Of a stretch of 64,000 nucleotides of DNA, positions 1-64,000 are shown piece after piece. The notes under the pieces are model-generated. The model made no database searches. It saw nothing but the letters and a program-made list of their open reading frames with translations, and was not told the origin of the DNA. Made by a program: the position numbers and the translations under genes. Source of the stretch: an uncultured Roseivirga sp. (lineage in GTDB: Bacteria > Bacteroidota > Bacteroidia > Cytophagales > Cyclobacteriaceae); contig CANLOY010000001.1 in NCBI GenBank assembly GCA_947493005.1, positions 124,001-188,000 of the forward strand. The letters are read 5' to 3'. The number at the start of each line of letters is the position of its first letter. Position 1 is the first letter of the stretch.

Positions 1-1
1 T

Positions 2-220
2 AGCCTTGTACTCTCGGTAGCACTTGTTTTAGGTGCTGCACTTGGTTACCTCTTATCTGATCAGCTATTAAACATGATGTACAGGTATCATGTTCAACCA
101 TCAATATCAATCAGTGTGCTAAGTGGTGGTTTCGTAGTACTGATTTCTATAATTATTATTTCAGGAGTTGTTCGAAGCCCTATAAGCACTAATCTAATAC
201 ATGGTTTGAGAGATGAATAA
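2..220 (+). CDS. C-terminal fragment of FtsX/MacB-like ABC transporter permease
   Basis: The window opens inside a + strand reading frame that stays open from base 2 to a TAA at 218-220, giving about 72 residues. It contains two hydrophobic stretches and ends in a short cytoplasmic tail with a serine-proline, an asparagine and a Leu-Arg-Asp-Glu end. This matches the last membrane segments and the conserved basic NP..LR.E tail of FtsX-domain (MacB-type) permeases. Such proteins pair with an ATPase in lipoprotein release, macrolide or antimicrobial peptide export. Only the end of the gene is visible, so the substrate cannot be judged and the family call rests on the tail motif and topology. Confidence 0.55.
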   Translation, partial: SLVLSVALVLGAALGYLLSDQLLNMMYRYHVQPSISISVLSGGFVVLISIIIISGVVRSPISTNLIHGLRDE

Positions 221-227
221 GGTACTC

Positions 228-1046
228 TCAGGACACCCGTCTATCATTTAAGACTTTTAGAAATGATGCTCCAAGGAAGATAATCTGTGAAGTGTAATAA
301 ACCCACATCATCAAAAGTGCTATTGTACTCATAGCTCCAAATGTTGTGGACAGATGACTATGACTAATGTACATTCCAATAGCTGTTTTCCCTATCATAA
401 ATAAAACCGAAGTAAACAATCCGGCACTTAGAGACACCCTCCATTTTACCTTGGAATCAGAGAGGAACTTAAACATAATGGCAAAAACCAAACAAAGCGC
501 AGCAAGTGTAATAACATGCTCATATAAATATGCGAGTGCATAGTGACTATTCAGAGATGCTGAATACTTCAATAATAAACTATTAAGAGCCGTGCTTAAA
601 AAAATAATTGCGAACAATACAAGAAGGGTCAGAAAAGACACAACATTCTTCTTTACATAATTAAGAACTCCTTTTCCTGGTTCTGGTTCTACTCCCCAGA
701 TATCGTTGAAAGAGCTATGTATTTGGCTAAACATTCCTGAAGCACTTAGCATCAACATCACAAAGCCCAAAACTGATGTCAAAACATTGTTATGATTAAT
801 ATGTTGATTTTTAACTACCTCCTGTATCTGAAGCGCTCCCTCATTTCCAAGAACGCCTTTCAGTTGAGCATATATCTCTCCTGAAACCGCATACCTCCCA
901 AAGAAAACCCCGAGTAATGACACCACTACTACTATCATAGGGAGTAATGAGAACACTGTATAGTAAGCTAGTGCAGCACCTTTTTGAAAAGTATTACTAT
1001 CAAAAAAATGCTGAATAACGCTTTTTAAGAACTTAATCATCTCCAT
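228..1046 (-). CDS. YihY/BrkB family inner membrane protein
   Basis: This 272-residue polytopic membrane protein has about six hydrophobic segments spread over its length. It opens with an amphipathic segment and an AAALAYYTVFSLLP stretch, the diagnostic N-terminal signature of the YihY/virulence factor BrkB family. The family has no settled biochemical role; transporter-like functions and a mistaken RNase BN assignment appear in its history. The length is normal for the family. It converges on the upstream permease fragment with only 7 bp between stop codons. ATG at 1046 was chosen; a second in-frame ATG lies two codons further in. Confidence 0.88.
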   Translation of the reverse strand: MEMIKFLKSVIQHFFDSNTFQKGAALAYYTVFSLLPMIVVVVSLLGVFFGRYAVSGEIYAQLKGVLGNEGALQIQEVVKNQHINHNNVLTSVLGFVMLMLSASGMFSQIHSSFNDIWGVEPEPGKGVLNYVKKNVVSFLTLLVLFAIIFLSTALNSLLLKYSASLNSHYALAYLYEHVITLAALCLVFAIMFKFLSDSKVKWRVSLSAGLFTSVLFMIGKTAIGMYISHSHLSTTFGAMSTIALLMMWVYYTSQIIFLGASFLKVLNDRRVS

Positions 1047-1210
1047 AACAAGACTGGCCGTCTAAAAAACAACAATCTAAAGCTTTCACTGTAAAAGTAG
1101 GGTAAACAACATTCTAATCGTATAGTAAGTGTCAAAAGAGCAAACCCCTAATTTTTGAAAGAAAACGTAACAATTTTCTTTAGTCAACTTGCATAATGCA
1201 AACGATTGCA

Positions 1211-1218
1211 TAATTTTG
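1211..1218 (+). promoter_or_regulatory. Candidate Bacteroidota -7 promoter box for the small ORF
   Basis: TAATTTTG matches the Bacteroidota TANNTTTG -7 consensus. A TTG-containing -33-like element lies about 20 bp upstream. A transcript starting near 1225 would carry a roughly 60-nt leader to the small ORF at 1287. This is a consensus match only. Confidence 0.4.
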
Positions 1219-1286
1219 TAACAAGCATAAAATTAGAGTCTGTTTGACAATTACTTGATTGTTAGATCTTTAAGCAAAGTAAACTA

Positions 1287-1448
1287 ATGAAGGAGTTAAA
1301 ATCTGGTCTCAATTCGGATGATTCATCACTGAATAAGGCTAAAACGCACTCTAAGGGTTACGCCAATTCTCAAAGTTCTTTAAATTTCAATCACCAGCGC
1401 GTTTCAGTGAGAGATATTATTGAGAACCACTACAGAAAAGGCAAGTAA
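1287..1448 (+). CDS. Small hypothetical protein (53 aa)
   Basis: A 53-codon ATG-to-TAA frame encodes a soluble, basic, polar protein rich in Ser, Asn and Lys. It has no signal peptide or membrane segment; its C-terminal third (SVRDIIENHY) looks helical. I do not recognise a family. Support for a real gene comes from context: a TANNTTTG-type promoter box lies upstream, and a perfect intrinsic terminator begins immediately after the stop codon, so a discrete short transcript is defined. It occupies an otherwise empty 470-bp gap between two minus-strand genes. A noncoding RNA with a chance ORF is the alternative. Confidence 0.5.
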   Translation: MKELKSGLNSDDSSLNKAKTHSKGYANSQSSLNFNHQRVSVRDIIENHYRKGK

Positions 1449-1480
1449 ATAAGAGCCGACATATGTCGGCTCTTATTTTT
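1449..1480. terminator. Bidirectional intrinsic terminator
   Basis: An 11-bp perfect stem (1450-1460 with 1465-1475) closes on an ATAT loop, followed by five T on the + strand. Flanking bases extend the palindrome, and the minus strand also shows a T-rich tail. It can end the small + ORF and the minus-strand gene that stops at 1519. Confidence 0.85.
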
Positions 1481-1518
1481 AGCTCCATTCAGGCGCAGGG
1501 GTTTCTATGCTCTTAAAA

Positions 1519-1980
1519 TCAGTCACAATCTGTCCGCCTGTTCGTATCTACCAAGTGAAATATTTTCCATCCGCTATCCGACTTATACAGCTTAAAGACA
1601 TTCACTCCACAGTGTGAAAATTGGTCTCCAAGATAGAATTTGAATGGCGTCCATACAGAGGCCATTTTTCCATCAATCATTATTGATTCAAATTCTATTC
1701 TTTCATCCCATACCTTAGGGTGTGGGGTACCAATAGCTTTGAGAAAAGCCTTAAAATCACTACTTACTACCCTTGCTTTGCCATCACTCGATTCTTGTAC
1801 ACGCTGAAATACAACTTCATCGGTAAACACTGAGTGAACCATAGCACTGTCACCAGCCCTCATACCGTCAAACATTGTCATGATAGCATCCTTTACAGCT
1901 TGTTCATCATTTTGTGCATGACCGGCATACCCAAACAATAAGAGCCCTATAAGGGCTCCGATTATACTTTTAAATTTCAT
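1519..1980 (-). CDS. Exported NTF2-like (SnoaL/DUF4440-type) protein
   Basis: This 153-residue protein has a cleavable signal peptide of about 22 residues ending in a HAQ cleavage site. The remainder matches the NTF2-like/DUF4440 cone fold: an N-terminal helix (AVKDAIMTMFDGMRAGDSAMV), strands with a DGKARVVSSDF segment, then WTPFKFY and a C-terminal GWKIFHLVDTNR strand. Members in this phylum are small periplasmic proteins, usually without a demonstrated reaction; some are ketosteroid-isomerase-like. The gene stands alone between the bidirectional terminator and the head-GIN gene, so the neighbourhood gives no substrate clue. Confidence 0.8.
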   Translation of the reverse strand: MKFKSIIGALIGLLLFGYAGHAQNDEQAVKDAIMTMFDGMRAGDSAMVHSVFTDEVVFQRVQESSDGKARVVSSDFKAFLKAIGTPHPKVWDERIEFESIMIDGKMASVWTPFKFYLGDQFSHCGVNVFKLYKSDSGWKIFHLVDTNRRTDCD

Positions 1981-2047
1981 AATCAGAGCTTTTGAGTTAA
2001 AAACTAAGATTAATCAAAAATAAGGACTTGTCTAAATAGGTTAGTGA

Positions 2048-2752
2048 CTAACGGGCTCTTCTGATACTCCCCCCAGTGTTTGCTCTGGTATCAGTTCTAG
2101 GTTTTCCTTTATAGCTTATGGAACCACCTGTATTTGCACTGGCTCTTAATCTATCCTGAGCATTAACCCTTACATCTGCTCCGGTATTTGCTTTTGCATA
2201 AACCTCACTTGCTTCAACATCATAGGCATAAATAGTTCCTCCAGTAGATGCTTTGGCCTCTACCTCCTCAGACTCTCCAGATAAGTCGACTCTTCCAGAA
2301 GTTGTAGCACTCATTTCTAAATACTTGACATCAATTTTTGCTTCAACTAAACCAGAAGTGCTTGCAGTTATAAACAAACGATTGGTTTTAATAACATCTT
2401 CGAAAACTATCTCTGCTGAAGTATTTACTGCAATCTCCTCTATTTCTTCAGTATAAGTCAAGTAAGCCTTCACTCTTCTATTCCTAGATCTGCTCGAATA
2501 TCTATCTCTAATATGTATACTTAACCTATCGCCTCTAACTTCTGTAACAACCCTGTCTACGTCAATTCTTGAAACTTCAATTTCAATGCTATTCTCGCTG
2601 CCTTTTTTCGCAATCAGCTCTATTCCTTCAGAAACTTTAATTTCTGAGAATTTTCTTAGCTGACGAGTGTCCTTTTCCTGAGCGAAAAGCAATGTGGAGA
2701 TAAACAATAAGATTAGTGTGATTTGAGTTTTTTTAATGATTTTCATATCCAT
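2048..2752 (-). CDS. Head-GIN domain (DUF2807) exported protein
   Basis: This 234-residue protein has an N-terminal signal peptide (about 24 residues, ending LLFAQ). It is followed by a right-handed beta-helix-like DUF2807 domain with recurring Gly/Ala/Thr turns such as VNTSAEI, ASTSGLV, ATTSGRV, ASTGGTI and ANTGADV. The repeated S/T-G-G/S motif every 18-20 residues is the hallmark of putative auto-transporter adhesin head-GIN proteins, abundant in Bacteroidota with unknown function. The C-terminus is arginine-rich (GSIRRAR), which is unusual for a surface protein. A second in-frame ATG two codons downstream is equally possible. Confidence 0.85.
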   Translation of the reverse strand: MDMKIIKKTQITLILLFISTLLFAQEKDTRQLRKFSEIKVSEGIELIAKKGSENSIEIEVSRIDVDRVVTEVRGDRLSIHIRDRYSSRSRNRRVKAYLTYTEEIEEIAVNTSAEIVFEDVIKTNRLFITASTSGLVEAKIDVKYLEMSATTSGRVDLSGESEEVEAKASTGGTIYAYDVEASEVYAKANTGADVRVNAQDRLRASANTGGSISYKGKPRTDTRANTGGSIRRAR

Positions 2753-2807
2753 GACCTTTTAATTACTAAGCAATAGACATCAGGCAAGTAAAAGAAGTTG
2801 CATCAAA

Positions 2808-2888
2808 TAAAAAAGAAGGTGTCCCAAAGGCGCCATATAATGCTCTTTCGAAAAAGAGAACAACAAGCTTTCCTTTAAAACACCTTCT
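2808..2888 (-). terminator. Branched intrinsic terminator after the Crp-like gene
   Basis: On the minus strand a 9-bp outer stem (2880-2888 with 2814-2822) encloses a second paired element, AAAGG/CCTTT, and an inner hairpin of six pairs around a CGAA loop (2843-2858). The outer stem is followed by five T (2813 down to 2809). It lies 28 bp past the Crp-like stop codon and should end the ATP-grasp/LysE/Crp operon. Confidence 0.7.
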
Positions 2889-2915
2889 CTGGTATATCAG
2901 AGATTTTAGCAATAC

Positions 2916-3599
2916 TTAAGCTGCTAAAGCTCCAATATTAGGTATTGTTATTAGGCTTCTGCTATAAGCAATCACACCTTCTTCTTTCAACTCATTAATC
3001 AATGTAGTAACAGTTTGCCTTGAAGAACTGATCAAACTGGCAATCTCATTGTGGGTTAGGTAGTTCTTGATAACCAACCCATCTTCCACCGGCTTACCTT
3101 CTTTATTCGCCCAATCCATTAGAAAATCTTTCAGCCTGGCTTTTACATCTTTAAAAACCAGATTGGCATATCTATGCTCTAACCTTCTCAGCTTCTCTCC
3201 CATCTTCTTAGAAAAAGAAAGTGCCAGATTCGGGTGCTTTTCCATCAATTTCTCAAACTGATCCATAGTAAAAGTGCAGAGAATAACCTCGCTTGATAAT
3301 ATTTCTGCAAACTCCTGACTTGTTTGTAAACCCGTAATTGGAATTTCGCCAAACATATCTCCAGTAAGAATGATATCCTTTATCATTTCATTTCCCAGAC
3401 GATCAACTTCACTGATTTTAATTTTACCATTGATCAAGAAATAAAGTCTTTTTGACTCATCATTAGCAAAGTATATGGTTTGCCCTTTTTTCATTCTCAC
3501 AAACCTGGCTATATCACTTAAGTCGTGAATTTGTTCCTTACTCAGATTTTCAAAAAGATCGTAATTTCTTAAATACCAATATTTAATTTCCTTTTGCAT
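2916..3599 (-). CDS. Crp/Fnr family transcriptional regulator
   Basis: A cyclic-nucleotide-binding-type beta-roll occupies about residues 15-130 (with GQTIYFANDESKRLYFLINGKIKI and GDMFGEIP). A dimer helix and a C-terminal winged helix-turn-helix follow near residues 165-220 (LTHNEIASLISSSRQTVTTLINEL). No CxxC or Cys-rich N-terminus is present, so it is not an Fnr-type iron-sulfur sensor. Whether it binds cAMP cannot be told: the roll has GEIP where CRP has GELG. It is the last gene of a three-gene operon, 4 bp after the LysE-type gene, and ends at a strong terminator. Target genes are unknown. Confidence 0.9.
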   Translation of the reverse strand: MQKEIKYWYLRNYDLFENLSKEQIHDLSDIARFVRMKKGQTIYFANDESKRLYFLINGKIKISEVDRLGNEMIKDIILTGDMFGEIPITGLQTSQEFAEILSSEVILCTFTMDQFEKLMEKHPNLALSFSKKMGEKLRRLEHRYANLVFKDVKARLKDFLMDWANKEGKPVEDGLVIKNYLTHNEIASLISSSRQTVTTLINELKEEGVIAYSRSLITIPNIGALAA

Positions 3600-3603
3600 G
3601 GCG

Positions 3604-4227
3604 CTATAAATTTATTACCAATTGAACAATAGCTATGGCGATAATAACCGCTCCTAGCACTCTATTATAGTTTTTAGTTAGCTTCATGTAGATGAACTCC
3701 CTCTTTCTAGTGGTGAATTCTGCAACTAAAACCTGTAACAGAAATGCTCCCAAAGCTGCCCCAATCACAAATGCAACCTGTGAAGGCCACGATGTGTTTT
3801 CCAGAACGGCATTGCTTCTGAGATACGTGATAATAAAAAGCCAAAAGGGGTAAAGTTGAGGATTGAGCATACCAAAGGTTGCGCCCAGCCAAATCTCCTT
3901 TCCTTTCTTTGTTGATTTATGTTTTTGCTCTGAAGAGGCCTTCTGAAAGATGAGGTATATTCCGAAGAGGAATAACACACCTACTGTCAAATATTTGAGG
4001 TAGTCCTCAAGCCCTTCATATTGCGATATAAAATTGGAGCTGCCAATGGCAAGCCCACAATAGAGCAATTCGGGTAAACTACCACCAAAACCAAAGATTA
4101 TGGCCGCTTTCTTATTCTTGTGAAGTGCAGTATGTATGGTTCCAAAATTAACTGGACCTAACTGCACAGATCCTGCAAAACTAATGGCAGTTGCCAAAAA
4201 CAGTGCTTCAATAACATTCCAAATCAT
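3604..4227 (-). CDS. LysE family amino-acid-exporter-like membrane protein
   Basis: A 207-residue protein with six predicted membrane helices. The N-terminal half carries the LysE/RhtB signature region (GSVQLGPVNFGTIHTAL, with the conserved PGP replaced by LGP), followed by a Lys-rich loop around residue 100. LysE-type exporters move amino acids or related small metabolites out of the cell. The start codon overlaps the stop of the ATP-grasp gene (ATGA), so the two are translationally coupled. That pairing suggests a small amino-acid-like or peptide product may be made and exported, but the substrate is not shown by sequence. Confidence 0.82.
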   Translation of the reverse strand: MIWNVIEALFLATAISFAGSVQLGPVNFGTIHTALHKNKKAAIIFGFGGSLPELLYCGLAIGSSNFISQYEGLEDYLKYLTVGVLFLFGIYLIFQKASSEQKHKSTKKGKEIWLGATFGMLNPQLYPFWLFIITYLRSNAVLENTSWPSQVAFVIGAALGAFLLQVLVAEFTTRKREFIYMKLTKNYNRVLGAVIIAIAIVQLVINL

Positions 4228-5300
4228 TTGGTCATAGCTGTTTTTACTGCTCCAGATGTTTCTTGCTGATCAGGCTTTTTTGAGAAATGCACTCTTACAA
4301 GTCTATACATCTCCCAAAAAGGAGTTGGTTTTACGCCTAGCTTCATATTCTCTATACTTACAATGCAAGAGGTTTTCATGCTAAACATGGTGTCCTTGTA
4401 TGCCTTCAACAGATTAAATTTTGGATCATAAATATGACCTGGTTCAGAAGTAACACCATTTAATTCCATCACCTTAATATGCTCTCCTGCATATAAGTCG
4501 TTTAGTGATTTAACCTTCAGGTCGAACCTTCCAAAATTGAAGCCTTCAATATCCCTGGCGATGTCATCGAAAACCTCGATCAGCCCAGGAGTAATTAAAT
4601 GCTGCCCACTTAAGAATTTGGTTCCCAAACAGTGATTTCCAATCGGTTGCAGGTTTTTATGTTCTCCTTTTTGTAAAACAACATTCAAACCTTTACCTAA
4701 CTTCTTTTCAAGCTGCGGAATCTGAAATCGAGCACGCTCATTTTTATGCAATAATTCACGAATACTGGAAGTACCATCTCCGGTTACTCCGAGAAATTCT
4801 TTCTGAACAATCGAAGTAATATTGCTTGTACCACTGATCGGTCGCTTATTGTATAATATGCCCAGTTCAATTTCATAATCAACAAACTCCTGTATTATGA
4901 AGTCCTGATCATTTTGCTCAAGGTAATGTTCAAGCTCCGATTCACTTTCCAGCTTTTCCACCGCAGACCCTCTTTCACCAATATTTGGCTTGATGATAAT
5001 CGGAAAAATCAACTCAGATTTTTCTATCGCCTGCATCACTTGATGTAAAGTAGATTCTACTTTAAAAAACAGTGTAACAGGACGATACTTTGGCTCAATT
5101 TTTTCCAGAATATCAATCTTTGATTCTCCAAAGACTCCTCCATGAATAATACCTGGATTAGCAGCAGTAAAATAAGTCCACGACTTTGCTCTTATTGCCA
5201 AGTAAACCCAGTAAGGCACTAATGGTAAAAAAAACAACCAAAATGGCCAGTACTCATAGTAGATTATCTTAACCAGAAAATGAGGTAACTTATGTCTCAT
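4224..5300 (-). CDS. ATP-grasp ligase, D-Ala-D-Ala-ligase-like
   Basis: From the preferred ATG at 5300 (the frame opens at 5324) the protein is 358 residues. It begins with a hydrophobic, aromatic segment (EYWPFWLFFLPLVPYWVYLAI) that probably anchors it to the membrane. An ATP-grasp fold follows: FPIIIKPNIGERGSAVEKL (ATP-binding lysine and Gly-rich loop), IIQEFVDYEIELGILY, and a metal-site region FGRFDLKVKS...VMELNGVTSEPGHIYD. Such enzymes join a carboxylate to an amine or thiol through an acyl phosphate. Family homologues are often labelled D-alanine-D-alanine ligase, but this is not Ddl itself. It overlaps the LysE exporter gene and heads the operon. Confidence 0.8.
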   Translation of the reverse strand: MRHKLPHFLVKIIYYEYWPFWLFFLPLVPYWVYLAIRAKSWTYFTAANPGIIHGGVFGESKIDILEKIEPKYRPVTLFFKVESTLHQVMQAIEKSELIFPIIIKPNIGERGSAVEKLESESELEHYLEQNDQDFIIQEFVDYEIELGILYNKRPISGTSNITSIVQKEFLGVTGDGTSSIRELLHKNERARFQIPQLEKKLGKGLNVVLQKGEHKNLQPIGNHCLGTKFLSGQHLITPGLIEVFDDIARDIEGFNFGRFDLKVKSLNDLYAGEHIKVMELNGVTSEPGHIYDPKFNLLKAYKDTMFSMKTSCIVSIENMKLGVKPTPFWEMYRLVRVHFSKKPDQQETSGAVKTAMTK

Positions 5301-5349
5301 AAAATAATTTCGAAAGATAATCAACGCCTAAACATAAACTTAGTTTTGT

Positions 5350-5357
5350 CAAAAATA
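5350..5357 (-). promoter_or_regulatory. Candidate -7 box for the ATP-grasp/LysE/Crp operon
   Basis: Read on the minus strand this is TATTTTTG, a match to TANNTTTG. Transcription would begin about 5343, some 40 bp before the preferred start codon at 5300. No convincing -33 element was found, so this remains a consensus match. Confidence 0.35.
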
Positions 5358-5504
5358 AGTGTTTGCCAACACTTTGTCATTCTACCGTCTGCAGAACCGT
5401 CTTTTTAATGACAATTAGCATGCCAGACGAAGAAAAACTCACTCAACCACCTGAATTACAATTACTTATCTATGAAAAAATTATTTATTGGTAATAATAT
5501 AATT

Positions 5505-5634
5505 ACGAAATATCAGGAATTTCATGATTATTCATAAAAAATGATATTTAAAACAAAAATGGAGTTAATGCGTTTTTGGAGTGCTTTTTGTTCACAAAAA
5601 CTAAAACCAATATATATTCACGAAATATCAGGAA
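5505..5634. repeat. 15-bp direct repeat upstream of the exported 5640 gene
   Basis: ACGAAATATCAGGAA occurs at 5505-5519 and again at 5620-5634, 115 bp apart. The second copy ends 5 bp before the preferred start codon at 5640. A 14-bp extension of the second copy (ATTCACGAAATATC) recurs at 8337-8350 just before the sigma-54 activator gene. The wider gap 5301-5639 holds this and the candidate promoters but no other gene. Confidence 0.6.
5576..5592 (+). promoter_or_regulatory. Possible sigma-54 (-24/-12) promoter
   Basis: TTGG at 5576-5579 is separated from TTGT by the canonical distance (GG, ten bases, then GT where GC is usual). The -12 element has one key mismatch. It lies about 50 bp before the preferred start of the exported protein gene, whose convergent neighbour encodes a sigma-54 activator. 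Confidence 0.3.
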
Positions 5635-5639
5635 AACCA

Positions 5640-6464
5640 ATGAAAGTTCTATCAACCATTTTTTGCTTATTCGCAGTTACTTTTATAAGCACCGAGACTC
5701 AAGCTCAAACCGAAACGAATAGCTTCAATAATCATGTAATCGTAATTCTACATGACAAATCCGAAATCAAAGGAGAACTCATCAGTGAAAATGATAAAGA
5801 GATTGTTCTAAGCAGTGAAACGCTTGGTATGCTTACTTTTCAAAAGTCAGAAGTCAGGAGAATCATTCGATTAGATGAGAAAGGAAGAATAGCAAACCCC
5901 AACCCCACCAGATACTTTATAGGGCAATCGGCATACACGCTGAATAAGGGAGAAGGTTATTATCAAAATATCTATGGCCTTATAAACCTTGTTAGTTATG
6001 GTATTACGGATAGATTCAGTGCTTTGGTAGGTACAGAGCTAGTCTCTCTGTTCAGCGGGTCTCCGATCATATTCACCAACCTGAAGTACGGAATACCAAT
6101 TTCAGACAAACTGAATGCAGCCGCTTCTTTTTCTTACCTGACAGCTGCTGGAGATTTAGGTATAGACTTAAACCTAGGTAGCCTGAATGCATTATTAACC
6201 TACGGGGATAAAGAACATAATGTAACGTTTGGTACTGGTTATGCCTTGGCCAATGGAGAAATCAATAACACAGGACTTTTAACTATAGGAGGAATGACAC
6301 GGATAAGCAAAAGACTAGCATTGCTAACCGAAAACTACGTTTTGCTTTCAGAAGATGATGCACTGATATCTGGAGGTATCAGATATATAGCCAAAAAAAT
6401 AACTGTTGACTTATTAGTTTTTGAAGGAGGCGTTCCTGCAATTGATATTGTATTGAAATTCTAA
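5640..6464 (+). CDS. Exported hypothetical protein, outer-membrane-like
   Basis: The frame opens at 5541, but ATG at 5640 gives a clean signal peptide ([17 protein letters not shown], cleavage after TQA) with AGGAAA upstream, so it is preferred; the product is then 274 residues. Residues about 28-75 form a small beta domain ([36 protein letters not shown]) resembling the SH3-like folds of many Bacteroidota exported proteins. The rest has alternating, Gly/Tyr-rich strands ([31 protein letters not shown]) that look like a beta-barrel. I do not recognise a named family. It ends tail-to-tail with the sigma-54 activator gene, with overlapping stop codons. Confidence 0.7.
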
Positions 6465-8335
6465 TCAGGCATACCCCTTTTAATACCAAGCTTCTTCATT
6501 CGGGATTCGAGGGTAGTAGGCTTCATACCAAGTATTCTTGCTGCCCCCCTTTCTCCACTTACTCTCCATGAGGTTTTGTGAAGCACTCTCATTATATACT
6601 TCTTTTCAAAATCATCGAGTGTATCGAACTCGGATGATGTTACCTGAGATTCAGTACCAGGTATCCAATCCCCAAGCTCCAGAGTTCTACCACCACTTAG
6701 TATTACAGCCCTTTCTATTACATTTTCTAGTTCACGAATATTTCCAGGCCAATGATAAGCCTGAAGTGAATTGATTGCTCTTTTGGGAACCGAAACTACT
6801 TTTCTTCCAATCTTTGCAGAATACTTTTCTACAAAATGCTTAACTAAAAGCGGTATGTCTTCTTTCCGTTCCCTAAGTGGTAAACCGTTTATAGGAAATA
6901 CATTCAAACGGTAAAAAAGATCCGCTCTAAATTTCCCTTCGTTCACTTCATTCTTAAGGTCTCTATTTGTTGCGGCTATCACCCTGACATCAACATTCAG
7001 TGTATTAGTACTTCCTAGCCTTTCAAACTCTCCTTCTTGAAGAGCTCTCAACAATTTGGATTGGAGTTCCAGTGGCAGTTCTCCTATCTCATCTAAAAAT
7101 ATGGTTCCACCATCTGCCAATTCAAAACGCCCCACCTTTCTGGCCACAGCCCCCGTGAAAGCGCCCTTCTCATGGCCAAACAACTCACTTTCAATCAGGT
7201 TAGCTGGTAATGCGGCACAGTTGACTTTCACTAATGGCCTGTCGCCCCTTTTACTAATATTATGAATTGCTCTTGCCAGCAATTCCTTACCAGTACCAGA
7301 TTCTCCCAAAATCAATACGGTAGCATCGGTTGTTGCCACTTGTTCTGAAGACAATAAGATTGATTTAAATCGGTCACTCCTGGTTATAATCTCTTGAAAA
7401 TTATGCTCAAGCTTTATCTCTTCCTGTAAATATGTATTTTCTGCTTCCAGTCTGTCTTTAAGACTCTGCACCTCTTCAACAGCTTCGAGAAGTTTTTCAT
7501 TGGCAATTTTACGCTCGATTTCCACAGCTGCTCGATCAGAAAACAATCTCATAATCTCCATTTCGTCACCTGACAGCTTAAGGGGCACATCATTCAAAAT
7601 CGCAATATGACCAATGCAATCACCTCCATCAGCCAAAATAGGAACACCAAAATAGCCTTCTATCCCTCCCTCCTTTGCATATTTTTGCTGCACCCCTACT
7701 TCAATTAATATAGGGTCAGAGTTCTCCATTATAAACTTGCAAGGAGTATCTTCTGTATTGTATTCAACATTCTCCTTCAGCTCGCCTTCACGAAAATAAG
7801 CCAACGTACGCAATGTAGACTTTGTTGAATCGGTGCATTTGGTAACTATCACCATGTAAACATCCAATGACAATGCTATGTTTGCTACCAGCGCTTCAAA
7901 AAAATCGGTTCCCAGTGTGTTTGCAGTGGCCTCAGATACAGACCTTAAAAGTCGCTCTTTTCTTTTATGCTCCGTGACATCAAGTACAAAACTCACATTG
8001 TAAGCCTTACCTTCAAACTCCATATGGTTGACAAAAATCTCAACAGGAAATTCGGTACCATCCTTTCTGAAATGGGTAGACTCTAATCTAACCCTCTTTT
8101 CCTTCTTAGACTTTGCCCAAAGCTCTGCAAACAGTTCTTCATTAAAATTCCTGTTAATCACAGTTATGTTCATCCCAACAAACTCGTCTTCGGTATAACC
8201 ATACTGCTGCTCAGCGGTTTTGTTGGCAAATGTCAAGTCACCTTTTTCATCCATCCAGAAAATAGATGCTAAAGCCCTTTCTACCGTGAACTCTGAAAGC
8301 TTTGAGTAATCTGGAAACTTCGGATGCTCTTTCAT
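6461..8335 (-). CDS. Sigma-54-dependent transcriptional activator with PAS and GAF domains
   Basis: 624 residues. An N-terminal PAS domain (about 15-130; [14 protein letters not shown]) is followed by a GAF domain (about 145-280) and a short coiled coil. The AAA+ sigma-54-interaction domain spans about 315-545, with Walker A GESGTGKE near 345, the sigma-54-contacting GAFTGA loop near 394 and Walker [12 protein letters not shown] Fis-type helix-turn-helix closes the protein ([27 protein letters not shown]). There is no receiver domain, so control is probably by a ligand or redox state sensed by PAS/GAF. A sequence shared with the facing exported gene lies 2 bp upstream of its start. Confidence 0.93.
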
Positions 8336-8336
8336 T

Positions 8337-8350
8337 ATTCACGAAATATC
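8337..8350. repeat. Third copy of the ACGAAATATC motif
   Basis: ATTCACGAAATATC here is identical to 5617-5630. It continues into GT, giving an ACGA/TCGT inverted pair around AATA. It sits immediately upstream of the sigma-54 activator start codon (8335), where an autoregulatory operator could lie. Confidence 0.45.
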
Positions 8351-8476
8351 GTATTTTTATTTCAAATAAGGATATATAGAGAATACTATTCAAAAATGTC
8401 AGGAGCACGCCTTTAAAGCAAACCTTAAGCACATATGACTGCGTAGTTATCTTTATCATTGTAAAATTTTTTGAAA

Positions 8477-8950
8477 ATGAAAAGATCATCCATGTTCATT
8501 TTTTTCCTTTTGCTATTCTTAAGCAGTCAGCTTTCAATAGCGCAAGGTCAACCCTACTCTAAGAAACACTACAATCTGAAAAAGGGCTTAGCAATTCAAG
8601 GCTATGACCCAGTGGCCTACTTTACAGAAGGCAAGGCTAAAAAGGGAAATGAAAGCATAACTTACAATAACAAGGGAGTAACCTATAGGTTTTCTTCAGA
8701 GGGAAATAAAAAAGCCTTTATCGCTAACCCGATTAAATTCGAACCCCAGTATGGTGGCTACTGTGCCTATGCAATGGCCGATGGTGAAAAAGTTAGAATT
8801 GACCCTGAAACCTTCAAAATTGTTGATGGGAAACTCTACTTATTCTACAATTTCAGATTTACTAACACACTTAAGTCTTGGAATAAAGATGAAAGCAACC
8901 TCTTACCTAAGGCCGACACAAAATGGCGTAAAATAACATCAGACAATTGA
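8477..8950 (+). CDS. Exported YHS domain protein
   Basis: From ATG at 8477 (a TTG two codons earlier is in frame) this is a 157-residue protein with a signal peptide of about 22 residues ending in SIAQ. A YHS-like domain follows: LKKGLAIQGYDPVAYFTEGKAKKG, a FSSEGNKKAFIANPIKFEPQYGGYCAYAMADG core, and a short C-terminal strand region. YHS domains are small, often metal-associated modules; the exported single-domain type (YHS domain-containing protein) is common in marine bacteria with no firm function. It is transcribed divergently from the sigma-54 activator, from a 141-bp intergenic region, which could link their control. Confidence 0.85.
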   Translation: MKRSSMFIFFLLLFLSSQLSIAQGQPYSKKHYNLKKGLAIQGYDPVAYFTEGKAKKGNESITYNNKGVTYRFSSEGNKKAFIANPIKFEPQYGGYCAYAMADGEKVRIDPETFKIVDGKLYLFYNFRFTNTLKSWNKDESNLLPKADTKWRKITSDN

Positions 8951-8991
8951 TTTGAACTCCGTTACGAGACAAAATTTCCGTATATATTACT

Positions 8992-8999
8992 TACATTTG
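8992..8999 (+). promoter_or_regulatory. Candidate -7 box for the DinB/NRDE pair
   Basis: TACATTTG is an exact TANNTTTG match, placing the transcription start near 9006 and a 20-25-nt leader before the ATG at 9029. The -33 region is AT-rich without a clear TTTG. Confidence 0.42.
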
Positions 9000-9028
9000 G
9001 CTCTATCATCCGCAAAAAATAATACTTA

Positions 9029-9544
9029 ATGCAATTAAAGCAGGTTTCGGCTAATATTTTAGACCAGCTAATACAGGTCTCACAGCAGTTAGAAGATCAG
9101 GCTTTCAGAAAGCCTTTGAAAGTGTTATCAAACAATACAATTGGCAAACACATTAGACATATCATTGAGTTCTATGACTTAATGATTCTTGGAATAGGTT
9201 CGGGAGAGGTTAATTATGACAAAAGAACTCACGATCGTGTGATTGAAGAAAACAGGCTAATGGCTATTGAGAAAATGAATTCGCTTAAGCTTGAGATTGA
9301 AAAAATCACTTCTGACAGTGCTCTAAAGCTAAAGGCAAATTATAGCCTTGACAAGGATGAGCCATTTGAAATAGTCACTTCTTATTTCAGAGAACTGCAG
9401 TATAATATTGAACATGCTATTCACCATATGGCTATCATTAAAATTGCCATTATCAGTGAATTTGCATCCGTCAATATACCTGAAGGTTTTGGTATCGCTT
9501 ATTCGACAATCAAATACGAGAGGGATAAAACATGTGCACAGTAA
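9029..9544 (+). CDS. DinB-like four-helix-bundle protein
   Basis: 171 residues, all helical in character, without a signal peptide. Histidines sit at positions typical of the DinB/YfiT metal-binding fold: GKHIRHIIEFYDLM near residue 45 and NIEHAIHHMAIIKIA near residue 135. DinB-superfamily proteins include bacillithiol- or mycothiol-dependent transferases and many damage-inducible proteins without known reactions. The stop codon overlaps the start of the NRDE gene by 13 bp, so the two are co-translated; I cannot infer a shared pathway. The length is slightly above the usual 150-160. Confidence 0.85.
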   Translation: MQLKQVSANILDQLIQVSQQLEDQAFRKPLKVLSNNTIGKHIRHIIEFYDLMILGIGSGEVNYDKRTHDRVIEENRLMAIEKMNSLKLEIEKITSDSALKLKANYSLDKDEPFEIVTSYFRELQYNIEHAIHHMAIIKIAIISEFASVNIPEGFGIAYSTIKYERDKTCAQ

Positions 9545-10251
9545 CCTTTTTACCGAAAGGTAAAAGTGGCTATATTCTTACCTCTAACAGAGACGAAACC
9601 CCAAAAAGGGCAGCCCTGCCCCCAAAACCATACATAGTAGGGGGAAAAGCCATATACTTTCCAAAAGATCCTTTAGCAGGTGGCAGCTGGATAGCTACAG
9701 ACAAAAACCGATTTACAGTTTGTTTACTCAATGGTGGTTTTGAAAAACACAAGCACCAACCACCATACAGATTGAGTCGAGGACAAATGGTACTCCAGTT
9801 TTTTGAGTATTATGAAACTCAGAGATTTATTGACCAATTTGAGTTTTCAGGAATGGAGCCTTTCACTTTAATAGTTGTCGATTCAAATATAGAGGGTATT
9901 CAACTCCATCAATTGGTATGGGATGGCAATACACTTCATATTAAAGACCTTAACCCAGGAACCTCATTTATCTGGTCATCCAGCACTCTTTATCCGGAGA
10001 ATGTAAGAAGAGAAAGAAGTTCATGGTTCTCTCAATGGCTTGAAGAACAGCAGGCTTTTTTCCAGGAAGAAATTATTTCATTCCATAAGTCTGGCGGAAA
10101 GGGAGATGCATGGAATGATTTTATTATGAACCGTAATGAAGTGGTAAAAACTGTAAGTGTCACCTCTATCGAAAAGAGAGATGAAGACTTCAGTATGATT
10201 TACCATGACCTACTAAAAGAAAAAGGCGTCATAGACGCCCCTTCTCTTTAA
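9532..10251 (+). CDS. NRDE family protein (TANGO2 homologue)
   Basis: 239 residues starting MCTVTF, with the family-defining NRDE motif at about residues 19-22 (ILTSNRDETPKR). Removing the initiator Met would expose Cys2, as in N-terminal-nucleophile hydrolases, and the family is predicted to adopt that fold. A DPLAGGSWIATDKNRFTVCLLNGG core follows. Eukaryotic TANGO2 is tied to heme or lipid handling, but bacterial roles are unproven. It overlaps the DinB gene and converges on the aldehyde dehydrogenase gene with a 14-bp gap. Confidence 0.9.
   Translation: MCTVTFLPKGKSGYILTSNRDETPKRAALPPKPYIVGGKAIYFPKDPLAGGSWIATDKNRFTVCLLNGGFEKHKHQPPYRLSRGQMVLQFFEYYETQRFIDQFEFSGMEPFTLIVVDSNIEGIQLHQLVWDGNTLHIKDLNPGTSFIWSSSTLYPENVRRERSSWFSQWLEEQQAFFQEEIISFHKSGGKGDAWNDFIMNRNEVVKTVSVTSIEKRDEDFSMIYHDLLKEKGVIDAPSL
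10225..10246 (+). terminator. Weak terminator-like hairpin at the NRDE 3' end
   Basis: A 6-bp G/C-rich stem GGCGTC/GACGCC (10225-10230 with 10234-10239) with a three-base loop is followed by a pyrimidine tract CCTTCTCTTT. It lies inside the last codons of the NRDE gene. The tail is not a pure T run, so it is only a possible terminator. Confidence 0.35.
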
Positions 10252-10265
10252 TATTTCAACACTTC

Positions 10266-11816
10266 CTACAGGTCGAATTTGATACCCTGGGCCAAAGGCA
10301 ACTCAGTTGTATAATTCAATGTGTTAGTCTGTCTTCTCATATAGGCTTTCCAGGCATCAGAACCAGACTCTCTACCTCCACCGGTTTCTTTTTCACCTCC
10401 AAAGGCTCCGCCAATTTCAGCGCCTGAAGTACCAATATTCACATTAGCAATTCCACAATCAGAACCTGCACCAGATAGGAAGTAATGCGCATCTTGTACA
10501 TTGTTAGTCATAATAGCGGAAGACAAGCCTTGTGCTACTCCGTTTTGGATATCAATCGCACCTTGTACATCTCCTTCATATTTCAACAAGTATAAAATCG
10601 GAGCAAATGTTTCGGCCTGAACGATCTCAAATTCATTTTTAGCTTCAACAATGCATGGCTTCACATAGCAACCACTTTCGTAACCTTCTCCTTCAAGCAC
10701 ACCGCCTTCAACAATCACATTTCCACCTTCAGTTTTCGCTTGCTCTATCGCAGCCAGGTAACTGTTAACTGCATCTTTATCAATAAGCGGCCCTACATGG
10801 TTATTCTCATCCAAAGGATTTCCAATGCGAAGCTGTCCATAAGCATCAACCAGCGCTTGCTTCACTTTATCATAGATAGACTCATGGATAATTAGCCTTC
10901 TGGTAGAAGTACATCTCTGCCCTGCAGTTCCAACGGCTCCAAAAACACTGCCAATTACAGTCATTCTAAGGTCAGCATCGGGAGTAATAATAATTGCGTT
11001 GTTACCACCTAGTTCAAGAATGGATTTCCCCAAACGCTCGGCTACCGCTTTACCAACAATCTTACCCATTCTAATGGATCCCGTAGCAGACACTAATGGC
11101 ACTCGACCATCTGAAGTCATCATTTCACCCACTTTGTAGTCTCCATTGATCATACAGGAGATACCTTCAGGAAGGTTGTTTTCTCTTAAAACTTCGGTTA
11201 TAATGTTTTGGCAAGCCACACCACACAAAGGTGTTTTCTCTGATGGCTTCCAAACACAAACATCTCCGCAGATCCAAGCCAGTGCAGTATTCCAAGACCA
11301 TACAGCTACTGGGAAGTTAAATGCCGAAATAATTCCAACAATCCCCAACGGGTGCCACTGTTCTTGCATATGATGACCAGGACGTTCTGACTTGATTGTA
11401 AGGCCGTGTAACTGACGAGATAGTCCTACAGCAAAATCACAGATATCAATCATTTCCTGAACCTCTCCAAGCCCCTCTTGAAATGACTTACCCATTTCAT
11501 AAGAAACCAGTTTACCCAACTCATTTTTATAGTCTCTAAGCTTTTGGCCAAACTGTCGAACAATTTCACCTCTATTTGGAGCAGGCATATCTCTCCAGCT
11601 TTTAAACACCGACTGAGCTGTTTGAATAACATGCTCATATTCTTCTTTAGTAGTAGAAGTCACTGAACCAATCAACTGCCCATCTACTGGAGAGTAAGAT
11701 GATAGAGATTCACCTGCTCCTAGTGATTGAGCTCCGGTAGAAGTCCCATGATTATTTGCTTGTACCCCAAGTTTTTGAAGTGCATCAGCGATGCCAAAAT
11801 CTTGCTGAATTTCCAT
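10266..11816 (-). CDS. Aldehyde dehydrogenase, ALDH7/antiquitin type
   Basis: A full-length 516-residue NAD(P)-dependent aldehyde dehydrogenase. The general base Glu268 lies in LELGGNNA and the nucleophile Cys302 in GQRCTSTRR. The cofactor region has SAFNFPVAVWSWN. The paired GQRCTSTRR and LELGGNNAII motifs, and an N-terminal extension before the SPVDG segment, are typical of ALDH7 (antiquitin, alpha-aminoadipate semialdehyde/piperideine-6-carboxylate dehydrogenase), an enzyme of lysine catabolism. Substrate specificity is inferred from family resemblance only. It is a single-gene unit preceded by the HtrA terminator. Confidence 0.9.
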   Translation of the reverse strand: MEIQQDFGIADALQKLGVQANNHGTSTGAQSLGAGESLSSYSPVDGQLIGSVTSTTKEEYEHVIQTAQSVFKSWRDMPAPNRGEIVRQFGQKLRDYKNELGKLVSYEMGKSFQEGLGEVQEMIDICDFAVGLSRQLHGLTIKSERPGHHMQEQWHPLGIVGIISAFNFPVAVWSWNTALAWICGDVCVWKPSEKTPLCGVACQNIITEVLRENNLPEGISCMINGDYKVGEMMTSDGRVPLVSATGSIRMGKIVGKAVAERLGKSILELGGNNAIIITPDADLRMTVIGSVFGAVGTAGQRCTSTRRLIIHESIYDKVKQALVDAYGQLRIGNPLDENNHVGPLIDKDAVNSYLAAIEQAKTEGGNVIVEGGVLEGEGYESGCYVKPCIVEAKNEFEIVQAETFAPILYLLKYEGDVQGAIDIQNGVAQGLSSAIMTNNVQDAHYFLSGAGSDCGIANVNIGTSGAEIGGAFGGEKETGGGRESGSDAWKAYMRRQTNTLNYTTELPLAQGIKFDL

Positions 11817-11911
11817 TTCCTATATAGTATTTAAATTTTGCCCCATAGTTACGGCTATTTTATATGTTGTGCAAAGACCAGAATCAGATTTAGCTTGAGA
11901 ATACAGCGCAT

Positions 11912-11937
11912 AAAAAAACCTCAACGTATTGAGGTTT
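11912..11937 (-). terminator. Intrinsic terminator of the HtrA gene
   Basis: A 9-bp stem (11929-11937 with 11916-11924) around a four-base loop is followed on the minus strand by a T run (complement of the seven A at 11912-11918). It lies 28 bp beyond the HtrA stop codon and separates that gene from the aldehyde dehydrogenase gene. Confidence 0.85.
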
Positions 11938-11965
11938 AAATAAATCTGTTTTAACAAATACTGAA

Positions 11966-13411
11966 TTACCAGTCTATCTTGAAATACTCTTTTTCGCCAT
12001 CCGGGTATTTTCCCATCACATAAAAGTCTCTTTTTTTAGTATCCATTAGGCTCTGAAAATTCTTTAAGCTGGTAATATCCTGATCACCTACTTTGGTAAT
12101 CACAAAACCTTCTTTGATACCAGCCTCTTTCCAGGCACCCTCTCCTATTTCAACTACCTGGACACCACCATCAATTCTCAGGCGATTCTCAATGTTTTCT
12201 GTGATATCGGCAAAAATTGCTCCTTCAATTTTATAAGTAAACCTTATCTCTTCAGGGCTTCTCGCTACAAATGTTTCTTTTTCCCTCAAAATCAACGAAG
12301 CCTCTTTTATATCTCCATCTCTTTTGAACTTCACCAGCACTTTATCCCCGGGCCTTTTTCTAGCTACAAATTCCTGTAGTTCACTTGTCGTTCTAACAAG
12401 TCTTTCATCAATACCAACGATTACATCATCTCCTCTCATCCCTGCCTCCTCAGCCGCTCCGCCAGCAGTCACTTCTCGAACCAACACGCCAGATAATTCA
12501 TCCGTAAATCTTCCATCGGCATCCACAATTTGCACTCCTAAAAGCCCTCTTCGTACTTCACCAAATTCTAAAAGGTCGTCCATCACTTTCTTTACCAGAA
12601 CCGATGGCACTGCAAAAGAGTAACCATTAAATGTTCCTGTATTAGTGGCAATAGCTGTATTGATACCAATCAGATTCCCGTCAAGGTTTACAAGTGCACC
12701 TCCGCTGTTACCTCTGTTCACAACAGCATCTGTCTGAATAAAAGACTCAATGCCATACTGATTCCGGACACCGCTGATTAAATTAATATTTCTAGCCTTC
12801 GCACTAACAATACCCGCTGTCACCGTATTGTTCAAATCGAACGGATTACCAACAGCCAAAACCCACTCGCCAATCTCCACCTGATCAGAATCTCCAAATT
12901 CAACAAAATCCAGAGCCCTGGCCTTTACCTTAATAAGTGCCAGGTCAGTATCAGGATCTACTCCTATCAATTCAGCAGGCAACCTTCTATTATCATCGAG
13001 CCTAACTTCTAACTCATCAGCATCTTCAACCACATGATAATTGGTAGCTATATAGCCATCATTAGAAATAATAACACCAGAGCCTGTAGACTGCCTCACT
13101 CGACTTCTTCGCCCTAGTAATCTAGACCATGCTCCCGATCTACCCGAAGGTGAGTTTGTATTGGTTATATGCACAACAGCCGGTACTGCTGCCCTTGATG
13201 CTTTTATAAAATTAATTCCTTCAGGAACAATGTACTTTCTGGGGCTCTCATCAATTTCATTGAGCGATGTGGTCAATGTTGTACTCTGTCCAAAAACATC
13301 AGATGAATCATCATTGTTTCTCTCCAGAAAACTCACCCCAACCAGAACAATCAGACCTCCTAATAGAGAGGAAGCCAACAACCCGAGAAAAAACTGTCTT
13401 TTTGTAATCAT
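11966..13411 (-). CDS. htrA: Do/HtrA family periplasmic serine protease
   Basis: 481 residues with an N-terminal membrane anchor or signal (about 8-28). A trypsin-like domain has the complete triad His126 (ATNYHVV), Asp156 (DPDTDLALIKV) and Ser236 (NRGNSGGAL). A PDZ domain follows (about 285-380: GLLGVQIVDADG, GGAAEEAGMRGDDVIVGIDERLV), and a shorter C-terminal PDZ-like segment with GFVITKVGDQDI. DegP-type proteases degrade or hold misfolded envelope proteins. It lies head-to-tail with the Hsp20 gene, both on the minus strand but with separate terminators, which suggests stress-related neighbours rather than one operon. Confidence 0.93.
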   Translation of the reverse strand: MITKRQFFLGLLASSLLGGLIVLVGVSFLERNNDDSSDVFGQSTTLTTSLNEIDESPRKYIVPEGINFIKASRAAVPAVVHITNTNSPSGRSGAWSRLLGRRSRVRQSTGSGVIISNDGYIATNYHVVEDADELEVRLDDNRRLPAELIGVDPDTDLALIKVKARALDFVEFGDSDQVEIGEWVLAVGNPFDLNNTVTAGIVSAKARNINLISGVRNQYGIESFIQTDAVVNRGNSGGALVNLDGNLIGINTAIATNTGTFNGYSFAVPSVLVKKVMDDLLEFGEVRRGLLGVQIVDADGRFTDELSGVLVREVTAGGAAEEAGMRGDDVIVGIDERLVRTTSELQEFVARKRPGDKVLVKFKRDGDIKEASLILREKETFVARSPEEIRFTYKIEGAIFADITENIENRLRIDGGVQVVEIGEGAWKEAGIKEGFVITKVGDQDITSLKNFQSLMDTKKRDFYVMGKYPDGEKEYFKIDW

Positions 13412-13506
13412 AACACAATCCTTTGCTACTGCAATTTGTAACGCGCGTTTGAGGTAAGGTGTTCGAATTTATCTAAAATCAGGCTGGATTTAACTGGATT
13501 TAACAA

Positions 13507-13536
13507 AAAAATAGGGCTATCATTTCTGATAGCCCC
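13507..13536 (-). terminator. Intrinsic terminator of the Hsp20 gene
   Basis: A perfect 9-bp stem (13527-13535 with 13514-13522) has a four-base loop, followed on the minus strand by TA and seven T. It lies 25 bp after the Hsp20 stop codon. Confidence 0.9.
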
Positions 13537-13560
13537 TTAATCAACCTCAACAACACTAAC

Positions 13561-13986
13561 CTACTTCACGGTTATTTTCGATACAAGCCTCTTATTCTCA
13601 TCCTTAGGAATTATGACATTCAAAATTCCATTTTCGTAAGAAGCTTCAATTTTTCCTTCTTCTATACTATCTGGTAATTGAAAAGACTTTTTAAAAGTTC
13701 CATATTGAGTCTGAACAGCATAAAAGTTTTTCTCTTTGTCTTTCTTTTCAAATTTTCTCTCCCCGCTAATCGACAATAGTCCATCTTTTAAGCCTACATT
13801 GATGTCCTTCTTCTTGAACCCCGGAACAGCCAACTGTATTTCAAATGCCTTGTCATTCTCCGCTACGTCAACTTTGGGATTAAATGTAGTATTATCATTT
13901 TCAAAATGATTATTGAAGAAACGATCAACAAACTTGTCTATTGTTACCGGAGCAAACCAGTCTGAGTTTTTTCTTACTATATCCAT
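13561..13986 (-). CDS. Hsp20/alpha-crystallin small heat-shock protein
   Basis: 141 residues. The alpha-crystallin domain spans about 36-135 (KVDVAENDKAFEIQLAVPGFKKKDINVGLKDGLLSISGER and SFQLPDSIEEGKIEASYENGILNVIIPKDE), including the conserved A-x-x-x-n-GvL motif as ASYENGILNV. The short C-terminal tail ends LVSKITVK; the usual I/V-x-I/V anchor is present as ITV. These ATP-independent holdases keep unfolding proteins soluble in the cytoplasm. It forms a single-gene unit with its own terminator, next to HtrA. The upstream 200 bp did not show a clear CIRCE-type inverted repeat. Confidence 0.95.
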   Translation of the reverse strand: MDIVRKNSDWFAPVTIDKFVDRFFNNHFENDNTTFNPKVDVAENDKAFEIQLAVPGFKKKDINVGLKDGLLSISGERKFEKKDKEKNFYAVQTQYGTFKKSFQLPDSIEEGKIEASYENGILNVIIPKDENKRLVSKITVK

Positions 13987-14188
13987 ATTAATATTCTTTT
14001 GTTTTCAATTCTTTCCTCCCTATTATTCAAAACCGTACCATCAGGCCAATCCATTATTTTCCATGTCATTATGACTTGTTTTTTGACTGAAATCGCAATT
14101 TTAATGTCAAATTGACATTATTCTCTATGTAAGAATGGATATGAGATGATGTGCCTATTAATTATTTTAGCTGGAATCAAACCCACCT

Positions 14189-15454
14189 ATGTCTTCTAAA
14201 AGAAAACATTTACTAAAAGCTCTCGGACCAGGGATTTTGTTTGCCAGCACATGTATTGGCGTTTCCCATCTTGTTCAATCTACCAGAGCCGGAGCCGATT
14301 ATGGTTTTAGCCTGGTAATTTTCATTGCCCTGGCGCTGCTATTCAAATATCCGTTTTTCGAATTCGGATCCAGATATGCCGCTGCAACTCGTACAAGCTT
14401 ATTACAAGGCTATTTAAAAGAAGGCAAATGGGTATTATGGGTTTACTTCCTGCTAAGCCTGGCTTCTATGTTTACAGTAACCGCTGCAGTTACGTTTGTG
14501 ACCGCAGGAATGCTGAACAACCTCATGGGTTGGAACATTGACCCGGTGTACCTATCTGGTGGAATACTGATTGTTTGCACTTTGATTCTTGCACTGGGCA
14601 AATACAGCATCCTGGATAGTCTACTCAAAGTGATTGGAGCTGTACTGCTTGTCTCAACACTAACTGCCTTTTTTGGAGTGTTATTCAAAGGAAGGATAGC
14701 ACCCGTTGAAAATTTCATTCCGAAGGAATTAATGGAGCGGAATGGAATTATCTTTTTAATTGCACTAATGGGCTGGATGCCAACAGCTGTAGATCTTTCC
14801 ACATGGAATAGTCTTTGGGCTATTGAGCGAATGAATCAGACAGGGTATCGGGCAAAACTCAAGGAAATACTGTTTGATTTCAACTTTGGCTATATAGTTA
14901 CTGCCGTGTTAGCCATTTGCTTTCTTACACTAGGTGCCTATGTTATGTATGGGTCAGGTACTGAGCTCTCGAACAACAGCACAGTATTTTCTGACCAAGT
15001 TGTACAACTATACACCAATGCATTGGGTCAATGGGCATACCCTATAATTGCCATAGCCGCTTTTTCAACCATGTTCAGTACCACAATTACTGTGGTTGAC
15101 GGCTTTGGAAGAGCGATGGGAGAAACTGTTCGATTGCTATTCTTCAAGAATGCTGGAATCAAAACACTATACACAGCAATGATGGTAATTGTTGCAGTTG
15201 TTTCATTCTTCTTTATAGTACTACTCTCTTCCAACCTGAAAGATTTGGTTGACCTGGCTACAACGCTCTCATTTGTAATTGCTCCAGTGATTGCCTTTAT
15301 CAATTATAAGGTGATTATGTCTGACCAAATTGAAGCGGCATATAAACCAAAACCATGGCTCAAAAATCTATCGATTCTAGGCTTGATATTCCTCACCGTA
15401 TTTGCCCTAATCTATATCGGTGTGTACTTCAATTTGCTTGATTTAAATTTTTAA
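14189..15454 (+). CDS. Nramp-like transporter lacking canonical metal motifs
   Basis: 421 residues with about 11 membrane segments, beginning LLKALGPGILFASTCIGVSHLVQSTRAGADYGFSL. The position and the GPG and RAGADYG flanks match the first membrane helix of Nramp/MntH proteins, but the metal-binding DPGN is replaced by GVSH. The sixth-helix MPH motif is also absent (ALMGWMPTAVDLSTW). Canonical Nramps co-transport manganese or iron with protons using those residues, so this protein may carry a different ion or solute. It stands alone after a 200-bp gap. The fold assignment is firm; the substrate is not. Confidence 0.78.
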   Translation: MSSKRKHLLKALGPGILFASTCIGVSHLVQSTRAGADYGFSLVIFIALALLFKYPFFEFGSRYAAATRTSLLQGYLKEGKWVLWVYFLLSLASMFTVTAAVTFVTAGMLNNLMGWNIDPVYLSGGILIVCTLILALGKYSILDSLLKVIGAVLLVSTLTAFFGVLFKGRIAPVENFIPKELMERNGIIFLIALMGWMPTAVDLSTWNSLWAIERMNQTGYRAKLKEILFDFNFGYIVTAVLAICFLTLGAYVMYGSGTELSNNSTVFSDQVVQLYTNALGQWAYPIIAIAAFSTMFSTTITVVDGFGRAMGETVRLLFFKNAGIKTLYTAMMVIVAVVSFFFIVLLSSNLKDLVDLATTLSFVIAPVIAFINYKVIMSDQIEAAYKPKPWLKNLSILGLIFLTVFALIYIGVYFNLLDLNF

Positions 15455-15543
15455 AATAAATGTAAAAAAGGGTTTGGTTTATTTTCAACCAAGCACTAAT
15501 ATTGCACTCCCATTCGCTGATCGAGTGAATGAAATGGAAAATT

Positions 15544-15616
15544 CCTCCTTAGCTCAGTTGGTTAGAGCATCTGACTGTTAATCAGAGGGTCCTTGGTTCG
15601 AGCCCAAGAGGAGGAG
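15544..15616 (+). tRNA. tRNA-Asn (anticodon GTT)
   Basis: A 73-nt cloverleaf. A 7-bp acceptor stem pairs 15544-15550 with 15609-15615. The anticodon stem pairs 15570-15574 with 15582-15586 around CTGTTAA, with anticodon GTT at 15577-15579. The T arm pairs 15592-15596 with 15604-15608 around TTCGAGC. The discriminator base is G and the CCA end is not encoded. Confidence 0.97.
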
Positions 15617-15626
15617 CTTAAAAATC

Positions 15627-15663
15627 AGCCACTTACGAGTAAAATCGATAAGTGGCTTTTTTA
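15627..15663 (+). terminator. Intrinsic terminator after tRNA-Asn
   Basis: A 9-bp stem (15627-15635 with 15649-15657) closes a 13-nt loop and is followed by six T. It sits 11 bp past the tRNA 3' end. Confidence 0.88.
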
Positions 15664-15724
15664 TACATTATTAAAAGAAAGTAAGGAGGAGGAAAACATC
15701 CTCTCGAAGTAATTTTAGACTCGC

Positions 15725-15783
15725 TAAAAAAAGAGTAGGAATTACAAGAATGAACAAACAATTACTCGTTCTTGTAATTCCTA
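15725..15783 (-). terminator. Long intrinsic terminator of the sigma/anti-sigma operon
   Basis: An 18-bp stem with a single G-T wobble pairs 15736-15753 with 15766-15783 around a 12-nt loop. On the minus strand it is followed by CTC and seven T (complement of 15726-15732). It lies 16 bp after the stop of the 15800 gene. The stem is unusually long for a simple terminator. Confidence 0.85.
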
Positions 15784-15799
15784 CACTAAGAGAGTTATT

Positions 15800-17317
15800 C
15801 TAAAATTTGAATTGTGCTCCAATTTGAAAAGAAGCCCTAGGCCAGAAGCTGTAGGTAGTATAAGGATCATTAACGTTAAGCATGAAATGCATCCTCACAT
15901 TACCAGTAGCTTTGAATAGGGTGCCCAAACCCAAATTGGTTGCAAAAGTACCTTTACCATATTTTTGAGCGGTAAAATTAGAATACCCGGTTCTGAGGTT
16001 AAGACCAGCCTGCATCAACCCATACCAACGGTACTTTCCAAACAACAAATTGTAGTTCAATTGAATCCCAGAATTATCTAGATACATTGGATCTTTCTTT
16101 TGCGAATACCCTCTCACGGGTAACCTAAACCCTAGTTGAACAAATGATTTTGATGTTAGATATTTACCCGCTCCAAACCCCACATTTCCAGCATGTCCAA
16201 AAAATTGATCTAACCCTGCATAAGTATAAGCATACCAATTCCATTCCTCTTTATTTCTAGAGCTTAAGCCCCTTCTCAAATCATTTGCTCCCCTCTGGGA
16301 AAACCCCCTTCTCTGCCATTTTTCAAAGTTCCCTAAAGAAACCTGAGCACCTAAAGAGATTTTCGAAACGGTGGATTGACCTTCTCCAAAAAAACGAAAA
16401 TTAGTGTGTGAGAATCTCGTGAAAAATCTGAATTTTTCAGAAGTATGATAATATGCACCTACCCCAAAAGAAGGGCCCAATACGTCCTTGACAACTAGCA
16501 GCCCCAATTCAGGCCCAAACTTTAACCTGCCATCACCAAAAAGGTAACTAAAACTTGAGTAAAAATAATTTCCTCCAAAGTCTGCCTGAAAGACTATTTT
16601 TCTAGACAGGTTAAAGCCAAACCCTGCATAGAAAGTGTTTCTTAACACTCCTCTACTATTTTCTGGGGTGTTTTTAGCGGAGGTTACACCCGCAGTAACG
16701 AAAAACTTCCATGGGTCAATCAAAGTTCGCTTACGCTGGTTGATAGTGTCAGCTTTAAACACCTCCGGGAATTTGACTCCTATTGGATCTATTTTAAGAC
16801 TCTTCAAATATTCGTGCCTATTCTGATGATACATTGGCATACCTAACCTAGATATGTAACTCTGTTGGAAATCCGCATTGATTGGCTCAATACATTCGTT
16901 TAACAACGGCTCTTTTTCACCATTAAAAGGCTTAACCAACTCTTTTACAGACTGATCGGTCTTGCTAAATGAAGTAGTTAACTTTCGGCTCAAATCATGT
17001 CTGTTTTCTTCTGCTAAAACAACATTAGTGGAATCGGTTTTTACCCCCACATTCTCCGGGCCCTTCTTCAAGGATGAAGTTATCTCTTTATCAGAAGGGT
17101 CATAAGTTCTAAAATGGAAACTGTCTGAGATACCGACATACACAGCTAGCAAAACAAACACTGCTGCAGTGGCAAGCCTAAATAAAAAGTATTTTTTCCT
17201 TTTTCTATTCGCTCCAGATTGAGCCTCAAGAGCCTGTTGCATTTTAGCCCAAGCCTTAGGATCGTAGGTGGATTTATGCCCTTTGACTCTTTCTATATAG
17301 TTATCTTGACTACTCAT
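15800..17317 (-). CDS. Predicted dual-membrane-spanning anti-sigma factor with C-terminal beta-barrel
   Basis: 505 residues. Residues 1-42 are cytoplasmic and basic with a DPKAWAKMQQAL helix, a motif seen in many Bacteroidota anti-sigma factors. One membrane helix spans about 44-63. A polar, low-complexity periplasmic linker runs to about 205. The rest is a series of amphipathic aromatic strands (FYAGFGFNLSRKIVFQADFGGNYF, GPSFGVGAYYHTSEKFRFFTRFSHTNF) ending in a terminal Phe (QIGAQFKF), the outer-membrane beta-signal. The start overlaps the ECF sigma gene by 8 bp. This layout matches the dual membrane-spanning anti-sigma (Dma) type described in Bacteroides, which should connect outer membrane state directly to the sigma factor. 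The role here is inferred from architecture. Confidence 0.75.
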   Translation of the reverse strand: MSSQDNYIERVKGHKSTYDPKAWAKMQQALEAQSGANRKRKKYFLFRLATAAVFVLLAVYVGISDSFHFRTYDPSDKEITSSLKKGPENVGVKTDSTNVVLAEENRHDLSRKLTTSFSKTDQSVKELVKPFNGEKEPLLNECIEPINADFQQSYISRLGMPMYHQNRHEYLKSLKIDPIGVKFPEVFKADTINQRKRTLIDPWKFFVTAGVTSAKNTPENSRGVLRNTFYAGFGFNLSRKIVFQADFGGNYFYSSFSYLFGDGRLKFGPELGLLVVKDVLGPSFGVGAYYHTSEKFRFFTRFSHTNFRFFGEGQSTVSKISLGAQVSLGNFEKWQRRGFSQRGANDLRRGLSSRNKEEWNWYAYTYAGLDQFFGHAGNVGFGAGKYLTSKSFVQLGFRLPVRGYSQKKDPMYLDNSGIQLNYNLLFGKYRWYGLMQAGLNLRTGYSNFTAQKYGKGTFATNLGLGTLFKATGNVRMHFMLNVNDPYTTYSFWPRASFQIGAQFKF

Positions 17318-17879
17318 AAACTTCAGAATTAATATTAGACTCTGTGATTACTTTAAACTGTAATTTCTTTCTTGCCGAAGACAATAACCACCTCGAAGTA
17401 CCTGCATTAATACCTGTCTCTTTTTCAATCTCTGGATGGCTATAACCGTCAATCTCATGCATGGAAAAAACAAGTCTTTCTTGTTCTGGTAAACCGTGTA
17501 TCAGTTCAAAAATTCGCTCTACCTCCAAGCGGTCGAAAACCATATTTAAACTTACTTTCACATCGTTCATTTCCTCAACTCGCAGAAATGTCGATGAAGG
17601 ACGCTGGTTAACGCTCTTTTTTAAATAATTGATTGAGGTTCTAATAAGTATTGTGGCTGCCCAGGCATTATAGTTTGTCCCAACAGAAAAATCCGGGAGG
17701 CTATTATAAACCTTGAGCATTCCAAAATTAAAAACCCATTGAGCCTCTTCAACATCCTTGCAATACCTTCTTGCACAATTGAACAGTTCTCTGTATGTAT
17801 ATTCATACAGCTTCTCCTGAGCCTTACAATCCTCCTTTAAACAGTCTTCTAATATTTGATTTAGCTCGTGTACTTCCAA
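17310..17879 (-). CDS. ECF-type RNA polymerase sigma factor
   Basis: 189 residues with the two ECF domains. Sigma-2 spans about 10-85 (EKLYEYTYRELFNCARRYCKDVEEAQWVFNFGMLKVYNSL, and GTNYNAWAATILIRTSINYLKK). Sigma-4 spans about 120-178 (VFDRLEVERIFELIHGLPEQERLVFSMHEIDGYSHPEIEKETGINAGTSRWLLSSARKKL). There is no anti-sigma-like C-terminal extension. Its stop codon overlaps the start of the downstream beta-barrel anti-sigma gene, so the pair is co-translated, which is the usual arrangement for an ECF sigma and its inhibitor. Confidence 0.92.
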   Translation of the reverse strand: MEVHELNQILEDCLKEDCKAQEKLYEYTYRELFNCARRYCKDVEEAQWVFNFGMLKVYNSLPDFSVGTNYNAWAATILIRTSINYLKKSVNQRPSSTFLRVEEMNDVKVSLNMVFDRLEVERIFELIHGLPEQERLVFSMHEIDGYSHPEIEKETGINAGTSRWLLSSARKKLQFKVITESNINSEVYE

Positions 17880-17927
17880 TTGTCTTTGTGTTCGTATCAG
17901 TAAACAGCTTTTAATAAAAATTGGCTC

Positions 17928-18359
17928 TTACTTCTTAACTAGCTTCATTGTACACTTCTGAACAGGATCTTCAATGTCAACAATATTTTCCATTTCTATA
18001 TTTAGATTAAGCTCACTTTCAGATACCACTTCCATAGTACCAACATACTTATACTGATTCTCGAGTACTTGTTCTTTTATGATCAACTCATTTTCAACAA
18101 TACTCACAACCCAACCATTTTCCTCACTTGGATAGTCCGGATACTTGAATACCATTGTATTAGGTTCATGGCCCAGTGCCAATTCAATGTTTTGCGTCCC
18201 TATATAAACACCTGTTTCATCATAACCTGGCCTACATTCAAAGGTTCCTTCATACAAGCCTAGGTAATCATTTATATCAAATGGTCGGGTTTCATCTTCA
18301 TTGCAGCTCACTATCAGAATGCTACATGCCAATAGTAATGTTATAATGTTAGTTCTCAT
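17928..18359 (-). CDS. Hypothetical lipoprotein
   Basis: From ATG at 18359 (the frame opens at 18383) the product is 143 residues with a lipoprotein signal peptide whose lipobox is IVSC, followed by NEDET. The mature part is acidic, about 120 residues and rich in beta-strand (DYLGLYEGTFECRPGYDE, NTMVFKYPDY, KYVGTMEVVSESELNLNIEM), with two further cysteines. The pattern resembles small lipocalin-like or DUF-type lipoproteins of this phylum, but I do not recognise a named family. It lies 48 bp upstream of the sigma factor gene on the same strand, so it could be transcribed with the sigma/anti-sigma pair. Confidence 0.65.
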   Translation of the reverse strand: MRTNIITLLLACSILIVSCNEDETRPFDINDYLGLYEGTFECRPGYDETGVYIGTQNIELALGHEPNTMVFKYPDYPSEENGWVVSIVENELIIKEQVLENQYKYVGTMEVVSESELNLNIEMENIVDIEDPVQKCTMKLVKK

Positions 18360-18527
18360 TTTAGATATGATTTTATATACCATATCAACCGAACTACATT
18401 AAACGTTGGCTCGAGGGTTGATTTTTTTTCAAAAGTTTAAAAATCAAAAGGAATACGGAACGAAAAGCTATAGAAAAGCCTAGCTTCGACTTCCTATTAA
18501 AAAGTCTCCTATACTAGGTTAAGGATT

Positions 18528-19622
18528 TTATGCCACTTCCGAGGCCTGCAACACACGAGCCCCAGGGTCAACAGCTACACTGTAAGCATCTCTACCTCCT
18601 GCAGCTTTTATCGCATTGATTACAACCTCCTCTTTGTCCTCAGGTGCTAAGGCTACGATACTTCCGCCTTTTCCAGATCCGACTATCTTTGCTCCGTAGG
18701 CTCCTGCATTCAGTGCAGCATTAATCATATCATCAATCTTTGGAAGTGTGATTTTCAATACATCCCTCAAAATCTGGTGGTGTTCATTAATCAAGCTACC
18801 AATGTGTTCCAGATTTGGGTCAGGCTTTCTAAACTCAGTCATTGCTCTTTTGGTAATATCATGATTAGATACGGCCGCGTAGAAATATGGCGCTATTTCC
18901 TCTGGCAATTGCGATAGGTATTTTGAAAGCTCTTCTTTCTCAACAGCTTTAATATCAAAAGCTTTATCTGTTTTTTGCAAGTAATGGATAGCCGCCCATG
19001 CCTTCTCTCGTAGGTCTTTTAACACACCTAAGGTAGGTTTAGGAATTCCCGACTCACCAATAATCAGCCCTGGTAATGGTTGGTGTATCACTTCATAGGA
19101 CAATTCTTCTCCTGTTTCCAGGTAAATGATATTTCCCAGACCAATGCTGTACTGATCCATCTTACCCCCGGGAGATTTCTGCTCTACTACTTCCGCTTCA
19201 TAAGCCAATTGCGAAATTGTTTCCGCTTCCAATAGTTCTTCCGGGCCAAACGCTTTAGCCAAGAACTGTATCCAAGAAATCACCAGTGCTGAAGAACTAG
19301 ATGTTCCTGCATTGATAGGAAGGTCTCCTGAAATGGTGATGTCATAACCCTGATTGGGAATACAACCATACCTTTTCAAAACTTTCAGAGCGGCTAATAA
19401 GTGATCTCCTTTTTCTATCTCATGGATTTCATCATCGATGTGGATGATTCTTTCTTTCTGAATATCTGGTTTTTTTATATCAAAAATCCTGTGGTCGTTT
19501 TTATTGGCCACCAACCGAATATGTCGATCAATAGCACAGGCAATAATTGGCAATCCCAAATAGTCCTGATGGTCTCCAAAAAGGCAGGTTCTACCTGGTG
19601 CTAAAGTAATTAGCTCGTTCAT
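18528..19622 (-). CDS. GHMP family sugar kinase, galactokinase-like
   Basis: 364 residues with the three GHMP motifs. The N-terminal substrate motif is APGRTCLFGDHQDYLGLP. The ATP-binding loop is SGDLPINAGTSSSSALVISW (about 105-124), and the C-terminal Gly-rich motif is GAKIVGSGKGGSIVAL (about 318). In galactokinase the first motif is usually GRVNLIGEHTDYNGG, so this is a related but distinct branch; phosphorylation of galactose, fucose, arabinose or a uronate are all possible. It is soluble and cytoplasmic. It follows the SusC/SusD/CRTAC1 genes on the same strand after 380 bp, and a beta-galactosidase and aldose epimerase lie nearby. No galactose-1-phosphate uridylyltransferase gene is visible. 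Confidence 0.8.
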   Translation of the reverse strand: MNELITLAPGRTCLFGDHQDYLGLPIIACAIDRHIRLVANKNDHRIFDIKKPDIQKERIIHIDDEIHEIEKGDHLLAALKVLKRYGCIPNQGYDITISGDLPINAGTSSSSALVISWIQFLAKAFGPEELLEAETISQLAYEAEVVEQKSPGGKMDQYSIGLGNIIYLETGEELSYEVIHQPLPGLIIGESGIPKPTLGVLKDLREKAWAAIHYLQKTDKAFDIKAVEKEELSKYLSQLPEEIAPYFYAAVSNHDITKRAMTEFRKPDPNLEHIGSLINEHHQILRDVLKITLPKIDDMINAALNAGAYGAKIVGSGKGGSIVALAPEDKEEVVINAIKAAGGRDAYSVAVDPGARVLQASEVA

Positions 19623-19853
19623 TTAATTAGCTGTAGTAGTTGTTTGTTCTTAGTTATTAACTTTCAATATAAGTCTATTTCCCAGATTCATTTTGCATAA
19701 CATTATAGTAGAAACTGGAATGCACTCAATAACCATCAATTTCAACTATAGGAAAATTACAGTTCACAATTATATAGCCTACAAATCAATCATTTAAAAT
19801 AGTCTATCTAAAGCTCTCAAAAATGAGTTCCATCACTCATCGTCATCGCTAAA

Positions 19854-19886
19854 TTGACTTTGATTTATTGACTTTGATTTATTGAC
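19854..19886. repeat. 14-bp tandem repeat in the kinase upstream gap
   Basis: TTGACTTTGATTTA occurs twice in tandem (19854-19867, 19868-19881), followed by a partial third unit (TTGAC). The 379-bp gap 19623-20001 is AT-rich and otherwise holds no recognisable gene. It must contain the kinase promoter unless the kinase is read through from the 20002 gene. Confidence 0.7.
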
Positions 19887-20001
19887 ATAGTACCAGCAGA
19901 GGAGGCGATTTGATCTAGTGTTCATATAGCACGTTATTGAAAGAGGTAAAAGGTTAATTGTTTTGAGTCTGTTTAATGTTTATAAATATGTATTGCATTA
20001 G

Positions 20002-23000
20002 TTATTCAGTTTTCAGTATTGAAAGCATGCCATTGTTTCTGGCAACCAACACTGCTGTAGTATGACCAATCTTTATAAATGCCGCATCTTTCACATCGCC
20101 TCCTGCCCATAAATTGGCCTTTTGGTTAGTTATCTGGTTATAAGCTCCACTGCCATTTCCCGCTAGCAACACACCATAACTTGCATCATTGCGAGGTGTT
20201 TCTACTTCTGAGCCATACAGATTGCCTAGCAATAGGATGTCAGGTTTACTATCATTATTAAAGTCCTTGACAAACACCTTATTCACAGAAGATAACTGTG
20301 CGCCATTCTCAAAAGGAGACACTTCGAACTTTCCATTTTCATTGATAAGCAGAGATGATGCAAAATGAGTAGCCTTGTAGGTAATTCCGGCTGTGAGCGC
20401 CTCACCATATATTTCTGAAATATTAGCCGACCCGTAATCATTGTAGGTTTTAAATTTTTCTTTTATAAAAGGCATCTGCCCAGAACTACATTCCCTTCCT
20501 CTTACAGGGTATACCTGAGAACCTTCACTATAACCTAGTACTATATCGTCTACTTGGTTATTGTCAAAATCATTTAAATAGAAATAAAAGGGCGAATCAA
20601 AACTCGCTTTATACTTGTAGTTCAGCCCCAGATTGCCTCCAATAATATCCAGGTCACCGTCATTATCTACATCATCTATAGCTACCGTATTCCACCAGCC
20701 AACATACTCGGAAAGCCCATATGCTTCTGTTTCATTTGTGAAATTTCCTGAGTTATTGATATAAACTTCTATTGGTCCCCATTCATTGGTGATTACTAAG
20801 TCCTGTTGTCCATCCTTATTCAAATCGGCCCATGTTGACGAGGTAATCATTGTGTGCTCCAGCATGTCTGGAATCTTATTTTCTGTCACATCTTCAAACC
20901 TGATTTTCCCACTGCCCGATGTATTTTCTAACAAATAGCTCTTTGAATAGCGTCCGTAAAAACCAGGCTTGACTCTGGACCCAATGAAAAGGTCAATATC
21001 TCCGTCATTGTCAAAGTCTCCTGGAGCAACTCTTAACCCGCTCGTTCTGATCATTGGTATCGCACCTTCTCTCTTTGTAAAAGAGCCTTTGCCATTGTTT
21101 TCATAAAATCTATCCTGATAATATGGACTATTGGGTGACTCCTCTGTACCTCCACTAACTATGTACAAATCCTGATCGCCATCCTGGTCAGCGTCAAAAA
21201 ATGTAGCACCTACATCTTCGTGCATTCTATCGGCATAAAACAAGCGGCTCTTCTTAGTGAATTTTCCAGAACTGGTTTGCAGATAAAGGGCTGCTGGTTG
21301 GCCTTTGGCTCCTCCAATAAAGAAATCTTCAAGTCCATCATCATTAACATCGGCTACTGCCAATGCAGGCCCCAATTGTGACATCTTGTGAGGTAACAGC
21401 GTTTCTTTTTGGTAGTCATTAAAGTCGTTTTCCTGATGACTATAATTTACACCCGTCTGTTTAGTAATGTCTTCAAAGTTGAATTGGCTTTGGGTTTCAT
21501 TAGCTCTAAACTGGCGCAATGGCATATAGCTAATCGAAACCGTTTGGTTAGGTTCTACTTGTCCCATAACCTGTTCTGTTCCATCACTCCAAACTACCCT
21601 AATGCTATCCACCAGCTTGTCCTCACCAAGCCCGAAATGAACTGCATCTGCCATCGCAGACTGAAACCCACGAGTGAAATGGTTTTCGATGTGTTGTTCT
21701 GTTGATTTTGAGTATAATGTTATTCTTGCTCCAAGAGCGTTAATATTCTCTTTACTACCCTTCAGCTTTACTTTTAGAAAATTACTATTAGCTGTATTAT
21801 TCTGATAAACAAATGACACCCCAGCCGAGTTGTTTACCACCACATCAAGGTCACCATCATTATCAAAGTCGGCATAAGCCGCTCCATTGGAATTGGTAGC
21901 CTCTTGGTTAATTTCTTGTTTTTCAAAAGTGAGGTTGCCATTGTTCACATAGAAATAGTTCTTCTTTTCACGTGTAGGCATTTTCGACAAAATGTCATTG
22001 ATATAGCTTTTAGGTTCAACCCTCTTGTTTTCAACAACCTCCGCTTGTTTCTTTTTCCTATAGTTTACAAAGTCGTTATTTCTAAAATCCCCCTTGATTC
22101 CGTTTGAAATAAAAAGATCTTTATGCCCATCATTATCCATATCGAAGAAAAGCGGTGCCCAACTCCAATCTGTGCTTGAAACTCCTGCTATTTGGGCTAT
22201 ATCTGAGAACATTGGATTTCCGGTGCTTCTGTCTACTCCACTATTCAATTGCAGGGCATTATACATGTACTGATGGTGCAAATCCAGATCAACGTATCTG
22301 TTAAACCTTTCCGGAGCCATTCCACTCATGCTGGTTTTCTGAGCATAGTTATCTTCGGCCATCATGTCTACAGACATTAAATCCATTAGACCATCATTAT
22401 TAATATCTGCTACATCATTGCCCATAGAGAAATTGGAAACATGCCCAAAGGATTCAAGTGAGGTTTCCCTGAATGTACCATCATGGTTATTGATGTACAG
22501 ATAATCCTTTTCTGAAAAATCATTTCCCACATGCACATCCGGCCAATTATCATTGTTGAAATCGGCAACTGCTACACCTAAACCATAACCGATCATATTG
22601 TTTATAATACCGGCCTCTTTTGTTACGTTCCTGAACTTTCCATCATCATTCCTGTATAATCTGTTGCCACGATGATCTGACTCTTTGGATATCAACTGTT
22701 CAATGGTATTTTCATCATAAACCTCGATTCCGTGATTGAGCAAGAACATATCTAAATCACCATCTTTATCATAATCAAAGAAGGTAGCTTGTGTAGTAAA
22801 ATCAGGAATATCCAACCCATATTGTGCGGCCTGGTTCTCAAATGTTGGTATACCGGCCCCGCTAACTCCCTTGTTAATCAGGAGTTCATTTCTTCTTACA
22901 TCAACATCCTCAATTTTTCCTGATTTTGAATAGTAGATATCCATCAGGCCGTCATTGTTGATATCAACAACAGTAACTCCAGTACCAAAACCATAGCCTC

Positions 23001-23343
23001 CCGTTGCATTGGCAGTTCGGCTAATGTTTCTGAATTTCATGTTACCAAGGTTCTGATACAGTGCATTATTGGTTGTGCTGTTTACAAAGTAAATATCGAC
23101 CAGATCGTCATTATTGAAATCGGCAACAGCCACCCCTCCTCCATTATAATAGTATTCATAGTAGAGCCCATTATTATTCATGTTCTCTTTTAACTCATTA
23201 ACAAAGGTGATCCCTGTTTCTTCAGAAGAAAGAACTGAAAAGAGGTTTTCGGGCTTCTGAGCACTGGAACTCTCTGAGGTTTCATTTTTTGAACCGCAGG
23301 CAGCTACTATTAGAAAAAGTAGAAAGGCAAGTATTCTTTTCAT
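20002..23343 (-). CDS. CRTAC1-type FG-GAP/VCBS and ASPIC/UnbV lipoprotein
   Basis: 1113 residues with a lipoprotein signal (FLIVAAC). Many FG-GAP/VCBS repeats with calcium-loop DxNxDGxxD sequences (DFNNDDLVDIYF, DINNDGLMDIYY, DYDKDGDLDMFL, DFDNDGDLDVVV) form an integrin-alpha-like propeller. An ASPIC/UnbV domain follows at about 540-610 (GARITLYS, GFQSAMADAVHFGLGEDKLVDSIRVVWSDG). A second set of repeats fills about 650-1090. Proteins of this type are common next to SusC/SusD pairs and are thought to act at the cell surface in glycan binding, with no proven enzyme activity. It is encoded 84 bp after SusD, beyond a terminator-like hairpin. Confidence 0.9.
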   Translation of the reverse strand: MKRILAFLLFLIVAACGSKNETSESSSAQKPENLFSVLSSEETGITFVNELKENMNNNGLYYEYYYNGGGVAVADFNNDDLVDIYFVNSTTNNALYQNLGNMKFRNISRTANATGGYGFGTGVTVVDINNDGLMDIYYSKSGKIEDVDVRRNELLINKGVSGAGIPTFENQAAQYGLDIPDFTTQATFFDYDKDGDLDMFLLNHGIEVYDENTIEQLISKESDHRGNRLYRNDDGKFRNVTKEAGIINNMIGYGLGVAVADFNNDNWPDVHVGNDFSEKDYLYINNHDGTFRETSLESFGHVSNFSMGNDVADINNDGLMDLMSVDMMAEDNYAQKTSMSGMAPERFNRYVDLDLHHQYMYNALQLNSGVDRSTGNPMFSDIAQIAGVSSTDWSWAPLFFDMDNDGHKDLFISNGIKGDFRNNDFVNYRKKKQAEVVENKRVEPKSYINDILSKMPTREKKNYFYVNNGNLTFEKQEINQEATNSNGAAYADFDNDGDLDVVVNNSAGVSFVYQNNTANSNFLKVKLKGSKENINALGARITLYSKSTEQHIENHFTRGFQSAMADAVHFGLGEDKLVDSIRVVWSDGTEQVMGQVEPNQTVSISYMPLRQFRANETQSQFNFEDITKQTGVNYSHQENDFNDYQKETLLPHKMSQLGPALAVADVNDDGLEDFFIGGAKGQPAALYLQTSSGKFTKKSRLFYADRMHEDVGATFFDADQDGDQDLYIVSGGTEESPNSPYYQDRFYENNGKGSFTKREGAIPMIRTSGLRVAPGDFDNDGDIDLFIGSRVKPGFYGRYSKSYLLENTSGSGKIRFEDVTENKIPDMLEHTMITSSTWADLNKDGQQDLVITNEWGPIEVYINNSGNFTNETEAYGLSEYVGWWNTVAIDDVDNDGDLDIIGGNLGLNYKYKASFDSPFYFYLNDFDNNQVDDIVLGYSEGSQVYPVRGRECSSGQMPFIKEKFKTYNDYGSANISEIYGEALTAGITYKATHFASSLLINENGKFEVSPFENGAQLSSVNKVFVKDFNNDSKPDILLLGNLYGSEVETPRNDASYGVLLAGNGSGAYNQITNQKANLWAGGDVKDAAFIKIGHTTAVLVARNNGMLSILKTE

Positions 23344-23363
23344 AACTGCAAGTTAGATCTGGA

Positions 23364-23400
23364 AGAAAAAAGAACCCCCTCTTTTTCTCAAAAGCGGGGC
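23364..23400 (-). terminator. Terminator or attenuator between susD and the CRTAC1-like gene
   Basis: On the minus strand CCCC-x-CTTTT (23399-23390) pairs with AAAAG-x-GGGG (23385-23376), with one internal mismatch. After GTTC comes a run of six T (complement of 23366-23371). It sits between two co-directional genes, so it probably lowers rather than abolishes downstream transcription. Confidence 0.65.
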
Positions 23401-23427
23401 TCAAACTTAAAGCAAATTGATATGAAT

Positions 23428-25005
23428 CTAATTGTATCCTGGGTTCTGGGATAAGTTTCCGTTCTTATCTCTTTCTCCCTGTGGAATAGGGAACAAATAG
23501 TTGGCATTGTCCCAGCTTCTGGTTTCCCAAACAGCTCTTCCTGGGCCAACCAAGGCTCCACTATTATCCATGTTTACCCTGTAAATGGTGAGCACTTCCG
23601 GATCACCAGCAATACCCCATCTTCTTATATCCCAAAAACGATGTTCTTCAAAGGCTAACTCAATTCTTCGTTCTCTTCTGACACGTGTTCTCAAAGTTGC
23701 CTGATCACCTACAGGGATTGCCGGCATCTGAGATCTTGACCGAACGGTATTGATAGCACTCGTTGCACCAGCAAGATTTGTGTTCGATTCAATAAGTGCT
23801 TCGGCATAGTTTAAATAAACTTCTCCCAGCCTCATATAAATCCAATGCTGAGTTGACTGCTCATTATGGTTACGATCTTCCTGAATCATTTTTTTCATAG
23901 AATATCCTGTCCTTGTAAAGTCACCACCTCTGTTATATCCAGCATTTCCATTAGGTCTGTGCTCAACTGTTATTCCTTTCCACTGTGAACCATCGTGAAT
24001 AATTGATGCTTCAAACCTTGGGTCTCTCCCATCATAAGGATTGTTAGGGTCATAACCAGAACCAGCCTCTAAAGGCAACAAACCTGTAGCTTGCATTTCG
24101 TACTGATCTACAAGGTTCTGCGTTGGGCCTGTACCACCCCAACCACTTACGGCTGTATTGGTCTTTGGCGTATTGAAAAGGTTACCCCAATGCCCTCTGT
24201 CAGGGTCGCTGAACTGTTTGTCAAAAATCACTTCAGAAGCACCATTATTAACAAATACACTTGCATAATTACCATCAAGAGATCTTGAAGTATTGTCAAG
24301 TACAGCCTTAGAAGCTACTGCCGACTCCGCAAACTTACCTTCGTATAGTAGTACTCTTCCTTTCAAAGCCATTGCAGCATCCCAGCTACCTCTTGTGCTA
24401 CTAGCGCTTTCAGCGTTTTCAAAAAACACTGCAGCCTGATCAAGATTGGTAACAATGAAATTCAAAGTTTCCTCGTTCGTATTTCGCGATACCAAAAGAT
24501 CGTCATCCAGTTCTTGTGGCTTGTCAATAACTGGTACACCTCCAAAGGTTCTTAGCAACAGCGTATAGTAAAACCCTCTAAGAAAGTGGGCTTCTCCTTT
24601 TAACCTGTTGTTTACCATGTCAGTGCCCTCCAGCTTCTCATAGTTCTCAATAAAAATATTGAGCTTTCTGATTTGAGTATATGCATTCCCCCAAAGCCCA
24701 TTGAATGGCGAGTTTTGCGGAGTAATGTTAGCCGTATTAAACCTGGTATTAGATGCTGGCCAAGGGTATGAATTTTCAGCGTCATCAGATGCAGCATCCA
24801 ACATATACCAGCCTCTCTCAAAACCATTAGGTATACCCGCGTAAACCGAGTTTAGATATACCTGCGCAAAAGCAGGGTCTTTAAATGCCACCTCCGAAGA
24901 AATAGCTCCCTGCGGATCAAGGTCTATGGCGTCTTCACCGCACGAAAAAGTAAGTGCCAGTACAGCAACCAAAGACAGTATTAGTTTTATTCTTTTCATA
25001 GTCAT
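23428..25005 (-). CDS. SusD/RagB family glycan-binding lipoprotein
   Basis: 525 residues with a lipoprotein signal peptide (lipobox TFSC). The SusD fold shows as the N-terminal EDAIDLDPQGAISSEVAFKDP segment, TPR-like helices around GEAHFLRGFYYTLLLRTFGGVPVI, and the C-terminal RRWG, NYLFPIPQGERDKNGNLSQNPGY end typical of the family. SusD proteins form the outer-surface lid that binds oligosaccharides and passes them to SusC. The start lies 6 bp after the SusC stop; a second ATG two codons in is possible. Sugar specificity cannot be read from sequence, but the galactosidase operon opposite suggests a galactoside. Confidence 0.96.
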   Translation of the reverse strand: MTMKRIKLILSLVAVLALTFSCGEDAIDLDPQGAISSEVAFKDPAFAQVYLNSVYAGIPNGFERGWYMLDAASDDAENSYPWPASNTRFNTANITPQNSPFNGLWGNAYTQIRKLNIFIENYEKLEGTDMVNNRLKGEAHFLRGFYYTLLLRTFGGVPVIDKPQELDDDLLVSRNTNEETLNFIVTNLDQAAVFFENAESASSTRGSWDAAMALKGRVLLYEGKFAESAVASKAVLDNTSRSLDGNYASVFVNNGASEVIFDKQFSDPDRGHWGNLFNTPKTNTAVSGWGGTGPTQNLVDQYEMQATGLLPLEAGSGYDPNNPYDGRDPRFEASIIHDGSQWKGITVEHRPNGNAGYNRGGDFTRTGYSMKKMIQEDRNHNEQSTQHWIYMRLGEVYLNYAEALIESNTNLAGATSAINTVRSRSQMPAIPVGDQATLRTRVRRERRIELAFEEHRFWDIRRWGIAGDPEVLTIYRVNMDNSGALVGPGRAVWETRSWDNANYLFPIPQGERDKNGNLSQNPGYN

Positions 25006-25011
25006 AAATCC

Positions 25012-28000
25012 TTAGAATTGAGCATTTAAACCGATTACAAAAACTCTCTGCTGTGGATAGAACCATCCTCTTTGCTGAGGATTTTCAGGATCCAGATGTT
25101 TGATCTTAGACCATGTCATCAGGTTTCTACCGTTTAGGTAAACCCTTAGTTTATCAAGCCCAAGTTTGGCAGTCACATTCTCTTTAAAGGTGTAACCTAC
25201 CTCAACATTCTTAAATCTTAGATAATCACCAGGTACTAGCCAGTATGAAGAGAATCGCTCATTTACCGCATTGCCTGTCAAAGTCAATCTTGGGTAAGTA
25301 GCACCTGGATTAGTTACATTACCATCGGCACCAATCTGTGCTCGGTCCAAGTGCTTGTCAAATACTTTACCTCCGTTGAAAAAGGCCCATGATGCTTCGT
25401 TAGAAAGGTACATATCGAAATTAGCAGCTCCCTGGAATAGGGCTGAGAAATCGAAACCTTCATATTGAAAACCGAAGTTCAAACCGAAAGTAAGTTCAGG
25501 CACATTACCTCTTCCTATTACAGTTCTGTCATCACCATCTACCTTACCATCACCATTCAAATCCCTGTACTTGATGTCACCGGGTTGTGGGTTCTGAGTT
25601 TGATAAACGCCACCTGCCGCAGCATTCAAATCATCAATTTCCTGTTGGGTAAGGAAAATACCATCAGCGATATATCCGATTCTGGTACCCGCCTGAATAG
25701 GTCTCCCTGTTCTTCTCCTTAAAGGGTCTACATCTTCTGGTTCAGCAATATCAATTACTTCATTTTTGGCATAGCCCATATTGAAGTTGGCGTAGTACTC
25801 TATGCCTTTGATATTGTTGTTATGGTTGATGCTAATGTCAATACCTCTGTTATCAACTACACCAATGTTTTCTGCTGGCAAAGTTGCCCCAAAAGTAGAA
25901 GGCACTTGCAATGATCTTGTTGTCAGAATGTCTTCAGTTCGCTTGTAGAAAAGGTCTGCTTCGATTCTGAGTATATCATCCCAAAGCCCTACCTCTGCTG
26001 CTATGTTGAATGTTTTTGCTTTTTCCCAAGTAGTAGATGGGTCAGCCAAACCGGTAGTACTAATAGTTTGGGCAACAGTACCGTTGTCAATAAATGCTCC
26101 ACCAAACGTGAAGAATTCCAGGTATCTGAATGCTCCTATTGCATCGCTACCTAATACCCCGTAAGACAATCTAAGCTTTGCGTTGCTAACCAGGCTCGAA
26201 CTTGAAAGGAAATCTTCTTCAGAAAGTCTCCATGCTACAGAAACAGAAGGGAAGAAATCGAATCTAGCCCCCTTGCTAAACCTATAAGATCCATCGTATC
26301 TACCGTTTACTTCAAAAAGGTATTTCTGATCGTAAGCATAAGTGAATCTACCAGCATAGCCTAAAATAGCTGATTCACCTCTGCCGTTTGAAAGAGACCT
26401 GGTTTCTGCATCACCGGCTATAAAGAAAGGCACTGTGGTTCCCAGCATATTGCTAATTCCTCCATTCAATGACTGTGATTCTGTAGTAGTACGTGAATAA
26501 ACCAATGTACCACCGAAGTCATGCTTGTCTACAGTCTTATTATACCTTAGAATACCTTCGGTAACCACTCTTAATCCCTGACTAAACCCATCAGAAAGAG
26601 ATGCTGTTTCCCCTCTGCCACTTGGCGTACTCAAAGAAAACTCTCCCGTATTCTCATCAAACAAAGTATAAGTTCTTGGTACGTTGAAACCCTTTCCTCT
26701 GGTAGATGTTCTATCATAAGCCACCTGAGCGGTAAAGCTTAAGCCTTTCAAAAATGGAAAATCAACATTAAGGGCTACTTTAGAATAGAAACGGAAAGTT
26801 TCGTTTTCGTTAAAACCGCCACTCTGAATTCTCGGCTCTACTGCAAAAACTGAATAGCCGCCATTGGTATACTGATTCACCTCTGTTGGCCTTGTTCTAT
26901 ACAGATTAGAGATTAATGTGCTTGAACTGATGTCAGGCCTGTTGGTTTTCTGAAGACTACCACTGAAATCTGTTGCCAGACTGATATTGTTTGTGATCTT
27001 AATATCAAGGTTAGTCCTGAAGTTAGTTCTGTTAAAATCATTGTTGTCATAAAGAGCATCCTGATACAAATACCCTAATGAACTGAAGTAACTGATGTTT
27101 CCATTTTCGCTGGTTCCTCTCATTGAAAGGTCAGCAGACTGCATGAAAGAACTACCCTTCAAGGTCTCGCCTACCCAATCTGTGTTTGGATGTGTATTAG
27201 GGTTTGAACCATCTCTGAACTTTTGTAAGTCATTTTCAGTAAATGAAGCAGGTGCACCATCATTAGTATTGGCCTCGTTTAGCAGAACTGCCATATTGTA
27301 AGAGTCCAAGAAGTCTGGCACTCTGGTAGCACTTTGTAGTCCGGAGTAAATATTCACGTTGAATTTAGGCTCTCCAGCGCTACCTCTTTTTGTTGTTACC
27401 AAAACCACTCCATTTGCAGCCCGCATACCATAAATAGCTGCTGCTGCGGCATCCTTAAGTACACTTATACTTGCAATGTCATTAGGATTAAGGTCATTAA
27501 TTGATCTTGGCACTCCATCAATCAAGATCAGCGGTGAGTTGTTATTTAAAGAGCTAAGCCCTCTTATTCTCAGTGCTGCTGCATCAGCACCCGGCTCACC
27601 TGAGCTCTGTATAGTAGTAAGTCCAGCAAGTCGTCCTGAAAGCGCACTACTAATATTAGCCGTACTGTTTTTTACAATGTCATCGGAATTGACAGTGGCA
27701 ACCGCCCCAGTCACATTCACCTTTTTCTGAGTACCGTAGCCAACTACTACTACCTCTCCAAGGTTTTTAACATCTTCTTCCAGCATTACTGTGAGTTGCG
27801 TTTCAGCACCAATTGTCACCTCCTTAGGTATATAACCAACAAAGCTGAAAACCAGAATATCTCCTTGGTTTACGCTAAGTCGAAAATTACCATCCGAGTC
27901 CGTAATCTGTCCTTGTGTAGTTCCCTTAATGGAAACTGAAACACCAGGGATTGTCTGGTTGGTTTTAGAATCAAGCACCCTACCACTTATGGATCTTTGC

Positions 28001-28071
28001 TGAGCCTGGAGTGCATTGACAGCAAAAACCATAAGCAACAGAATTGCTTTTACAAGTAGGTTTCTTTTCAT
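25012..28071 (-). CDS. SusC/RagA family TonB-linked outer membrane transporter
   Basis: 1019 residues. A signal peptide (about 1-23, NALQAQ) is followed by a carboxypeptidase-D-regulatory-like domain (about 25-100: ISGRVLDSKTNQTIPGVSVSIKGTTQGQITDSDGNF), a TonB-interacting stretch (GEVVVVGYGTQKK), a plug (LRIRGLSSLNNNSPLILIDGVP), and a long C-terminal barrel ending in VFVIGLNAQF. There is no FecR-interacting extension, so regulation is not by a SusC-linked anti-sigma. It forms the outer-membrane pore for glycans captured by SusD. It is divergent from the GntR regulator gene, with about 200 bp between the starts. Confidence 0.97.
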   Translation of the reverse strand: MKRNLLVKAILLLMVFAVNALQAQQRSISGRVLDSKTNQTIPGVSVSIKGTTQGQITDSDGNFRLSVNQGDILVFSFVGYIPKEVTIGAETQLTVMLEEDVKNLGEVVVVGYGTQKKVNVTGAVATVNSDDIVKNSTANISSALSGRLAGLTTIQSSGEPGADAAALRIRGLSSLNNNSPLILIDGVPRSINDLNPNDIASISVLKDAAAAAIYGMRAANGVVLVTTKRGSAGEPKFNVNIYSGLQSATRVPDFLDSYNMAVLLNEANTNDGAPASFTENDLQKFRDGSNPNTHPNTDWVGETLKGSSFMQSADLSMRGTSENGNISYFSSLGYLYQDALYDNNDFNRTNFRTNLDIKITNNISLATDFSGSLQKTNRPDISSSTLISNLYRTRPTEVNQYTNGGYSVFAVEPRIQSGGFNENETFRFYSKVALNVDFPFLKGLSFTAQVAYDRTSTRGKGFNVPRTYTLFDENTGEFSLSTPSGRGETASLSDGFSQGLRVVTEGILRYNKTVDKHDFGGTLVYSRTTTESQSLNGGISNMLGTTVPFFIAGDAETRSLSNGRGESAILGYAGRFTYAYDQKYLFEVNGRYDGSYRFSKGARFDFFPSVSVAWRLSEEDFLSSSSLVSNAKLRLSYGVLGSDAIGAFRYLEFFTFGGAFIDNGTVAQTISTTGLADPSTTWEKAKTFNIAAEVGLWDDILRIEADLFYKRTEDILTTRSLQVPSTFGATLPAENIGVVDNRGIDISINHNNNIKGIEYYANFNMGYAKNEVIDIAEPEDVDPLRRRTGRPIQAGTRIGYIADGIFLTQQEIDDLNAAAGGVYQTQNPQPGDIKYRDLNGDGKVDGDDRTVIGRGNVPELTFGLNFGFQYEGFDFSALFQGAANFDMYLSNEASWAFFNGGKVFDKHLDRAQIGADGNVTNPGATYPRLTLTGNAVNERFSSYWLVPGDYLRFKNVEVGYTFKENVTAKLGLDKLRVYLNGRNLMTWSKIKHLDPENPQQRGWFYPQQRVFVIGLNAQF

Positions 28072-28205
28072 ATTAAAAAATTTAGCATTGTTTAAGTTTT
28101 GACCCGACTACAACATTCTAGCAAGGCTTTTCCTCATTATTATATTTCCAGAAATCCACTTCCATTCACTCATAGAAGCATATCTCATTTACAATTGTCT
28201 AGAAA

Positions 28206-28220
28206 GGTTTTTGTAAAACC
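28206..28220. promoter_or_regulatory. Candidate operator between susC and the GntR gene
   Basis: GGTTTT-TGT-AAAACC is a 6-bp inverted repeat with a 3-nt spacer in the divergent intergenic region. It is the right size for a dimeric winged-helix regulator site and is placed to control both directions. Confidence 0.4.
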
Positions 28221-28254
28221 AACCACTCCCTACCAGTTTTTTTAAAAAAAATTT

Positions 28255-28262
28255 TACATTTG
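28255..28262 (+). promoter_or_regulatory. Candidate -7 box for the GntR-led operon
   Basis: TACATTTG is an exact TANNTTTG match. Transcription would begin about 6-8 nt downstream, which falls on the ATG at 28269, so the mRNA would be nearly or wholly leaderless. A long A/T stretch takes the -33 position. Confidence 0.38.
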
Positions 28263-28268
28263 TTTCAT

Positions 28269-29267
28269 ATGGGGTTAATAAATATTGAGCAAGACCTTGC
28301 TGAACCTAAGTACAAACAGATTGTGTCTTCCATCGAAAAAGGAGTGTTAGACCGGGTTTTGAAAAAGGGAGATCGCCTGCCTTCCATCAACAGTATCCGT
28401 AAAAAATTCTCTGTATCAAGAGACACTGTTCTGTTGGCTTATAGCGAGCTAAAAGCACGGGGCATTGTACAGTCAATTTCAGGCAAAGGCTATTATGTCA
28501 AAAGTGAGAATATCGACACTGTTCAAAAGGTTTTTCTTTTATTTGATGAATTGAATGTTTTCAAAGAAGACCTCTACAGCTCTTTTCTAGAAAATATTGA
28601 AGACAATATTCAGGTAGATATTTTCTTTCATCATTTTAATCATGACGTATTCAGTAAACTGATTTACGATAATATTGGCAGTTATTCCAGCTACATCATT
28701 ATGCCGGCCAACCTGAAAAACACCAGAGATGTAATTGAAAAGCTTCCTAATGATAAAGTCTATATTTTAGATCAAACCAATGAAGACCTTCTGGAATACA
28801 AAGCTATATATCAGAATTTTGAGAAGGACATTTTCAATAGCCTGAATAAAGGATTTAATCTTATCAAAAAATATCAGTCTTTGGTTTTTCTCTTTCAGGA
28901 AGAAAAACAACCACAAGGTATGCTCAGAGGGTTCAACAAATTCTGTAAGGAGAGCAATTTCCCTGGTGAAGTAACAATAACATTTGACGACAGGGTGCCA
29001 AAACGAGGAGAGGTTTATCTTATCCCTGACAACAGGAACCTCATTCTGATTATTAAAAAAATCAGGGAAGAAGGACTTACCATTGGCAAGGATATCGGTA
29101 TTATCGCCTACAACGATTCGCTGATCAAAGAAGTAGTTGAAGGAGGGATTACTACCATCAGTACGGATTTCAAAGAAATGGGAGAAAAGCTGGCTGAAAT
29201 GCTCAAAAGCAGTGAGCACCTAATGATAGAAAACAGAAATGAATTGATCATTAGAAATTCTCTTTAG
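28269..29267 (+). CDS. GntR family regulator with LacI-like sensor domain
   Basis: From ATG at 28269 (a TTG opens the frame at 28260) the protein is 332 residues. An N-terminal winged helix (about 8-75: PKYKQIVSSIEKGVLDRVLKKGDRLPSINSIRKKFSVSRDTVLLAYSELKARGIV) is followed by a C-terminal periplasmic-binding-protein-like domain of the LacI/XylR kind (about 85-330), ending in an EMGEKLAEML helix. Such regulators sense a sugar or sugar phosphate and act on adjacent transport and glycosidase genes. It heads the epimerase, symporter and beta-galactosidase run and faces susC. Confidence 0.9.
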   Translation: MGLINIEQDLAEPKYKQIVSSIEKGVLDRVLKKGDRLPSINSIRKKFSVSRDTVLLAYSELKARGIVQSISGKGYYVKSENIDTVQKVFLLFDELNVFKEDLYSSFLENIEDNIQVDIFFHHFNHDVFSKLIYDNIGSYSSYIIMPANLKNTRDVIEKLPNDKVYILDQTNEDLLEYKAIYQNFEKDIFNSLNKGFNLIKKYQSLVFLFQEEKQPQGMLRGFNKFCKESNFPGEVTITFDDRVPKRGEVYLIPDNRNLILIIKKIREEGLTIGKDIGIIAYNDSLIKEVVEGGITTISTDFKEMGEKLAEMLKSSEHLMIENRNELIIRNSL

Positions 29268-29308
29268 TCACCAAAACAAATGACCAACTCATCTAAAACA
29301 GAAACAAA

Positions 29309-30229
29309 TTGTTCACATTAGCGCACGATACAAATGCAGGTTCCATTGCCGTGAATAACTCTCGATTAGGGTTTTCAGCTTCACTGTTCTTGAAAGAAGG
29401 TGGGTCACTGCAAAAGTTGATTTTGAAAAATAAGCACATCATAAAATTGCTTGATCCTGAAGAAAGGAAACAGCTTTTTACTTCATCCATACTTTTCCCT
29501 TTCGCTGGGAGGGTTAAGAACAATCAGTATAATTTTCAGGGAAACTCATATAATCTCATGACAAACCAGAAAGGTGAGTCAATGGCATTGCATGGATTTG
29601 TATACAATAAAACTTTCGAAGTTGTAGCATCTACTCTTGAAGAGCAATACGCAGCAGTCAGTTTAAAATACATCGAATCAGAAGAAACTGCTGGTTTTCC
29701 ATACAAATATTCCATAACCCTGAACTATAAGTTCACACAGTCTTCAGTTGATTTAGACGTACTGGTGGCAAATGAAGATGCTAAACCGTTTCCATTCTCA
29801 ATCGGTTGGCACCCTTATTTTAGGAGCTCCAACCTTCAGGAAAGTGTTATTAAACTTGAAAGCAATGAGCAAATCGTATTTGGTAAGGACATGACTCCAA
29901 ATGGTACTGAATACATTCAGACTTCAGAAATTAACCTTGCCAATAAAAAGCTCGACAACGGCTACTTGCTAAATAATAAAGTAGCGCAATTCATCACCCC
30001 TGATTATAAACTCAATATCAGTTCCAATGCTTCTTCTGAGCAATACTTACAGTTGTATACACCTGAAAACGACAGTAATATAATTGCAATTGAACCGCTT
30101 ACAGCGCCAGCCAATAGTTTCAACAATCAAATGGGGCTACAAGTACTCGAACCAAACAGAACATACAAACTAACCTTCGGGGTCAGCATGGATGAAACCA
30201 TGAGAACCAATACACCATCAACAAACTAA
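29309..30229 (+). CDS. Aldose 1-epimerase (galactose mutarotase-like)
   Basis: 306 residues if TTG at 29309 is the start; the frame is closed by a stop at 29294 and GTG at 29351 is the only other obvious in-frame start. Mutarotase features are FPFAGRVKNNQY (the substrate-contacting Arg), GESMALHGFVYN (catalytic His), FPFSIGWHPYF (second His) and a late IAIEPLTAPANSF containing the catalytic Glu. The enzyme interconverts alpha and beta anomers, here probably of galactose freed by the GH2 enzyme two genes downstream. It starts 41 bp after the GntR gene. An out-of-frame ATG at 29280 yields only 13 codons, which makes the start uncertain. Confidence 0.85.
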   Translation: MFTLAHDTNAGSIAVNNSRLGFSASLFLKEGGSLQKLILKNKHIIKLLDPEERKQLFTSSILFPFAGRVKNNQYNFQGNSYNLMTNQKGESMALHGFVYNKTFEVVASTLEEQYAAVSLKYIESEETAGFPYKYSITLNYKFTQSSVDLDVLVANEDAKPFPFSIGWHPYFRSSNLQESVIKLESNEQIVFGKDMTPNGTEYIQTSEINLANKKLDNGYLLNNKVAQFITPDYKLNISSNASSEQYLQLYTPENDSNIIAIEPLTAPANSFNNQMGLQVLEPNRTYKLTFGVSMDETMRTNTPSTN

Positions 30230-30239
30230 ACTGTCACTT

Positions 30240-31820
30240 ATGCAATTCATAACCTTTATAGGCTTCACATTATTAGTAGGAGTTATTGCTTATCTAAAAA
30301 GTAAAAAGACAAACGAGCAAAGCTCTGACGGCTACTTTCTGGCTGGAAGAAGCTTAACCGGTGTAGTCATTGCCGGTTCTCTGCTTCTGACCAACCTATC
30401 TACTGAACAGATTGTTGGGCTTAATGGAGCGGCATTCAAAGAAGGTGTACTTGTAATGGCCTGGGAAGTATTGGCTGCCATTGCCATGGTGATTACTGCT
30501 ATTTTCCTACTCCCCAGGTACTTAAAAGGAGGTATCACCACCCTACCACAGTTTCTGGAAAGAAGGTATGATAAGACCACTAAAGCCATCACCTCTATAT
30601 TGTTCTTAAGTGGCTATGCCATTATTCTTCTTCCAATAGTATTGTACTCTGGATCGCTGGCTATTAATTCCATGTTTGATGTACCTGAATTACTTGGTGT
30701 TTCAAAAAATGTAGCCCTATGGATTACAGTATGGTCAATAGGAATAGTAGGTTCGATCTACGCGATTTTCGGAGGGCTAAAAGCCGTTGCCGTTTCTGAT
30801 ACTATTAATGCAGTTGGGTTGCTCATCGGGGGAATGTTGATTCCCATTTTTGGTTTATTGGCCGTTGGTGATGGAAGCATTTCTGATGGCATCTCAACCT
30901 TGATGGCATCTAATCCTGAGAAATTTAACTCGCTCGGAGGACCTGATTCTTCCATCCCTTTAGGCACCATATTTACTGGTATGATGCTGGTAAACCTTTT
31001 CTATTGGGGAACCAATCAGGCTATTATCCAAAGAGCACTTGGTGCTAAAAGTCTTAAAGAAGGACAAAAGGGCCTTGTTTATGCATCATTCATAAAGATC
31101 TTAGCTCCATTAATGGTTGTACTTCCCGGAATTATTGCCTTTCACATGTTTGGCAATACTTTGGAAAACCCAGATGAAGCATACCCAATGTTGGTTACCG
31201 AAGTACTACCGGCTGCCTGGGTTGGTTTCTTTGCAGCAGTGTTGTTTGGTGCTATTTTGAGTTCCTTTAATTCTGCTCTAAACAGTTCAGTAACGCTATT
31301 CGGGTTTGATATTTACAAAGAGTACTTCAAAAAAGAGGCAAGTGAAAGCGAAGTGGTCCGAGCCGGAAAAAAATTCGGTACGCTACTCGCAATAGTTTCC
31401 ATGCTCATCGCCCCACTACTCATTTATGCTTCCGATGGCCTTTTTGACTACTTACAAAAGATCAATGGAATTTATAGCATTCCCATTCTAACTATAATAG
31501 TTGTTGGGTATCTAACTAAAAACGTACCTGCTATCGCAGCAAAAGTAGCCATCATATCAGGCTCAGCACTTTATATCATATATGTACTACTGGACAGCTT
31601 TGTTTTGGAAGATGCCTTTCCGCACTTTCTTCATGTAATGGCTTTTCTGTTCGTATTCAATGTGTTGATTATGCTGATCATTGCCAGAGTCAAGCCTAGA
31701 GAGGAAGCCTATATACAACAATATACAAAGCAGGTAGAAATAGTTCCCTGGCAACATGTCAATAAGATGGGGATCGCCATTTGCATTATTGTACTAAGCA
31801 TCTACATATACTTCGCATAA
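30240..31820 (+). CDS. Sodium/solute symporter family sugar transporter
   Basis: 526 residues, about 14 hydrophobic helices. SSS family features are GYFLAGRSLTGVVIAGSLLLTNLSTEQIVGLNGAAF near the N-terminus, the GGLKAVAVSDTINAVGLLIGGM region, and NLFYWGTNQAIIQRALGAKSLKEGQKG, the characteristic motif of the SglT/vSGLT-like subgroup. It probably brings monosaccharide, likely galactose or glucose, across the inner membrane with sodium, consistent with a marine cell. It lies 10 bp after the epimerase gene and 36 bp before the GH2 gene. Confidence 0.92.
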   Translation: MQFITFIGFTLLVGVIAYLKSKKTNEQSSDGYFLAGRSLTGVVIAGSLLLTNLSTEQIVGLNGAAFKEGVLVMAWEVLAAIAMVITAIFLLPRYLKGGITTLPQFLERRYDKTTKAITSILFLSGYAIILLPIVLYSGSLAINSMFDVPELLGVSKNVALWITVWSIGIVGSIYAIFGGLKAVAVSDTINAVGLLIGGMLIPIFGLLAVGDGSISDGISTLMASNPEKFNSLGGPDSSIPLGTIFTGMMLVNLFYWGTNQAIIQRALGAKSLKEGQKGLVYASFIKILAPLMVVLPGIIAFHMFGNTLENPDEAYPMLVTEVLPAAWVGFFAAVLFGAILSSFNSALNSSVTLFGFDIYKEYFKKEASESEVVRAGKKFGTLLAIVSMLIAPLLIYASDGLFDYLQKINGIYSIPILTIIVVGYLTKNVPAIAAKVAIISGSALYIIYVLLDSFVLEDAFPHFLHVMAFLFVFNVLIMLIIARVKPREEAYIQQYTKQVEIVPWQHVNKMGIAICIIVLSIYIYFA

Positions 31821-31856
31821 CCTAAACCAAACCCGATAAATAATCAAAGCATAACA

Positions 31857-34800
31857 ATGGTCACTAAACAACTCTCAGTATCTAGCAACAGCATAAAAGG
31901 CAGCCTCATTAAAGTAATAATGGTTTGGGGGTGTTTCTTTGGCACTTCCACCGCATTCGGGCAAATTGATATTTATAAATACATCGAAAATGAGGCAGTA
32001 ATATCTGAAAACAAAGAAGCGACTCATGCCACTTTTTACTCTTTCGCCAATGAAGAAAAAGCACTCATCAATAACTATAAGAATGCTCAAAACTACCTAT
32101 CGCTTAACGGTCTTTGGAAGTTTAAATGGGTAAGAAAACCCTCCGATCGTCCTATTGATTTCTTCAATCCAACATTTAACACCAAGAACTGGGATGATAT
32201 AAAAGTACCTGCCAACTGGGAAGTGGAAGGGTTTGGAGTTCCAATATATGTCAACCACCAATATGAGTTTGCAGACTTTAAAGCACCAGTTTCTCCAGAG
32301 ATTGAGTTCATTGATGGTATTTATCCAAAAAACCCAGGCAAAGTACCTCATGACTATAATCCGGTAGGTTCTTACAGACGTTCTTTCACGCTCGGTAAAG
32401 AATGGCAAAACAAAGAGGTGTTCTTGCATATTGGCGCCATGAAATCTGGTGGGTTTGTCTGGATCAATGGTCATTACGTAGGTTATTCTCAAGGAAGTAA
32501 GTTACCTGCAGAATTTGATATCAGCCAATACCTTCAGGAAGGAGAAAACACTTTGGCAATCCAGATATTCAGGTGGACAGATGGTTCTTACTTAGAGTGT
32601 CAGGACTTCTGGCGAATAAGCGGAATCGAAAGAGACGTTTACCTCTATGCTCAACCTAAAACCAGAATCAAGGATATAGATACCAAAACCTTTCTGGATA
32701 AAACCTACGAAAATGGTGTACTCGACCTGGATATTGAAGTTCAAAATCACCATGCAAAATCGAAGAAAATAGCGATTCAGTATAAACTACTAGATAGCGA
32801 TTCGAAAGTGGTTAGTTCAGAAACAAAGTCTTTTAAAATTGGAGCTAATGAACTTCAAAAAATTAATTTTTCTGATGTAGTTCAACAAGCCAGAATATGG
32901 TCTGCAGAACAGCCAAACTTGTACAAGTTGATTATCAACCTGAAAGAAAGAAATAAGGTATTGGAGTCAACCTCTGTTAACGTAGGTTTCAGGACTGTAG
33001 AGATTAAAAATGGTTTGCTGTATGTCAATAACAAGCGCATTACACTTAAAGGGGTTAATACACAAGAGCATAATCCAGAAACAGGCCATGTAATCAGTAA
33101 AGAGCAGATCATTAATGATATCAGGCTTTGGAAAGCACACAATATCAACGCGGTTAGACTAAGTCACTACCCTCAGCCTGAGATGTTTTATGACCTATGT
33201 GATCAATACGGGATTTATGTAGTTGACGAAGCCAATATAGAATCACATGGCATGTATTATGGCAAACATTCACTCGCCAAAAAGAAAAGCTGGGTTAATG
33301 CCCATGTAGACAGAATGGTAAGAATGGTAGAGCGTGACAAAAACCACCCTTCAGTTATTATCTGGTCCATGGGTAATGAGGCAGGTAATGGCACCAACTT
33401 TATGGAAGGTTATGCTCAAATCAAAGCTCTTGACAAATCGAAAAGACCTGTGCAATATGAGCGAACTTATAACGAGAAAGAAAGAGGCGGTCGGATTTTT
33501 GACATGACTTCAAACACAGACATCATTGTTCCACAATACCCTTCTCCTGATGATTTCCTCATGGTTGGTGAGCATAAAACGGACCGACCATATATACCAA
33601 GCGAATATGCACATTCTATGGGTAACAGTACAGGTAACTTTCAGGATTATTGGGACATCATTGAGAAATACGACAATCTACAAGGGGGCTTCATTTGGGA
33701 CTGGGTAGATCAATCCATTTTCAAAACAGATGATAAGGGTAACAAGTATTATGTATACGGTGGCGATTTTGGCAAAAACATGCCATCCGACAATACCTTT
33801 CTTAACAATGGAATTGTTTTTCCAAACCGAACTCCTCAACCAGCACTGTATGAAGTCAAAAAGGCTTACGAATACATCAACTTTAAACCTAAGGGTGTTT
33901 CAGGTGATAAGAAGTTATTACTCTTTATAGAAAATCTTTACGACTTCACCAACCTCAATAAATTCGATTTCAGGGTACTGGTTAAAGCCAATGGGAAAAC
34001 TATTCACTCTGCTAACCTACCAGACATTAAGGTTAGTCCTAATACCGGAAAGTTGATTCGAATCCCGATAGACAAGGTTACTATAGAAGAAAACACTGAA
34101 TATCTGGCCGAAATACAAGCAGTGCTAAAGAAAGGTGATGACCTGCTAAAGAAAGGGCACATTGTGGCCCATGAACAAATTGCGTTATCTCAATTGGAAA
34201 AATGGACTAACAGAACATTAAACCCTGACATAATTGATTCATTCTCATTGACTGAAGATCAAAACTCATATTCGGTCTCTAATGATCAATTCAGTATCAA
34301 GTTTGACAAAACAAAAGGCATTATTACATCTTACTCTTTTCAGGGAAACAAACTATTGAAGGAAGGTAAAGGTCCCAAACCAAATTTCTGGAGAGCTCCA
34401 ACCGATAACGACTTTGGTAGTAGAATGCACATTAGAAATATTGGATGGAAGGAAGCTTCTCTCTATCATAAAGTTGTTTCCTTTGAAGCAAAGCAGGCAG
34501 GCCAAAACATAGATGTCCAAATTGTTTTTGAACTCCCGGGTGTGGAAACCACTTTTTCATCTCATTACACCATATATCCATCGGGGGTTTTAAAAATTGC
34601 AAATCAGCTTGATGCCAGCAATTACAAAGCCGATATACCCAGAGTTGGAATGCAATTGCAATTACCTAAATCCATGGAAGACCTTACTTACTATGGAAGA
34701 GGGCCATGGGAGAACTACATAGACAGAAAAGCCTCTGCTTTTATTGGCCTTTATAGTAGTAAGGTAAAAGATCAGCATGTCCCGTATGTCAGACCTCAGG

Positions 34801-35249
34801 AAAACGGTTATAAAACTGAAACAAGATGGCTCGCTTTAAAGGATAGCAATCAGAATGGGTTAATGTTCGTTTCCTCCAAAGATAATCCGGACCAAATTAG
34901 CTTCAGCGCCATGCCAATGCTTAATGAAGATTTCGATGCAACTGGCGGTGTGATTTATGATGAGAGTCAGCAAAAGGATTTAGTAAAGAAATATGGGAAG
35001 CCATCGGATATAAATCTGACCAAGCACACCACTGATATTATGGAGAGAAATCTGGTACAGCTAAATATCGACCTGGCACAAAGAGGTGTTGCAGGAGATG
35101 ATAGCTGGGGTTCTTTGCCACAAAAGAAGTATAGGCTTGAAAGCAATAAACAGTACAACTATACCTTCTACATGGTACCATTCATAAAAGGACATGAAAG
35201 CTATTTTATCGAGCAATTCAAGATATACCATAATCAACCTGGACATTGA
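31857..35249 (+). CDS. GH2 beta-galactosidase, exported, LacZ-like
   Basis: 1130 residues. A membrane-like N-terminal signal segment (about 18-36) ends in AFGQ, so it is probably periplasmic. Then come the GH2 sugar-binding domain ([18 protein letters not shown]), immunoglobulin-like domains, and the TIM barrel with acid/base Glu508 in [10 protein letters not shown] and nucleophile Glu583 in [16 protein letters not shown]-terminal beta-sandwich carries the LacZ-type small-chain region ([26 protein letters not shown]). The size and both small-chain motifs match the large LacZ-type branch. With SusC/D and the epimerase it defines a galactoside pathway. The stop overlaps the next gene. Confidence 0.95.
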
Positions 35250-37354
35250 GGTTTAGAGACAATATCAAACAAAGCGAAGCAGTCCTTTCAGCTTGCCTGT
35301 TGAAAGTAACCTGTTTTGCGCTATTTATATTCTTATTTAACTCGTGCTCAACAAAACAAAAGCAAGAAAGACTCAATCATTTAAAGGATGCGACCAGTCC
35401 ATACCTTTTACAACATGCTGGCAACCCTGTAGATTGGTTTCCCTGGGGAGAAAAGGCACTATCGCAAGCTCAAAATGAAGATAAACTACTGGTCATAAGT
35501 ATTGGATATGCTTCATGCCACTGGTGTCATGTAATGGAAAAAGAGTCTTACTCTGACACTACAGTTTCTCAAATCATGAACAGAAGTTTTGTTTCGATTA
35601 AAGTAGACAGGGAAGAGCGGCCTGATGTTGACCAGACTTATATGGATGCAGCCTTGGTACTAAATGGACAGGGCGGTTGGCCATTGAATATTGTCGCTTT
35701 ACCTGATGGACGCCCTGTCTTTGCTGGAACTTACTTTGAAAAGGAAGATTGGCTTAAGGTATTAAAGTTCTTCGAAGAGACTTATAAAAAGGACAAAAAC
35801 GAACTACTTCTTCAGGCCGAGGCAGTCATGGATGGAATAAAAGGAAGAGAGTTTATACCACTTGATAATATTGAAAATACATTTTCAAAAGAAGATTATC
35901 AAGGTCAGTATCAAGAAATACTTGACGCAATTGATTTGGAAAAAGGAGGCAAAAAAGGAGCTCCAAAATATCCAAAGCCCTATGTATTTGAAACCCTACT
36001 GGAAGCACATTATTTCTCAGACAATCCTTCAGCACTAGATGCTGTGAACAGCACACTAATGGCAATGGCTAGTGGTGGACTTTATGACCACTTAGGCGGT
36101 GGGTTTTCTCGATACACCTTGGATGAAAATTGGCGTATACCTCATTTTGAAAAGATGCTTTATGACAATGGTCAAATGATGGGTCTTTTCAGCAATGCTT
36201 ACAGGGTAACCAAAAATGAACTATTTAAAAACACTGTTATTGAAACATTCAGCTTTCTAGACAAAGAGCTCTCTGATAAATCAGGAGGGTTTTATTCTTC
36301 CATTGATGCAGATAGCGATGGAGAGGAAGGCAAATTTTACACGTGGACTTTGGCTGAGATTCAAAATCTATTAGGTAAAAACGCTGATGCCTTTTCTACT
36401 TTTTTCAACATTACGGAAAAGGGCAACTGGGAGCAGGGGAAAAATGTACTTTACTATTCTTCAGCCGATAAATATCACGGTAGTTCGAAAGACTTGAAGG
36501 TAGCCAAATCAGCATTACTTAAAGAAAGGAATAAACGAGTAAAGCCTAAAACCGATTCAAAGATCATCACCTCCTGGAATGCGGTGACCATTATTGGACT
36601 GGTAGATGCTTACTGGGCTTTCAGCCAAAAAGAGTTTCTGGATAGAGCAATTGAAGCCGGAGAGTTTATCAAAACTAAACAGCTCAAAAGTGATGGATCA
36701 CTTTATAGAAGTTATAAAGATGGCAAGTCATCAATCAATGGTTTTCTGGATGACTACGCCAGCACTATCAAGGCATTTATCAAATTATACCAAGCCACTT
36801 ATAACGAAGAGTGGCTATATGCAGCTTCAAATCTATTAGAACACACCTTAGACAACTTTAAAGCTCCAGAGTCTGCTATGTTCTACTATAAATCCCAAAA
36901 AGACAATCAATTAATCACCAGGAAAATTGAGCTTACTGATAACGATCTTCCGTCATCAAATGCCTTGATGGCCGAAAACCTCTTTGTACTAGGCACTTAC
37001 TTTACACGCAAGGAATACAAAGATCAGGCTAAGCAAATGCTTCAAAATACGGTTGCACAAATAGAGCAAAACACATTCTATCATGCTTCATGGGTACGAC
37101 TAATGGGCTTAACAACCCACTCATTCTATGAGGTGGCCATAGTTGGAGAAAATGCAGACACGAAAAGAGATGAGCTACTTCAGAAATTCATTCCTAATGC
37201 GATTGTTCTTGGAGGAGAAACTGAAGGAACTCTAGAATTACTAGAATACAAACTAATGGAAGGTCAAACAACCATTTATGTTTGCAATGAAGGGCTCTGT
37301 AAACTACCTGTTACTGAAGTTGGTAAAGCACGACCTCTGATATCAAAGGATTGA
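35246..37354 (+). CDS. DUF255 thioredoxin-fold/glycosyl-hydrolase-like lipoprotein (YyaL/SPATA20 family)
   Basis: 702 residues from a TTG start overlapping the GH2 stop; a TTG at 35300 would instead give a shorter signal ([14 protein letters not shown]). Both yield a lipoprotein lipobox, FNSC. The mature N-terminal domain is the DUF255 thioredoxin fold ([39 protein letters not shown] with CHWC). An all-helical six-hairpin-type region follows ([54 protein letters not shown]). The family's reaction is unsettled. Lipid anchoring differs from the cytoplasmic YyaL proteins. It sits inside a sugar operon, which is unusual. Confidence 0.88.
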
Positions 37355-37413
37355 TCAAACATCTTCTTATTTTTGGGCATAAATATTTGTAATCGAGCTG
37401 ATTCTACCCAAAA

Positions 37414-39603
37414 ATGTTTTCCAAGCTTAAAAGGTGGCAAAAAGGCCTTCTGATTTTCTTTTCAATAATCATTATCATTTTGATAATTCTTCCCCCAATA
37501 GCCAAGAGGGTCATAGAAAAGAATAGTGTAGAATGGGTAGGACGAAAAATTGAAATAGGAAAACTAAAAATCAACTACTTCCGGTTCAGTGTAACCATCA
37601 AAGAATTCAAACTGTTTGAAGAAGATGCGCAAAGTAACTTCGTATCCTTCGATAGGCTCTATTTCAACTTTAACCCCTGGCCCCTTTTCAGTGATAAAAT
37701 TTCAGTATCAGCTTTTGAGCTGGAAAACCCTGAAATAATACTCGTTCAAAAAACCGACACTACTTTCAATTTTGAATATCTGATGGAAAGTGGTGACACC
37801 ACAATTGTTGAAGAAACCATAGACAGTCTGGCGGATGAAGCTCCACTATTCGATGTCAAATTTTCAATCGACAACATTAAACTTATTGGAGGACACATGA
37901 CCTACAATGATGAGTTAATGGCTCATAAAATGGAGATGGAAGATATTAACCTTTCTATTCCTCACATTGCTTGGGACAACAAACAGTCAAACCTGGGGCT
38001 GGATTTTGATTTTGGTGAAGATGGAAGCGTGCATGTTGATGGTACATTACACCCAACAGAAGAAACCTATGCCCTTAATCTGGCGCTATCCAATATCGAT
38101 CTGGGTTTTATTTCGAATTACCTGACTGATTATATGCTAATAGATTCCCTGAAAGGAAAACTGAACTCCAAGATCCAGTTGAAAGGCAGCCTGAGAGAAA
38201 CCATGGATTTTGTACTTGGAGGTAGTGCCGAAGTTAAAGGCTTGAGCATTACAGAAGTCAATCGATCTGAGTGGGCAAGTGCCAAATCTGTGGGAGTGGT
38301 TTTTGACAAGCTTCACCCCTATAAAAACAATTACAAGTTTTCATCTATGTGGATTGAAGAACCCGTTGTGCAGGTCACATTGGCTGATTCAATTACTAAT
38401 CTGGAGAAGGTCTTTGCCCCTTTAATGGTTGAAACCGATAGCCTGGAGAAAACTACAGAAACACCAACAACCGAAGAGGAAACTATCTTTTATAGCATAG
38501 ATTCTATTTGGATGAAAAATGGAAAAGTCTCTTTCAATGATGAAACGCTTGGGAGATCCTTTCACTACTATTTGCTGGATATTGATTTTGAAACACACAG
38601 CATTGTGAGTACCTCTAATCAGGTTCCGTTGAACCTATCCATCAACCTTAACAATGCAGGCGAGTTCAAAGGAAATGGTATGCTTGATCCTATGGAGCCC
38701 TACAACTTTAAATTTGACGGTGCCATCAAAAACATGTCGTTAACCAGTCTTTCGCCCTACACTGAATATTATATAGCAGCACCGGTTACCAGAGGAAGAT
38801 TGGACTATGATGTTTCCGTGGACATGACCCCTAATAGCCTGAAAAACGAGAATAAGATTAAGATTAACCGCATTAGATTTGGAGATAAGGTAAAAAATGA
38901 AACAGCAATTAAACTCCCTATCAAGTTGGCCATCTATATGGTAGAAAACCCTAAAGGAATCGTTGATTTTGATTTTCCGGTAAAGGGTAACCCTTCGGAT
39001 CCAAGCTTTCGGGTAGGCCCTATCATCTGGAAAACGGTAACCAATACCATTCTTAAAGTAACCACTTCACCCATCAACATCTTAGGCAAACTGGTGACTA
39101 CTAATCCCGAAAAACTGAAGCAGGTTGCATTTGAATATGGACAGGATAGCCTTACAGATTCGCAAATTGAAACTTTGAACACGCTGGTTTCAATTCAAAA
39201 GAAAAAACCCGAATTGACTTTCACCTATATTCAGGAAACCAGTCTACAAAAGGAGAAAGAAGCCATTGCCATTGAAGCAGTAAAAAATCAGTTCCTGCAA
39301 ACAAATCCAACCTCCAACAACATTGACAATGCCAATTCCGAGTTCCTTATCTATGTTAATCAACAGGTAGCCAATGAACAAACCAGCCTTGGCGAAAAAT
39401 GTATTGAAATACTGGGGCAAGACAAAGTAGATGAGTTGTTCAATAATGTGATTGAAAAGAGAAATAAGGTCCTTGAATCATTCTTTGCAAATCACCCGGA
39501 AGGTCAGGCCCTAAAAGTTAAGATCAGAACTGCAGATTTAAGAAATATAGCCCAGGAACAGCAGTCCCCCAAGTTCAGGATTGAAGTTGGTCTGGACGAT
39601 TAG
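37414..39603 (+). CDS. DUF748 (AsmA-like) membrane-anchored protein
   Basis: 729 residues. An N-terminal membrane helix (about 10-32: GLLIFFSIIIIILIILPPIA) is followed by an extended beta-rich periplasmic region typical of DUF748/AsmA-like proteins (IEIGKLKINYFRFSVTIKEFKLFE, FDRLYFNFNPWPLFSDKISVSAFELENPEIILVQ). The family belongs to the bridge-like, groove-forming protein class tied to lipid transport between membranes; that link is established for relatives such as TamB and YhdP, not for this protein. The C-terminus is helical with charged segments. It starts 59 bp after the DUF255 gene and ends tail-to-tail over the AraC stop codon. Confidence 0.82.
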   Translation: MFSKLKRWQKGLLIFFSIIIIILIILPPIAKRVIEKNSVEWVGRKIEIGKLKINYFRFSVTIKEFKLFEEDAQSNFVSFDRLYFNFNPWPLFSDKISVSAFELENPEIILVQKTDTTFNFEYLMESGDTTIVEETIDSLADEAPLFDVKFSIDNIKLIGGHMTYNDELMAHKMEMEDINLSIPHIAWDNKQSNLGLDFDFGEDGSVHVDGTLHPTEETYALNLALSNIDLGFISNYLTDYMLIDSLKGKLNSKIQLKGSLRETMDFVLGGSAEVKGLSITEVNRSEWASAKSVGVVFDKLHPYKNNYKFSSMWIEEPVVQVTLADSITNLEKVFAPLMVETDSLEKTTETPTTEEETIFYSIDSIWMKNGKVSFNDETLGRSFHYYLLDIDFETHSIVSTSNQVPLNLSINLNNAGEFKGNGMLDPMEPYNFKFDGAIKNMSLTSLSPYTEYYIAAPVTRGRLDYDVSVDMTPNSLKNENKIKINRIRFGDKVKNETAIKLPIKLAIYMVENPKGIVDFDFPVKGNPSDPSFRVGPIIWKTVTNTILKVTTSPINILGKLVTTNPEKLKQVAFEYGQDSLTDSQIETLNTLVSIQKKKPELTFTYIQETSLQKEKEAIAIEAVKNQFLQTNPTSNNIDNANSEFLIYVNQQVANEQTSLGEKCIEILGQDKVDELFNNVIEKRNKVLESFFANHPEGQALKVKIRTADLRNIAQEQQSPKFRIEVGLDD

Positions 39604-40508
39604 TGCAATTCCGGTACTTTGTCTCCTGAAAACTCATGGTCCTTTCTAGAGCGTAAATACTCTGAAGGCGACATTTTCATTTTCTTTTTAAACTGGCGGT
39701 TAAAGTGTGAAATATTATTATAACCGCAGCAATAACTAATTTCAAGCACCCCCATCTGTTTTTCCATCAGCATTTTGCAAGCAAATCCAATGCGGATTTC
39801 ATTTAGAAATTCCGTAAAGGTCTTTTGGGTAGTCCTTTTAAAGTATCGGCAAAACGATGATTTATTCATACTTACCAGATCGGCAATGTCATCAATCTTG
39901 ATTTCTTCTTGAAAATGATTCATTACATGATCATACACTTTGTCAAGTTTAGACTCACCAACTTCATCAAAGTGATTTATAAATCCCAAACTGGCAATGG
40001 ATTGAGCATTTTCATCTCGGGAAAGAATCATGAGGATCTCCAGAAAACACAACAGTTGCTCCATCCCGATCATATTTTGAAGAGCTTCTATTTTCGGGCC
40101 AGCCTTTTTAATGATAGAATCAGAAAATTTGAGCCCTAATCTTGAGTTTTCTATTAACAAATGAATCGGGCGTAACTCGGGAATCTCCTCCAATTTGGTT
40201 TTCAGAAACATTGGACTAAAATGAGTCACAAATGCCTCTGCCTTTAGCTCCGAATCAGGCTCAAAATACTCTCGGTCATTCTGATACATATGAGGAAGGT
40301 TGCTTCCTATCAAAATCAATTCACCCGCCTGAAAACGATCAATATCGTCACCAATAAACCTTGTCCCCTCACTGCGAACCATATACACCAATTCCAACTC
40401 AAGATGATAGTGCCAGACCTTCAAAAAGTTTGAAAAGCTATGTTTCTCAGTAGAAAATGAACGATCGGGTGTTACTCCTCTTTTTAATAATGTTGCCTTC
40501 ACTGACAT
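39600..40508 (-). CDS. AraC family transcriptional regulator
   Basis: The frame opens at 40607, but the upstream 33 codons overlap the divergent L-fuconate dehydratase start. ATG at 40508 restores a normal start and intergenic space, giving 302 residues. An N-terminal cupin-type sensor (WHYHLELELVYMVRSEGTRFIGDDIDRFQAGELILIGSNLPHMY) precedes a double helix-turn-helix AraC/XylS domain (about 200-295: DIADLVSMNKSSFCRYFKRTTQKTFTEFLNEIRIGFACKML, ISYCCGYNNISHFNRQFKKKMKMSPSEYL). It probably senses a sugar, by position L-fucose or an oxidised derivative, and controls the adjacent catabolic genes. Confidence 0.9.
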   Translation of the reverse strand: MSVKATLLKRGVTPDRSFSTEKHSFSNFLKVWHYHLELELVYMVRSEGTRFIGDDIDRFQAGELILIGSNLPHMYQNDREYFEPDSELKAEAFVTHFSPMFLKTKLEEIPELRPIHLLIENSRLGLKFSDSIIKKAGPKIEALQNMIGMEQLLCFLEILMILSRDENAQSIASLGFINHFDEVGESKLDKVYDHVMNHFQEEIKIDDIADLVSMNKSSFCRYFKRTTQKTFTEFLNEIRIGFACKMLMEKQMGVLEISYCCGYNNISHFNRQFKKKMKMSPSEYLRSRKDHEFSGDKVPELH

Positions 40509-40546
40509 TAATTTAACACTATCTATCAAAAAATAGAGCAGTAATG

Positions 40547-40554
40547 CAAAAATA
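40547..40554 (-). promoter_or_regulatory. Candidate -7 box for the AraC gene
   Basis: On the minus strand this reads TATTTTTG, matching TANNTTTG, with transcription beginning near 40540 and a roughly 30-nt leader to ATG 40508. It supports the shorter AraC start. No clear -33 element is visible. Confidence 0.35.
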
Positions 40555-40613
40555 GTACAAGAACTCGTATACACTAACGTAGTATTCACCCTTTGGATTT
40601 GAGACATTCGATT

Positions 40614-41960
40614 ATGATCAAAAGTGGCATCTACTCAGACTGTGAGATTGTGGCGTATGAAGTGAAAGATATTCGCTTTCCGACCAGTAAAACCCTAGAC
40701 GGCTCCGATGCAATGAATCCTGACCCGGACTATTCGGCTGCCTACCTTATTCTAAAAACTGATATCCCTTCCCTTGAAGGTCATGGACTGACATTCACTA
40801 TAGGTCGAGGCAATTCTATATGTGTCGAAGCAATTAGAGAATTTATGCCAATGGTTGTTGGCCAAAAGCTAAGCACCATTACCAAAAACATGGGGGCCTT
40901 TTGGAGCAAACTGAATGGTGATAGTCAATTAAGGTGGCTAGGCCCTGAAAAAGGTGTAATTCATATTTCTTTAGGGGCAGTCGTAAATGCAGTTTGGGAC
41001 CTATATGCTAAATGGGAAAACAAACCACTCTGGAGACTCATTGCCGATATGAGTCCTAAAGAGCTCATCTCTTGCATAGATTTCACTTACATTACCGATG
41101 TAATTACTCCTGAAAAGGCACTTAAGAATTTAGAATCAAAGGCAGCTTCTAAGCAGGAGAGAATAGATCAGTTAATGGCGAATGGCTACCCTGCCTATAC
41201 CACATCTGCTGGCTGGCTTGGCTATTCCGATGAAAAAATAAGAAGACTCTGTAAAGAAGCAATTAACGAAGGCTGGAACTATGTAAAGATGAAAGTTGGC
41301 AGCGATATCAATGATGATATTCGAAGAGCAGCTATTATTAGAGAAGAGATTGGGTATGGAAGAGCCTTGATGATGGACGCTAATCAAAAATGGGGAGTAG
41401 ATGAGGCCATAAAAAACATGAAGGCACTCGATCAGTTTAACCCCCTGTGGATAGAAGAGCCAACAAGTCCGGATGACATTCTAGGCCACAAAAAGATACG
41501 AGAAAGTATTAACCCAATACAGGTGGCAACTGGCGAGCACTGCCAAAACAGAATCATGTTTAAACAGTTTATGACTGCTGGAGCTATGGATTTTTGCCAA
41601 ATAGACAGTTGTAGACTTGGAGGAGTTAACGAAGTACTTGCTGTTTTGCTAATGGCCGATGAACTGAATATTCCTGTTTGCCCTCATGCCGGAGGAGTTG
41701 GTCTTTGTGAATATGTCCAACACTTATCCATGATTGATTTTATTTGTATAAGTGGAACCACAGAAGGAAGGGTAATTGAGTATGTTGATCATTTACACGA
41801 ACATTTCGAATCCCCGGTAATAATAAAACGTGCCGCTTATATGCCACCGGCAGATCCAGGGTATAGCATTACAATGAAAGAAGAATCAATAGAGACTTAT
41901 AGCTACCCAAATGGTGCTTATTGGTCTCAGGAAAAAATAAGTGTCAATGGACAAGTTTAG
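40614..41960 (+). CDS. fucD: L-fuconate dehydratase
   Basis: 448 residues from ATG 40614 (the frame opens at a TTG at 40593). This is an enolase-superfamily acid sugar dehydratase with the family N-terminus (VKDIRFPTSKTLDGSDAMNPDPDYSAAYLILKT). The barrel carries WNYVKMKVGSDINDD (KxK catalytic site), MMDANQKWGVDEAI (metal Asp), LWIEEPTSPDDILGH (Glu), VATGEHCQNRIMFKQF (Glu-His) and VCPHAGGVGLCEY (the general acid His). The length and the SDAMNPDPDYSAAY signature match L-fuconate dehydratase, which makes 2-keto-3-deoxy-L-fuconate. It is the first gene of the fucose set; the next gene starts inside its last codons. Confidence 0.93.
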   Translation: MIKSGIYSDCEIVAYEVKDIRFPTSKTLDGSDAMNPDPDYSAAYLILKTDIPSLEGHGLTFTIGRGNSICVEAIREFMPMVVGQKLSTITKNMGAFWSKLNGDSQLRWLGPEKGVIHISLGAVVNAVWDLYAKWENKPLWRLIADMSPKELISCIDFTYITDVITPEKALKNLESKAASKQERIDQLMANGYPAYTTSAGWLGYSDEKIRRLCKEAINEGWNYVKMKVGSDINDDIRRAAIIREEIGYGRALMMDANQKWGVDEAIKNMKALDQFNPLWIEEPTSPDDILGHKKIRESINPIQVATGEHCQNRIMFKQFMTAGAMDFCQIDSCRLGGVNEVLAVLLMADELNIPVCPHAGGVGLCEYVQHLSMIDFICISGTTEGRVIEYVDHLHEHFESPVIIKRAAYMPPADPGYSITMKEESIETYSYPNGAYWSQEKISVNGQV

Positions 41961-42723
41961 TTTAAAAGGTAAAACAGCCATAATTACAGGAGCAGGGAGT
42001 GGTATTGGTAAAGCCATAACCTTAACCTTTGCTCAATCAGGTGCCCATGTGCATGCTCTGGAATTAAACAAGGACTTGATCACTACTTTGGTTCATGAAG
42101 CACAAAGTAATGGTGGAAAAATTGACGGTCATACTTGTGATGTTTCTGACCAGAAACAAGTGAAGCAAGTTGTCGATAAAATTGCCAAAAACCACAGAAT
42201 AGATGTCCTAATCAATAATGCCGGAATAGCCCATGTGGGTAATCTTGAAGCTACTTCTGAAGAAGATATTGACCGTATCTACGATGTTAATGTAAAAGGC
42301 GTTTATAATGGTATGCTTGCCTGTGTTCCTCATATGAAAAAGCATGGAGGAGCAATCCTTAACCTGGCTTCAGTTGCTTCTTCGGTAGGTATAGCCGATC
42401 GTTTTGCCTACTCTATGAGCAAGGGAGCCGTACTTACTATGACACTTTCAGTAGCCAAAGATTACCTTGATTATGGCATAAGGTGTAACTGTATATCACC
42501 CGGTAGAGTACATACTCCTTTTGTAGATGGATTTATAGCCAAAAACTATCCAGGTAAAGAAGCTGAAATGTTTGAAAAACTATCAGCAACTCAACCCATC
42601 GGGAGAATGGGTAAGCCAGAAGAAATTGCAGATTTAGCATTATTTCTATGTTCTGAGCAAGCCTCTTTCATTACTGGTACGGATTACCCGATCGATGGTG
42701 GATTTATAAAACTTAACACTTAA
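41947..42723 (+). CDS. SDR dehydrogenase, probably 2-keto-3-deoxy-L-fuconate dehydrogenase
   Basis: 258 residues from ATG 41947 (GTG at 41941 is in frame). A classical short-chain dehydrogenase: TGAGSGIGKA nucleotide-binding loop, LINNAG, and the catalytic Tyr-Lys in YSMSKGAV with Ser in NLASVASS. By position it should oxidise 2-keto-3-deoxy-L-fuconate to the 2,4-diketo acid, the step between FucD and the FAH-type hydrolase. L-fucose dehydrogenase, the first enzyme of the pathway, is also an SDR, so the assignment is not certain from sequence. It overlaps fucD by 14 bp and ends at the first base of the next gene. Confidence 0.85.
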   Translation: MDKFSLKGKTAIITGAGSGIGKAITLTFAQSGAHVHALELNKDLITTLVHEAQSNGGKIDGHTCDVSDQKQVKQVVDKIAKNHRIDVLINNAGIAHVGNLEATSEEDIDRIYDVNVKGVYNGMLACVPHMKKHGGAILNLASVASSVGIADRFAYSMSKGAVLTMTLSVAKDYLDYGIRCNCISPGRVHTPFVDGFIAKNYPGKEAEMFEKLSATQPIGRMGKPEEIADLALFLCSEQASFITGTDYPIDGGFIKLNT

Positions 42724-43577
42724 TGAAACTAATAAGATTCAAATCATCCGGTAAGATTAAGCCAGGCATTATTAACAAAAAAGGAGAATGGTTAGATGTG
42801 AGCAGGTTTGGAGAAGACTATAATGAGGAGTTCTTTTCAAACAATGGCATTCAAAGGTTGATTACCTGGTTATCAGGTAACATTGACAATTGCCCTAAAG
42901 TCTCTCAGGACGAACAACTGGCGCCACCTGTTTGCAGGCCATCCAAAATTGTATGCGTTGGTCTCAATTACGCTCAACACGCCAAGGAAAGTGGTATGCA
43001 ATTACCTAAAGAACCTGTCCTGTTCTTTAAATCCACAAGTGCAGTTTGTGGTCCTAATGATGATGTCATTATACCAAAAAACAGTACTAAAACTGATTGG
43101 GAAGTAGAATTGGCTGTGGTTATTGGCAAAAAGGCATCTTATGTAAACGAATCTGATGCAATGAGCCATGTTGCCGGATACCTCGTTCATAATGATGTCA
43201 GCGAAAGGGAGTTTCAATTGGAGCGAGAAGGCCAGTGGGTTAAGGGTAAAAGTAATGACACCTTTGCACCTCTTGGACCATGGTTAGTTACAACTGACGA
43301 AATCAACGATCCTCATGATTTAAGGCTTTGGCTAAAACTCAATGGTGAGATGATGCAAGACAGTAATACCTCAGATATGGTATTTAAAATCCCTGAATTG
43401 ATCAGTTACATCAGTCAGTTTATGACTTTGCTGCCTGGTGATATCATTTCAACAGGAACCCCTTTTGGGGTTGGCCTGGGGCTTGACCCTCAACGCTATC
43501 TGACACCAGGTGATGTGATGGAACTGGGAATTGACGGGCTTGGCTTTGCAAAACAAACCGTAATAAAATACGAATGA
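42723..43577 (+). CDS. FAH-family 2,4-diketo-3-deoxy-L-fuconate hydrolase
   Basis: 284 residues of the fumarylacetoacetate hydrolase family. Motifs are KIVCVGLNYAQHAKESG (about 77-93), LFFKSTSAVCGPNDDVIIP, TDWEVELAVVIGKKA (metal Glu pair), GYLVHNDVSEREFQ and STGTPFGVGLG. The family splits a carbon-carbon bond next to a carbonyl using a divalent metal. In the L-fucose oxidative pathway the substrate is 2,4-diketo-3-deoxy-L-fuconate, giving pyruvate and L-lactate. Family sequences alone do not separate this from ureidoglycolate lyase or other acylpyruvases; the gene order makes the fucose role likely. The start overlaps the SDR stop (TAATG). Confidence 0.87.
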   Translation: MKLIRFKSSGKIKPGIINKKGEWLDVSRFGEDYNEEFFSNNGIQRLITWLSGNIDNCPKVSQDEQLAPPVCRPSKIVCVGLNYAQHAKESGMQLPKEPVLFFKSTSAVCGPNDDVIIPKNSTKTDWEVELAVVIGKKASYVNESDAMSHVAGYLVHNDVSEREFQLEREGQWVKGKSNDTFAPLGPWLVTTDEINDPHDLRLWLKLNGEMMQDSNTSDMVFKIPELISYISQFMTLLPGDIISTGTPFGVGLGLDPQRYLTPGDVMELGIDGLGFAKQTVIKYE

Positions 43578-44416
43578 GAATAGACGCCCACCAACATTTT
43601 TGGAACTACAACCCGGTTAGAGATAGCTGGATTGACGATAAAATGGAGGTTTTAAAAAGAGACTTTCTTCCACAGTCACTTAAAAAAGAATTTGATGATT
43701 GTGGAATTGATGGTTGTGTTGCCGTTCAGGCAGACCAGTCACAGGCAGAAACTAACTTTTTACTCCAACTAGCTTCCGAAAATACTTTTATCAAAGGAGT
43801 TGTTGGCTGGGCAGACCTTCAGGCGAAAGATATAGAGCAACAACTATCAAGACTATCAGGAAATAAACGGCTCAAAGGAATAAGGCACATAGTACAAGCA
43901 GAGTCAATCGACTTTATGCAAGGTGAAGCTTTCAGAAGAGGAATTTCTGCACTTGCTTATTTCAACCTGACTTACGACATTTTAATTTTCCCTAAACATC
44001 TGGGTTCCGCTCTGGAACTGGTTCGCCAGTTTCCGGAGCAACCCTTTGTGATTGACCACATAGCCAAACCTCTGATCAAGGAGCAGGCCATGTCTCCATG
44101 GAAGGAGCAAATCCGAGAAATTGCCCAGGCTCCAAATGTATATTGTAAAGTATCAGGCCTAGCAACTGAAGCAGATTGGCATACATGGAATCCAAATGAT
44201 ATCTATCCTTATCTGGACATCGTATTTGAGGCTTTTGGAACAGATCGTCTAATGTTCGGGTCAGACTGGCCTGTGTGTTTACTAGCCGGAAATTATCAGA
44301 CTACATATGAATTAGTCTCTCACCATTTGGAATCATTTCCTCAAGCCGACAGAGAAAAGGTTTTAGGACTGAACGCTCAGAATTTCTATAACTTAGAGTT
44401 AGGGACATCCGACTAA
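43574..44416 (+). CDS. L-fucono-lactonase, amidohydrolase family
   Basis: 280 residues, an amidohydrolase-superfamily TIM barrel. The N-terminal metal motif is RIDAHQHFWNY. Later conserved sites are KGIRHIVQ, FVIDHIAKP (metal or catalytic His), VYCKVSGL and DRLMFGSDWPVCLLAG, where the strand-8 Asp acts as base. This is the COG3618/fuconolactonase pattern, which hydrolyses L-fucono-1,5-lactone to L-fuconate before FucD. It overlaps the hydrolase stop (ATGA) and closes the four-gene catabolic set; a 196-bp gap with a paired palindrome follows. Confidence 0.88.
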   Translation: MRIDAHQHFWNYNPVRDSWIDDKMEVLKRDFLPQSLKKEFDDCGIDGCVAVQADQSQAETNFLLQLASENTFIKGVVGWADLQAKDIEQQLSRLSGNKRLKGIRHIVQAESIDFMQGEAFRRGISALAYFNLTYDILIFPKHLGSALELVRQFPEQPFVIDHIAKPLIKEQAMSPWKEQIREIAQAPNVYCKVSGLATEADWHTWNPNDIYPYLDIVFEAFGTDRLMFGSDWPVCLLAGNYQTTYELVSHHLESFPQADREKVLGLNAQNFYNLELGTSD

Positions 44417-44491
44417 AACTTGAATTCAATAAAAATATGCCACTAAAACATCCGAGAATAGATTTTTCTTTAAGACTCAAAACCAACCCTA

Positions 44492-44526
44492 CCCTAAAGG
44501 GAGTTGCCAAGAGTATCCCTTTAGGG
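44492..44526. repeat. Paired CCCTWWAGGG palindromes in an intergenic gap
   Basis: CCCTAAAGGGA (44492-44502) and TCCCTTTAGGG (44516-44526) form an 11-bp perfect inverted repeat with a 13-nt loop, and each arm is itself nearly palindromic. No T tract follows on either strand, so a terminator is unlikely; paired operator sites are possible. The gap 44417-44612 has no gene. Confidence 0.6.
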
Positions 44527-44612
44527 AATAAAAAGGGTGATTTTCAGCTATTTCTTCGATCTCAAAAAAATCTTTCTCGGATGACAGTAACTTAGAATAA
44601 GATTTTTTATCC

Positions 44613-45452
44613 ATGAGCCATTTCAAACCAAATATACTTCTCGCCTTTGTTCTTGCACTCGCTTTAGGTTGCAAAGAACACAAACAAGTCCCCGCTCCTG
44701 AAGGAATGGTTTATATACCCGAAAGCAAAGAAATTGAAGCATTCTTCATGGACGAAAGCCCCGTTACTGTGGGTCAGTTTAGAAAGTTTGTTGAAGCCAC
44801 CAACCATGTGACCGAGGCTGAAAATTTTGGCAATTCAGGCGTATTCACCATTGAGAAAAACTGGTTTCTAAAAGATGGTGCCTATTGGGAATACCCTATG
44901 GGCAAAGATGAACCTAAGGCAAAAGATGACCACCCAGTTACCCAGGTTTCATATAACGATGCGCTCGCATACTGTAAGTGGGCAGGCAAGCGACTACCCA
45001 CAGCCGCTGAATGGCAACATGCTGCAAACGATGGCAAAGAATTGAACACAACCTACAATTGGGGAAACACCTTAGTTGTAAATGATAAATACAAAGCTAA
45101 TGTATGGCAGGGTTCATTTCCTTATGTAAATACTTTACGAGATGGATTCGAACACACTTCGCCAGTAGGTTACTTTGGAAAAACCAAGCTAGGCCTTACC
45201 GATATTTCAGGAAACGTTTGGGAATGGACAAGTGATTGGGATATCCCTTTTGGAACCAAAAAAGAAAACTACCAAGTCAATCAGCAAAGTCAAAAAGTGC
45301 TTCGAGGAGGATCCTTCCTCTGCGAACCATCATTCTGTCACGGCTATCAATTAACTGGAAAAAGTGAATCAACACCTGAAACCGGATTAATGCACACAGG
45401 CTTCAGATGTGTAAAAGATATCAATCCATCAGATTACCAAAAAACGCAATGA
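44613..45452 (+). CDS. Exported formylglycine-generating enzyme (SUMF1/FGE family lipoprotein)
   Basis: 279 residues. A lipoprotein-type N-terminus (LALALGC) is followed by a complete FGE-sulfatase domain (about 30-270): MVYIP, FFMDESPVTVGQFRKFVEATNH, HPVTQVSYNDALAYCKWAGKRLPTAAEWQHAA, LGLTDISGNVWEWTSDW, RGGSFLCEPSFCHGYQ. Cys237 and Cys242 match the spacing of the copper-binding active-site pair of human FGE (Cys336/Cys341), so this is probably a true sulfatase-activating enzyme that converts Cys to formylglycine. Four Cys-type sulfatases follow within 17 kb. Its predicted export distinguishes it from cytosolic bacterial FGEs. The stop overlaps the next gene (ATGA). Confidence 0.85.
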   Translation: MSHFKPNILLAFVLALALGCKEHKQVPAPEGMVYIPESKEIEAFFMDESPVTVGQFRKFVEATNHVTEAENFGNSGVFTIEKNWFLKDGAYWEYPMGKDEPKAKDDHPVTQVSYNDALAYCKWAGKRLPTAAEWQHAANDGKELNTTYNWGNTLVVNDKYKANVWQGSFPYVNTLRDGFEHTSPVGYFGKTKLGLTDISGNVWEWTSDWDIPFGTKKENYQVNQQSQKVLRGGSFLCEPSFCHGYQLTGKSESTPETGLMHTGFRCVKDINPSDYQKTQ

Positions 45453-46813
45453 AAAAAATACTGCTAATCACCCTGCTAACACTCTTTTCGTTCACTTCCT
45501 TTTCTCAAGAGAAAATATGGGAAGAGACCGCTGAAGAGAAAAAAGAACGCCTTGCTTGGTGGACAAATGACCGCTTTGGGATGTTTATCCATTGGGGCAC
45601 CTATTCCTTGGCTGGCCGCCATGAGTGGGTAAAAAAGAATGAAAGGATTCCTGATGAGAAATATCAAAAGTACTTCGATAATTTTAATCCAGACCTTTTC
45701 AACCCCACAGAATGGGCAAAGATGGCCAAAGCTGCCGGAATGAAATATGCCGTAATTACAGCCAAGCATCACGAAGGCTTCACACTTTTCGATTCAAATT
45801 TCACTGATTATAAAGCCACAAATACTGCTTATGGAAAAGACCTGCTGAAAGAGTGGGTTGAAGCTTTCAGGGCAGAAGATTTGAAAATAGGGTTTTACTA
45901 CTCCCTGATTGACTGGCACCACCCTGAATACACCATTGACAGGGTTCACCCCCAAAGTGCCTCAACCGATGAAGCATACAAGCACTTAAATCGAGGGCGT
46001 GACATGGGTATATACAGAAAATACCTGAAAGACCAGGTACGCGAAATCATGACCAACTATGGAAAAGTTGACATCCTTTGGCTTGACTATTCCTTCCCTG
46101 GAAAACACGGAAAAGACAGAAACGACTGGGGTTCGGTGGAACTATTAAAGATGGTGCGAGAACTACAGCCCGGAATCATCATTAATGACAGGGCCGATTT
46201 AAAAGATGTTCCCGGAGGCTGGGATTTTACTACCCCCGAGCAATTCAAAGTATCGGAATGGCCAACATATGATGGTATAAAAATACCATGGGAAACGTGT
46301 CAGACTTTTAGTGGATCCTGGGGTTACTATCGCGATGAAATGACCTGGAAAAACAATAAGCAGCTTCTGGTTTTACTCATAGAATCTGTAAGTAAGGGAG
46401 GTAATCTATTACTTAATGTTGGCCCTACAGGAAGAGGCACCATTGACCATAGGGCAGAGAAAGCCTTGAAAGAAATGGGCCAATGGATGAAATTCAATAG
46501 CAGATCCATATACGGAGCAACACAGGCTCCTGAAGAATTTGTGGCACCAGACCATTCTTTGCTTACTTATAATCCGGAAACTAACCGATTATATGTACAT
46601 CTATTAGATTATCCTTTACAGAATTTCACTCTCCGAGGTTTAAAAGGGAAAGTAAAGTATGCACAATTTCTTCATGACGCTTCCGAGATTCTGATTACCG
46701 AGCCTCACGGCTATTGGGGGAAAGAAAAGCTAGGAGAAGGAGATATTAACCTATCGTTGCCTGTGGTAAAACCGAATGTGGAAATTCCAGTAATTGAATT
46801 GATCCTGAAATAA
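45449..46813 (+). CDS. GH29 alpha-L-fucosidase
   Basis: 454 residues from ATG 45449, with a signal peptide (MKKILLITLLTLFSFTSFSQ). The GH29 catalytic barrel opens with WWTNDRFGMFIHWGTYSLAG and AKAAGMKYAVITAKHHEGFTLFDS. The retaining nucleophile is Asp213 in KVDILWLDYSF. The rest has VSKGGNLLLNVGPTGRGTI, the standard end of the barrel. GH29 enzymes release terminal L-fucose by retention. The frame opens at 45407 inside the FGE gene, but the signal peptide and ATGA overlap favour 45449. It is one of two GH29 genes here, from divergent branches, probably attacking different linkages. Confidence 0.95.
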   Translation: MKKILLITLLTLFSFTSFSQEKIWEETAEEKKERLAWWTNDRFGMFIHWGTYSLAGRHEWVKKNERIPDEKYQKYFDNFNPDLFNPTEWAKMAKAAGMKYAVITAKHHEGFTLFDSNFTDYKATNTAYGKDLLKEWVEAFRAEDLKIGFYYSLIDWHHPEYTIDRVHPQSASTDEAYKHLNRGRDMGIYRKYLKDQVREIMTNYGKVDILWLDYSFPGKHGKDRNDWGSVELLKMVRELQPGIIINDRADLKDVPGGWDFTTPEQFKVSEWPTYDGIKIPWETCQTFSGSWGYYRDEMTWKNNKQLLVLLIESVSKGGNLLLNVGPTGRGTIDHRAEKALKEMGQWMKFNSRSIYGATQAPEEFVAPDHSLLTYNPETNRLYVHLLDYPLQNFTLRGLKGKVKYAQFLHDASEILITEPHGYWGKEKLGEGDINLSLPVVKPNVEIPVIELILK

Positions 46814-47821
46814 ATGAATCGGAGAAATTTCATCGGAAAAACAGGTGCAGCAGCTTTGTCAACATTGCTTCCTCAAACAAGCCTGAGCTTTATTCCTTCG
46901 GTTACAAGCAGTAATACTGATGGACTGCTAAAGTTTGGAATAGCCACTGACATTCATAAAGACCTGATGCCAGATGCCGATCAAAGGCTGGAGGCTTTTA
47001 TGGAAAAGGCAGAAAACAAAAAAGTGGACTTCATTATCCAGATGGGGGATTTCTGCATGGCAGATTCCAAAAACAGAGACTTCCTTAAAATCTGGAATTC
47101 TTTTAAAGGCCCTAAATATCATGTTTTGGGAAACCATGATATGGACAAGCACTCCAAAGAGCAGATGCTGGATTTTTGGGAAATGCCCAAGACATACTAC
47201 TCTTATGATTTCAATGGAGTTCACTTTATAGTTTTGGATGCCAATTTCCTTTATCAAGACGGAAAATTCACGGACTATGACAAGGCCAATTTTTATATAG
47301 ACTCAAGCCTGAGGACTTTCATCAATGATGAACAAATAGAGTGGTTCAAAGCCGATTTAAATGAGACTAAATTACCTACAGTTATATTCTCACATCAGAG
47401 CCTTTGGCACTACCAATGGGGGGTGAAAAATCGCCTGACCATCCAGAAAATCCTGGAAGCCAACAAAGAAAAAGTTATTTGCTGTTTCAATGGACACAAC
47501 CACATTGATTATCATCATGTATTAAATGGAATTCATTACATAGAAGTGAATAGTATGTCATATCAGTGGATGAGCGACAAATACAAATCTACTGAACGCT
47601 ACCCCAAAGAACTTTATGAACAATATAAGTGGCTACCCAATCTGGCCACCTACAAAGACCCACTTTATGCATTCGTGGAAATTGACTTAAAGGGTTCAGT
47701 TACTATAGAAGGAGTAAAAAGCCAGTGGGTGTCTCCTTCACCTTATGAAATGGGTATGCCACAAGGCATTGAAGGAAGCAGGTACTCAGCAGAGATGTCA
47801 AGCTATTCATTGAAATTCTGA
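46814..47821 (+). CDS. Tat-exported calcineurin-like metallophosphoesterase
   Basis: 335 residues starting MNRRNFIGKTGAAAL, a twin-arginine signal, with an AQ-free cleavage region near residue 30. The two-metal phosphoesterase site is GIATDIHKD, QMGDFC, VLGNHDMDKHS, FSHQSLWHY and GHNHIDYHH. Folded export fits a metalloenzyme. The substrate is unknown; in a carbohydrate locus it may remove phosphate ester groups or act on nucleotides or phospholipids. The start follows the GH29 stop directly (TAAATG), so it is in the same transcript. Confidence 0.88.
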   Translation: MNRRNFIGKTGAAALSTLLPQTSLSFIPSVTSSNTDGLLKFGIATDIHKDLMPDADQRLEAFMEKAENKKVDFIIQMGDFCMADSKNRDFLKIWNSFKGPKYHVLGNHDMDKHSKEQMLDFWEMPKTYYSYDFNGVHFIVLDANFLYQDGKFTDYDKANFYIDSSLRTFINDEQIEWFKADLNETKLPTVIFSHQSLWHYQWGVKNRLTIQKILEANKEKVICCFNGHNHIDYHHVLNGIHYIEVNSMSYQWMSDKYKSTERYPKELYEQYKWLPNLATYKDPLYAFVEIDLKGSVTIEGVKSQWVSPSPYEMGMPQGIEGSRYSAEMSSYSLKF

Positions 47822-47826
47822 ACCAT

Positions 47827-49956
47827 TTGAGAAAACTCTCTACCATATTAGCGTTCCTCATAACCTTAGTGGTTTGTCTTGAGGCCCAGGTCAAAATAGC
47901 AGCAATAGGAAACAGTATTACCTATGGTTACGGAGTTGTCCATAGAGAAAAAAATGCTTACCCTGCACAATTACAAGCCATACTTGGCAAAGAATATGAG
48001 GTCAGAAACTTTGGCGTAAGCGGAAGGACACTTCTTAAAAAGGGCAACCTCCCTTATTGGAAAACCAATGAATACCAAAAAGCCCTTGAGTACTTTCCCG
48101 ATATAGTAATTATCAAACTTGGCACAAACGATAGCAAAGCCATTAACCGTAAATACCTAAGTGAATTTAAGTCCGATTACCTGGAGCTAATCCATTCGTT
48201 CAAAAGCCTGAAAAGCAATCCCAGAATCATTTTGTGCCTGCCCGTACCTGCTTTTACAACAGACACCACAGGAATAACTTCAAAGGTAGTATCTGAGCAA
48301 ATCATACCTCTAACAAGGGAGGTCGCCTATGAGTCAGGTAGCGAAATTGTAAACCTATACAACCTGTTCCTCGACAAAGAAAGTCTTCTGCCTGATAAAG
48401 TCCACCCAAATTCCCTTGGGGCTACCTTGATTTCCAACAGGCTTTACGAACAAATTGCACTAAAAAACAATCCGGATTTCAACCTGTTAGCAACACTTGG
48501 TATAACAGGAAAACAATCCAACTTCTATGGTTTTGAACAAACCACATTCAAATGGAACGGGGTAGAGAGCAAAATTGTAAGGCCAAAGCAAACCGCCAAG
48601 GACAAACCCTGGATTTGGAGGGCACGTTTTTGGGGGCACGAACCTCAAACTGACATAGCCCTTCTTGAAAGGGGCTTTCATTTGGTTTATCATGATGTGG
48701 CCGATTTGTACGGAAGTCCTGAAGCGGTTAAAAGATGGAATCATTTTTACGGCTTTATGCAAAAAGGTGGACTTTCCAAAAAAGTGGTTTTGGAAGGTAT
48801 GAGTCGTGGAGGCCTGATTGTGTACAACTGGGCAGCATCCAACCCCGGAAAAGTCGCTGCCATATATGCAGATGCTCCCGTTCTGGATGGCAAAAGCTGG
48901 CCGGGAGGCAAGGGCGAAGGAAAGTTTAATCAACAGGACTGGAATAACCTGATGAAAGCCTATAACCTGGAGGAGGAAAAGAAAGCTGGCCTGTTTAAAG
49001 GCTTCCCCATCCACAAAGCCAAAAAGTTAGCAAAATCAGGAATTCCCCTTTTACACATCTGTGGAGAAGCTGATGAAGTGGTGCCAGTAGATGAAAACAC
49101 AAGACCTTTTGAAGAAGCAATTATTAAATATGGAGGCAATATTAAGACAATTTACAAGGATGGAATAGGTCATCACCCTCATAGCCTTAAAAACCCCACA
49201 GTAATCGTAGATTTTATCCTTCGAGCTACCGGGCATAAAATTAATATGGCAGCTATACCCGCGCCAGGTTCAGAGTTCAGGTCTGCAGCCGGATGGAAAA
49301 AAGAGGCTGATTGGTGGGCTAACCACGAGGATATCAAATCGCTCTTATTAAGAGCCGAAGGCACCCTTGATGTACTGTTTATTGGCAATTCTATTACACA
49401 AAGTATAGGCGGAAACAGGGAAGCCGTAACATACAAGCCCGGAAGATCTGCTTTTAATGAAGCATTAAAAGGGTACACTTGGGAAACAGCCGGGATATCG
49501 GGCGACCGCACACAACATGTTTTATGGAGGGTTCGGAATGGAAACTATAATTGGGCTAAACCCAAAGTGGTGGTACTAACAATTGGGGTCAACAACTTTC
49601 CTTCAGATGAACCAGATGAAATTACCGAGGGAATTTCCAAAATAGTAGCAGAACTCAAAACCAACCTTCCAGATAGCAAAATACTTTTGCTCGGACCTTT
49701 ACCAGCAGGCACTACACCAAATCATCCAAATAGGTTGAAATATGAAAAAGTGCATCAGCAGCTTTCCAAGCTGTCTAAAAAATGGAAAGTGAAATACATG
49801 GATTTGGGAAGTATATTGATAGACCCAAATAACAACCTCGATCCAAACTATTACAGCACCGATGGCATACACCTGGGTGTTGAAGGATACAATATATGGG
49901 CGAAAACACTAGAGCCTGTTTTGAAAGCAATGATCAACCAAACCAACCAAAGATGA
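47827..49956 (+). CDS. Triple hydrolase fusion: SGNH - alpha/beta hydrolase - SGNH
   Basis: 709 residues from a TTG start, with a signal peptide (MRKLSTILAFLITLVVCLEAQ). Domain 1 (about 22-215) is a GDSL/SGNH esterase: Ser30 in IGNSITYG, GTND, and the Asp-x-x-His of DKVHPN. Domain 2 (about 225-470) is an alpha/beta hydrolase: Ser326 in EGMSRGG, a GEADEVV acid loop and the His of GIGHHPHS. Domain 3 (about 500-705) is a second SGNH esterase: Ser522 in FIGNSITQS, LTIGVNNF and STDGIHLG. All three triads look complete. Carbohydrate esterases of these folds usually remove acetyl groups. The fusion suggests three sequential or linked de-esterifications. It overlaps the next gene. Confidence 0.9.
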   Translation: MRKLSTILAFLITLVVCLEAQVKIAAIGNSITYGYGVVHREKNAYPAQLQAILGKEYEVRNFGVSGRTLLKKGNLPYWKTNEYQKALEYFPDIVIIKLGTNDSKAINRKYLSEFKSDYLELIHSFKSLKSNPRIILCLPVPAFTTDTTGITSKVVSEQIIPLTREVAYESGSEIVNLYNLFLDKESLLPDKVHPNSLGATLISNRLYEQIALKNNPDFNLLATLGITGKQSNFYGFEQTTFKWNGVESKIVRPKQTAKDKPWIWRARFWGHEPQTDIALLERGFHLVYHDVADLYGSPEAVKRWNHFYGFMQKGGLSKKVVLEGMSRGGLIVYNWAASNPGKVAAIYADAPVLDGKSWPGGKGEGKFNQQDWNNLMKAYNLEEEKKAGLFKGFPIHKAKKLAKSGIPLLHICGEADEVVPVDENTRPFEEAIIKYGGNIKTIYKDGIGHHPHSLKNPTVIVDFILRATGHKINMAAIPAPGSEFRSAAGWKKEADWWANHEDIKSLLLRAEGTLDVLFIGNSITQSIGGNREAVTYKPGRSAFNEALKGYTWETAGISGDRTQHVLWRVRNGNYNWAKPKVVVLTIGVNNFPSDEPDEITEGISKIVAELKTNLPDSKILLLGPLPAGTTPNHPNRLKYEKVHQQLSKLSKKWKVKYMDLGSILIDPNNNLDPNYYSTDGIHLGVEGYNIWAKTLEPVLKAMINQTNQR

Positions 49957-51434
49957 AGAAAGTCGGACTATTACTTTTTATGGCTTGTTTTTTAAGTCAG
50001 GCACTTTTTGCACAGGCTATTTATGAAGACGAGCGATATGTACCGGAAACCGACCCGTTGGCTCTGGCTAAAATCAAAGAATGGCAAGGCTTAAAATTTG
50101 GTTTGTTGATGCACTGGGGAGCCTATAGCCAATGGGGCATTGTAGAGTCTTGGTCGCTTTGCCCTGAAGAGTACGGATGGTGTGTAAGGACAAAAGGCTC
50201 CAATCCTAACGATTACTTTACCTATAAGCGAGAATACGAGAATCTGGCACTTACTTTTAACCCAGTCAATTTCGACCCTGAAAAATGGGCCAAAGCAGCC
50301 AAGAATGCGGGCATGAAATATATGGTTTTCACCACCAAGCATCACGATGGTTTCTCCATGTTCGATTCAAAATACACAGACTACAAAATAACAGGCAGTA
50401 AAAGCATATTCAGAAACCACCCAAAAGCCAACTTGACCAAAGAGATTTTTGATGCATTCAGGGCGCAAGACATCTGGACAGGAGCTTACTTTTCAAAACC
50501 AGACTGGCACTCAGAACATTACTGGGACCCTAAATATCCTCCACGAGACAGAAATGTAAACTACGAACCCGAATCCAACCCTGAGAAATGGCAAAAATTC
50601 ATAGACTTTACACATAATCAAATCCTTGAATTAATGACTGACTATGGTAAAGTAGATATCCTGTGGCTAGATGGTGGCTGGGTGGCCAAAACACCCAAAG
50701 GGCAAATCACAGACTGGTACAGAGGCCAGTTAGGAGAGCAGAACAAAAATGGCTACCTGAAGCACCGAATTGTCAATCAAGACATTAATATGGATCAGTT
50801 GGTAGAAAAAGCAAGAAAAAAACAACCAGGCCTTATTGTTGTAGACAGAGCAGTACATGGTAAAAATCAAAATTACTTAACTCCTGAAAACAGGGTGCCG
50901 GAAAAGCCTCTACCCTTTCCTTGGGAGTCTCCAATGATCTCAGGAGGTGGTTGGTCTCATACTTTCAATGCAAAGTATATGAGTGGTCACAAAGCCATAC
51001 ACCTGTTGGTCGATATTGTCTCAAAAGGAGGAAACCTCTTGCTTAACATAGCCCCCGGCCCCGATGGCACCTGGCAACAAGGTGCTTATGACCTTTTGGA
51101 AGAGTATGGCCGTTGGATGAAAGTAAATAACGAAGCCATTTACGAAACGCACTCACTTGCCCCCTATAAAGAAGACAAAGTAGCCATCACCCAAAAACCG
51201 GACGGCACTACCTACTTCCTCTATATGGCAGATGAAAACGAAAAAGAAATGCCTGTCGAAATCAAAGTCAAAAGCCTACAGCCCGCATCTGGTGCTTCAG
51301 TAAGTCTGCTAGGAAAGGGTAAACTCAAATGGAGAAAAGAAGGAAATGGCTTTGTGGTTTCTATTCCATCAAAGTGGCGTAAGTCACCTGCATCTGACTA
51401 TGTCTGGACCATTAAAGTGAGTAATCTTAAATAG
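49953..51434 (+). CDS. GH29 alpha-L-fucosidase (second copy)
   Basis: 493 residues from ATG 49953, which overlaps the hydrolase stop (ATGA) and begins a signal peptide (MKKVGLLLFMACFLSQALFAQ). The catalytic barrel is recognisable from FGLLMHWGAYSQWGIVESWSLCPEE, AKNAGMKYMVFTTKHHDGFSMFDS and the nucleophile Asp240 in KVDILWLDGGW. Another conserved stretch is VSKGGNLLLNIAPGPDGTW. A long insertion with a tyrosine-, glutamate- and aspartate-rich segment (about 80-120) separates it from the first GH29 copy, so substrate preference may differ. The C-terminal beta-domain is present. Confidence 0.94.
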   Translation: MKKVGLLLFMACFLSQALFAQAIYEDERYVPETDPLALAKIKEWQGLKFGLLMHWGAYSQWGIVESWSLCPEEYGWCVRTKGSNPNDYFTYKREYENLALTFNPVNFDPEKWAKAAKNAGMKYMVFTTKHHDGFSMFDSKYTDYKITGSKSIFRNHPKANLTKEIFDAFRAQDIWTGAYFSKPDWHSEHYWDPKYPPRDRNVNYEPESNPEKWQKFIDFTHNQILELMTDYGKVDILWLDGGWVAKTPKGQITDWYRGQLGEQNKNGYLKHRIVNQDINMDQLVEKARKKQPGLIVVDRAVHGKNQNYLTPENRVPEKPLPFPWESPMISGGGWSHTFNAKYMSGHKAIHLLVDIVSKGGNLLLNIAPGPDGTWQQGAYDLLEEYGRWMKVNNEAIYETHSLAPYKEDKVAITQKPDGTTYFLYMADENEKEMPVEIKVKSLQPASGASVSLLGKGKLKWRKEGNGFVVSIPSKWRKSPASDYVWTIKVSNLK

Positions 51435-51438
51435 TCAG

Positions 51439-53808
51439 ATGAGGCCATTTTTTATATCCTTATTGATAAGTTCCATTCTTTTCTCTTGCAGTAAAAGTGA
51501 ACAATTTATCTACGTTAGTCCTTCAGGTAACGATCAGAGTATAGGCAGTATAGATGCTCCCTTAGAAAGTCTGGAACATGCACTGTCCGAAGCACAACAT
51601 TTAAGGGAAAAAGACAACTTACCCGTTACCATCTTACTTCGAAAGGGCACTTACTACCTTAAAAATACCCTTCGCATTAACAATGAAAATGCTGGGACAG
51701 AAAAAGCACCACTGAAAATTGCGGGCTATCAGAAAGAACAAGTAGTACTATCAGGAGCCAGGACACTAATGCTTAAGTGGGAAAAGGCAGAGGGGAATTT
51801 AATGAAGGCAAAACTAGATGAAAATTTCAGTTTTAGCCAGTTGTACATCAATGGCAAGAAAAAGATCAGGGCCCGGTACCCCAACTTTGATCCAACCGAG
51901 AATATATTCAATGGCTATTCTGAAGATGCCATTAGCAAGGATAGAGTAAAGGGTTGGAAAAACCCCAAAGATGGGATTCTTCATGCCATGCACCGCGCAG
52001 AATGGGGTGGATATCACTACCTGATAGAAGGCAAAAAGGAAAGTGGAGAATTGGAGTTGACAGGAGGCTTTCAAAATAATAGACAAATGGGAATGCACTC
52101 TCATTTCAGATATGTTGAAAATATTCGTGAAGAATTAGATAGTCAAGGCGAATGGTTTTTAGATCAAGAGGAAAATGTACTTTATTATTATCCTGATGAC
52201 GCAACTGATTTGAATTCAGCCTTGATAGAAGTCCCTCTTTTGTATCATTTGATCGAAATTGAAGGAACACAAGCAAACCCCACTCAGTATGTTGAAATTG
52301 AAGGCTTGACCTTTACACACACGAACCCGACCTATATGAAAACTGACGAGCCACTTTTAAGAAGTGACTGGACAATCTACCGTGGCGGAGCTTTACTATT
52401 TACAAATGCCGAAAACTGTACCGTAAGCAACAGTCACTTTACTGAGCTTGGCGGAAATGGAGTTTTTGTAAACAAATACAATCGGAATATTAGAATTCAG
52501 TCTAATCATTTTGAGCAAATTGGTGCCAGTGCAGTAGCCTTCGTAGGAAGTCCTGATGCTGTACGCTCTCCATCCTTTCAGTATTATGAATATACCCCTC
52601 TGGACAAACTTGATAGGCAGCCGGGACCTAAAACAGACGACTACCCTTCGCTATGCATAGTCAATGACAACCTGATTCATAATATCGGGCGAATAGAAAA
52701 ACAAGTTGCAGGAGTGCAAATCTCTATGGCCATGGATATCACCATCAGCCACAATAGCATTTATAATGTTCCACGCGCTGGAATAAACATTAGTGAAGGT
52801 ACCTGGGGAGGTCATATCATAGAATACAATGATGTATTCAACACGGTATTGGAGACTGGAGATCACGGATCATTCAACTCATGGGGCAGAGATAGGTTCT
52901 GGCACCCTAACAGAGATAGCCTGAATTATAGAACAAGCACAGAGCCCAACTTGGTTACCATCGATCCCATTCGTACTACCATTATCAGAAACAATAGGTT
53001 TCGTTGCGACCATGGCTGGGATATCGACCTTGACGATGGTTCAAGCAATTACCATATCTACAATAACCTTTGCCTCAATGGCGGCATCAAATTACGAGAA
53101 GGCTTCAATAGAACAGTGGAGAACAACATCATGGTGAACAACAGTTTTCATCCACACGTATGGTTTGATGAAAGTCATGATGTATTCAGAAGAAACATTG
53201 TAACCACCAATTACAAACCCATTATAGTACCTAAATGGGGAGATGAAGTGGACTACAACCTCCTACCCGATTCAGCAGCTTTGGTAGAATCCCACAACAA
53301 GGGAATTGACCTCAACAGCCTTTATGGAAATCCTCAATTCGTCAACCCTGAAATAGGCGACTTTAGTGTACAAGAAAGCTCACCAGCCTTAAAACTTGGT
53401 TTTAAAAACTTCGCTATGGATGAATTCGGGGTAAAATCGGCTGCCCTAAAAGCCATTGCAGATACTCCCGAAATACCACTATTGTTTTCATCCGAACTGG
53501 TTGAAGGAGATAATAGAACATTTGACTTTTTGGGAGCCTCTGTGAGAAAAGTGAGGGGAATAGGAGAACGATCTGCAGCAGGACTGGCCGAAGAGAAAGG
53601 AGTAATAGTATTGAAAGTACCCGAAAACAGTAAGGCATTTGAAAGTGGCTTAAAGGTCCAGGATGTGATTTTAAAAATTAATGATGACGACACTCCAGAT
53701 ATCCGTAAATTAATGGACGCATACAGAGGACATTTGTGGAGAGGGCATATTGAGCTGAGCATCATCAGAAATCAAAAAGAAAAAGAGATTTCTATAACAC
53801 TAAAATAG
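51439..53808 (+). CDS. GH141-like right-handed beta-helix protein with C-terminal PDZ domain
   Basis: 789 residues. The lipoprotein signal has lipobox LFSC. The N-terminus FIYVSPSGNDQSIGSIDAPLESLEHALSEA is the opening of the parallel beta-helix family that includes GH141 (known alpha-L-fucosidase and xylanase activities). Right-handed helix turns follow with Asn/His-rich rungs (CTVSNSHFTELGGNGVFVNKY, HNSIYNVPRAGINISEGT). The last 90 residues form a PDZ domain (VIVLKVPENSKAFESGLKVQDVILKINDDDTPDIRKLM), unusual in a glycoside hydrolase. The context of two GH29 genes supports a role in removing fucose or fucosyl units. The exact GH family is not certain from reading alone. Confidence 0.8.
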   Translation: MRPFFISLLISSILFSCSKSEQFIYVSPSGNDQSIGSIDAPLESLEHALSEAQHLREKDNLPVTILLRKGTYYLKNTLRINNENAGTEKAPLKIAGYQKEQVVLSGARTLMLKWEKAEGNLMKAKLDENFSFSQLYINGKKKIRARYPNFDPTENIFNGYSEDAISKDRVKGWKNPKDGILHAMHRAEWGGYHYLIEGKKESGELELTGGFQNNRQMGMHSHFRYVENIREELDSQGEWFLDQEENVLYYYPDDATDLNSALIEVPLLYHLIEIEGTQANPTQYVEIEGLTFTHTNPTYMKTDEPLLRSDWTIYRGGALLFTNAENCTVSNSHFTELGGNGVFVNKYNRNIRIQSNHFEQIGASAVAFVGSPDAVRSPSFQYYEYTPLDKLDRQPGPKTDDYPSLCIVNDNLIHNIGRIEKQVAGVQISMAMDITISHNSIYNVPRAGINISEGTWGGHIIEYNDVFNTVLETGDHGSFNSWGRDRFWHPNRDSLNYRTSTEPNLVTIDPIRTTIIRNNRFRCDHGWDIDLDDGSSNYHIYNNLCLNGGIKLREGFNRTVENNIMVNNSFHPHVWFDESHDVFRRNIVTTNYKPIIVPKWGDEVDYNLLPDSAALVESHNKGIDLNSLYGNPQFVNPEIGDFSVQESSPALKLGFKNFAMDEFGVKSAALKAIADTPEIPLLFSSELVEGDNRTFDFLGASVRKVRGIGERSAAGLAEEKGVIVLKVPENSKAFESGLKVQDVILKINDDDTPDIRKLMDAYRGHLWRGHIELSIIRNQKEKEISITLK

Positions 53809-53811
53809 TTT

Positions 53812-54720
53812 ATGAAAACATTGACCGGTATTATGGTTATGGCCGTTTTGATATTTTTTTCGGCATGTCAACAAAACACTCAAAAACCAACTCGCAAAGC
53901 CAAACATGTAGTTTTAATAGGTTCCGATGGACTGGGAGCCTATGCCTTTGAAAAAGCCAAAGTACCCAACATGAGAAAATTGATGGATGGTGGTAGTTAT
54001 TCTCTCCAGGCCAGGTCGGTTCTTCCTTCCTCCAGTGCAGTCAATTGGGCCTCCATGATCATGGGATCTGGCTCCGAACTCCATGGCTATACTGAATGGG
54101 GGAGCAAAACACCTGAGTTACCCTCCAGAATTCTCGGCAAAGAAGGCATCTACCCATCAATCTTCAGTTTGTTACATGAACAATTGCCCGAAGAAAAAAT
54201 GGGAGTCTCCTATTCCTGGGGAGGTATTGGCTACCTATTTGAAAAGAACCTTGTTGATTTGGACTTCAATGGAAAATCAGATTCGGCCACTACTCAAACG
54301 GCCATTGAGTTTATAACAAACGAAAAACCCGCACTGACTTTCATTCATTTCGATCAACCTGATGGAGCAGGTCATGGGATTGGTCATGACACCCAGGAAT
54401 ACTATCAGGAAGTAGAAAAAATTGATGCACTCGTAGGACAGATAATTGAGGCCCTGGAAGAAAATGGAATAATGGAGGAAACTGTCATTATACTGAGTTC
54501 AGACCACGGAGGTGTAAATAAAGGACATGGAGGAAAGTCTTTACTGGAAGTAGAGATTCCATGGATAATATATGGTAAAGATATCCCTGCAAAAGGTAAG
54601 CTTAACTCAAGTATAGTAACTTATGATACAGGTGCTACTATTGCCTGGTTGCTAGGTTTAGAGCAACCACAGTTCTGGACAGGGCGGCCTGTCATGGAAG
54701 CATTGACGGAAATAGAATGA
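53812..54720 (+). CDS. Alkaline phosphatase-fold phosphodiesterase/nucleotide pyrophosphatase-like lipoprotein
   Basis: 302 residues with a lipoprotein signal (FFSAC). It is an alkaline-phosphatase-superfamily enzyme of the NPP/phosphodiesterase type: VLIGSDGLGAY (metal Asp), SSSAVNWASMIMGSG (nucleophile Ser or Thr region), HFDQPDGAGHGIGHD, LSSDHGGVNKGHGGKS (metal Asp-His). The family cleaves phosphodiesters or phosphate or phosphonate esters with two zinc ions. It is one of three exported phosphate-ester enzymes in this cluster. It starts 3 bp after the beta-helix gene and lies one base before the next sulfatase. The Ser-rich nucleophile region differs from canonical NPP threonine sites, so the chemistry needs confirming. 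Confidence 0.82.
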   Translation: MKTLTGIMVMAVLIFFSACQQNTQKPTRKAKHVVLIGSDGLGAYAFEKAKVPNMRKLMDGGSYSLQARSVLPSSSAVNWASMIMGSGSELHGYTEWGSKTPELPSRILGKEGIYPSIFSLLHEQLPEEKMGVSYSWGGIGYLFEKNLVDLDFNGKSDSATTQTAIEFITNEKPALTFIHFDQPDGAGHGIGHDTQEYYQEVEKIDALVGQIIEALEENGIMEETVIILSSDHGGVNKGHGGKSLLEVEIPWIIYGKDIPAKGKLNSSIVTYDTGATIAWLLGLEQPQFWTGRPVMEALTEIE

Positions 54721-54721
54721 G

Positions 54722-56191
54722 ATGAGAACTAAAGTCCTTTTCTTACTGATATTCTCACTTTCCCTTTTCAGTGGTTGTGAAAATGCTGATAAACAAGAGG
54801 ATAAACTCCCCAATGTTATTTTCATTTTGGCAGATGATATGGGGTATGGTGATATCACCGCACTGAACCCAGCATCAGGTATTCCAACTGCGAACCTTGA
54901 TCAACTTGTTGCAAAAGGTATGCATTTTACTGATGCACACTCCAACTCGGCAGTATGCACCCCCACTCGATACGGATTACTTACTGGTAGGTATGCCTTT
55001 CGTACTCGGCTGAAATCAGGAGTTTTGGTTGGTTATGACCCTCCGCTGATTGAGGAAAACCGAACCACTCTCGGCACGCTGTTTTCGGAGAATGACTATC
55101 ATACTGCCTGCATAGGCAAATGGCACCTTGGCTTAGATTGGCCAAAAAAGAATGACTCATTACCGCTTTTTACCGGAAGCCAATGGGATAACCCCAATAC
55201 AGAAAATGTGGACTATGCGGGTCACATTGGTGGTGGGCCTTCGGAAAGAGGTTTCGATTATGGATACATTATTCCTTCTTCTCTGGATATAGCGCCATAC
55301 TGCTACATCAAAAATGGAAAACTGACTAAACCCATTAAAGGAAAAATTGAAGGCAAAAACCCTGAAAGAGGCGTTTTCTGGAGAACGGCTGATATTCAGC
55401 AAGACTTTGACCTGAAAGGTACCTTAGGACACTTAACTGACAAGGCAGTATCCTACCTTGATAAGCAAGGCAGGAAAAAGGATCAACCCTTCTTTCTTTA
55501 CTTTCCACTAACCGCTCCACATACACCGTGGCTCCCGACAGACGATGTCAAAGGGAAATCTCAGGCAGGGGTATATGGAGACTTTGTGGTACAGGTAGAT
55601 CAGGCCGTTGGAGCTATTATGAAAAAACTGGAAGAATTGGGGATTGAGGAAGAAACCTTAATCATCTTTTCGAGCGACAACGGAGCGCACTGGACGGCCG
55701 AGGATAAAGCAAATTTTTCGCATAGGGCCAATTACATTTACAGCGGTATGAAATCCGATGTTTGGGAAGGCGGCCATCGAGTACCTTTTATTGCCCGTTG
55801 GTCTGGTCGGATAGCAGCAGGAAGCAAAAGTACGGAAGTAGTTTCCATGACGGATATGATGGCCACCTTTTCTGCCCTATTAAACAACAATTCAAAAGCC
55901 GAAGACAGCAATGATTTTCTCCCCGTTCTCTTGGGTGAAGAAGGTTTTCAGAAAAGGGAGTATACAATTCACCATTCTGTCGATGGCATATTTGCCATAA
56001 GGAAAGGTGATTGGAAGCTGGTAGACTCAAAAGGTTCCGGAGGCTGGAGTTTTAATGGCAACGGAGCAGAACATGACCTACAGCTATATAATCTTACCAA
56101 TGATCCATCAGAAAAGAAAAACCTACTCCGAGAGCATCCTGAAATTGCCAAAGAACTAAAAGACAAGCTAGATGAATACAAAGCACTGTAA
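54722..56191 (+). CDS. Cys-type sulfatase (S1 family), lipoprotein
   Basis: 489 residues, lipoprotein signal (FSGC). The S1 arylsulfatase pattern: FILADDMGYGDI (metal Asp pair), formylglycine site CTPTR in AVCTPTRYGLLTGRY, GKWHLGLDW (active-site Lys-His), and IIFSSDNGAHW (metal Asp-Asn). The Cys at the first position of C-x-P-x-R fits maturation by the exported FGE. The fold and motifs show a sulfate ester hydrolase; the target carbohydrate position cannot be read. Its last 20 bp overlap the next sulfatase gene, so the two are co-transcribed. Confidence 0.95.
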   Translation: MRTKVLFLLIFSLSLFSGCENADKQEDKLPNVIFILADDMGYGDITALNPASGIPTANLDQLVAKGMHFTDAHSNSAVCTPTRYGLLTGRYAFRTRLKSGVLVGYDPPLIEENRTTLGTLFSENDYHTACIGKWHLGLDWPKKNDSLPLFTGSQWDNPNTENVDYAGHIGGGPSERGFDYGYIIPSSLDIAPYCYIKNGKLTKPIKGKIEGKNPERGVFWRTADIQQDFDLKGTLGHLTDKAVSYLDKQGRKKDQPFFLYFPLTAPHTPWLPTDDVKGKSQAGVYGDFVVQVDQAVGAIMKKLEELGIEEETLIIFSSDNGAHWTAEDKANFSHRANYIYSGMKSDVWEGGHRVPFIARWSGRIAAGSKSTEVVSMTDMMATFSALLNNNSKAEDSNDFLPVLLGEEGFQKREYTIHHSVDGIFAIRKGDWKLVDSKGSGGWSFNGNGAEHDLQLYNLTNDPSEKKNLLREHPEIAKELKDKLDEYKAL

Positions 56192-57710
56192 ACTACTTTT
56201 AGGCCTGCTAGTGCTAATGTGCATGGCATGTTCAGGCAAGCAAGAAGTTCAAAAGCAGCCTAATATCATTCTTTTTCTAGTCGATGATATGGGTTGGCAA
56301 GATACATCCGTTCCATTCTGGGACAAAAGAACTCCCTTCAACGATATCTACGATACTCCAAATATGGAACGCCTGGCTGCAGAAGGCATGAAGTTTACAC
56401 AAGCTTATGCATGTGCTGTTTGCTCGCCTACCAGAGTCAGCCTAATGACTGGTATGAATGCGGCACATCACAGAGTAACCAACTGGACACTTCGAAAAGA
56501 TGTACAACCTGTAGCCGATGATGATTTACTTGAACAGCCGGAATGGAACGTAAATGGCCTTAGTCCGGTAGCTGGAATTAATCAAACCATCCATGCCACA
56601 CCTCTTCCTCAACTTTTACACGATGCTGGTTATTTTACTATTCATTCAGGCAAAGCACACCTGGGTGCGATAGGCACACCCGCTTCAAACCCTAAAAACA
56701 TTGGATTTAATGTGAACATTGCCGGGCATGCTGCTGGTGCCCCTGAAAGTTATTATGGCAAAGAAGCCTTTGGTAATAACAATCCAAAAAAAGCCGTATG
56801 GGCAGTACCAGGCCTCGAAAAATATCATGGACAGGATATTTTCCTAACAGAAGCACTCACACTCGAAGCAATTAACTCTATTGACAGCGCTGTACAATCC
56901 AAAAAACCATTTTTCTTGTATATGGCACACTATGCAGTGCACACGCCAATTATGGGAGACGATCGGTTTGTTCAAAAGTACTTGGATAAAGGCCTTTTGC
57001 CAACCGAGGCTAAGTATGCCTCTCTGGTTGAAGGAATGGATAAGAGTCTGGGTGATATTATGGATCACCTTGATAAAGAAGGGCTAACAGAAAATACCAT
57101 TATACTTTTCATGTCTGATAATGGTGGACTTAGTGCAGTAGCCAGAGGTGGAGAAAAGCACAGCCATAATAAACCTTTAAGCAGTGGTAAAGGCTCTGCG
57201 CATGAAGGTGGTATTCGTGAACCTATGATTGTCAAATGGCCAGGAAAGGTGAAACCCAATAGTATCTCACATGACTATCTCATTATAGAGGACTTCTTTC
57301 CTTCAATTCTGGAAATGGCGGGAGAAAAGAAATATAAAACAGTTCAACCAGTAGATGGAGTTAGCTTTGTACCATTACTTACACACGAAAACCCTGAATC
57401 GTCTAGAAATAGACCTCTTTTCTGGCACTATCCAAACCGATGGGGTCCAAAAGGCCCCGGAATCGCCTCTACAAGTACCGTAAGGCTAGGTGACTGGAAG
57501 CTTATCTACTACCATGCCGATAGAAGCTTTGAGCTCTTCAACATTCAGGAAGATATTGGAGAATCGGTGAACGAAGCAGAAAATAACTCGGAAAAACTTA
57601 AAGAATTGGCAACAATTCTAACCAATTACCTTAAACAAGTAGATGCACAAATGCCTACAGATAAGGCGACAGGAAAACAAGTCGAATACCCTTTAGAGGT
57701 TTTAGATTAA
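56172..57710 (+). CDS. Cys-type sulfatase (S1 family), second copy
   Basis: 512 residues with a lipoprotein signal (LMCMAC). Metal site FLVDDMGWQD, modification motif CSPTR in CAVCSPTRVSLMTGMN, HSGKAHLGAIG where the usual Lys-x-His is Lys-Ala-His, then FMSDNGGLSAV. A pronounced insertion PFWDKRTPFND follows the first metal site, a feature shared with some galactan- and fucan-targeting sulfatase groups, though the subfamily is not assigned here. The start lies inside the previous sulfatase gene. The gene is followed by an 88-bp gap before the DUF1761 gene, where transcription could be interrupted. Confidence 0.94.
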   Translation: MNTKHCKLLLGLLVLMCMACSGKQEVQKQPNIILFLVDDMGWQDTSVPFWDKRTPFNDIYDTPNMERLAAEGMKFTQAYACAVCSPTRVSLMTGMNAAHHRVTNWTLRKDVQPVADDDLLEQPEWNVNGLSPVAGINQTIHATPLPQLLHDAGYFTIHSGKAHLGAIGTPASNPKNIGFNVNIAGHAAGAPESYYGKEAFGNNNPKKAVWAVPGLEKYHGQDIFLTEALTLEAINSIDSAVQSKKPFFLYMAHYAVHTPIMGDDRFVQKYLDKGLLPTEAKYASLVEGMDKSLGDIMDHLDKEGLTENTIILFMSDNGGLSAVARGGEKHSHNKPLSSGKGSAHEGGIREPMIVKWPGKVKPNSISHDYLIIEDFFPSILEMAGEKKYKTVQPVDGVSFVPLLTHENPESSRNRPLFWHYPNRWGPKGPGIASTSTVRLGDWKLIYYHADRSFELFNIQEDIGESVNEAENNSEKLKELATILTNYLKQVDAQMPTDKATGKQVEYPLEVLD

Positions 57711-57798
57711 GATTAACTCCACGAAAATTGTTATCTTTTAACTGAAAGTCAGCCTGTTAAGACTGGACTTCATCATTATCAACCTTAAATTAATTAAG

Positions 57799-58221
57799 AT
57801 GAACAATTTAAAAACTAACCATGCTGCGGTGTGGGTCTCCGTGGTTTTGATTACCGGATTAGGATTCCTCTGGTACGACACACTTTTTGGAGAAAAATGG
57901 ATGTCACTAGTAGGGCTGGATCTTGCCACCGTTGAAGCCAACCCTCCGGGAGCTGGAGTTTGGGCAACCAATATTGTTGGTACTGTTGTACCAATGTATA
58001 TGCTGTCCTGGCTCTTTATCAAACTTAATGTTGACACTGCGTTTAAAGGAGCCAAAATGGGGTTAATGATCTCATTTTCTTTTGTCTTTCTAAGTAAAAT
58101 GACCAGCGACATGTTTGCTCAAAACCCTTATGAATTATCTTGGATAGAAGGAGGTTTTGATGTAGTTGCACTTATGATTGGAGGTATAATATTAGGCGCA
58201 TGGACCAAGAAAAAAGCTTAG
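57799..58221 (+). CDS. DUF1761 family membrane protein
   Basis: 140 residues, four predicted transmembrane helices (about 10-30, 50-75, 85-105, 115-135). The WYDTLFGEKWM segment after the first helix and the late FDVVALMIGGIILGAWTKKK match DUF1761 proteins, which have no established function. It sits between two pairs of sulfatase genes but is separated by 88 bp before and about 145 bp after, with a hairpin in the latter. It may be an unrelated insertion in the cluster rather than a functional member. Confidence 0.78.
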   Translation: MNNLKTNHAAVWVSVVLITGLGFLWYDTLFGEKWMSLVGLDLATVEANPPGAGVWATNIVGTVVPMYMLSWLFIKLNVDTAFKGAKMGLMISFSFVFLSKMTSDMFAQNPYELSWIEGGFDVVALMIGGIILGAWTKKKA

Positions 58222-58267
58222 GTATGGTATAAAACGAATATAAAAGAGATTAGGCCAAAAGTCTTAT

Positions 58268-58296
58268 CGTCATTCCCAACTTGATTGGGAATGACG
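58268..58296. repeat. REP-like palindrome, possible terminator
   Basis: A 12-bp perfect stem (58268-58279 with 58285-58296) with loop CTTGA. The CGTCATTCCC...GGGAATGACG type is like dispersed extragenic palindromes found in many bacterial genomes. A TATTTCTTT tail lets it also serve as a terminator for the DUF1761 gene. Confidence 0.6.
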
Positions 58297-58365
58297 GTAT
58301 TTCTTTGACTTTTTATGCAACCACTGCTAATATCACTTTAAAAACAAAATGCATCTGTCAACTCA

Positions 58366-59736
58366 ATGAAGAGATTTCAACTTCTAATCTTTGTTTTACT
58401 TGCCTTTCAAGCTTGTTCTAAGAATCAAGAACAAAATCCCCCCAACATTATCATAATCTTTGCTGACGATGCTGGCTATGCAGATTTTAGCTTGAATGGG
58501 AACAAGCTCATACACACTCCAAATATTGATGCCATAGCTGAAAATGGAGTAAAGTTTACTAATGCCTATGTCAGTGGTCCGGTCTGTAGTCCTTCACGGG
58601 CGGGCCTGCTAACAGGTAGGTACCAGCAGCGATTTGGTCATGAGTATAATATCGGGGGAAACTTCACCAACACCGACCCAGATTCAATAGGGCTAGCAGT
58701 AGGTGAAAAAACCATAGCCGATTACCTAAAAGCAGAAGGGTACAAAACTGGACTTATAGGAAAATGGCATCTTGGTGAAAGACCTCAGTTTCACCCCAAT
58801 CAAAGAGGTTTTGATGAGTTCTTTGGGATGCTCAAAGGAGGCAGTCCCTACCACAAAGGTAAAGCAAAGTATATTCAGCGGAATGGAGAGACTGTCGATC
58901 CAATGAGTCTTTCCTATTTGACAGACACCTTTGGTGATGAAGCCGTTTCCTTTATTGAAGGGAATAAAGAAGCCCCCTTCTTTCTGTTTTTATCATTCAA
59001 TGCACCACATACTCCCATGCATGCAAGAGCCGATTACTTGGCAGAAGCTAAGAAACAGTTCAAAACAGAACAAAGAGCAATCAATGCTGCAATGACAAGG
59101 TCGCTGGATGAAAATATTGGCAAGGTTATGACCAAGCTTAGAGACTTAGGCTTAGAAGAAAATACTCTTGTCATATTCACCAATGATAATGGAGGTGCCA
59201 TGCCGTACAATGCCTCCAATAATGCTCCTTTTTCAGGAACCAAAGGCACCTTTCTGGAAGGTGGTATTCATGTGCCATTCGTAGCACAATGGCCAAAAAC
59301 AATCAAAAGGAAATCTGTATATAATCAACCAATTATAACATTAGATATCTTACCTACAGCACTTTCAGCAGCTAACGCTGATTTACCAAAAAACACAGAT
59401 GGGGTTGCCCTTCTGCCCTATCTCAATCAACATGTCGCTAAGCCTCATGAAAGACTATTCTGGAGACTTGGTCACCATGGAGCAATCAGGGAGGGAGACT
59501 GGAAACTGATCTGGTTTGACGATGCTCCTCCCCGGCTTCATAATTTATCTCAAGACATTGGAGAGCAAGTAGACCTAAGCGAACAAAATCCTGAAATCAC
59601 TCAAAAACTGCTAAAAGCTTTTCATGATTGGGAGAAGGAACTCATTAAACCAACATGGAGAACAGATACAATCTGGAAAAGTCATTCCAGAAAGCGATAC
59701 AATCAAGATTTCGTGAATACTTTAAGAAAGAATTAA
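58366..59736 (+). CDS. Cys-type sulfatase (S1 family), third copy
   Basis: 456 residues with a lipoprotein signal (AFQAC). Catalytic features: IIFADDAGYADFSLNG, modification motif CSPSR in GPVCSPSRAGLLTGRY, IGKWHLGERPQ, and IFTNDNGGAMPYN. The length and the ERPQFHPNQRGFDEFFGML segment are typical of compact arylsulfatases resembling GALNS-like enzymes, but the subfamily is not assigned. A 58-bp gap precedes the next sulfatase. The start lies 70 bp after the REP-like palindrome, so a new promoter there is possible. Confidence 0.94.
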   Translation: MKRFQLLIFVLLAFQACSKNQEQNPPNIIIIFADDAGYADFSLNGNKLIHTPNIDAIAENGVKFTNAYVSGPVCSPSRAGLLTGRYQQRFGHEYNIGGNFTNTDPDSIGLAVGEKTIADYLKAEGYKTGLIGKWHLGERPQFHPNQRGFDEFFGMLKGGSPYHKGKAKYIQRNGETVDPMSLSYLTDTFGDEAVSFIEGNKEAPFFLFLSFNAPHTPMHARADYLAEAKKQFKTEQRAINAAMTRSLDENIGKVMTKLRDLGLEENTLVIFTNDNGGAMPYNASNNAPFSGTKGTFLEGGIHVPFVAQWPKTIKRKSVYNQPIITLDILPTALSAANADLPKNTDGVALLPYLNQHVAKPHERLFWRLGHHGAIREGDWKLIWFDDAPPRLHNLSQDIGEQVDLSEQNPEITQKLLKAFHDWEKELIKPTWRTDTIWKSHSRKRYNQDFVNTLRKN

Positions 59737-59793
59737 AGATCACTTTTCAATTAAATATCCTAATTTAAAGTACTTTTTAGACTTAACCAGAAT

Positions 59794-61338
59794 ATGAAAA
59801 AAACCTACTTATTTCTGTTAGTCCTTTTCGCGATCACGAGCTGTTCGGAAAAGGAAAACACACCCTACAAACCAAACATAATTTACATTCTAGCCGATGA
59901 CCTTGGCTACGGTGAATTAGGAATTTATGGACAGACCAAAATTCAGACCCCAAATATTGATGCGCTTGCAAAATCAGGAATGATGTTTACCCAGCATTAT
60001 TCAGGTGCTCCTGTATGTGCACCTGCCCGCTACATGTTAATGACAGGAAAGCACCCTGGTAATGCTCATATTCGAGGTAATGACGAATGGGCTTCGCGTG
60101 GCGAGGTTTGGAATTATGAAAAAGCTGTAAATGATCCAAATCTGGAAGGACAACGCCCAATCCCAAATGGCACACTCACAGTAGGGAATATACTTCAGAA
60201 TGCCGGGTATAAAACCGGTGTGGTTGGTAAATGGGGGCTTGGAGCGCCACTCACAGAAGGCATTCCTAACAAAAGAGGATTTGATTTCTTTTATGGCTAC
60301 AACTGTCAAAGACAAGCACATCAGCTATACCCAAAACACTTATGGAAAAACGAAGAAAAGGTATGGACCAATAATGACCTTGTTCCTCCAAGACAAAAAC
60401 TGGCAGAAGGTGCAGACCCGAGGGACCCAAGCAGCTATGATGCTTTCAACAAACAGCCAGACTATGCTCCCGCTTTGATGCAAACAGAAGCGCTTAATTT
60501 CATAGAGGAAAATAAAGACGAACCATTCTTTCTATATTATGCAACTCCTATTCCGCACCTTCCAATTCAGGTACCGCAGGAATACACAGATAGATACCTG
60601 AAGCTTTGGGGAGATGAAGAACCATATATTGGAAACAGGGGATACTTTCCACATCGGTATCCAAAAGCAGCTTATGCAGGTATGATTACCTATCTTGACG
60701 ATCAGGTTGGAGAACTAATTGCTAAACTTAAAGAATTAGGGTTGTATGAAAACACCTTAATCATTTTCACCAGCGATAATGGCCCAACATATACGGGAGG
60801 AGTCGATGCACCATATTTCAATAGTGCAGGTCCATTTGAAACAGCCTATGGCCGAACTAAAGGGTTTACCTATGAAGGTGGCATTAGAGTACCTATGATA
60901 GCTTCATGGCCTGGAAAAATTGAAGCTGGTTCTAAAACTGATCATATTTCTGTTTTCTGGGATTTTATGGCTACAGCAGGAGAATTAACTGGAGTTGACA
61001 TTCCAGAAAATACTGATGGGGTAAGTTATCTGCCAACGTTACTTGGAAACGGAAAACAGCAAGACAGGGAATACTTGTATTGGGAATTTCCCGAGTATCA
61101 GGGGCAACAAGCCATTAGAATGGGTGATTGGAAAGGTATTCGCAAGAACATCAAAAAAGGAAACATGACGCTGGAGTTATATAATCTTAAGGAGGACCCA
61201 GCTGAGCAAAATGACGTGGCAGCAGCTCACCCTGACATTATCAAAAAGATGGAAGACATCATGGTAAAAGAGCATACCTCTGCTACCCTCGATCGGTTTA
61301 AGATGACTCAATTGGGAGATATAATGACCGATAATTGA
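59794..61338 (+). CDS. Cys-type sulfatase (S1 family), fourth copy
   Basis: 514 residues with a lipoprotein signal (AITSC). Motifs: ILADDLGYGELGIYGQ, CAPAR modification site in GAPVCAPARYMLMTGKH, VGKWGLGAPLTEG where the canonical His of KWH is Gly, then IFTSDNGPTYTGG. The GKHPGNAHIRGNDEW insertion marks it as different from the other three. The missing His may mean altered activity or a family-specific variation. It is the last sulfatase in view, and the sialidase gene starts 1 bp after its stop. Confidence 0.93.
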   Translation: MKKTYLFLLVLFAITSCSEKENTPYKPNIIYILADDLGYGELGIYGQTKIQTPNIDALAKSGMMFTQHYSGAPVCAPARYMLMTGKHPGNAHIRGNDEWASRGEVWNYEKAVNDPNLEGQRPIPNGTLTVGNILQNAGYKTGVVGKWGLGAPLTEGIPNKRGFDFFYGYNCQRQAHQLYPKHLWKNEEKVWTNNDLVPPRQKLAEGADPRDPSSYDAFNKQPDYAPALMQTEALNFIEENKDEPFFLYYATPIPHLPIQVPQEYTDRYLKLWGDEEPYIGNRGYFPHRYPKAAYAGMITYLDDQVGELIAKLKELGLYENTLIIFTSDNGPTYTGGVDAPYFNSAGPFETAYGRTKGFTYEGGIRVPMIASWPGKIEAGSKTDHISVFWDFMATAGELTGVDIPENTDGVSYLPTLLGNGKQQDREYLYWEFPEYQGQQAIRMGDWKGIRKNIKKGNMTLELYNLKEDPAEQNDVAAAHPDIIKKMEDIMVKEHTSATLDRFKMTQLGDIMTDN

Positions 61339-61339
61339 T

Positions 61340-62512
61340 TTGTTAAAATTTAGTGCCACAGAATCATTTGCTAAATACCTGGTAATATTCTGGGTACTTG
61401 CCATATCATCTTGCAATTACTCAAACCTTGGGGATGAAAGTTCTTTCATTGCCCTCCGCAAACATGGAGATGATGGAATAGATACTTATCGAATTCCCGG
61501 ACTTGTAACAACTAATAAGGGCACTCTGATTGCAGTATATGACAATAGAAAAAACAGTGCTGTAGACCTTCAGGAAGATGTAGACATTGGTATGAGTAGA
61601 AGTACTGATAGTGGCAATACCTGGGAACCTATGAAAGTAATTATGGATATGGGTGAATGGGGAGGTTTACCACAGAATGAAAATGGTATTGGAGATCCTT
61701 CAATTCTTGTTGATAAAGAAACAGGAACCATTTGGGTTGCTGCTGTTTGGGCACACGGCCATCCTGGGGAAAGAAACTGGTGGGCTTCCAAGCCTGGCTT
61801 GAAACCAGAGGAAACCAGTCAGTTTATGCTGACAAAAAGTGAAGATGATGGACTCACTTGGTCTGCCCCAATTAATATTACAAGTCAAGTAAAAGACCCA
61901 AAATGGCATTTGCTATTACAAGGCCCTGGGAAAGGAATTACTATGAAGAACGGCACATTGGTATTCCCTGCTCAGTTTAAAGATGAAAACGAAATGCCAC
62001 ACTCCACTATCATCTACAGCAGAGATAGAGGAGAAACATGGGAAATTGGTACTGGAGCTAAACCCAATACCACAGAGTCGCAAGTGGTGGAGCTAGACGA
62101 TGGAAGCTTAATGCTCAATATGAGGGATAATCGTGGTGGTTCCAGGTCAGTATACACCACCACTGACATGGGAGAAACATGGACTGTTCACCCTACTTCC
62201 CGACAAGCGTTGATTGAACCAGTTTGTATGGCTAGCTTAATTAAACACTCCTATAAAGGTGAAAACTTTCTCCTCTTTTCAAATCCTAATTCATCTACGG
62301 ACAGAGTAAACATGACCATAAAGCTGAGTAAGGATATGGGAAGCACCTGGCCAGAACAATATCAGGTTCTTTTAGACAGTGGAGCCGGACGCGGTTATTC
62401 ATGTATGACCAGTATAGATGAAGAAACCATTGGTATTCTATACGAAGGAAGCCAAGCCGACCTTGTTTTTCAGAAAGTGAAAATTTCAGATTTTTTTAAC
62501 CAATCACCATGA
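61340..62512 (+). CDS. GH33-like exo-sialidase, BNR-repeat lipoprotein
   Basis: 390 residues from a TTG start with a lipoprotein signal (AISSC). It is a six-bladed propeller of the sialidase family: YRIPGL near residue 50 (first Arg of the arginine triad), four Asp-box repeats (STDSGNTW, SEDDGLTW, SRDRGETW, TTDMGETW), MLNMRDNRGGSR (second Arg), and EPVCMASL with a likely catalytic Glu. The GH33 fold is secure; whether the leaving group is a sialic acid, Kdn or another 2-keto acid is not. Its stop overlaps the PhoD gene start. Confidence 0.88.
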   Translation: MLKFSATESFAKYLVIFWVLAISSCNYSNLGDESSFIALRKHGDDGIDTYRIPGLVTTNKGTLIAVYDNRKNSAVDLQEDVDIGMSRSTDSGNTWEPMKVIMDMGEWGGLPQNENGIGDPSILVDKETGTIWVAAVWAHGHPGERNWWASKPGLKPEETSQFMLTKSEDDGLTWSAPINITSQVKDPKWHLLLQGPGKGITMKNGTLVFPAQFKDENEMPHSTIIYSRDRGETWEIGTGAKPNTTESQVVELDDGSLMLNMRDNRGGSRSVYTTTDMGETWTVHPTSRQALIEPVCMASLIKHSYKGENFLLFSNPNSSTDRVNMTIKLSKDMGSTWPEQYQVLLDSGAGRGYSCMTSIDEETIGILYEGSQADLVFQKVKISDFFNQSP

Positions 62513-64000
62513 AACATAAAGCACAATTCAGGATTTTTCTGTTAGTCATTGTTACGGCAGTTGCATTTACATCCTGCACAAAAGAAAAATCATTTGTATA
62601 TGAGTTCTCTAACACTGACAGAACATGGATAGGTCCGGAATTCTGGGCAAACAGATTACAGGATTGGAAACTGGAAAATGGGAAGTTGGTCTGCTTAAAC
62701 CAAGCTAACCCTATGCGATCTGTGCACCTGTTGACCCACAGTCTATCTGACAGAGTGGAGAGTTTTGGCTTTAGTGTAGACATTAATTCTGAGAAAAGTG
62801 CCAATGGAAGCGCCAGTGCAGGGATTCTTTTTGGTGCCGGTGCTGGGCAAGATTATCGCCAGGCAGCACTGATTCATCACAGTTACGGAAAGCATGGTGG
62901 ACTTTATGTTGGAGTTAGCCAACAAGGGCAGCTCTTCATTCGTGACTTTGAAACGGAAAACAGTTTTATTGCTCAAACTGATTTACCTAATACGGTTTTT
63001 AACAATGAAATTAAGCTTACAATAAAAGTAGATGTAAATGCTAACCTCACGGCAATTGCAAGTACTCAGGAGAAAGAACTGGGGCGTCTTGAGAATATTT
63101 CAATTCCATTTGATAGAACTATAGGTAGTATAGCCCTTGTGTCAAACCCCGATACTGAGTCGAAAACAGGTAGTTTTTCATTCGACAATTGGGAAATCTC
63201 GGGAAACAAGATTGATCATACCCCAAGCAGGACTGCTGGCCCAATCATAGGTTCACAGCATACGCTTCATAAGAACACATTGAAGTTAACTGCTCAACTC
63301 ATGCCTATCGGATCAGCTGATTCACAGAGTGCTGAACTAGAATTAAAAATAGGCGATGAATGGAAGAGTGTTCAAAAATCTCCGGTAATTGTTCCGGGAT
63401 TTACAGCAACCTTCAGAGTTGATAACTGGGAGTATAATCAGGACGCTCCATATCGAGTGAAGTATTATCTGGATGAAAACAAGTATGGTCCACATGTGGC
63501 TTATAGCAATGGAATCATTAGAAAAGAACCTCTAGATAAAGAAGAATTGGTGGTTGCAGCTTTTACAGGCAATCACAATAACGTAAGGCCAAACCCAAAA
63601 CGTTGGGGAGGAGTAGATACCGGAAAGTTCCCATGGGACTGGGGTGTTTGGTTTCCTCACACAGATTTGATAGACAACTTCATGCAGCACAAGCCTGATG
63701 TACTATTCTTTAGTGGTGATCAGGTTTATGAAGGAGCAAGCCCAACCTGGGCTGACCGACAAAATGCCGAATTGGACTACCTCTACAAATGGTATTTATG
63801 GTATTGGGCCTTTGGGAAGCTTACTGCTGAAATACCCACTATAAGTATTACAGATGATCACGATGTTTATCATGGTAATATCTGGGGAGCAGGAGGAAGA
63901 AAGGCTGTGCCAAGTAAGTATGGAGGAACAGCTCAAGATGGTGGAGGATATAAAATGTCTCCAGAATGGGTTAAAATGGTTGAACGTACTCAGACCAGTC
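62509..64000 (+). CDS. Lectin-like domain fused to PhoD-type phosphatase (3' truncated)
   Basis: The frame runs from ATG 62509 to the window edge, 497 codons without a stop, so the gene is incomplete. A lipoprotein signal (FTSC) is followed by a concanavalin-like beta-sandwich (about 25-215: GSASAGILFGAGAGQDY, GGLYVGVSQQGQLFIRD, SFSFDNWEISG). A PhoD N-terminal domain and the start of the catalytic domain follow (VLFFSGDQVYEG and ITDDHDVYHGN, both two-metal motifs). PhoD enzymes hydrolyse phosphate monoesters or diesters with iron and calcium. The appended lectin-like module suggests a carbohydrate-bound substrate. It overlaps the sialidase stop (ATGA). Confidence 0.87.
   Translation, partial: MKHKAQFRIFLLVIVTAVAFTSCTKEKSFVYEFSNTDRTWIGPEFWANRLQDWKLENGKLVCLNQANPMRSVHLLTHSLSDRVESFGFSVDINSEKSANGSASAGILFGAGAGQDYRQAALIHHSYGKHGGLYVGVSQQGQLFIRDFETENSFIAQTDLPNTVFNNEIKLTIKVDVNANLTAIASTQEKELGRLENISIPFDRTIGSIALVSNPDTESKTGSFSFDNWEISGNKIDHTPSRTAGPIIGSQHTLHKNTLKLTAQLMPIGSADSQSAELELKIGDEWKSVQKSPVIVPGFTATFRVDNWEYNQDAPYRVKYYLDENKYGPHVAYSNGIIRKEPLDKEELVVAAFTGNHNNVRPNPKRWGGVDTGKFPWDWGVWFPHTDLIDNFMQHKPDVLFFSGDQVYEGASPTWADRQNAELDYLYKWYLWYWAFGKLTAEIPTISITDDHDVYHGNIWGAGGRKAVPSKYGGTAQDGGGYKMSPEWVKMVERTQTS

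What the first reader, a model, noticed from the sequence alone, without database searches (positions are those of the whole stretch)
15800..17879. Sigma factor paired with a predicted anti-sigma protein that spans both membranes
The 17310 gene is a clear ECF sigma factor. Its overlapping partner has a cytoplasmic anti-sigma-like N-terminus (DPKAWAKMQQAL), one inner-membrane helix at residues 44-63, a polar linker of about 140 residues, and a barrel-like C-terminus ending in Phe. This matches the dual membrane-spanning anti-sigma (Dma) architecture reported in Bacteroides, where outer membrane state is read without a separate sensor. It may be a distant version outside the gut Bacteroides, with an uncharacterised stimulus.
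Basis: partly seen in the sequence, partly recalled or inferred. Interest (0 to 1): 0.7.

Follow-up and report, generated by a model that had tools for sequence, protein, structure and literature searches.

The report
Two-membrane anti-sigma factor and sigma pair
A Bacteroidota bacterium carries a gene switch (sigma factor) next to a guard protein whose sequence looks built to run from the cytoplasm to the outer membrane; this is a further member of the recently described Dma type, which turns out to be common outside Bacteroides too.

Summary
A 189-aa ECF sigma factor (17310-17879, -) overlaps by 8 nt a 505-aa partner (15800-17317, -) with a 44-residue cytoplasmic start, one membrane helix (45-63), a polar tether (64-202) and a Gly/aromatic-rich C-terminus ending QIGAQFKF, a beta-signal-like end. 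The nearest same-genus relative keeps both ends (46% and 44% identity) better than the tether (28%). By profile comparison the N-terminal domain is homologous to partners from NigD-bearing, probably Bacteroidales, genomes, among them an operon with the published Dma2 neighbour (DUF4943). In an ECF tree the sigma falls in a supported group holding all 51 rows labelled Dma-like, sigma-fused Dma3-like forms included. The barrel rests on sequence: Pfam barrel models match relatives, not the window protein itself. AlphaFold2 without an alignment gave no usable model (pLDDT 34.8 and 31.7), so a closed barrel is neither shown nor refuted. The plan is ordinary: 24 of 30 related loci have a long partner, and three more lie in this genome. 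Verdict: new member of a known kind (Dma/ECF21-type), in a divergent lineage with a longer C-terminal domain, accessory beside a tRNA-Asn. Stimulus and regulon unknown.

The parts
17310..17879 (-). ECF sigma factor, 189 aa, TTG start
   Evidence: Pfam r4_2 7.5e-12 and r2 6.1e-8; tree places it in the Dma-associated ECF group
15800..17317 (-). Dma-type anti-sigma factor, 505 aa, overlaps the sigma gene by 8 nt
17186..17317 (-). residues 1-44: cytoplasmic anti-sigma domain with the conserved W23
   Evidence: hhalign of the cytoplasmic part alone: 93.8% to family partners (A3), 91.4% to Dma-type set (A4), reversed controls 0.2-0.4%, 12 other anti-sigma groups 0.1-3.8%; helical, residues 1-40 at pLDDT 62-77, in the single-sequence model
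17129..17185 (-). residues 45-63: inner-membrane helix
   Evidence: single hydropathy peak over threshold, 2.23
16712..17128 (-). residues 64-202: polar periplasmic tether, 139 aa
   Evidence: poorly conserved (28% and 12% identity to L062 and L063), polar composition
15803..16711 (-). residues 203-505: predicted outer-membrane beta-barrel domain
   Evidence: 44% identity to nearest homologue; homologue L064 matches PF13505 at 2.8e-6, 28.1 bits, just under the 28.7 cut-off; hhalign of the last 52 columns against family partners 96.8%; aromatics 19%
15803..15826 (-). C-terminal beta-signal-like end QIGAQFKF
   Evidence: pattern present near the C-terminus in 23 of 30 proteins, shuffles mean 3.1, max 9
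15732..15787 (-). inverted repeat (22-nt arms) followed by T-run, likely terminator of the pair
   Evidence: sequence; not among the three terminator-like sites of the consensus scan, which counts shorter stems
17928..18383 (-). small predicted lipoprotein 48 bp upstream of the sigma gene, perhaps same transcript
   Evidence: signal plus Cys by reading; no Pfam family; no homologue at E<=0.001 in the 18 other genus genomes; role in the system is a guess
15543..15617 (+). tRNA-Asn at the conserved edge beside which the pair sits

Best explanation
A Dma-type envelope stress switch. The partner's residues 1-44 bind and silence the ECF sigma factor at the inner membrane; the chain crosses the inner membrane once, runs through the periplasm as a 139-residue disordered tether and is anchored in the outer membrane by a C-terminal beta-barrel. 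Damage to, or a ligand at, the outer membrane (or failure to assemble the barrel) would free the sigma factor, most likely by proteolysis of the tether and then of the membrane helix, and the sigma factor would transcribe its own operon and envelope genes. Shown here: gene order and overlap, the segment plan, conservation at both ends with a drifting tether, homology of the N-terminal domain to Dma-type proteins, sigma family placement. Inferred: closed barrel and outer membrane location, sigma binding, proteolytic release, stimulus and regulon.
For: Overlapping pair kept in same-genus genome G207. Cytoplasmic N-terminal profile 93.8% and 91.4% to the two comparison sets, against at most 0.4% reversed and at most 3.8% for 12 other anti-sigma groups. 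Sigma in a 98-supported group of 65 rows holding all 51 Dma-like rows, and in a 28-row, 97-supported set of Dma-like rows only. Comparison proteins identified by the published Dma2 neighbour DUF4943 (3.7e-47, 1.2e-48), as described in PMC13088901, and by NigD. Barrel: PF13505 in homologue L064, which the window protein itself finds at 5.9e-5 over 234-504; last 52 columns 96.8% to family partners, 2 of 10 scanned of which match PF13568 over cut-off; beta-signal-like end.
Against: No usable structure: pLDDT 34.8 and 31.7. The window protein itself matches no barrel family. C-terminal domain alone: 62.7% to family partners and only 15.1% to the Dma-type set, reversed controls 1.4% and 5.1%. Strand alternation is weak: 12 against 8.65 +/- 2.03 in shuffles for the window, and 9-13 against 7.5-9.7 in its four homologues. 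With the membrane helix included, two other anti-sigma groups (FecR-type L092/L075 and TonB-tailed L078) reach 69.6% and 79.3%, so only the cytoplasmic part discriminates. The C-terminal domain is longer (274-307 aa) than in the comparison sets (172-213 and 157-242 aa). The same N-terminal domain also occurs in short anti-sigma proteins without a fused C-terminal domain.
Confidence: 0.82

Rival explanations
1. An ordinary inner-membrane anti-sigma factor: the C-terminal 300 residues are a soluble, beta-rich periplasmic sensor domain and never reach the outer membrane.
For: No barrel model; no barrel family hit for the protein itself; weak strand alternation; domain longer than in comparison sets; by reading, a basic stretch at about residues 331-358.
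Against: PF13505 in homologue L064; 96.8% profile match of the C-terminal end to family partners, several with barrel matches; beta-signal-like C-terminus, also in the four homologues; 19% aromatic, 13% Gly.
Confidence: 0.12
2. The pair is a local regulator of the neighbouring polysaccharide-utilisation island (SusD at 23428-25005, TonB-dependent receptor at 25012-28071, sulfatases and fucosidase further on), sensing a glycan at the outer membrane rather than damage.
For: Position between the tRNA-Asn and the SusD/SusC-type genes; PMC13088901 reports that loss of Dma2 changes PUL expression (abstract and passages read).
Against: The island has its own GntR-family regulator at 28260-29267 (PF00392 2e-13); the G207 pair lies among other genes; no expression data.
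Confidence: 0.1
3. The sigma/anti-sigma pair is not a functional unit: the partner controls nothing or another sigma factor.
For: The genome has 43 matches to an ECF model at E<=1e-6, so cross-talk is possible.
Against: 8-nt overlap kept with both proteins in G207; co-occurrence of this sigma group with this partner type across the tree.
Confidence: 0.04

Closest known systems
[quoted passage not shown]
   Same: Segment plan as described in PMC13088901 (anti-sigma N-terminus, one helix, long disordered tether, C-terminal barrel), adjacent ECF sigma of the same tree group as operon-matched Dma2-type loci, homologous N-terminal domain.
   Different: C-terminal domain only weakly similar (15.1%) and longer; not next to NigD or DUF4943; stimulus and regulon unknown.
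EcfO-Reo and the M0N98_03761-03760 pair of Phocaeicola vulgatus
   Same: Sigma followed by a large anti-sigma predicted to span the periplasm with an outer membrane barrel (PMC9308784, passages read).
   Different: NigD genes are in the regulon there (PMC13114119, passages read); no NigD match in this genome.
Dma3-type fusions (sigma and anti-sigma in one chain)
   Same: Same tree group; L128 has sigma domains plus PF13568 in 547 aa.
   Different: Two genes in the window.
Short anti-sigma with separate downstream secreted genes (split form, e.g. L069, L066)
   Same: N-terminal domain 97.1% by profile with helix, 78.9% without; same sigma group.
   Different: No fused C-terminal domain; proteins with signal-like starts follow as separate genes.

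Membership tests
[quoted passage not shown]
   Cytoplasmic part alone 91.4% to the Dma-type set, reversed control 0.4%, 12 other anti-sigma groups at most 3.8%. Binding itself not testable.
Dma family (as defined in PMC13088901) | single transmembrane helix after the N-terminal domain | tested here: met
   residues 45-63
Dma family (as defined in PMC13088901) | long disordered tether | tested here: met
   139 aa, polar, poorly conserved; disorder inferred from composition and divergence, not measured
Dma family (as defined in PMC13088901) | C-terminal outer-membrane beta-barrel | tested here: inconclusive
   Sequence evidence for; AlphaFold2 unusable; 15.1% to the Dma-type C-termini
Dma family (as defined in PMC13088901) | adjacent cognate ECF21 sigma factor | tested here: inconclusive
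   Adjacent, and in one 98-supported group with the sigma factors of operon-matched Dma2-type and Dma3-type loci; no ECF21 model was available to assign the number itself
Dma family (as defined in PMC13088901) | found in Bacteroidota | tested here: met
Other phyla were not searched.
Dma family (as defined in PMC13088901) | loss derepresses the cognate sigma and raises vesiculation | not testable with these tools
   needs a mutant
NigD-linked EcfO-Reo type | NigD lipoprotein beside the pair or in the genome | tested here: not met
   0 PF12667 matches at E<=1e-5 in G000

The most novel reading that the evidence does not exclude
Bacteroidota use one anti-sigma module (W-motif domain plus helix) in exchangeable builds: fused to a tether and outer membrane barrel (Dma), fused to the sigma factor as well (Dma3), or split from separate outer membrane proteins. 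The window's lineage would be a distinct Dma class with an enlarged, about 300-residue C-terminal domain that senses something other than the known vesiculation and toxin stresses.
Probability: 0.25. Interest if true: 0.5.

Novelty: new member of a known kind. Interest (0 to 1): 0.33.

Why it matters
If right, direct outer-membrane-to-cytoplasm signalling through one polypeptide is a general Bacteroidota strategy, present several times in a single genome, and not a peculiarity of gut commensals. That gives many natural variants with different barrels and tethers on which to test how such a protein senses the outer membrane.

Tried and rejected
Structure prediction of the whole partner and of residues 196-505, both without alignment: pLDDT 34.8 and 31.7; not taken to fold search because a low-confidence model gives meaningless matches. 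The one admitted relative (L002) was not used, being too distant to align with confidence.

Tether as a ruler of fixed length: rejected. Lengths are narrow in two sets (139-159, n=5; 114-141, n=15) but 150-238 in the third (n=25), all 45 spanning 114-238.

Homologues in named genome contigs: none for the partner, one for the sigma (Flavobacterium restrictum). In viral contigs: none; the second viral scan could not be run because the alignment had no conserved stretch. Solved structures: none at E<=1. Single-sequence search in 196 family genomes: only itself at E<=0.001. The profile search of 390 order genomes (41 with a match) listed, apart from the window itself, only matches within the first 218 profile positions.

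Upstream lipoprotein as a NigD equivalent: no Pfam hit (BSAP-5i at 0.05 is not significant) and no homologue at E<=0.001 in 18 other genus genomes. Left open.

T9SS-tailed anti-sigma-like protein (L081) as a recurring type: of 24 listed matches outside this genome in a search of 148 family genomes, 23 cover only the tail region from residue 287 on and one covers 151-390, so it stays a single case.

Literature: searches. The founding Dma paper (PNAS 2024) and the EcfO paper (J Bacteriol 2013) are not held and are known only from reference lists and other papers' accounts; I therefore do not claim that Dma proteins outside Bacteroides are absent from print.

Full report
WHAT IS THERE. On the minus strand, a 189-aa sigma gene (17310-17879) overlaps by 8 nt a 505-aa gene (15800-17317). 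The sigma matches sigma-70 regions 2 and 4 over Pfam's cut-offs. The partner has no Pfam hit at E<=1; its two weak NCBIfam hits (0.034 and 0.16) are far below cut-off. Its plan is: residues 1-44 cytoplasmic with W23; helix 45-63; polar stretch 64-202; residues 203-505 rich in aromatics and Gly, ending QIGAQFKF. A 22-nt-arm inverted repeat followed by T residues lies directly after the stop, then a tRNA-Asn on the other strand.

CLOSE RELATIVES. In 196 family genomes the partner finds only itself at E<=0.001. In 19 genomes of the genus it finds, besides itself, three proteins in G207 and one in G206 at E<=0.001. All four lie directly after a sigma gene; in the nearest (L062) the overlap is also 8 nt, the sigma is 51% and the partner 40% identical. 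Identity to L062 is 46.5% over residues 1-44, 27.8% over the tether and 44.2% over 203-505; to L063 28.6%, 12.2% and 31.5%. Both ends are held and the middle drifts, as expected of a tether between two working domains.

WIDER RELATIVES. The sigma has matches at 1e-10 in 196 of 196 family genomes; at this level they are ECF sigma factors in general. Of the 30 non-self related loci read (29 and L002), 24 have a downstream partner of 421-503 aa, 19 of them with a helix over my hydropathy threshold, and 6 have a short one of 226-271 aa followed by a separate gene. Of 10 long partners scanned, 7 match the outer membrane barrel family PF13568 at E<=0.1, 2 of them over the cut-off. In the window's own genome, 40 of 43 ECF-like matches were examined: besides the window, L073, L076 and L079 have such partners, with barrel-family matches at 1.3e-7 (over cut-off), 3.1e-5 and 0.0029 (both under it); L106 is unsure (no Pfam hit), and L069 and, doubtfully, L072 have short ones.

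LINK TO DMA. PMC13088901 (outline with abstract, passages, section 6 and part of the reference list read) defines the family: anti-sigma N-terminus, one helix, long disordered tether, C-terminal barrel, next to an ECF21 sigma, found only in Bacteroidota; Dma2 has a gene for a DUF4943 protein beside it, Dma3 carries its sigma domain in the same chain. No named Dma sequence was available. I therefore took 10 of the 12 NigD-bearing genomes among 395 of the class (probably Bacteroidales, an inference: of 14 named control genomes only Bacteroides ihuae rings) and searched them with the sigma profile. Of 30 loci fetched, 16 have a long partner and 2 are sigma-fused; 2 are unsure and 10 other. L124 and L126 are followed by DUF4943 at 3.7e-47 and 1.2e-48, matching the Dma2 operon; L128 holds sigma domains and a barrel match in 547 aa, matching Dma3. 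By my reading of the coordinates, 8 of 13 NigD matches in these 10 genomes lie within 1 kb of an ECF match. Profile comparison of residues 1-75 gives 97.3% to this set and 97.1% to the family partners, against 0.5% and 0.2% for reversed controls; the cytoplasmic part alone gives 91.4% and 93.8%, reversed 0.4% and 0.2%. Against 12 groups of other anti-sigma proteins the cytoplasmic part gives 0.1-3.8%; with the helix included most stay under 10%, but FecR-type L092/L075 and TonB-tailed L078 reach 69.6% and 79.3%. So the discriminating evidence is the cytoplasmic part.

SIGMA TREE. In a quick tree of 106 sigma sequences (SH-aLRT support only; several long end branches, all but one named pair not meeting, none of them in the Dma-associated part), one branch (98) holds 65 rows: all 51 rows labelled Dma-like, all 9 split-type, 3 unsure and 2 other; the remaining 41 rows are 39 other and 2 unsure. 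The window sigma lies in a 28-row set (97) of Dma-like rows only. Most comparison rows were found through similarity to this sigma, which favours such a result; the own-genome rows were not chosen that way: 7 of 40 fall inside (4 Dma-like, 2 split, 1 unsure) and 33 outside, none of these labelled Dma-like. Labels were set partly by hand; 6 of the 7 own-genome rows that I overruled to other were later found to be FecR-type or TonB-tailed.

THE BARREL. For: homologue L064 matches PF13505 at 2.8e-6, 28.1 bits against a cut-off of 28.7; the window protein finds that protein at 5.9e-5 over 234-504; full-length profile comparison with family partners gives 96.8% over the last 52 columns; the xxGxx(hydrophobic)x(hydrophobic) end, which I know as the beta-signal from memory, occurs near the C-terminus in 23 of 30 proteins against 3.1 on average and at most 9 in 1000 shuffles, with the caveat that the rows are related. 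Against: no usable model; three of the four homologues, like the window protein, match no barrel family; C-terminal domains compared alone give 62.7% to family partners (reversed 1.4%) but only 15.1% to the Dma-type set (reversed 5.1%); strand alternation is barely raised, 12 against 8.65 +/- 2.03. The domain is 274-307 aa in this lineage against 172-213 and 157-242 in the other sets. I rate a barrel likely, not shown.

CONTEXT. The Nramp-type transporter (PF01566) left of the tRNA-Asn is present in 19 of 19 genus genomes, and a tRNA-Asn follows it in 16 of 18 loci scanned, the window's included. Of 20 loci read, only the window's shows the anti-sigma gene within the 1.5 kb beyond it, and what follows differs among genomes, with a few neighbours shared, though some loci end early. 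The pair is thus probably an accessory unit at a variable edge beside a tRNA gene. The small lipoprotein gene 48 bp upstream has no homologue at E<=0.001 in the other 18 genus genomes.

MECHANISM. The best reading is a Dma-type switch: sigma held by residues 1-44 at the inner membrane, tether through the periplasm, barrel anchor in the outer membrane, release on outer membrane disturbance. PMC9308784 (passages read) reports for a pair of this kind in Phocaeicola vulgatus that interrupting the anti-sigma gene turns on its regulon and that exposure to the toxin BcpT raises the sigma gene 33-fold; PMC13088901 reports that the effect of losing Dma2 needs Das2. By analogy the release here is probably proteolytic, but no step after the gene anatomy is shown for this pair.

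NOVELTY. The architecture was in print by 2022 (PMC9308784) and named by 2024 (title of the PNAS paper, seen only in reference lists). This is a further member, in a divergent lineage. What is mildly new to me is how common long partners are in this family and the mix of fused and split builds; I do not claim that this is unpublished.

Noticed in passing
L081:2271-3446:- (own genome, outside the window): A 391-aa anti-sigma-like protein after an ECF sigma gene has a cytoplasmic start, one membrane helix and a C-terminal type IX secretion sorting domain (PF18962, 1.8e-9, over cut-off). Possibly another way for one chain to reach the outer membrane; a search of 148 family genomes found almost only the tail domain elsewhere.
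   Followed up: partly
L078:3805-5076:+ and L086:3762-4544:+ (own genome, outside the window): Proteins after ECF sigma genes with one membrane helix and a C-terminal TonB domain (PF03544, 2.1e-15 and 5.8e-12): anti-sigma-like starts joined to a TonB end, perhaps another envelope-spanning build.
   Followed up: no
L069:623-3953, L066:2523-5732, and L020, L021, L025, L028, L029, L032: Split form: sigma, short anti-sigma with a W-motif domain and helix, then separate genes, several with signal-like starts; these 8 sigma rows form one 100-supported group inside the Dma-associated group.
   Followed up: partly
window 17928-18383: Small predicted lipoprotein just upstream of the sigma gene, found in 1 of 19 genus genomes, this one. 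In the comparison genomes NigD or a DUF4840 protein (L120:821-1444) holds a similar place.
   Followed up: partly
window 14189-15617 and beyond: A transporter plus tRNA-Asn edge is kept in the genus, with mostly different genes after it: a variable site.
   Followed up: partly
window 20002-62512: A polysaccharide island: SusD, TonB-dependent receptor, GntR-family regulator, alpha-L-fucosidase and two sulfatases by Pfam; further sulfatase-like genes by reading only.
   Followed up: partly
L133:2022-2540:+ and L134:2027-2563:+: NigD-adjacent ECF genes with short anti-sigma proteins (172 and 178 aa) that lack the W motif, although their sigma factors group with the Dma-associated ones.
   Followed up: no
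window 11966-13411: HtrA/DegS-like protease (trypsin-like plus PDZ) next to an HSP20 gene, in a block kept in the genus; a possible general envelope protease, not specific to the pair.
   Followed up: no
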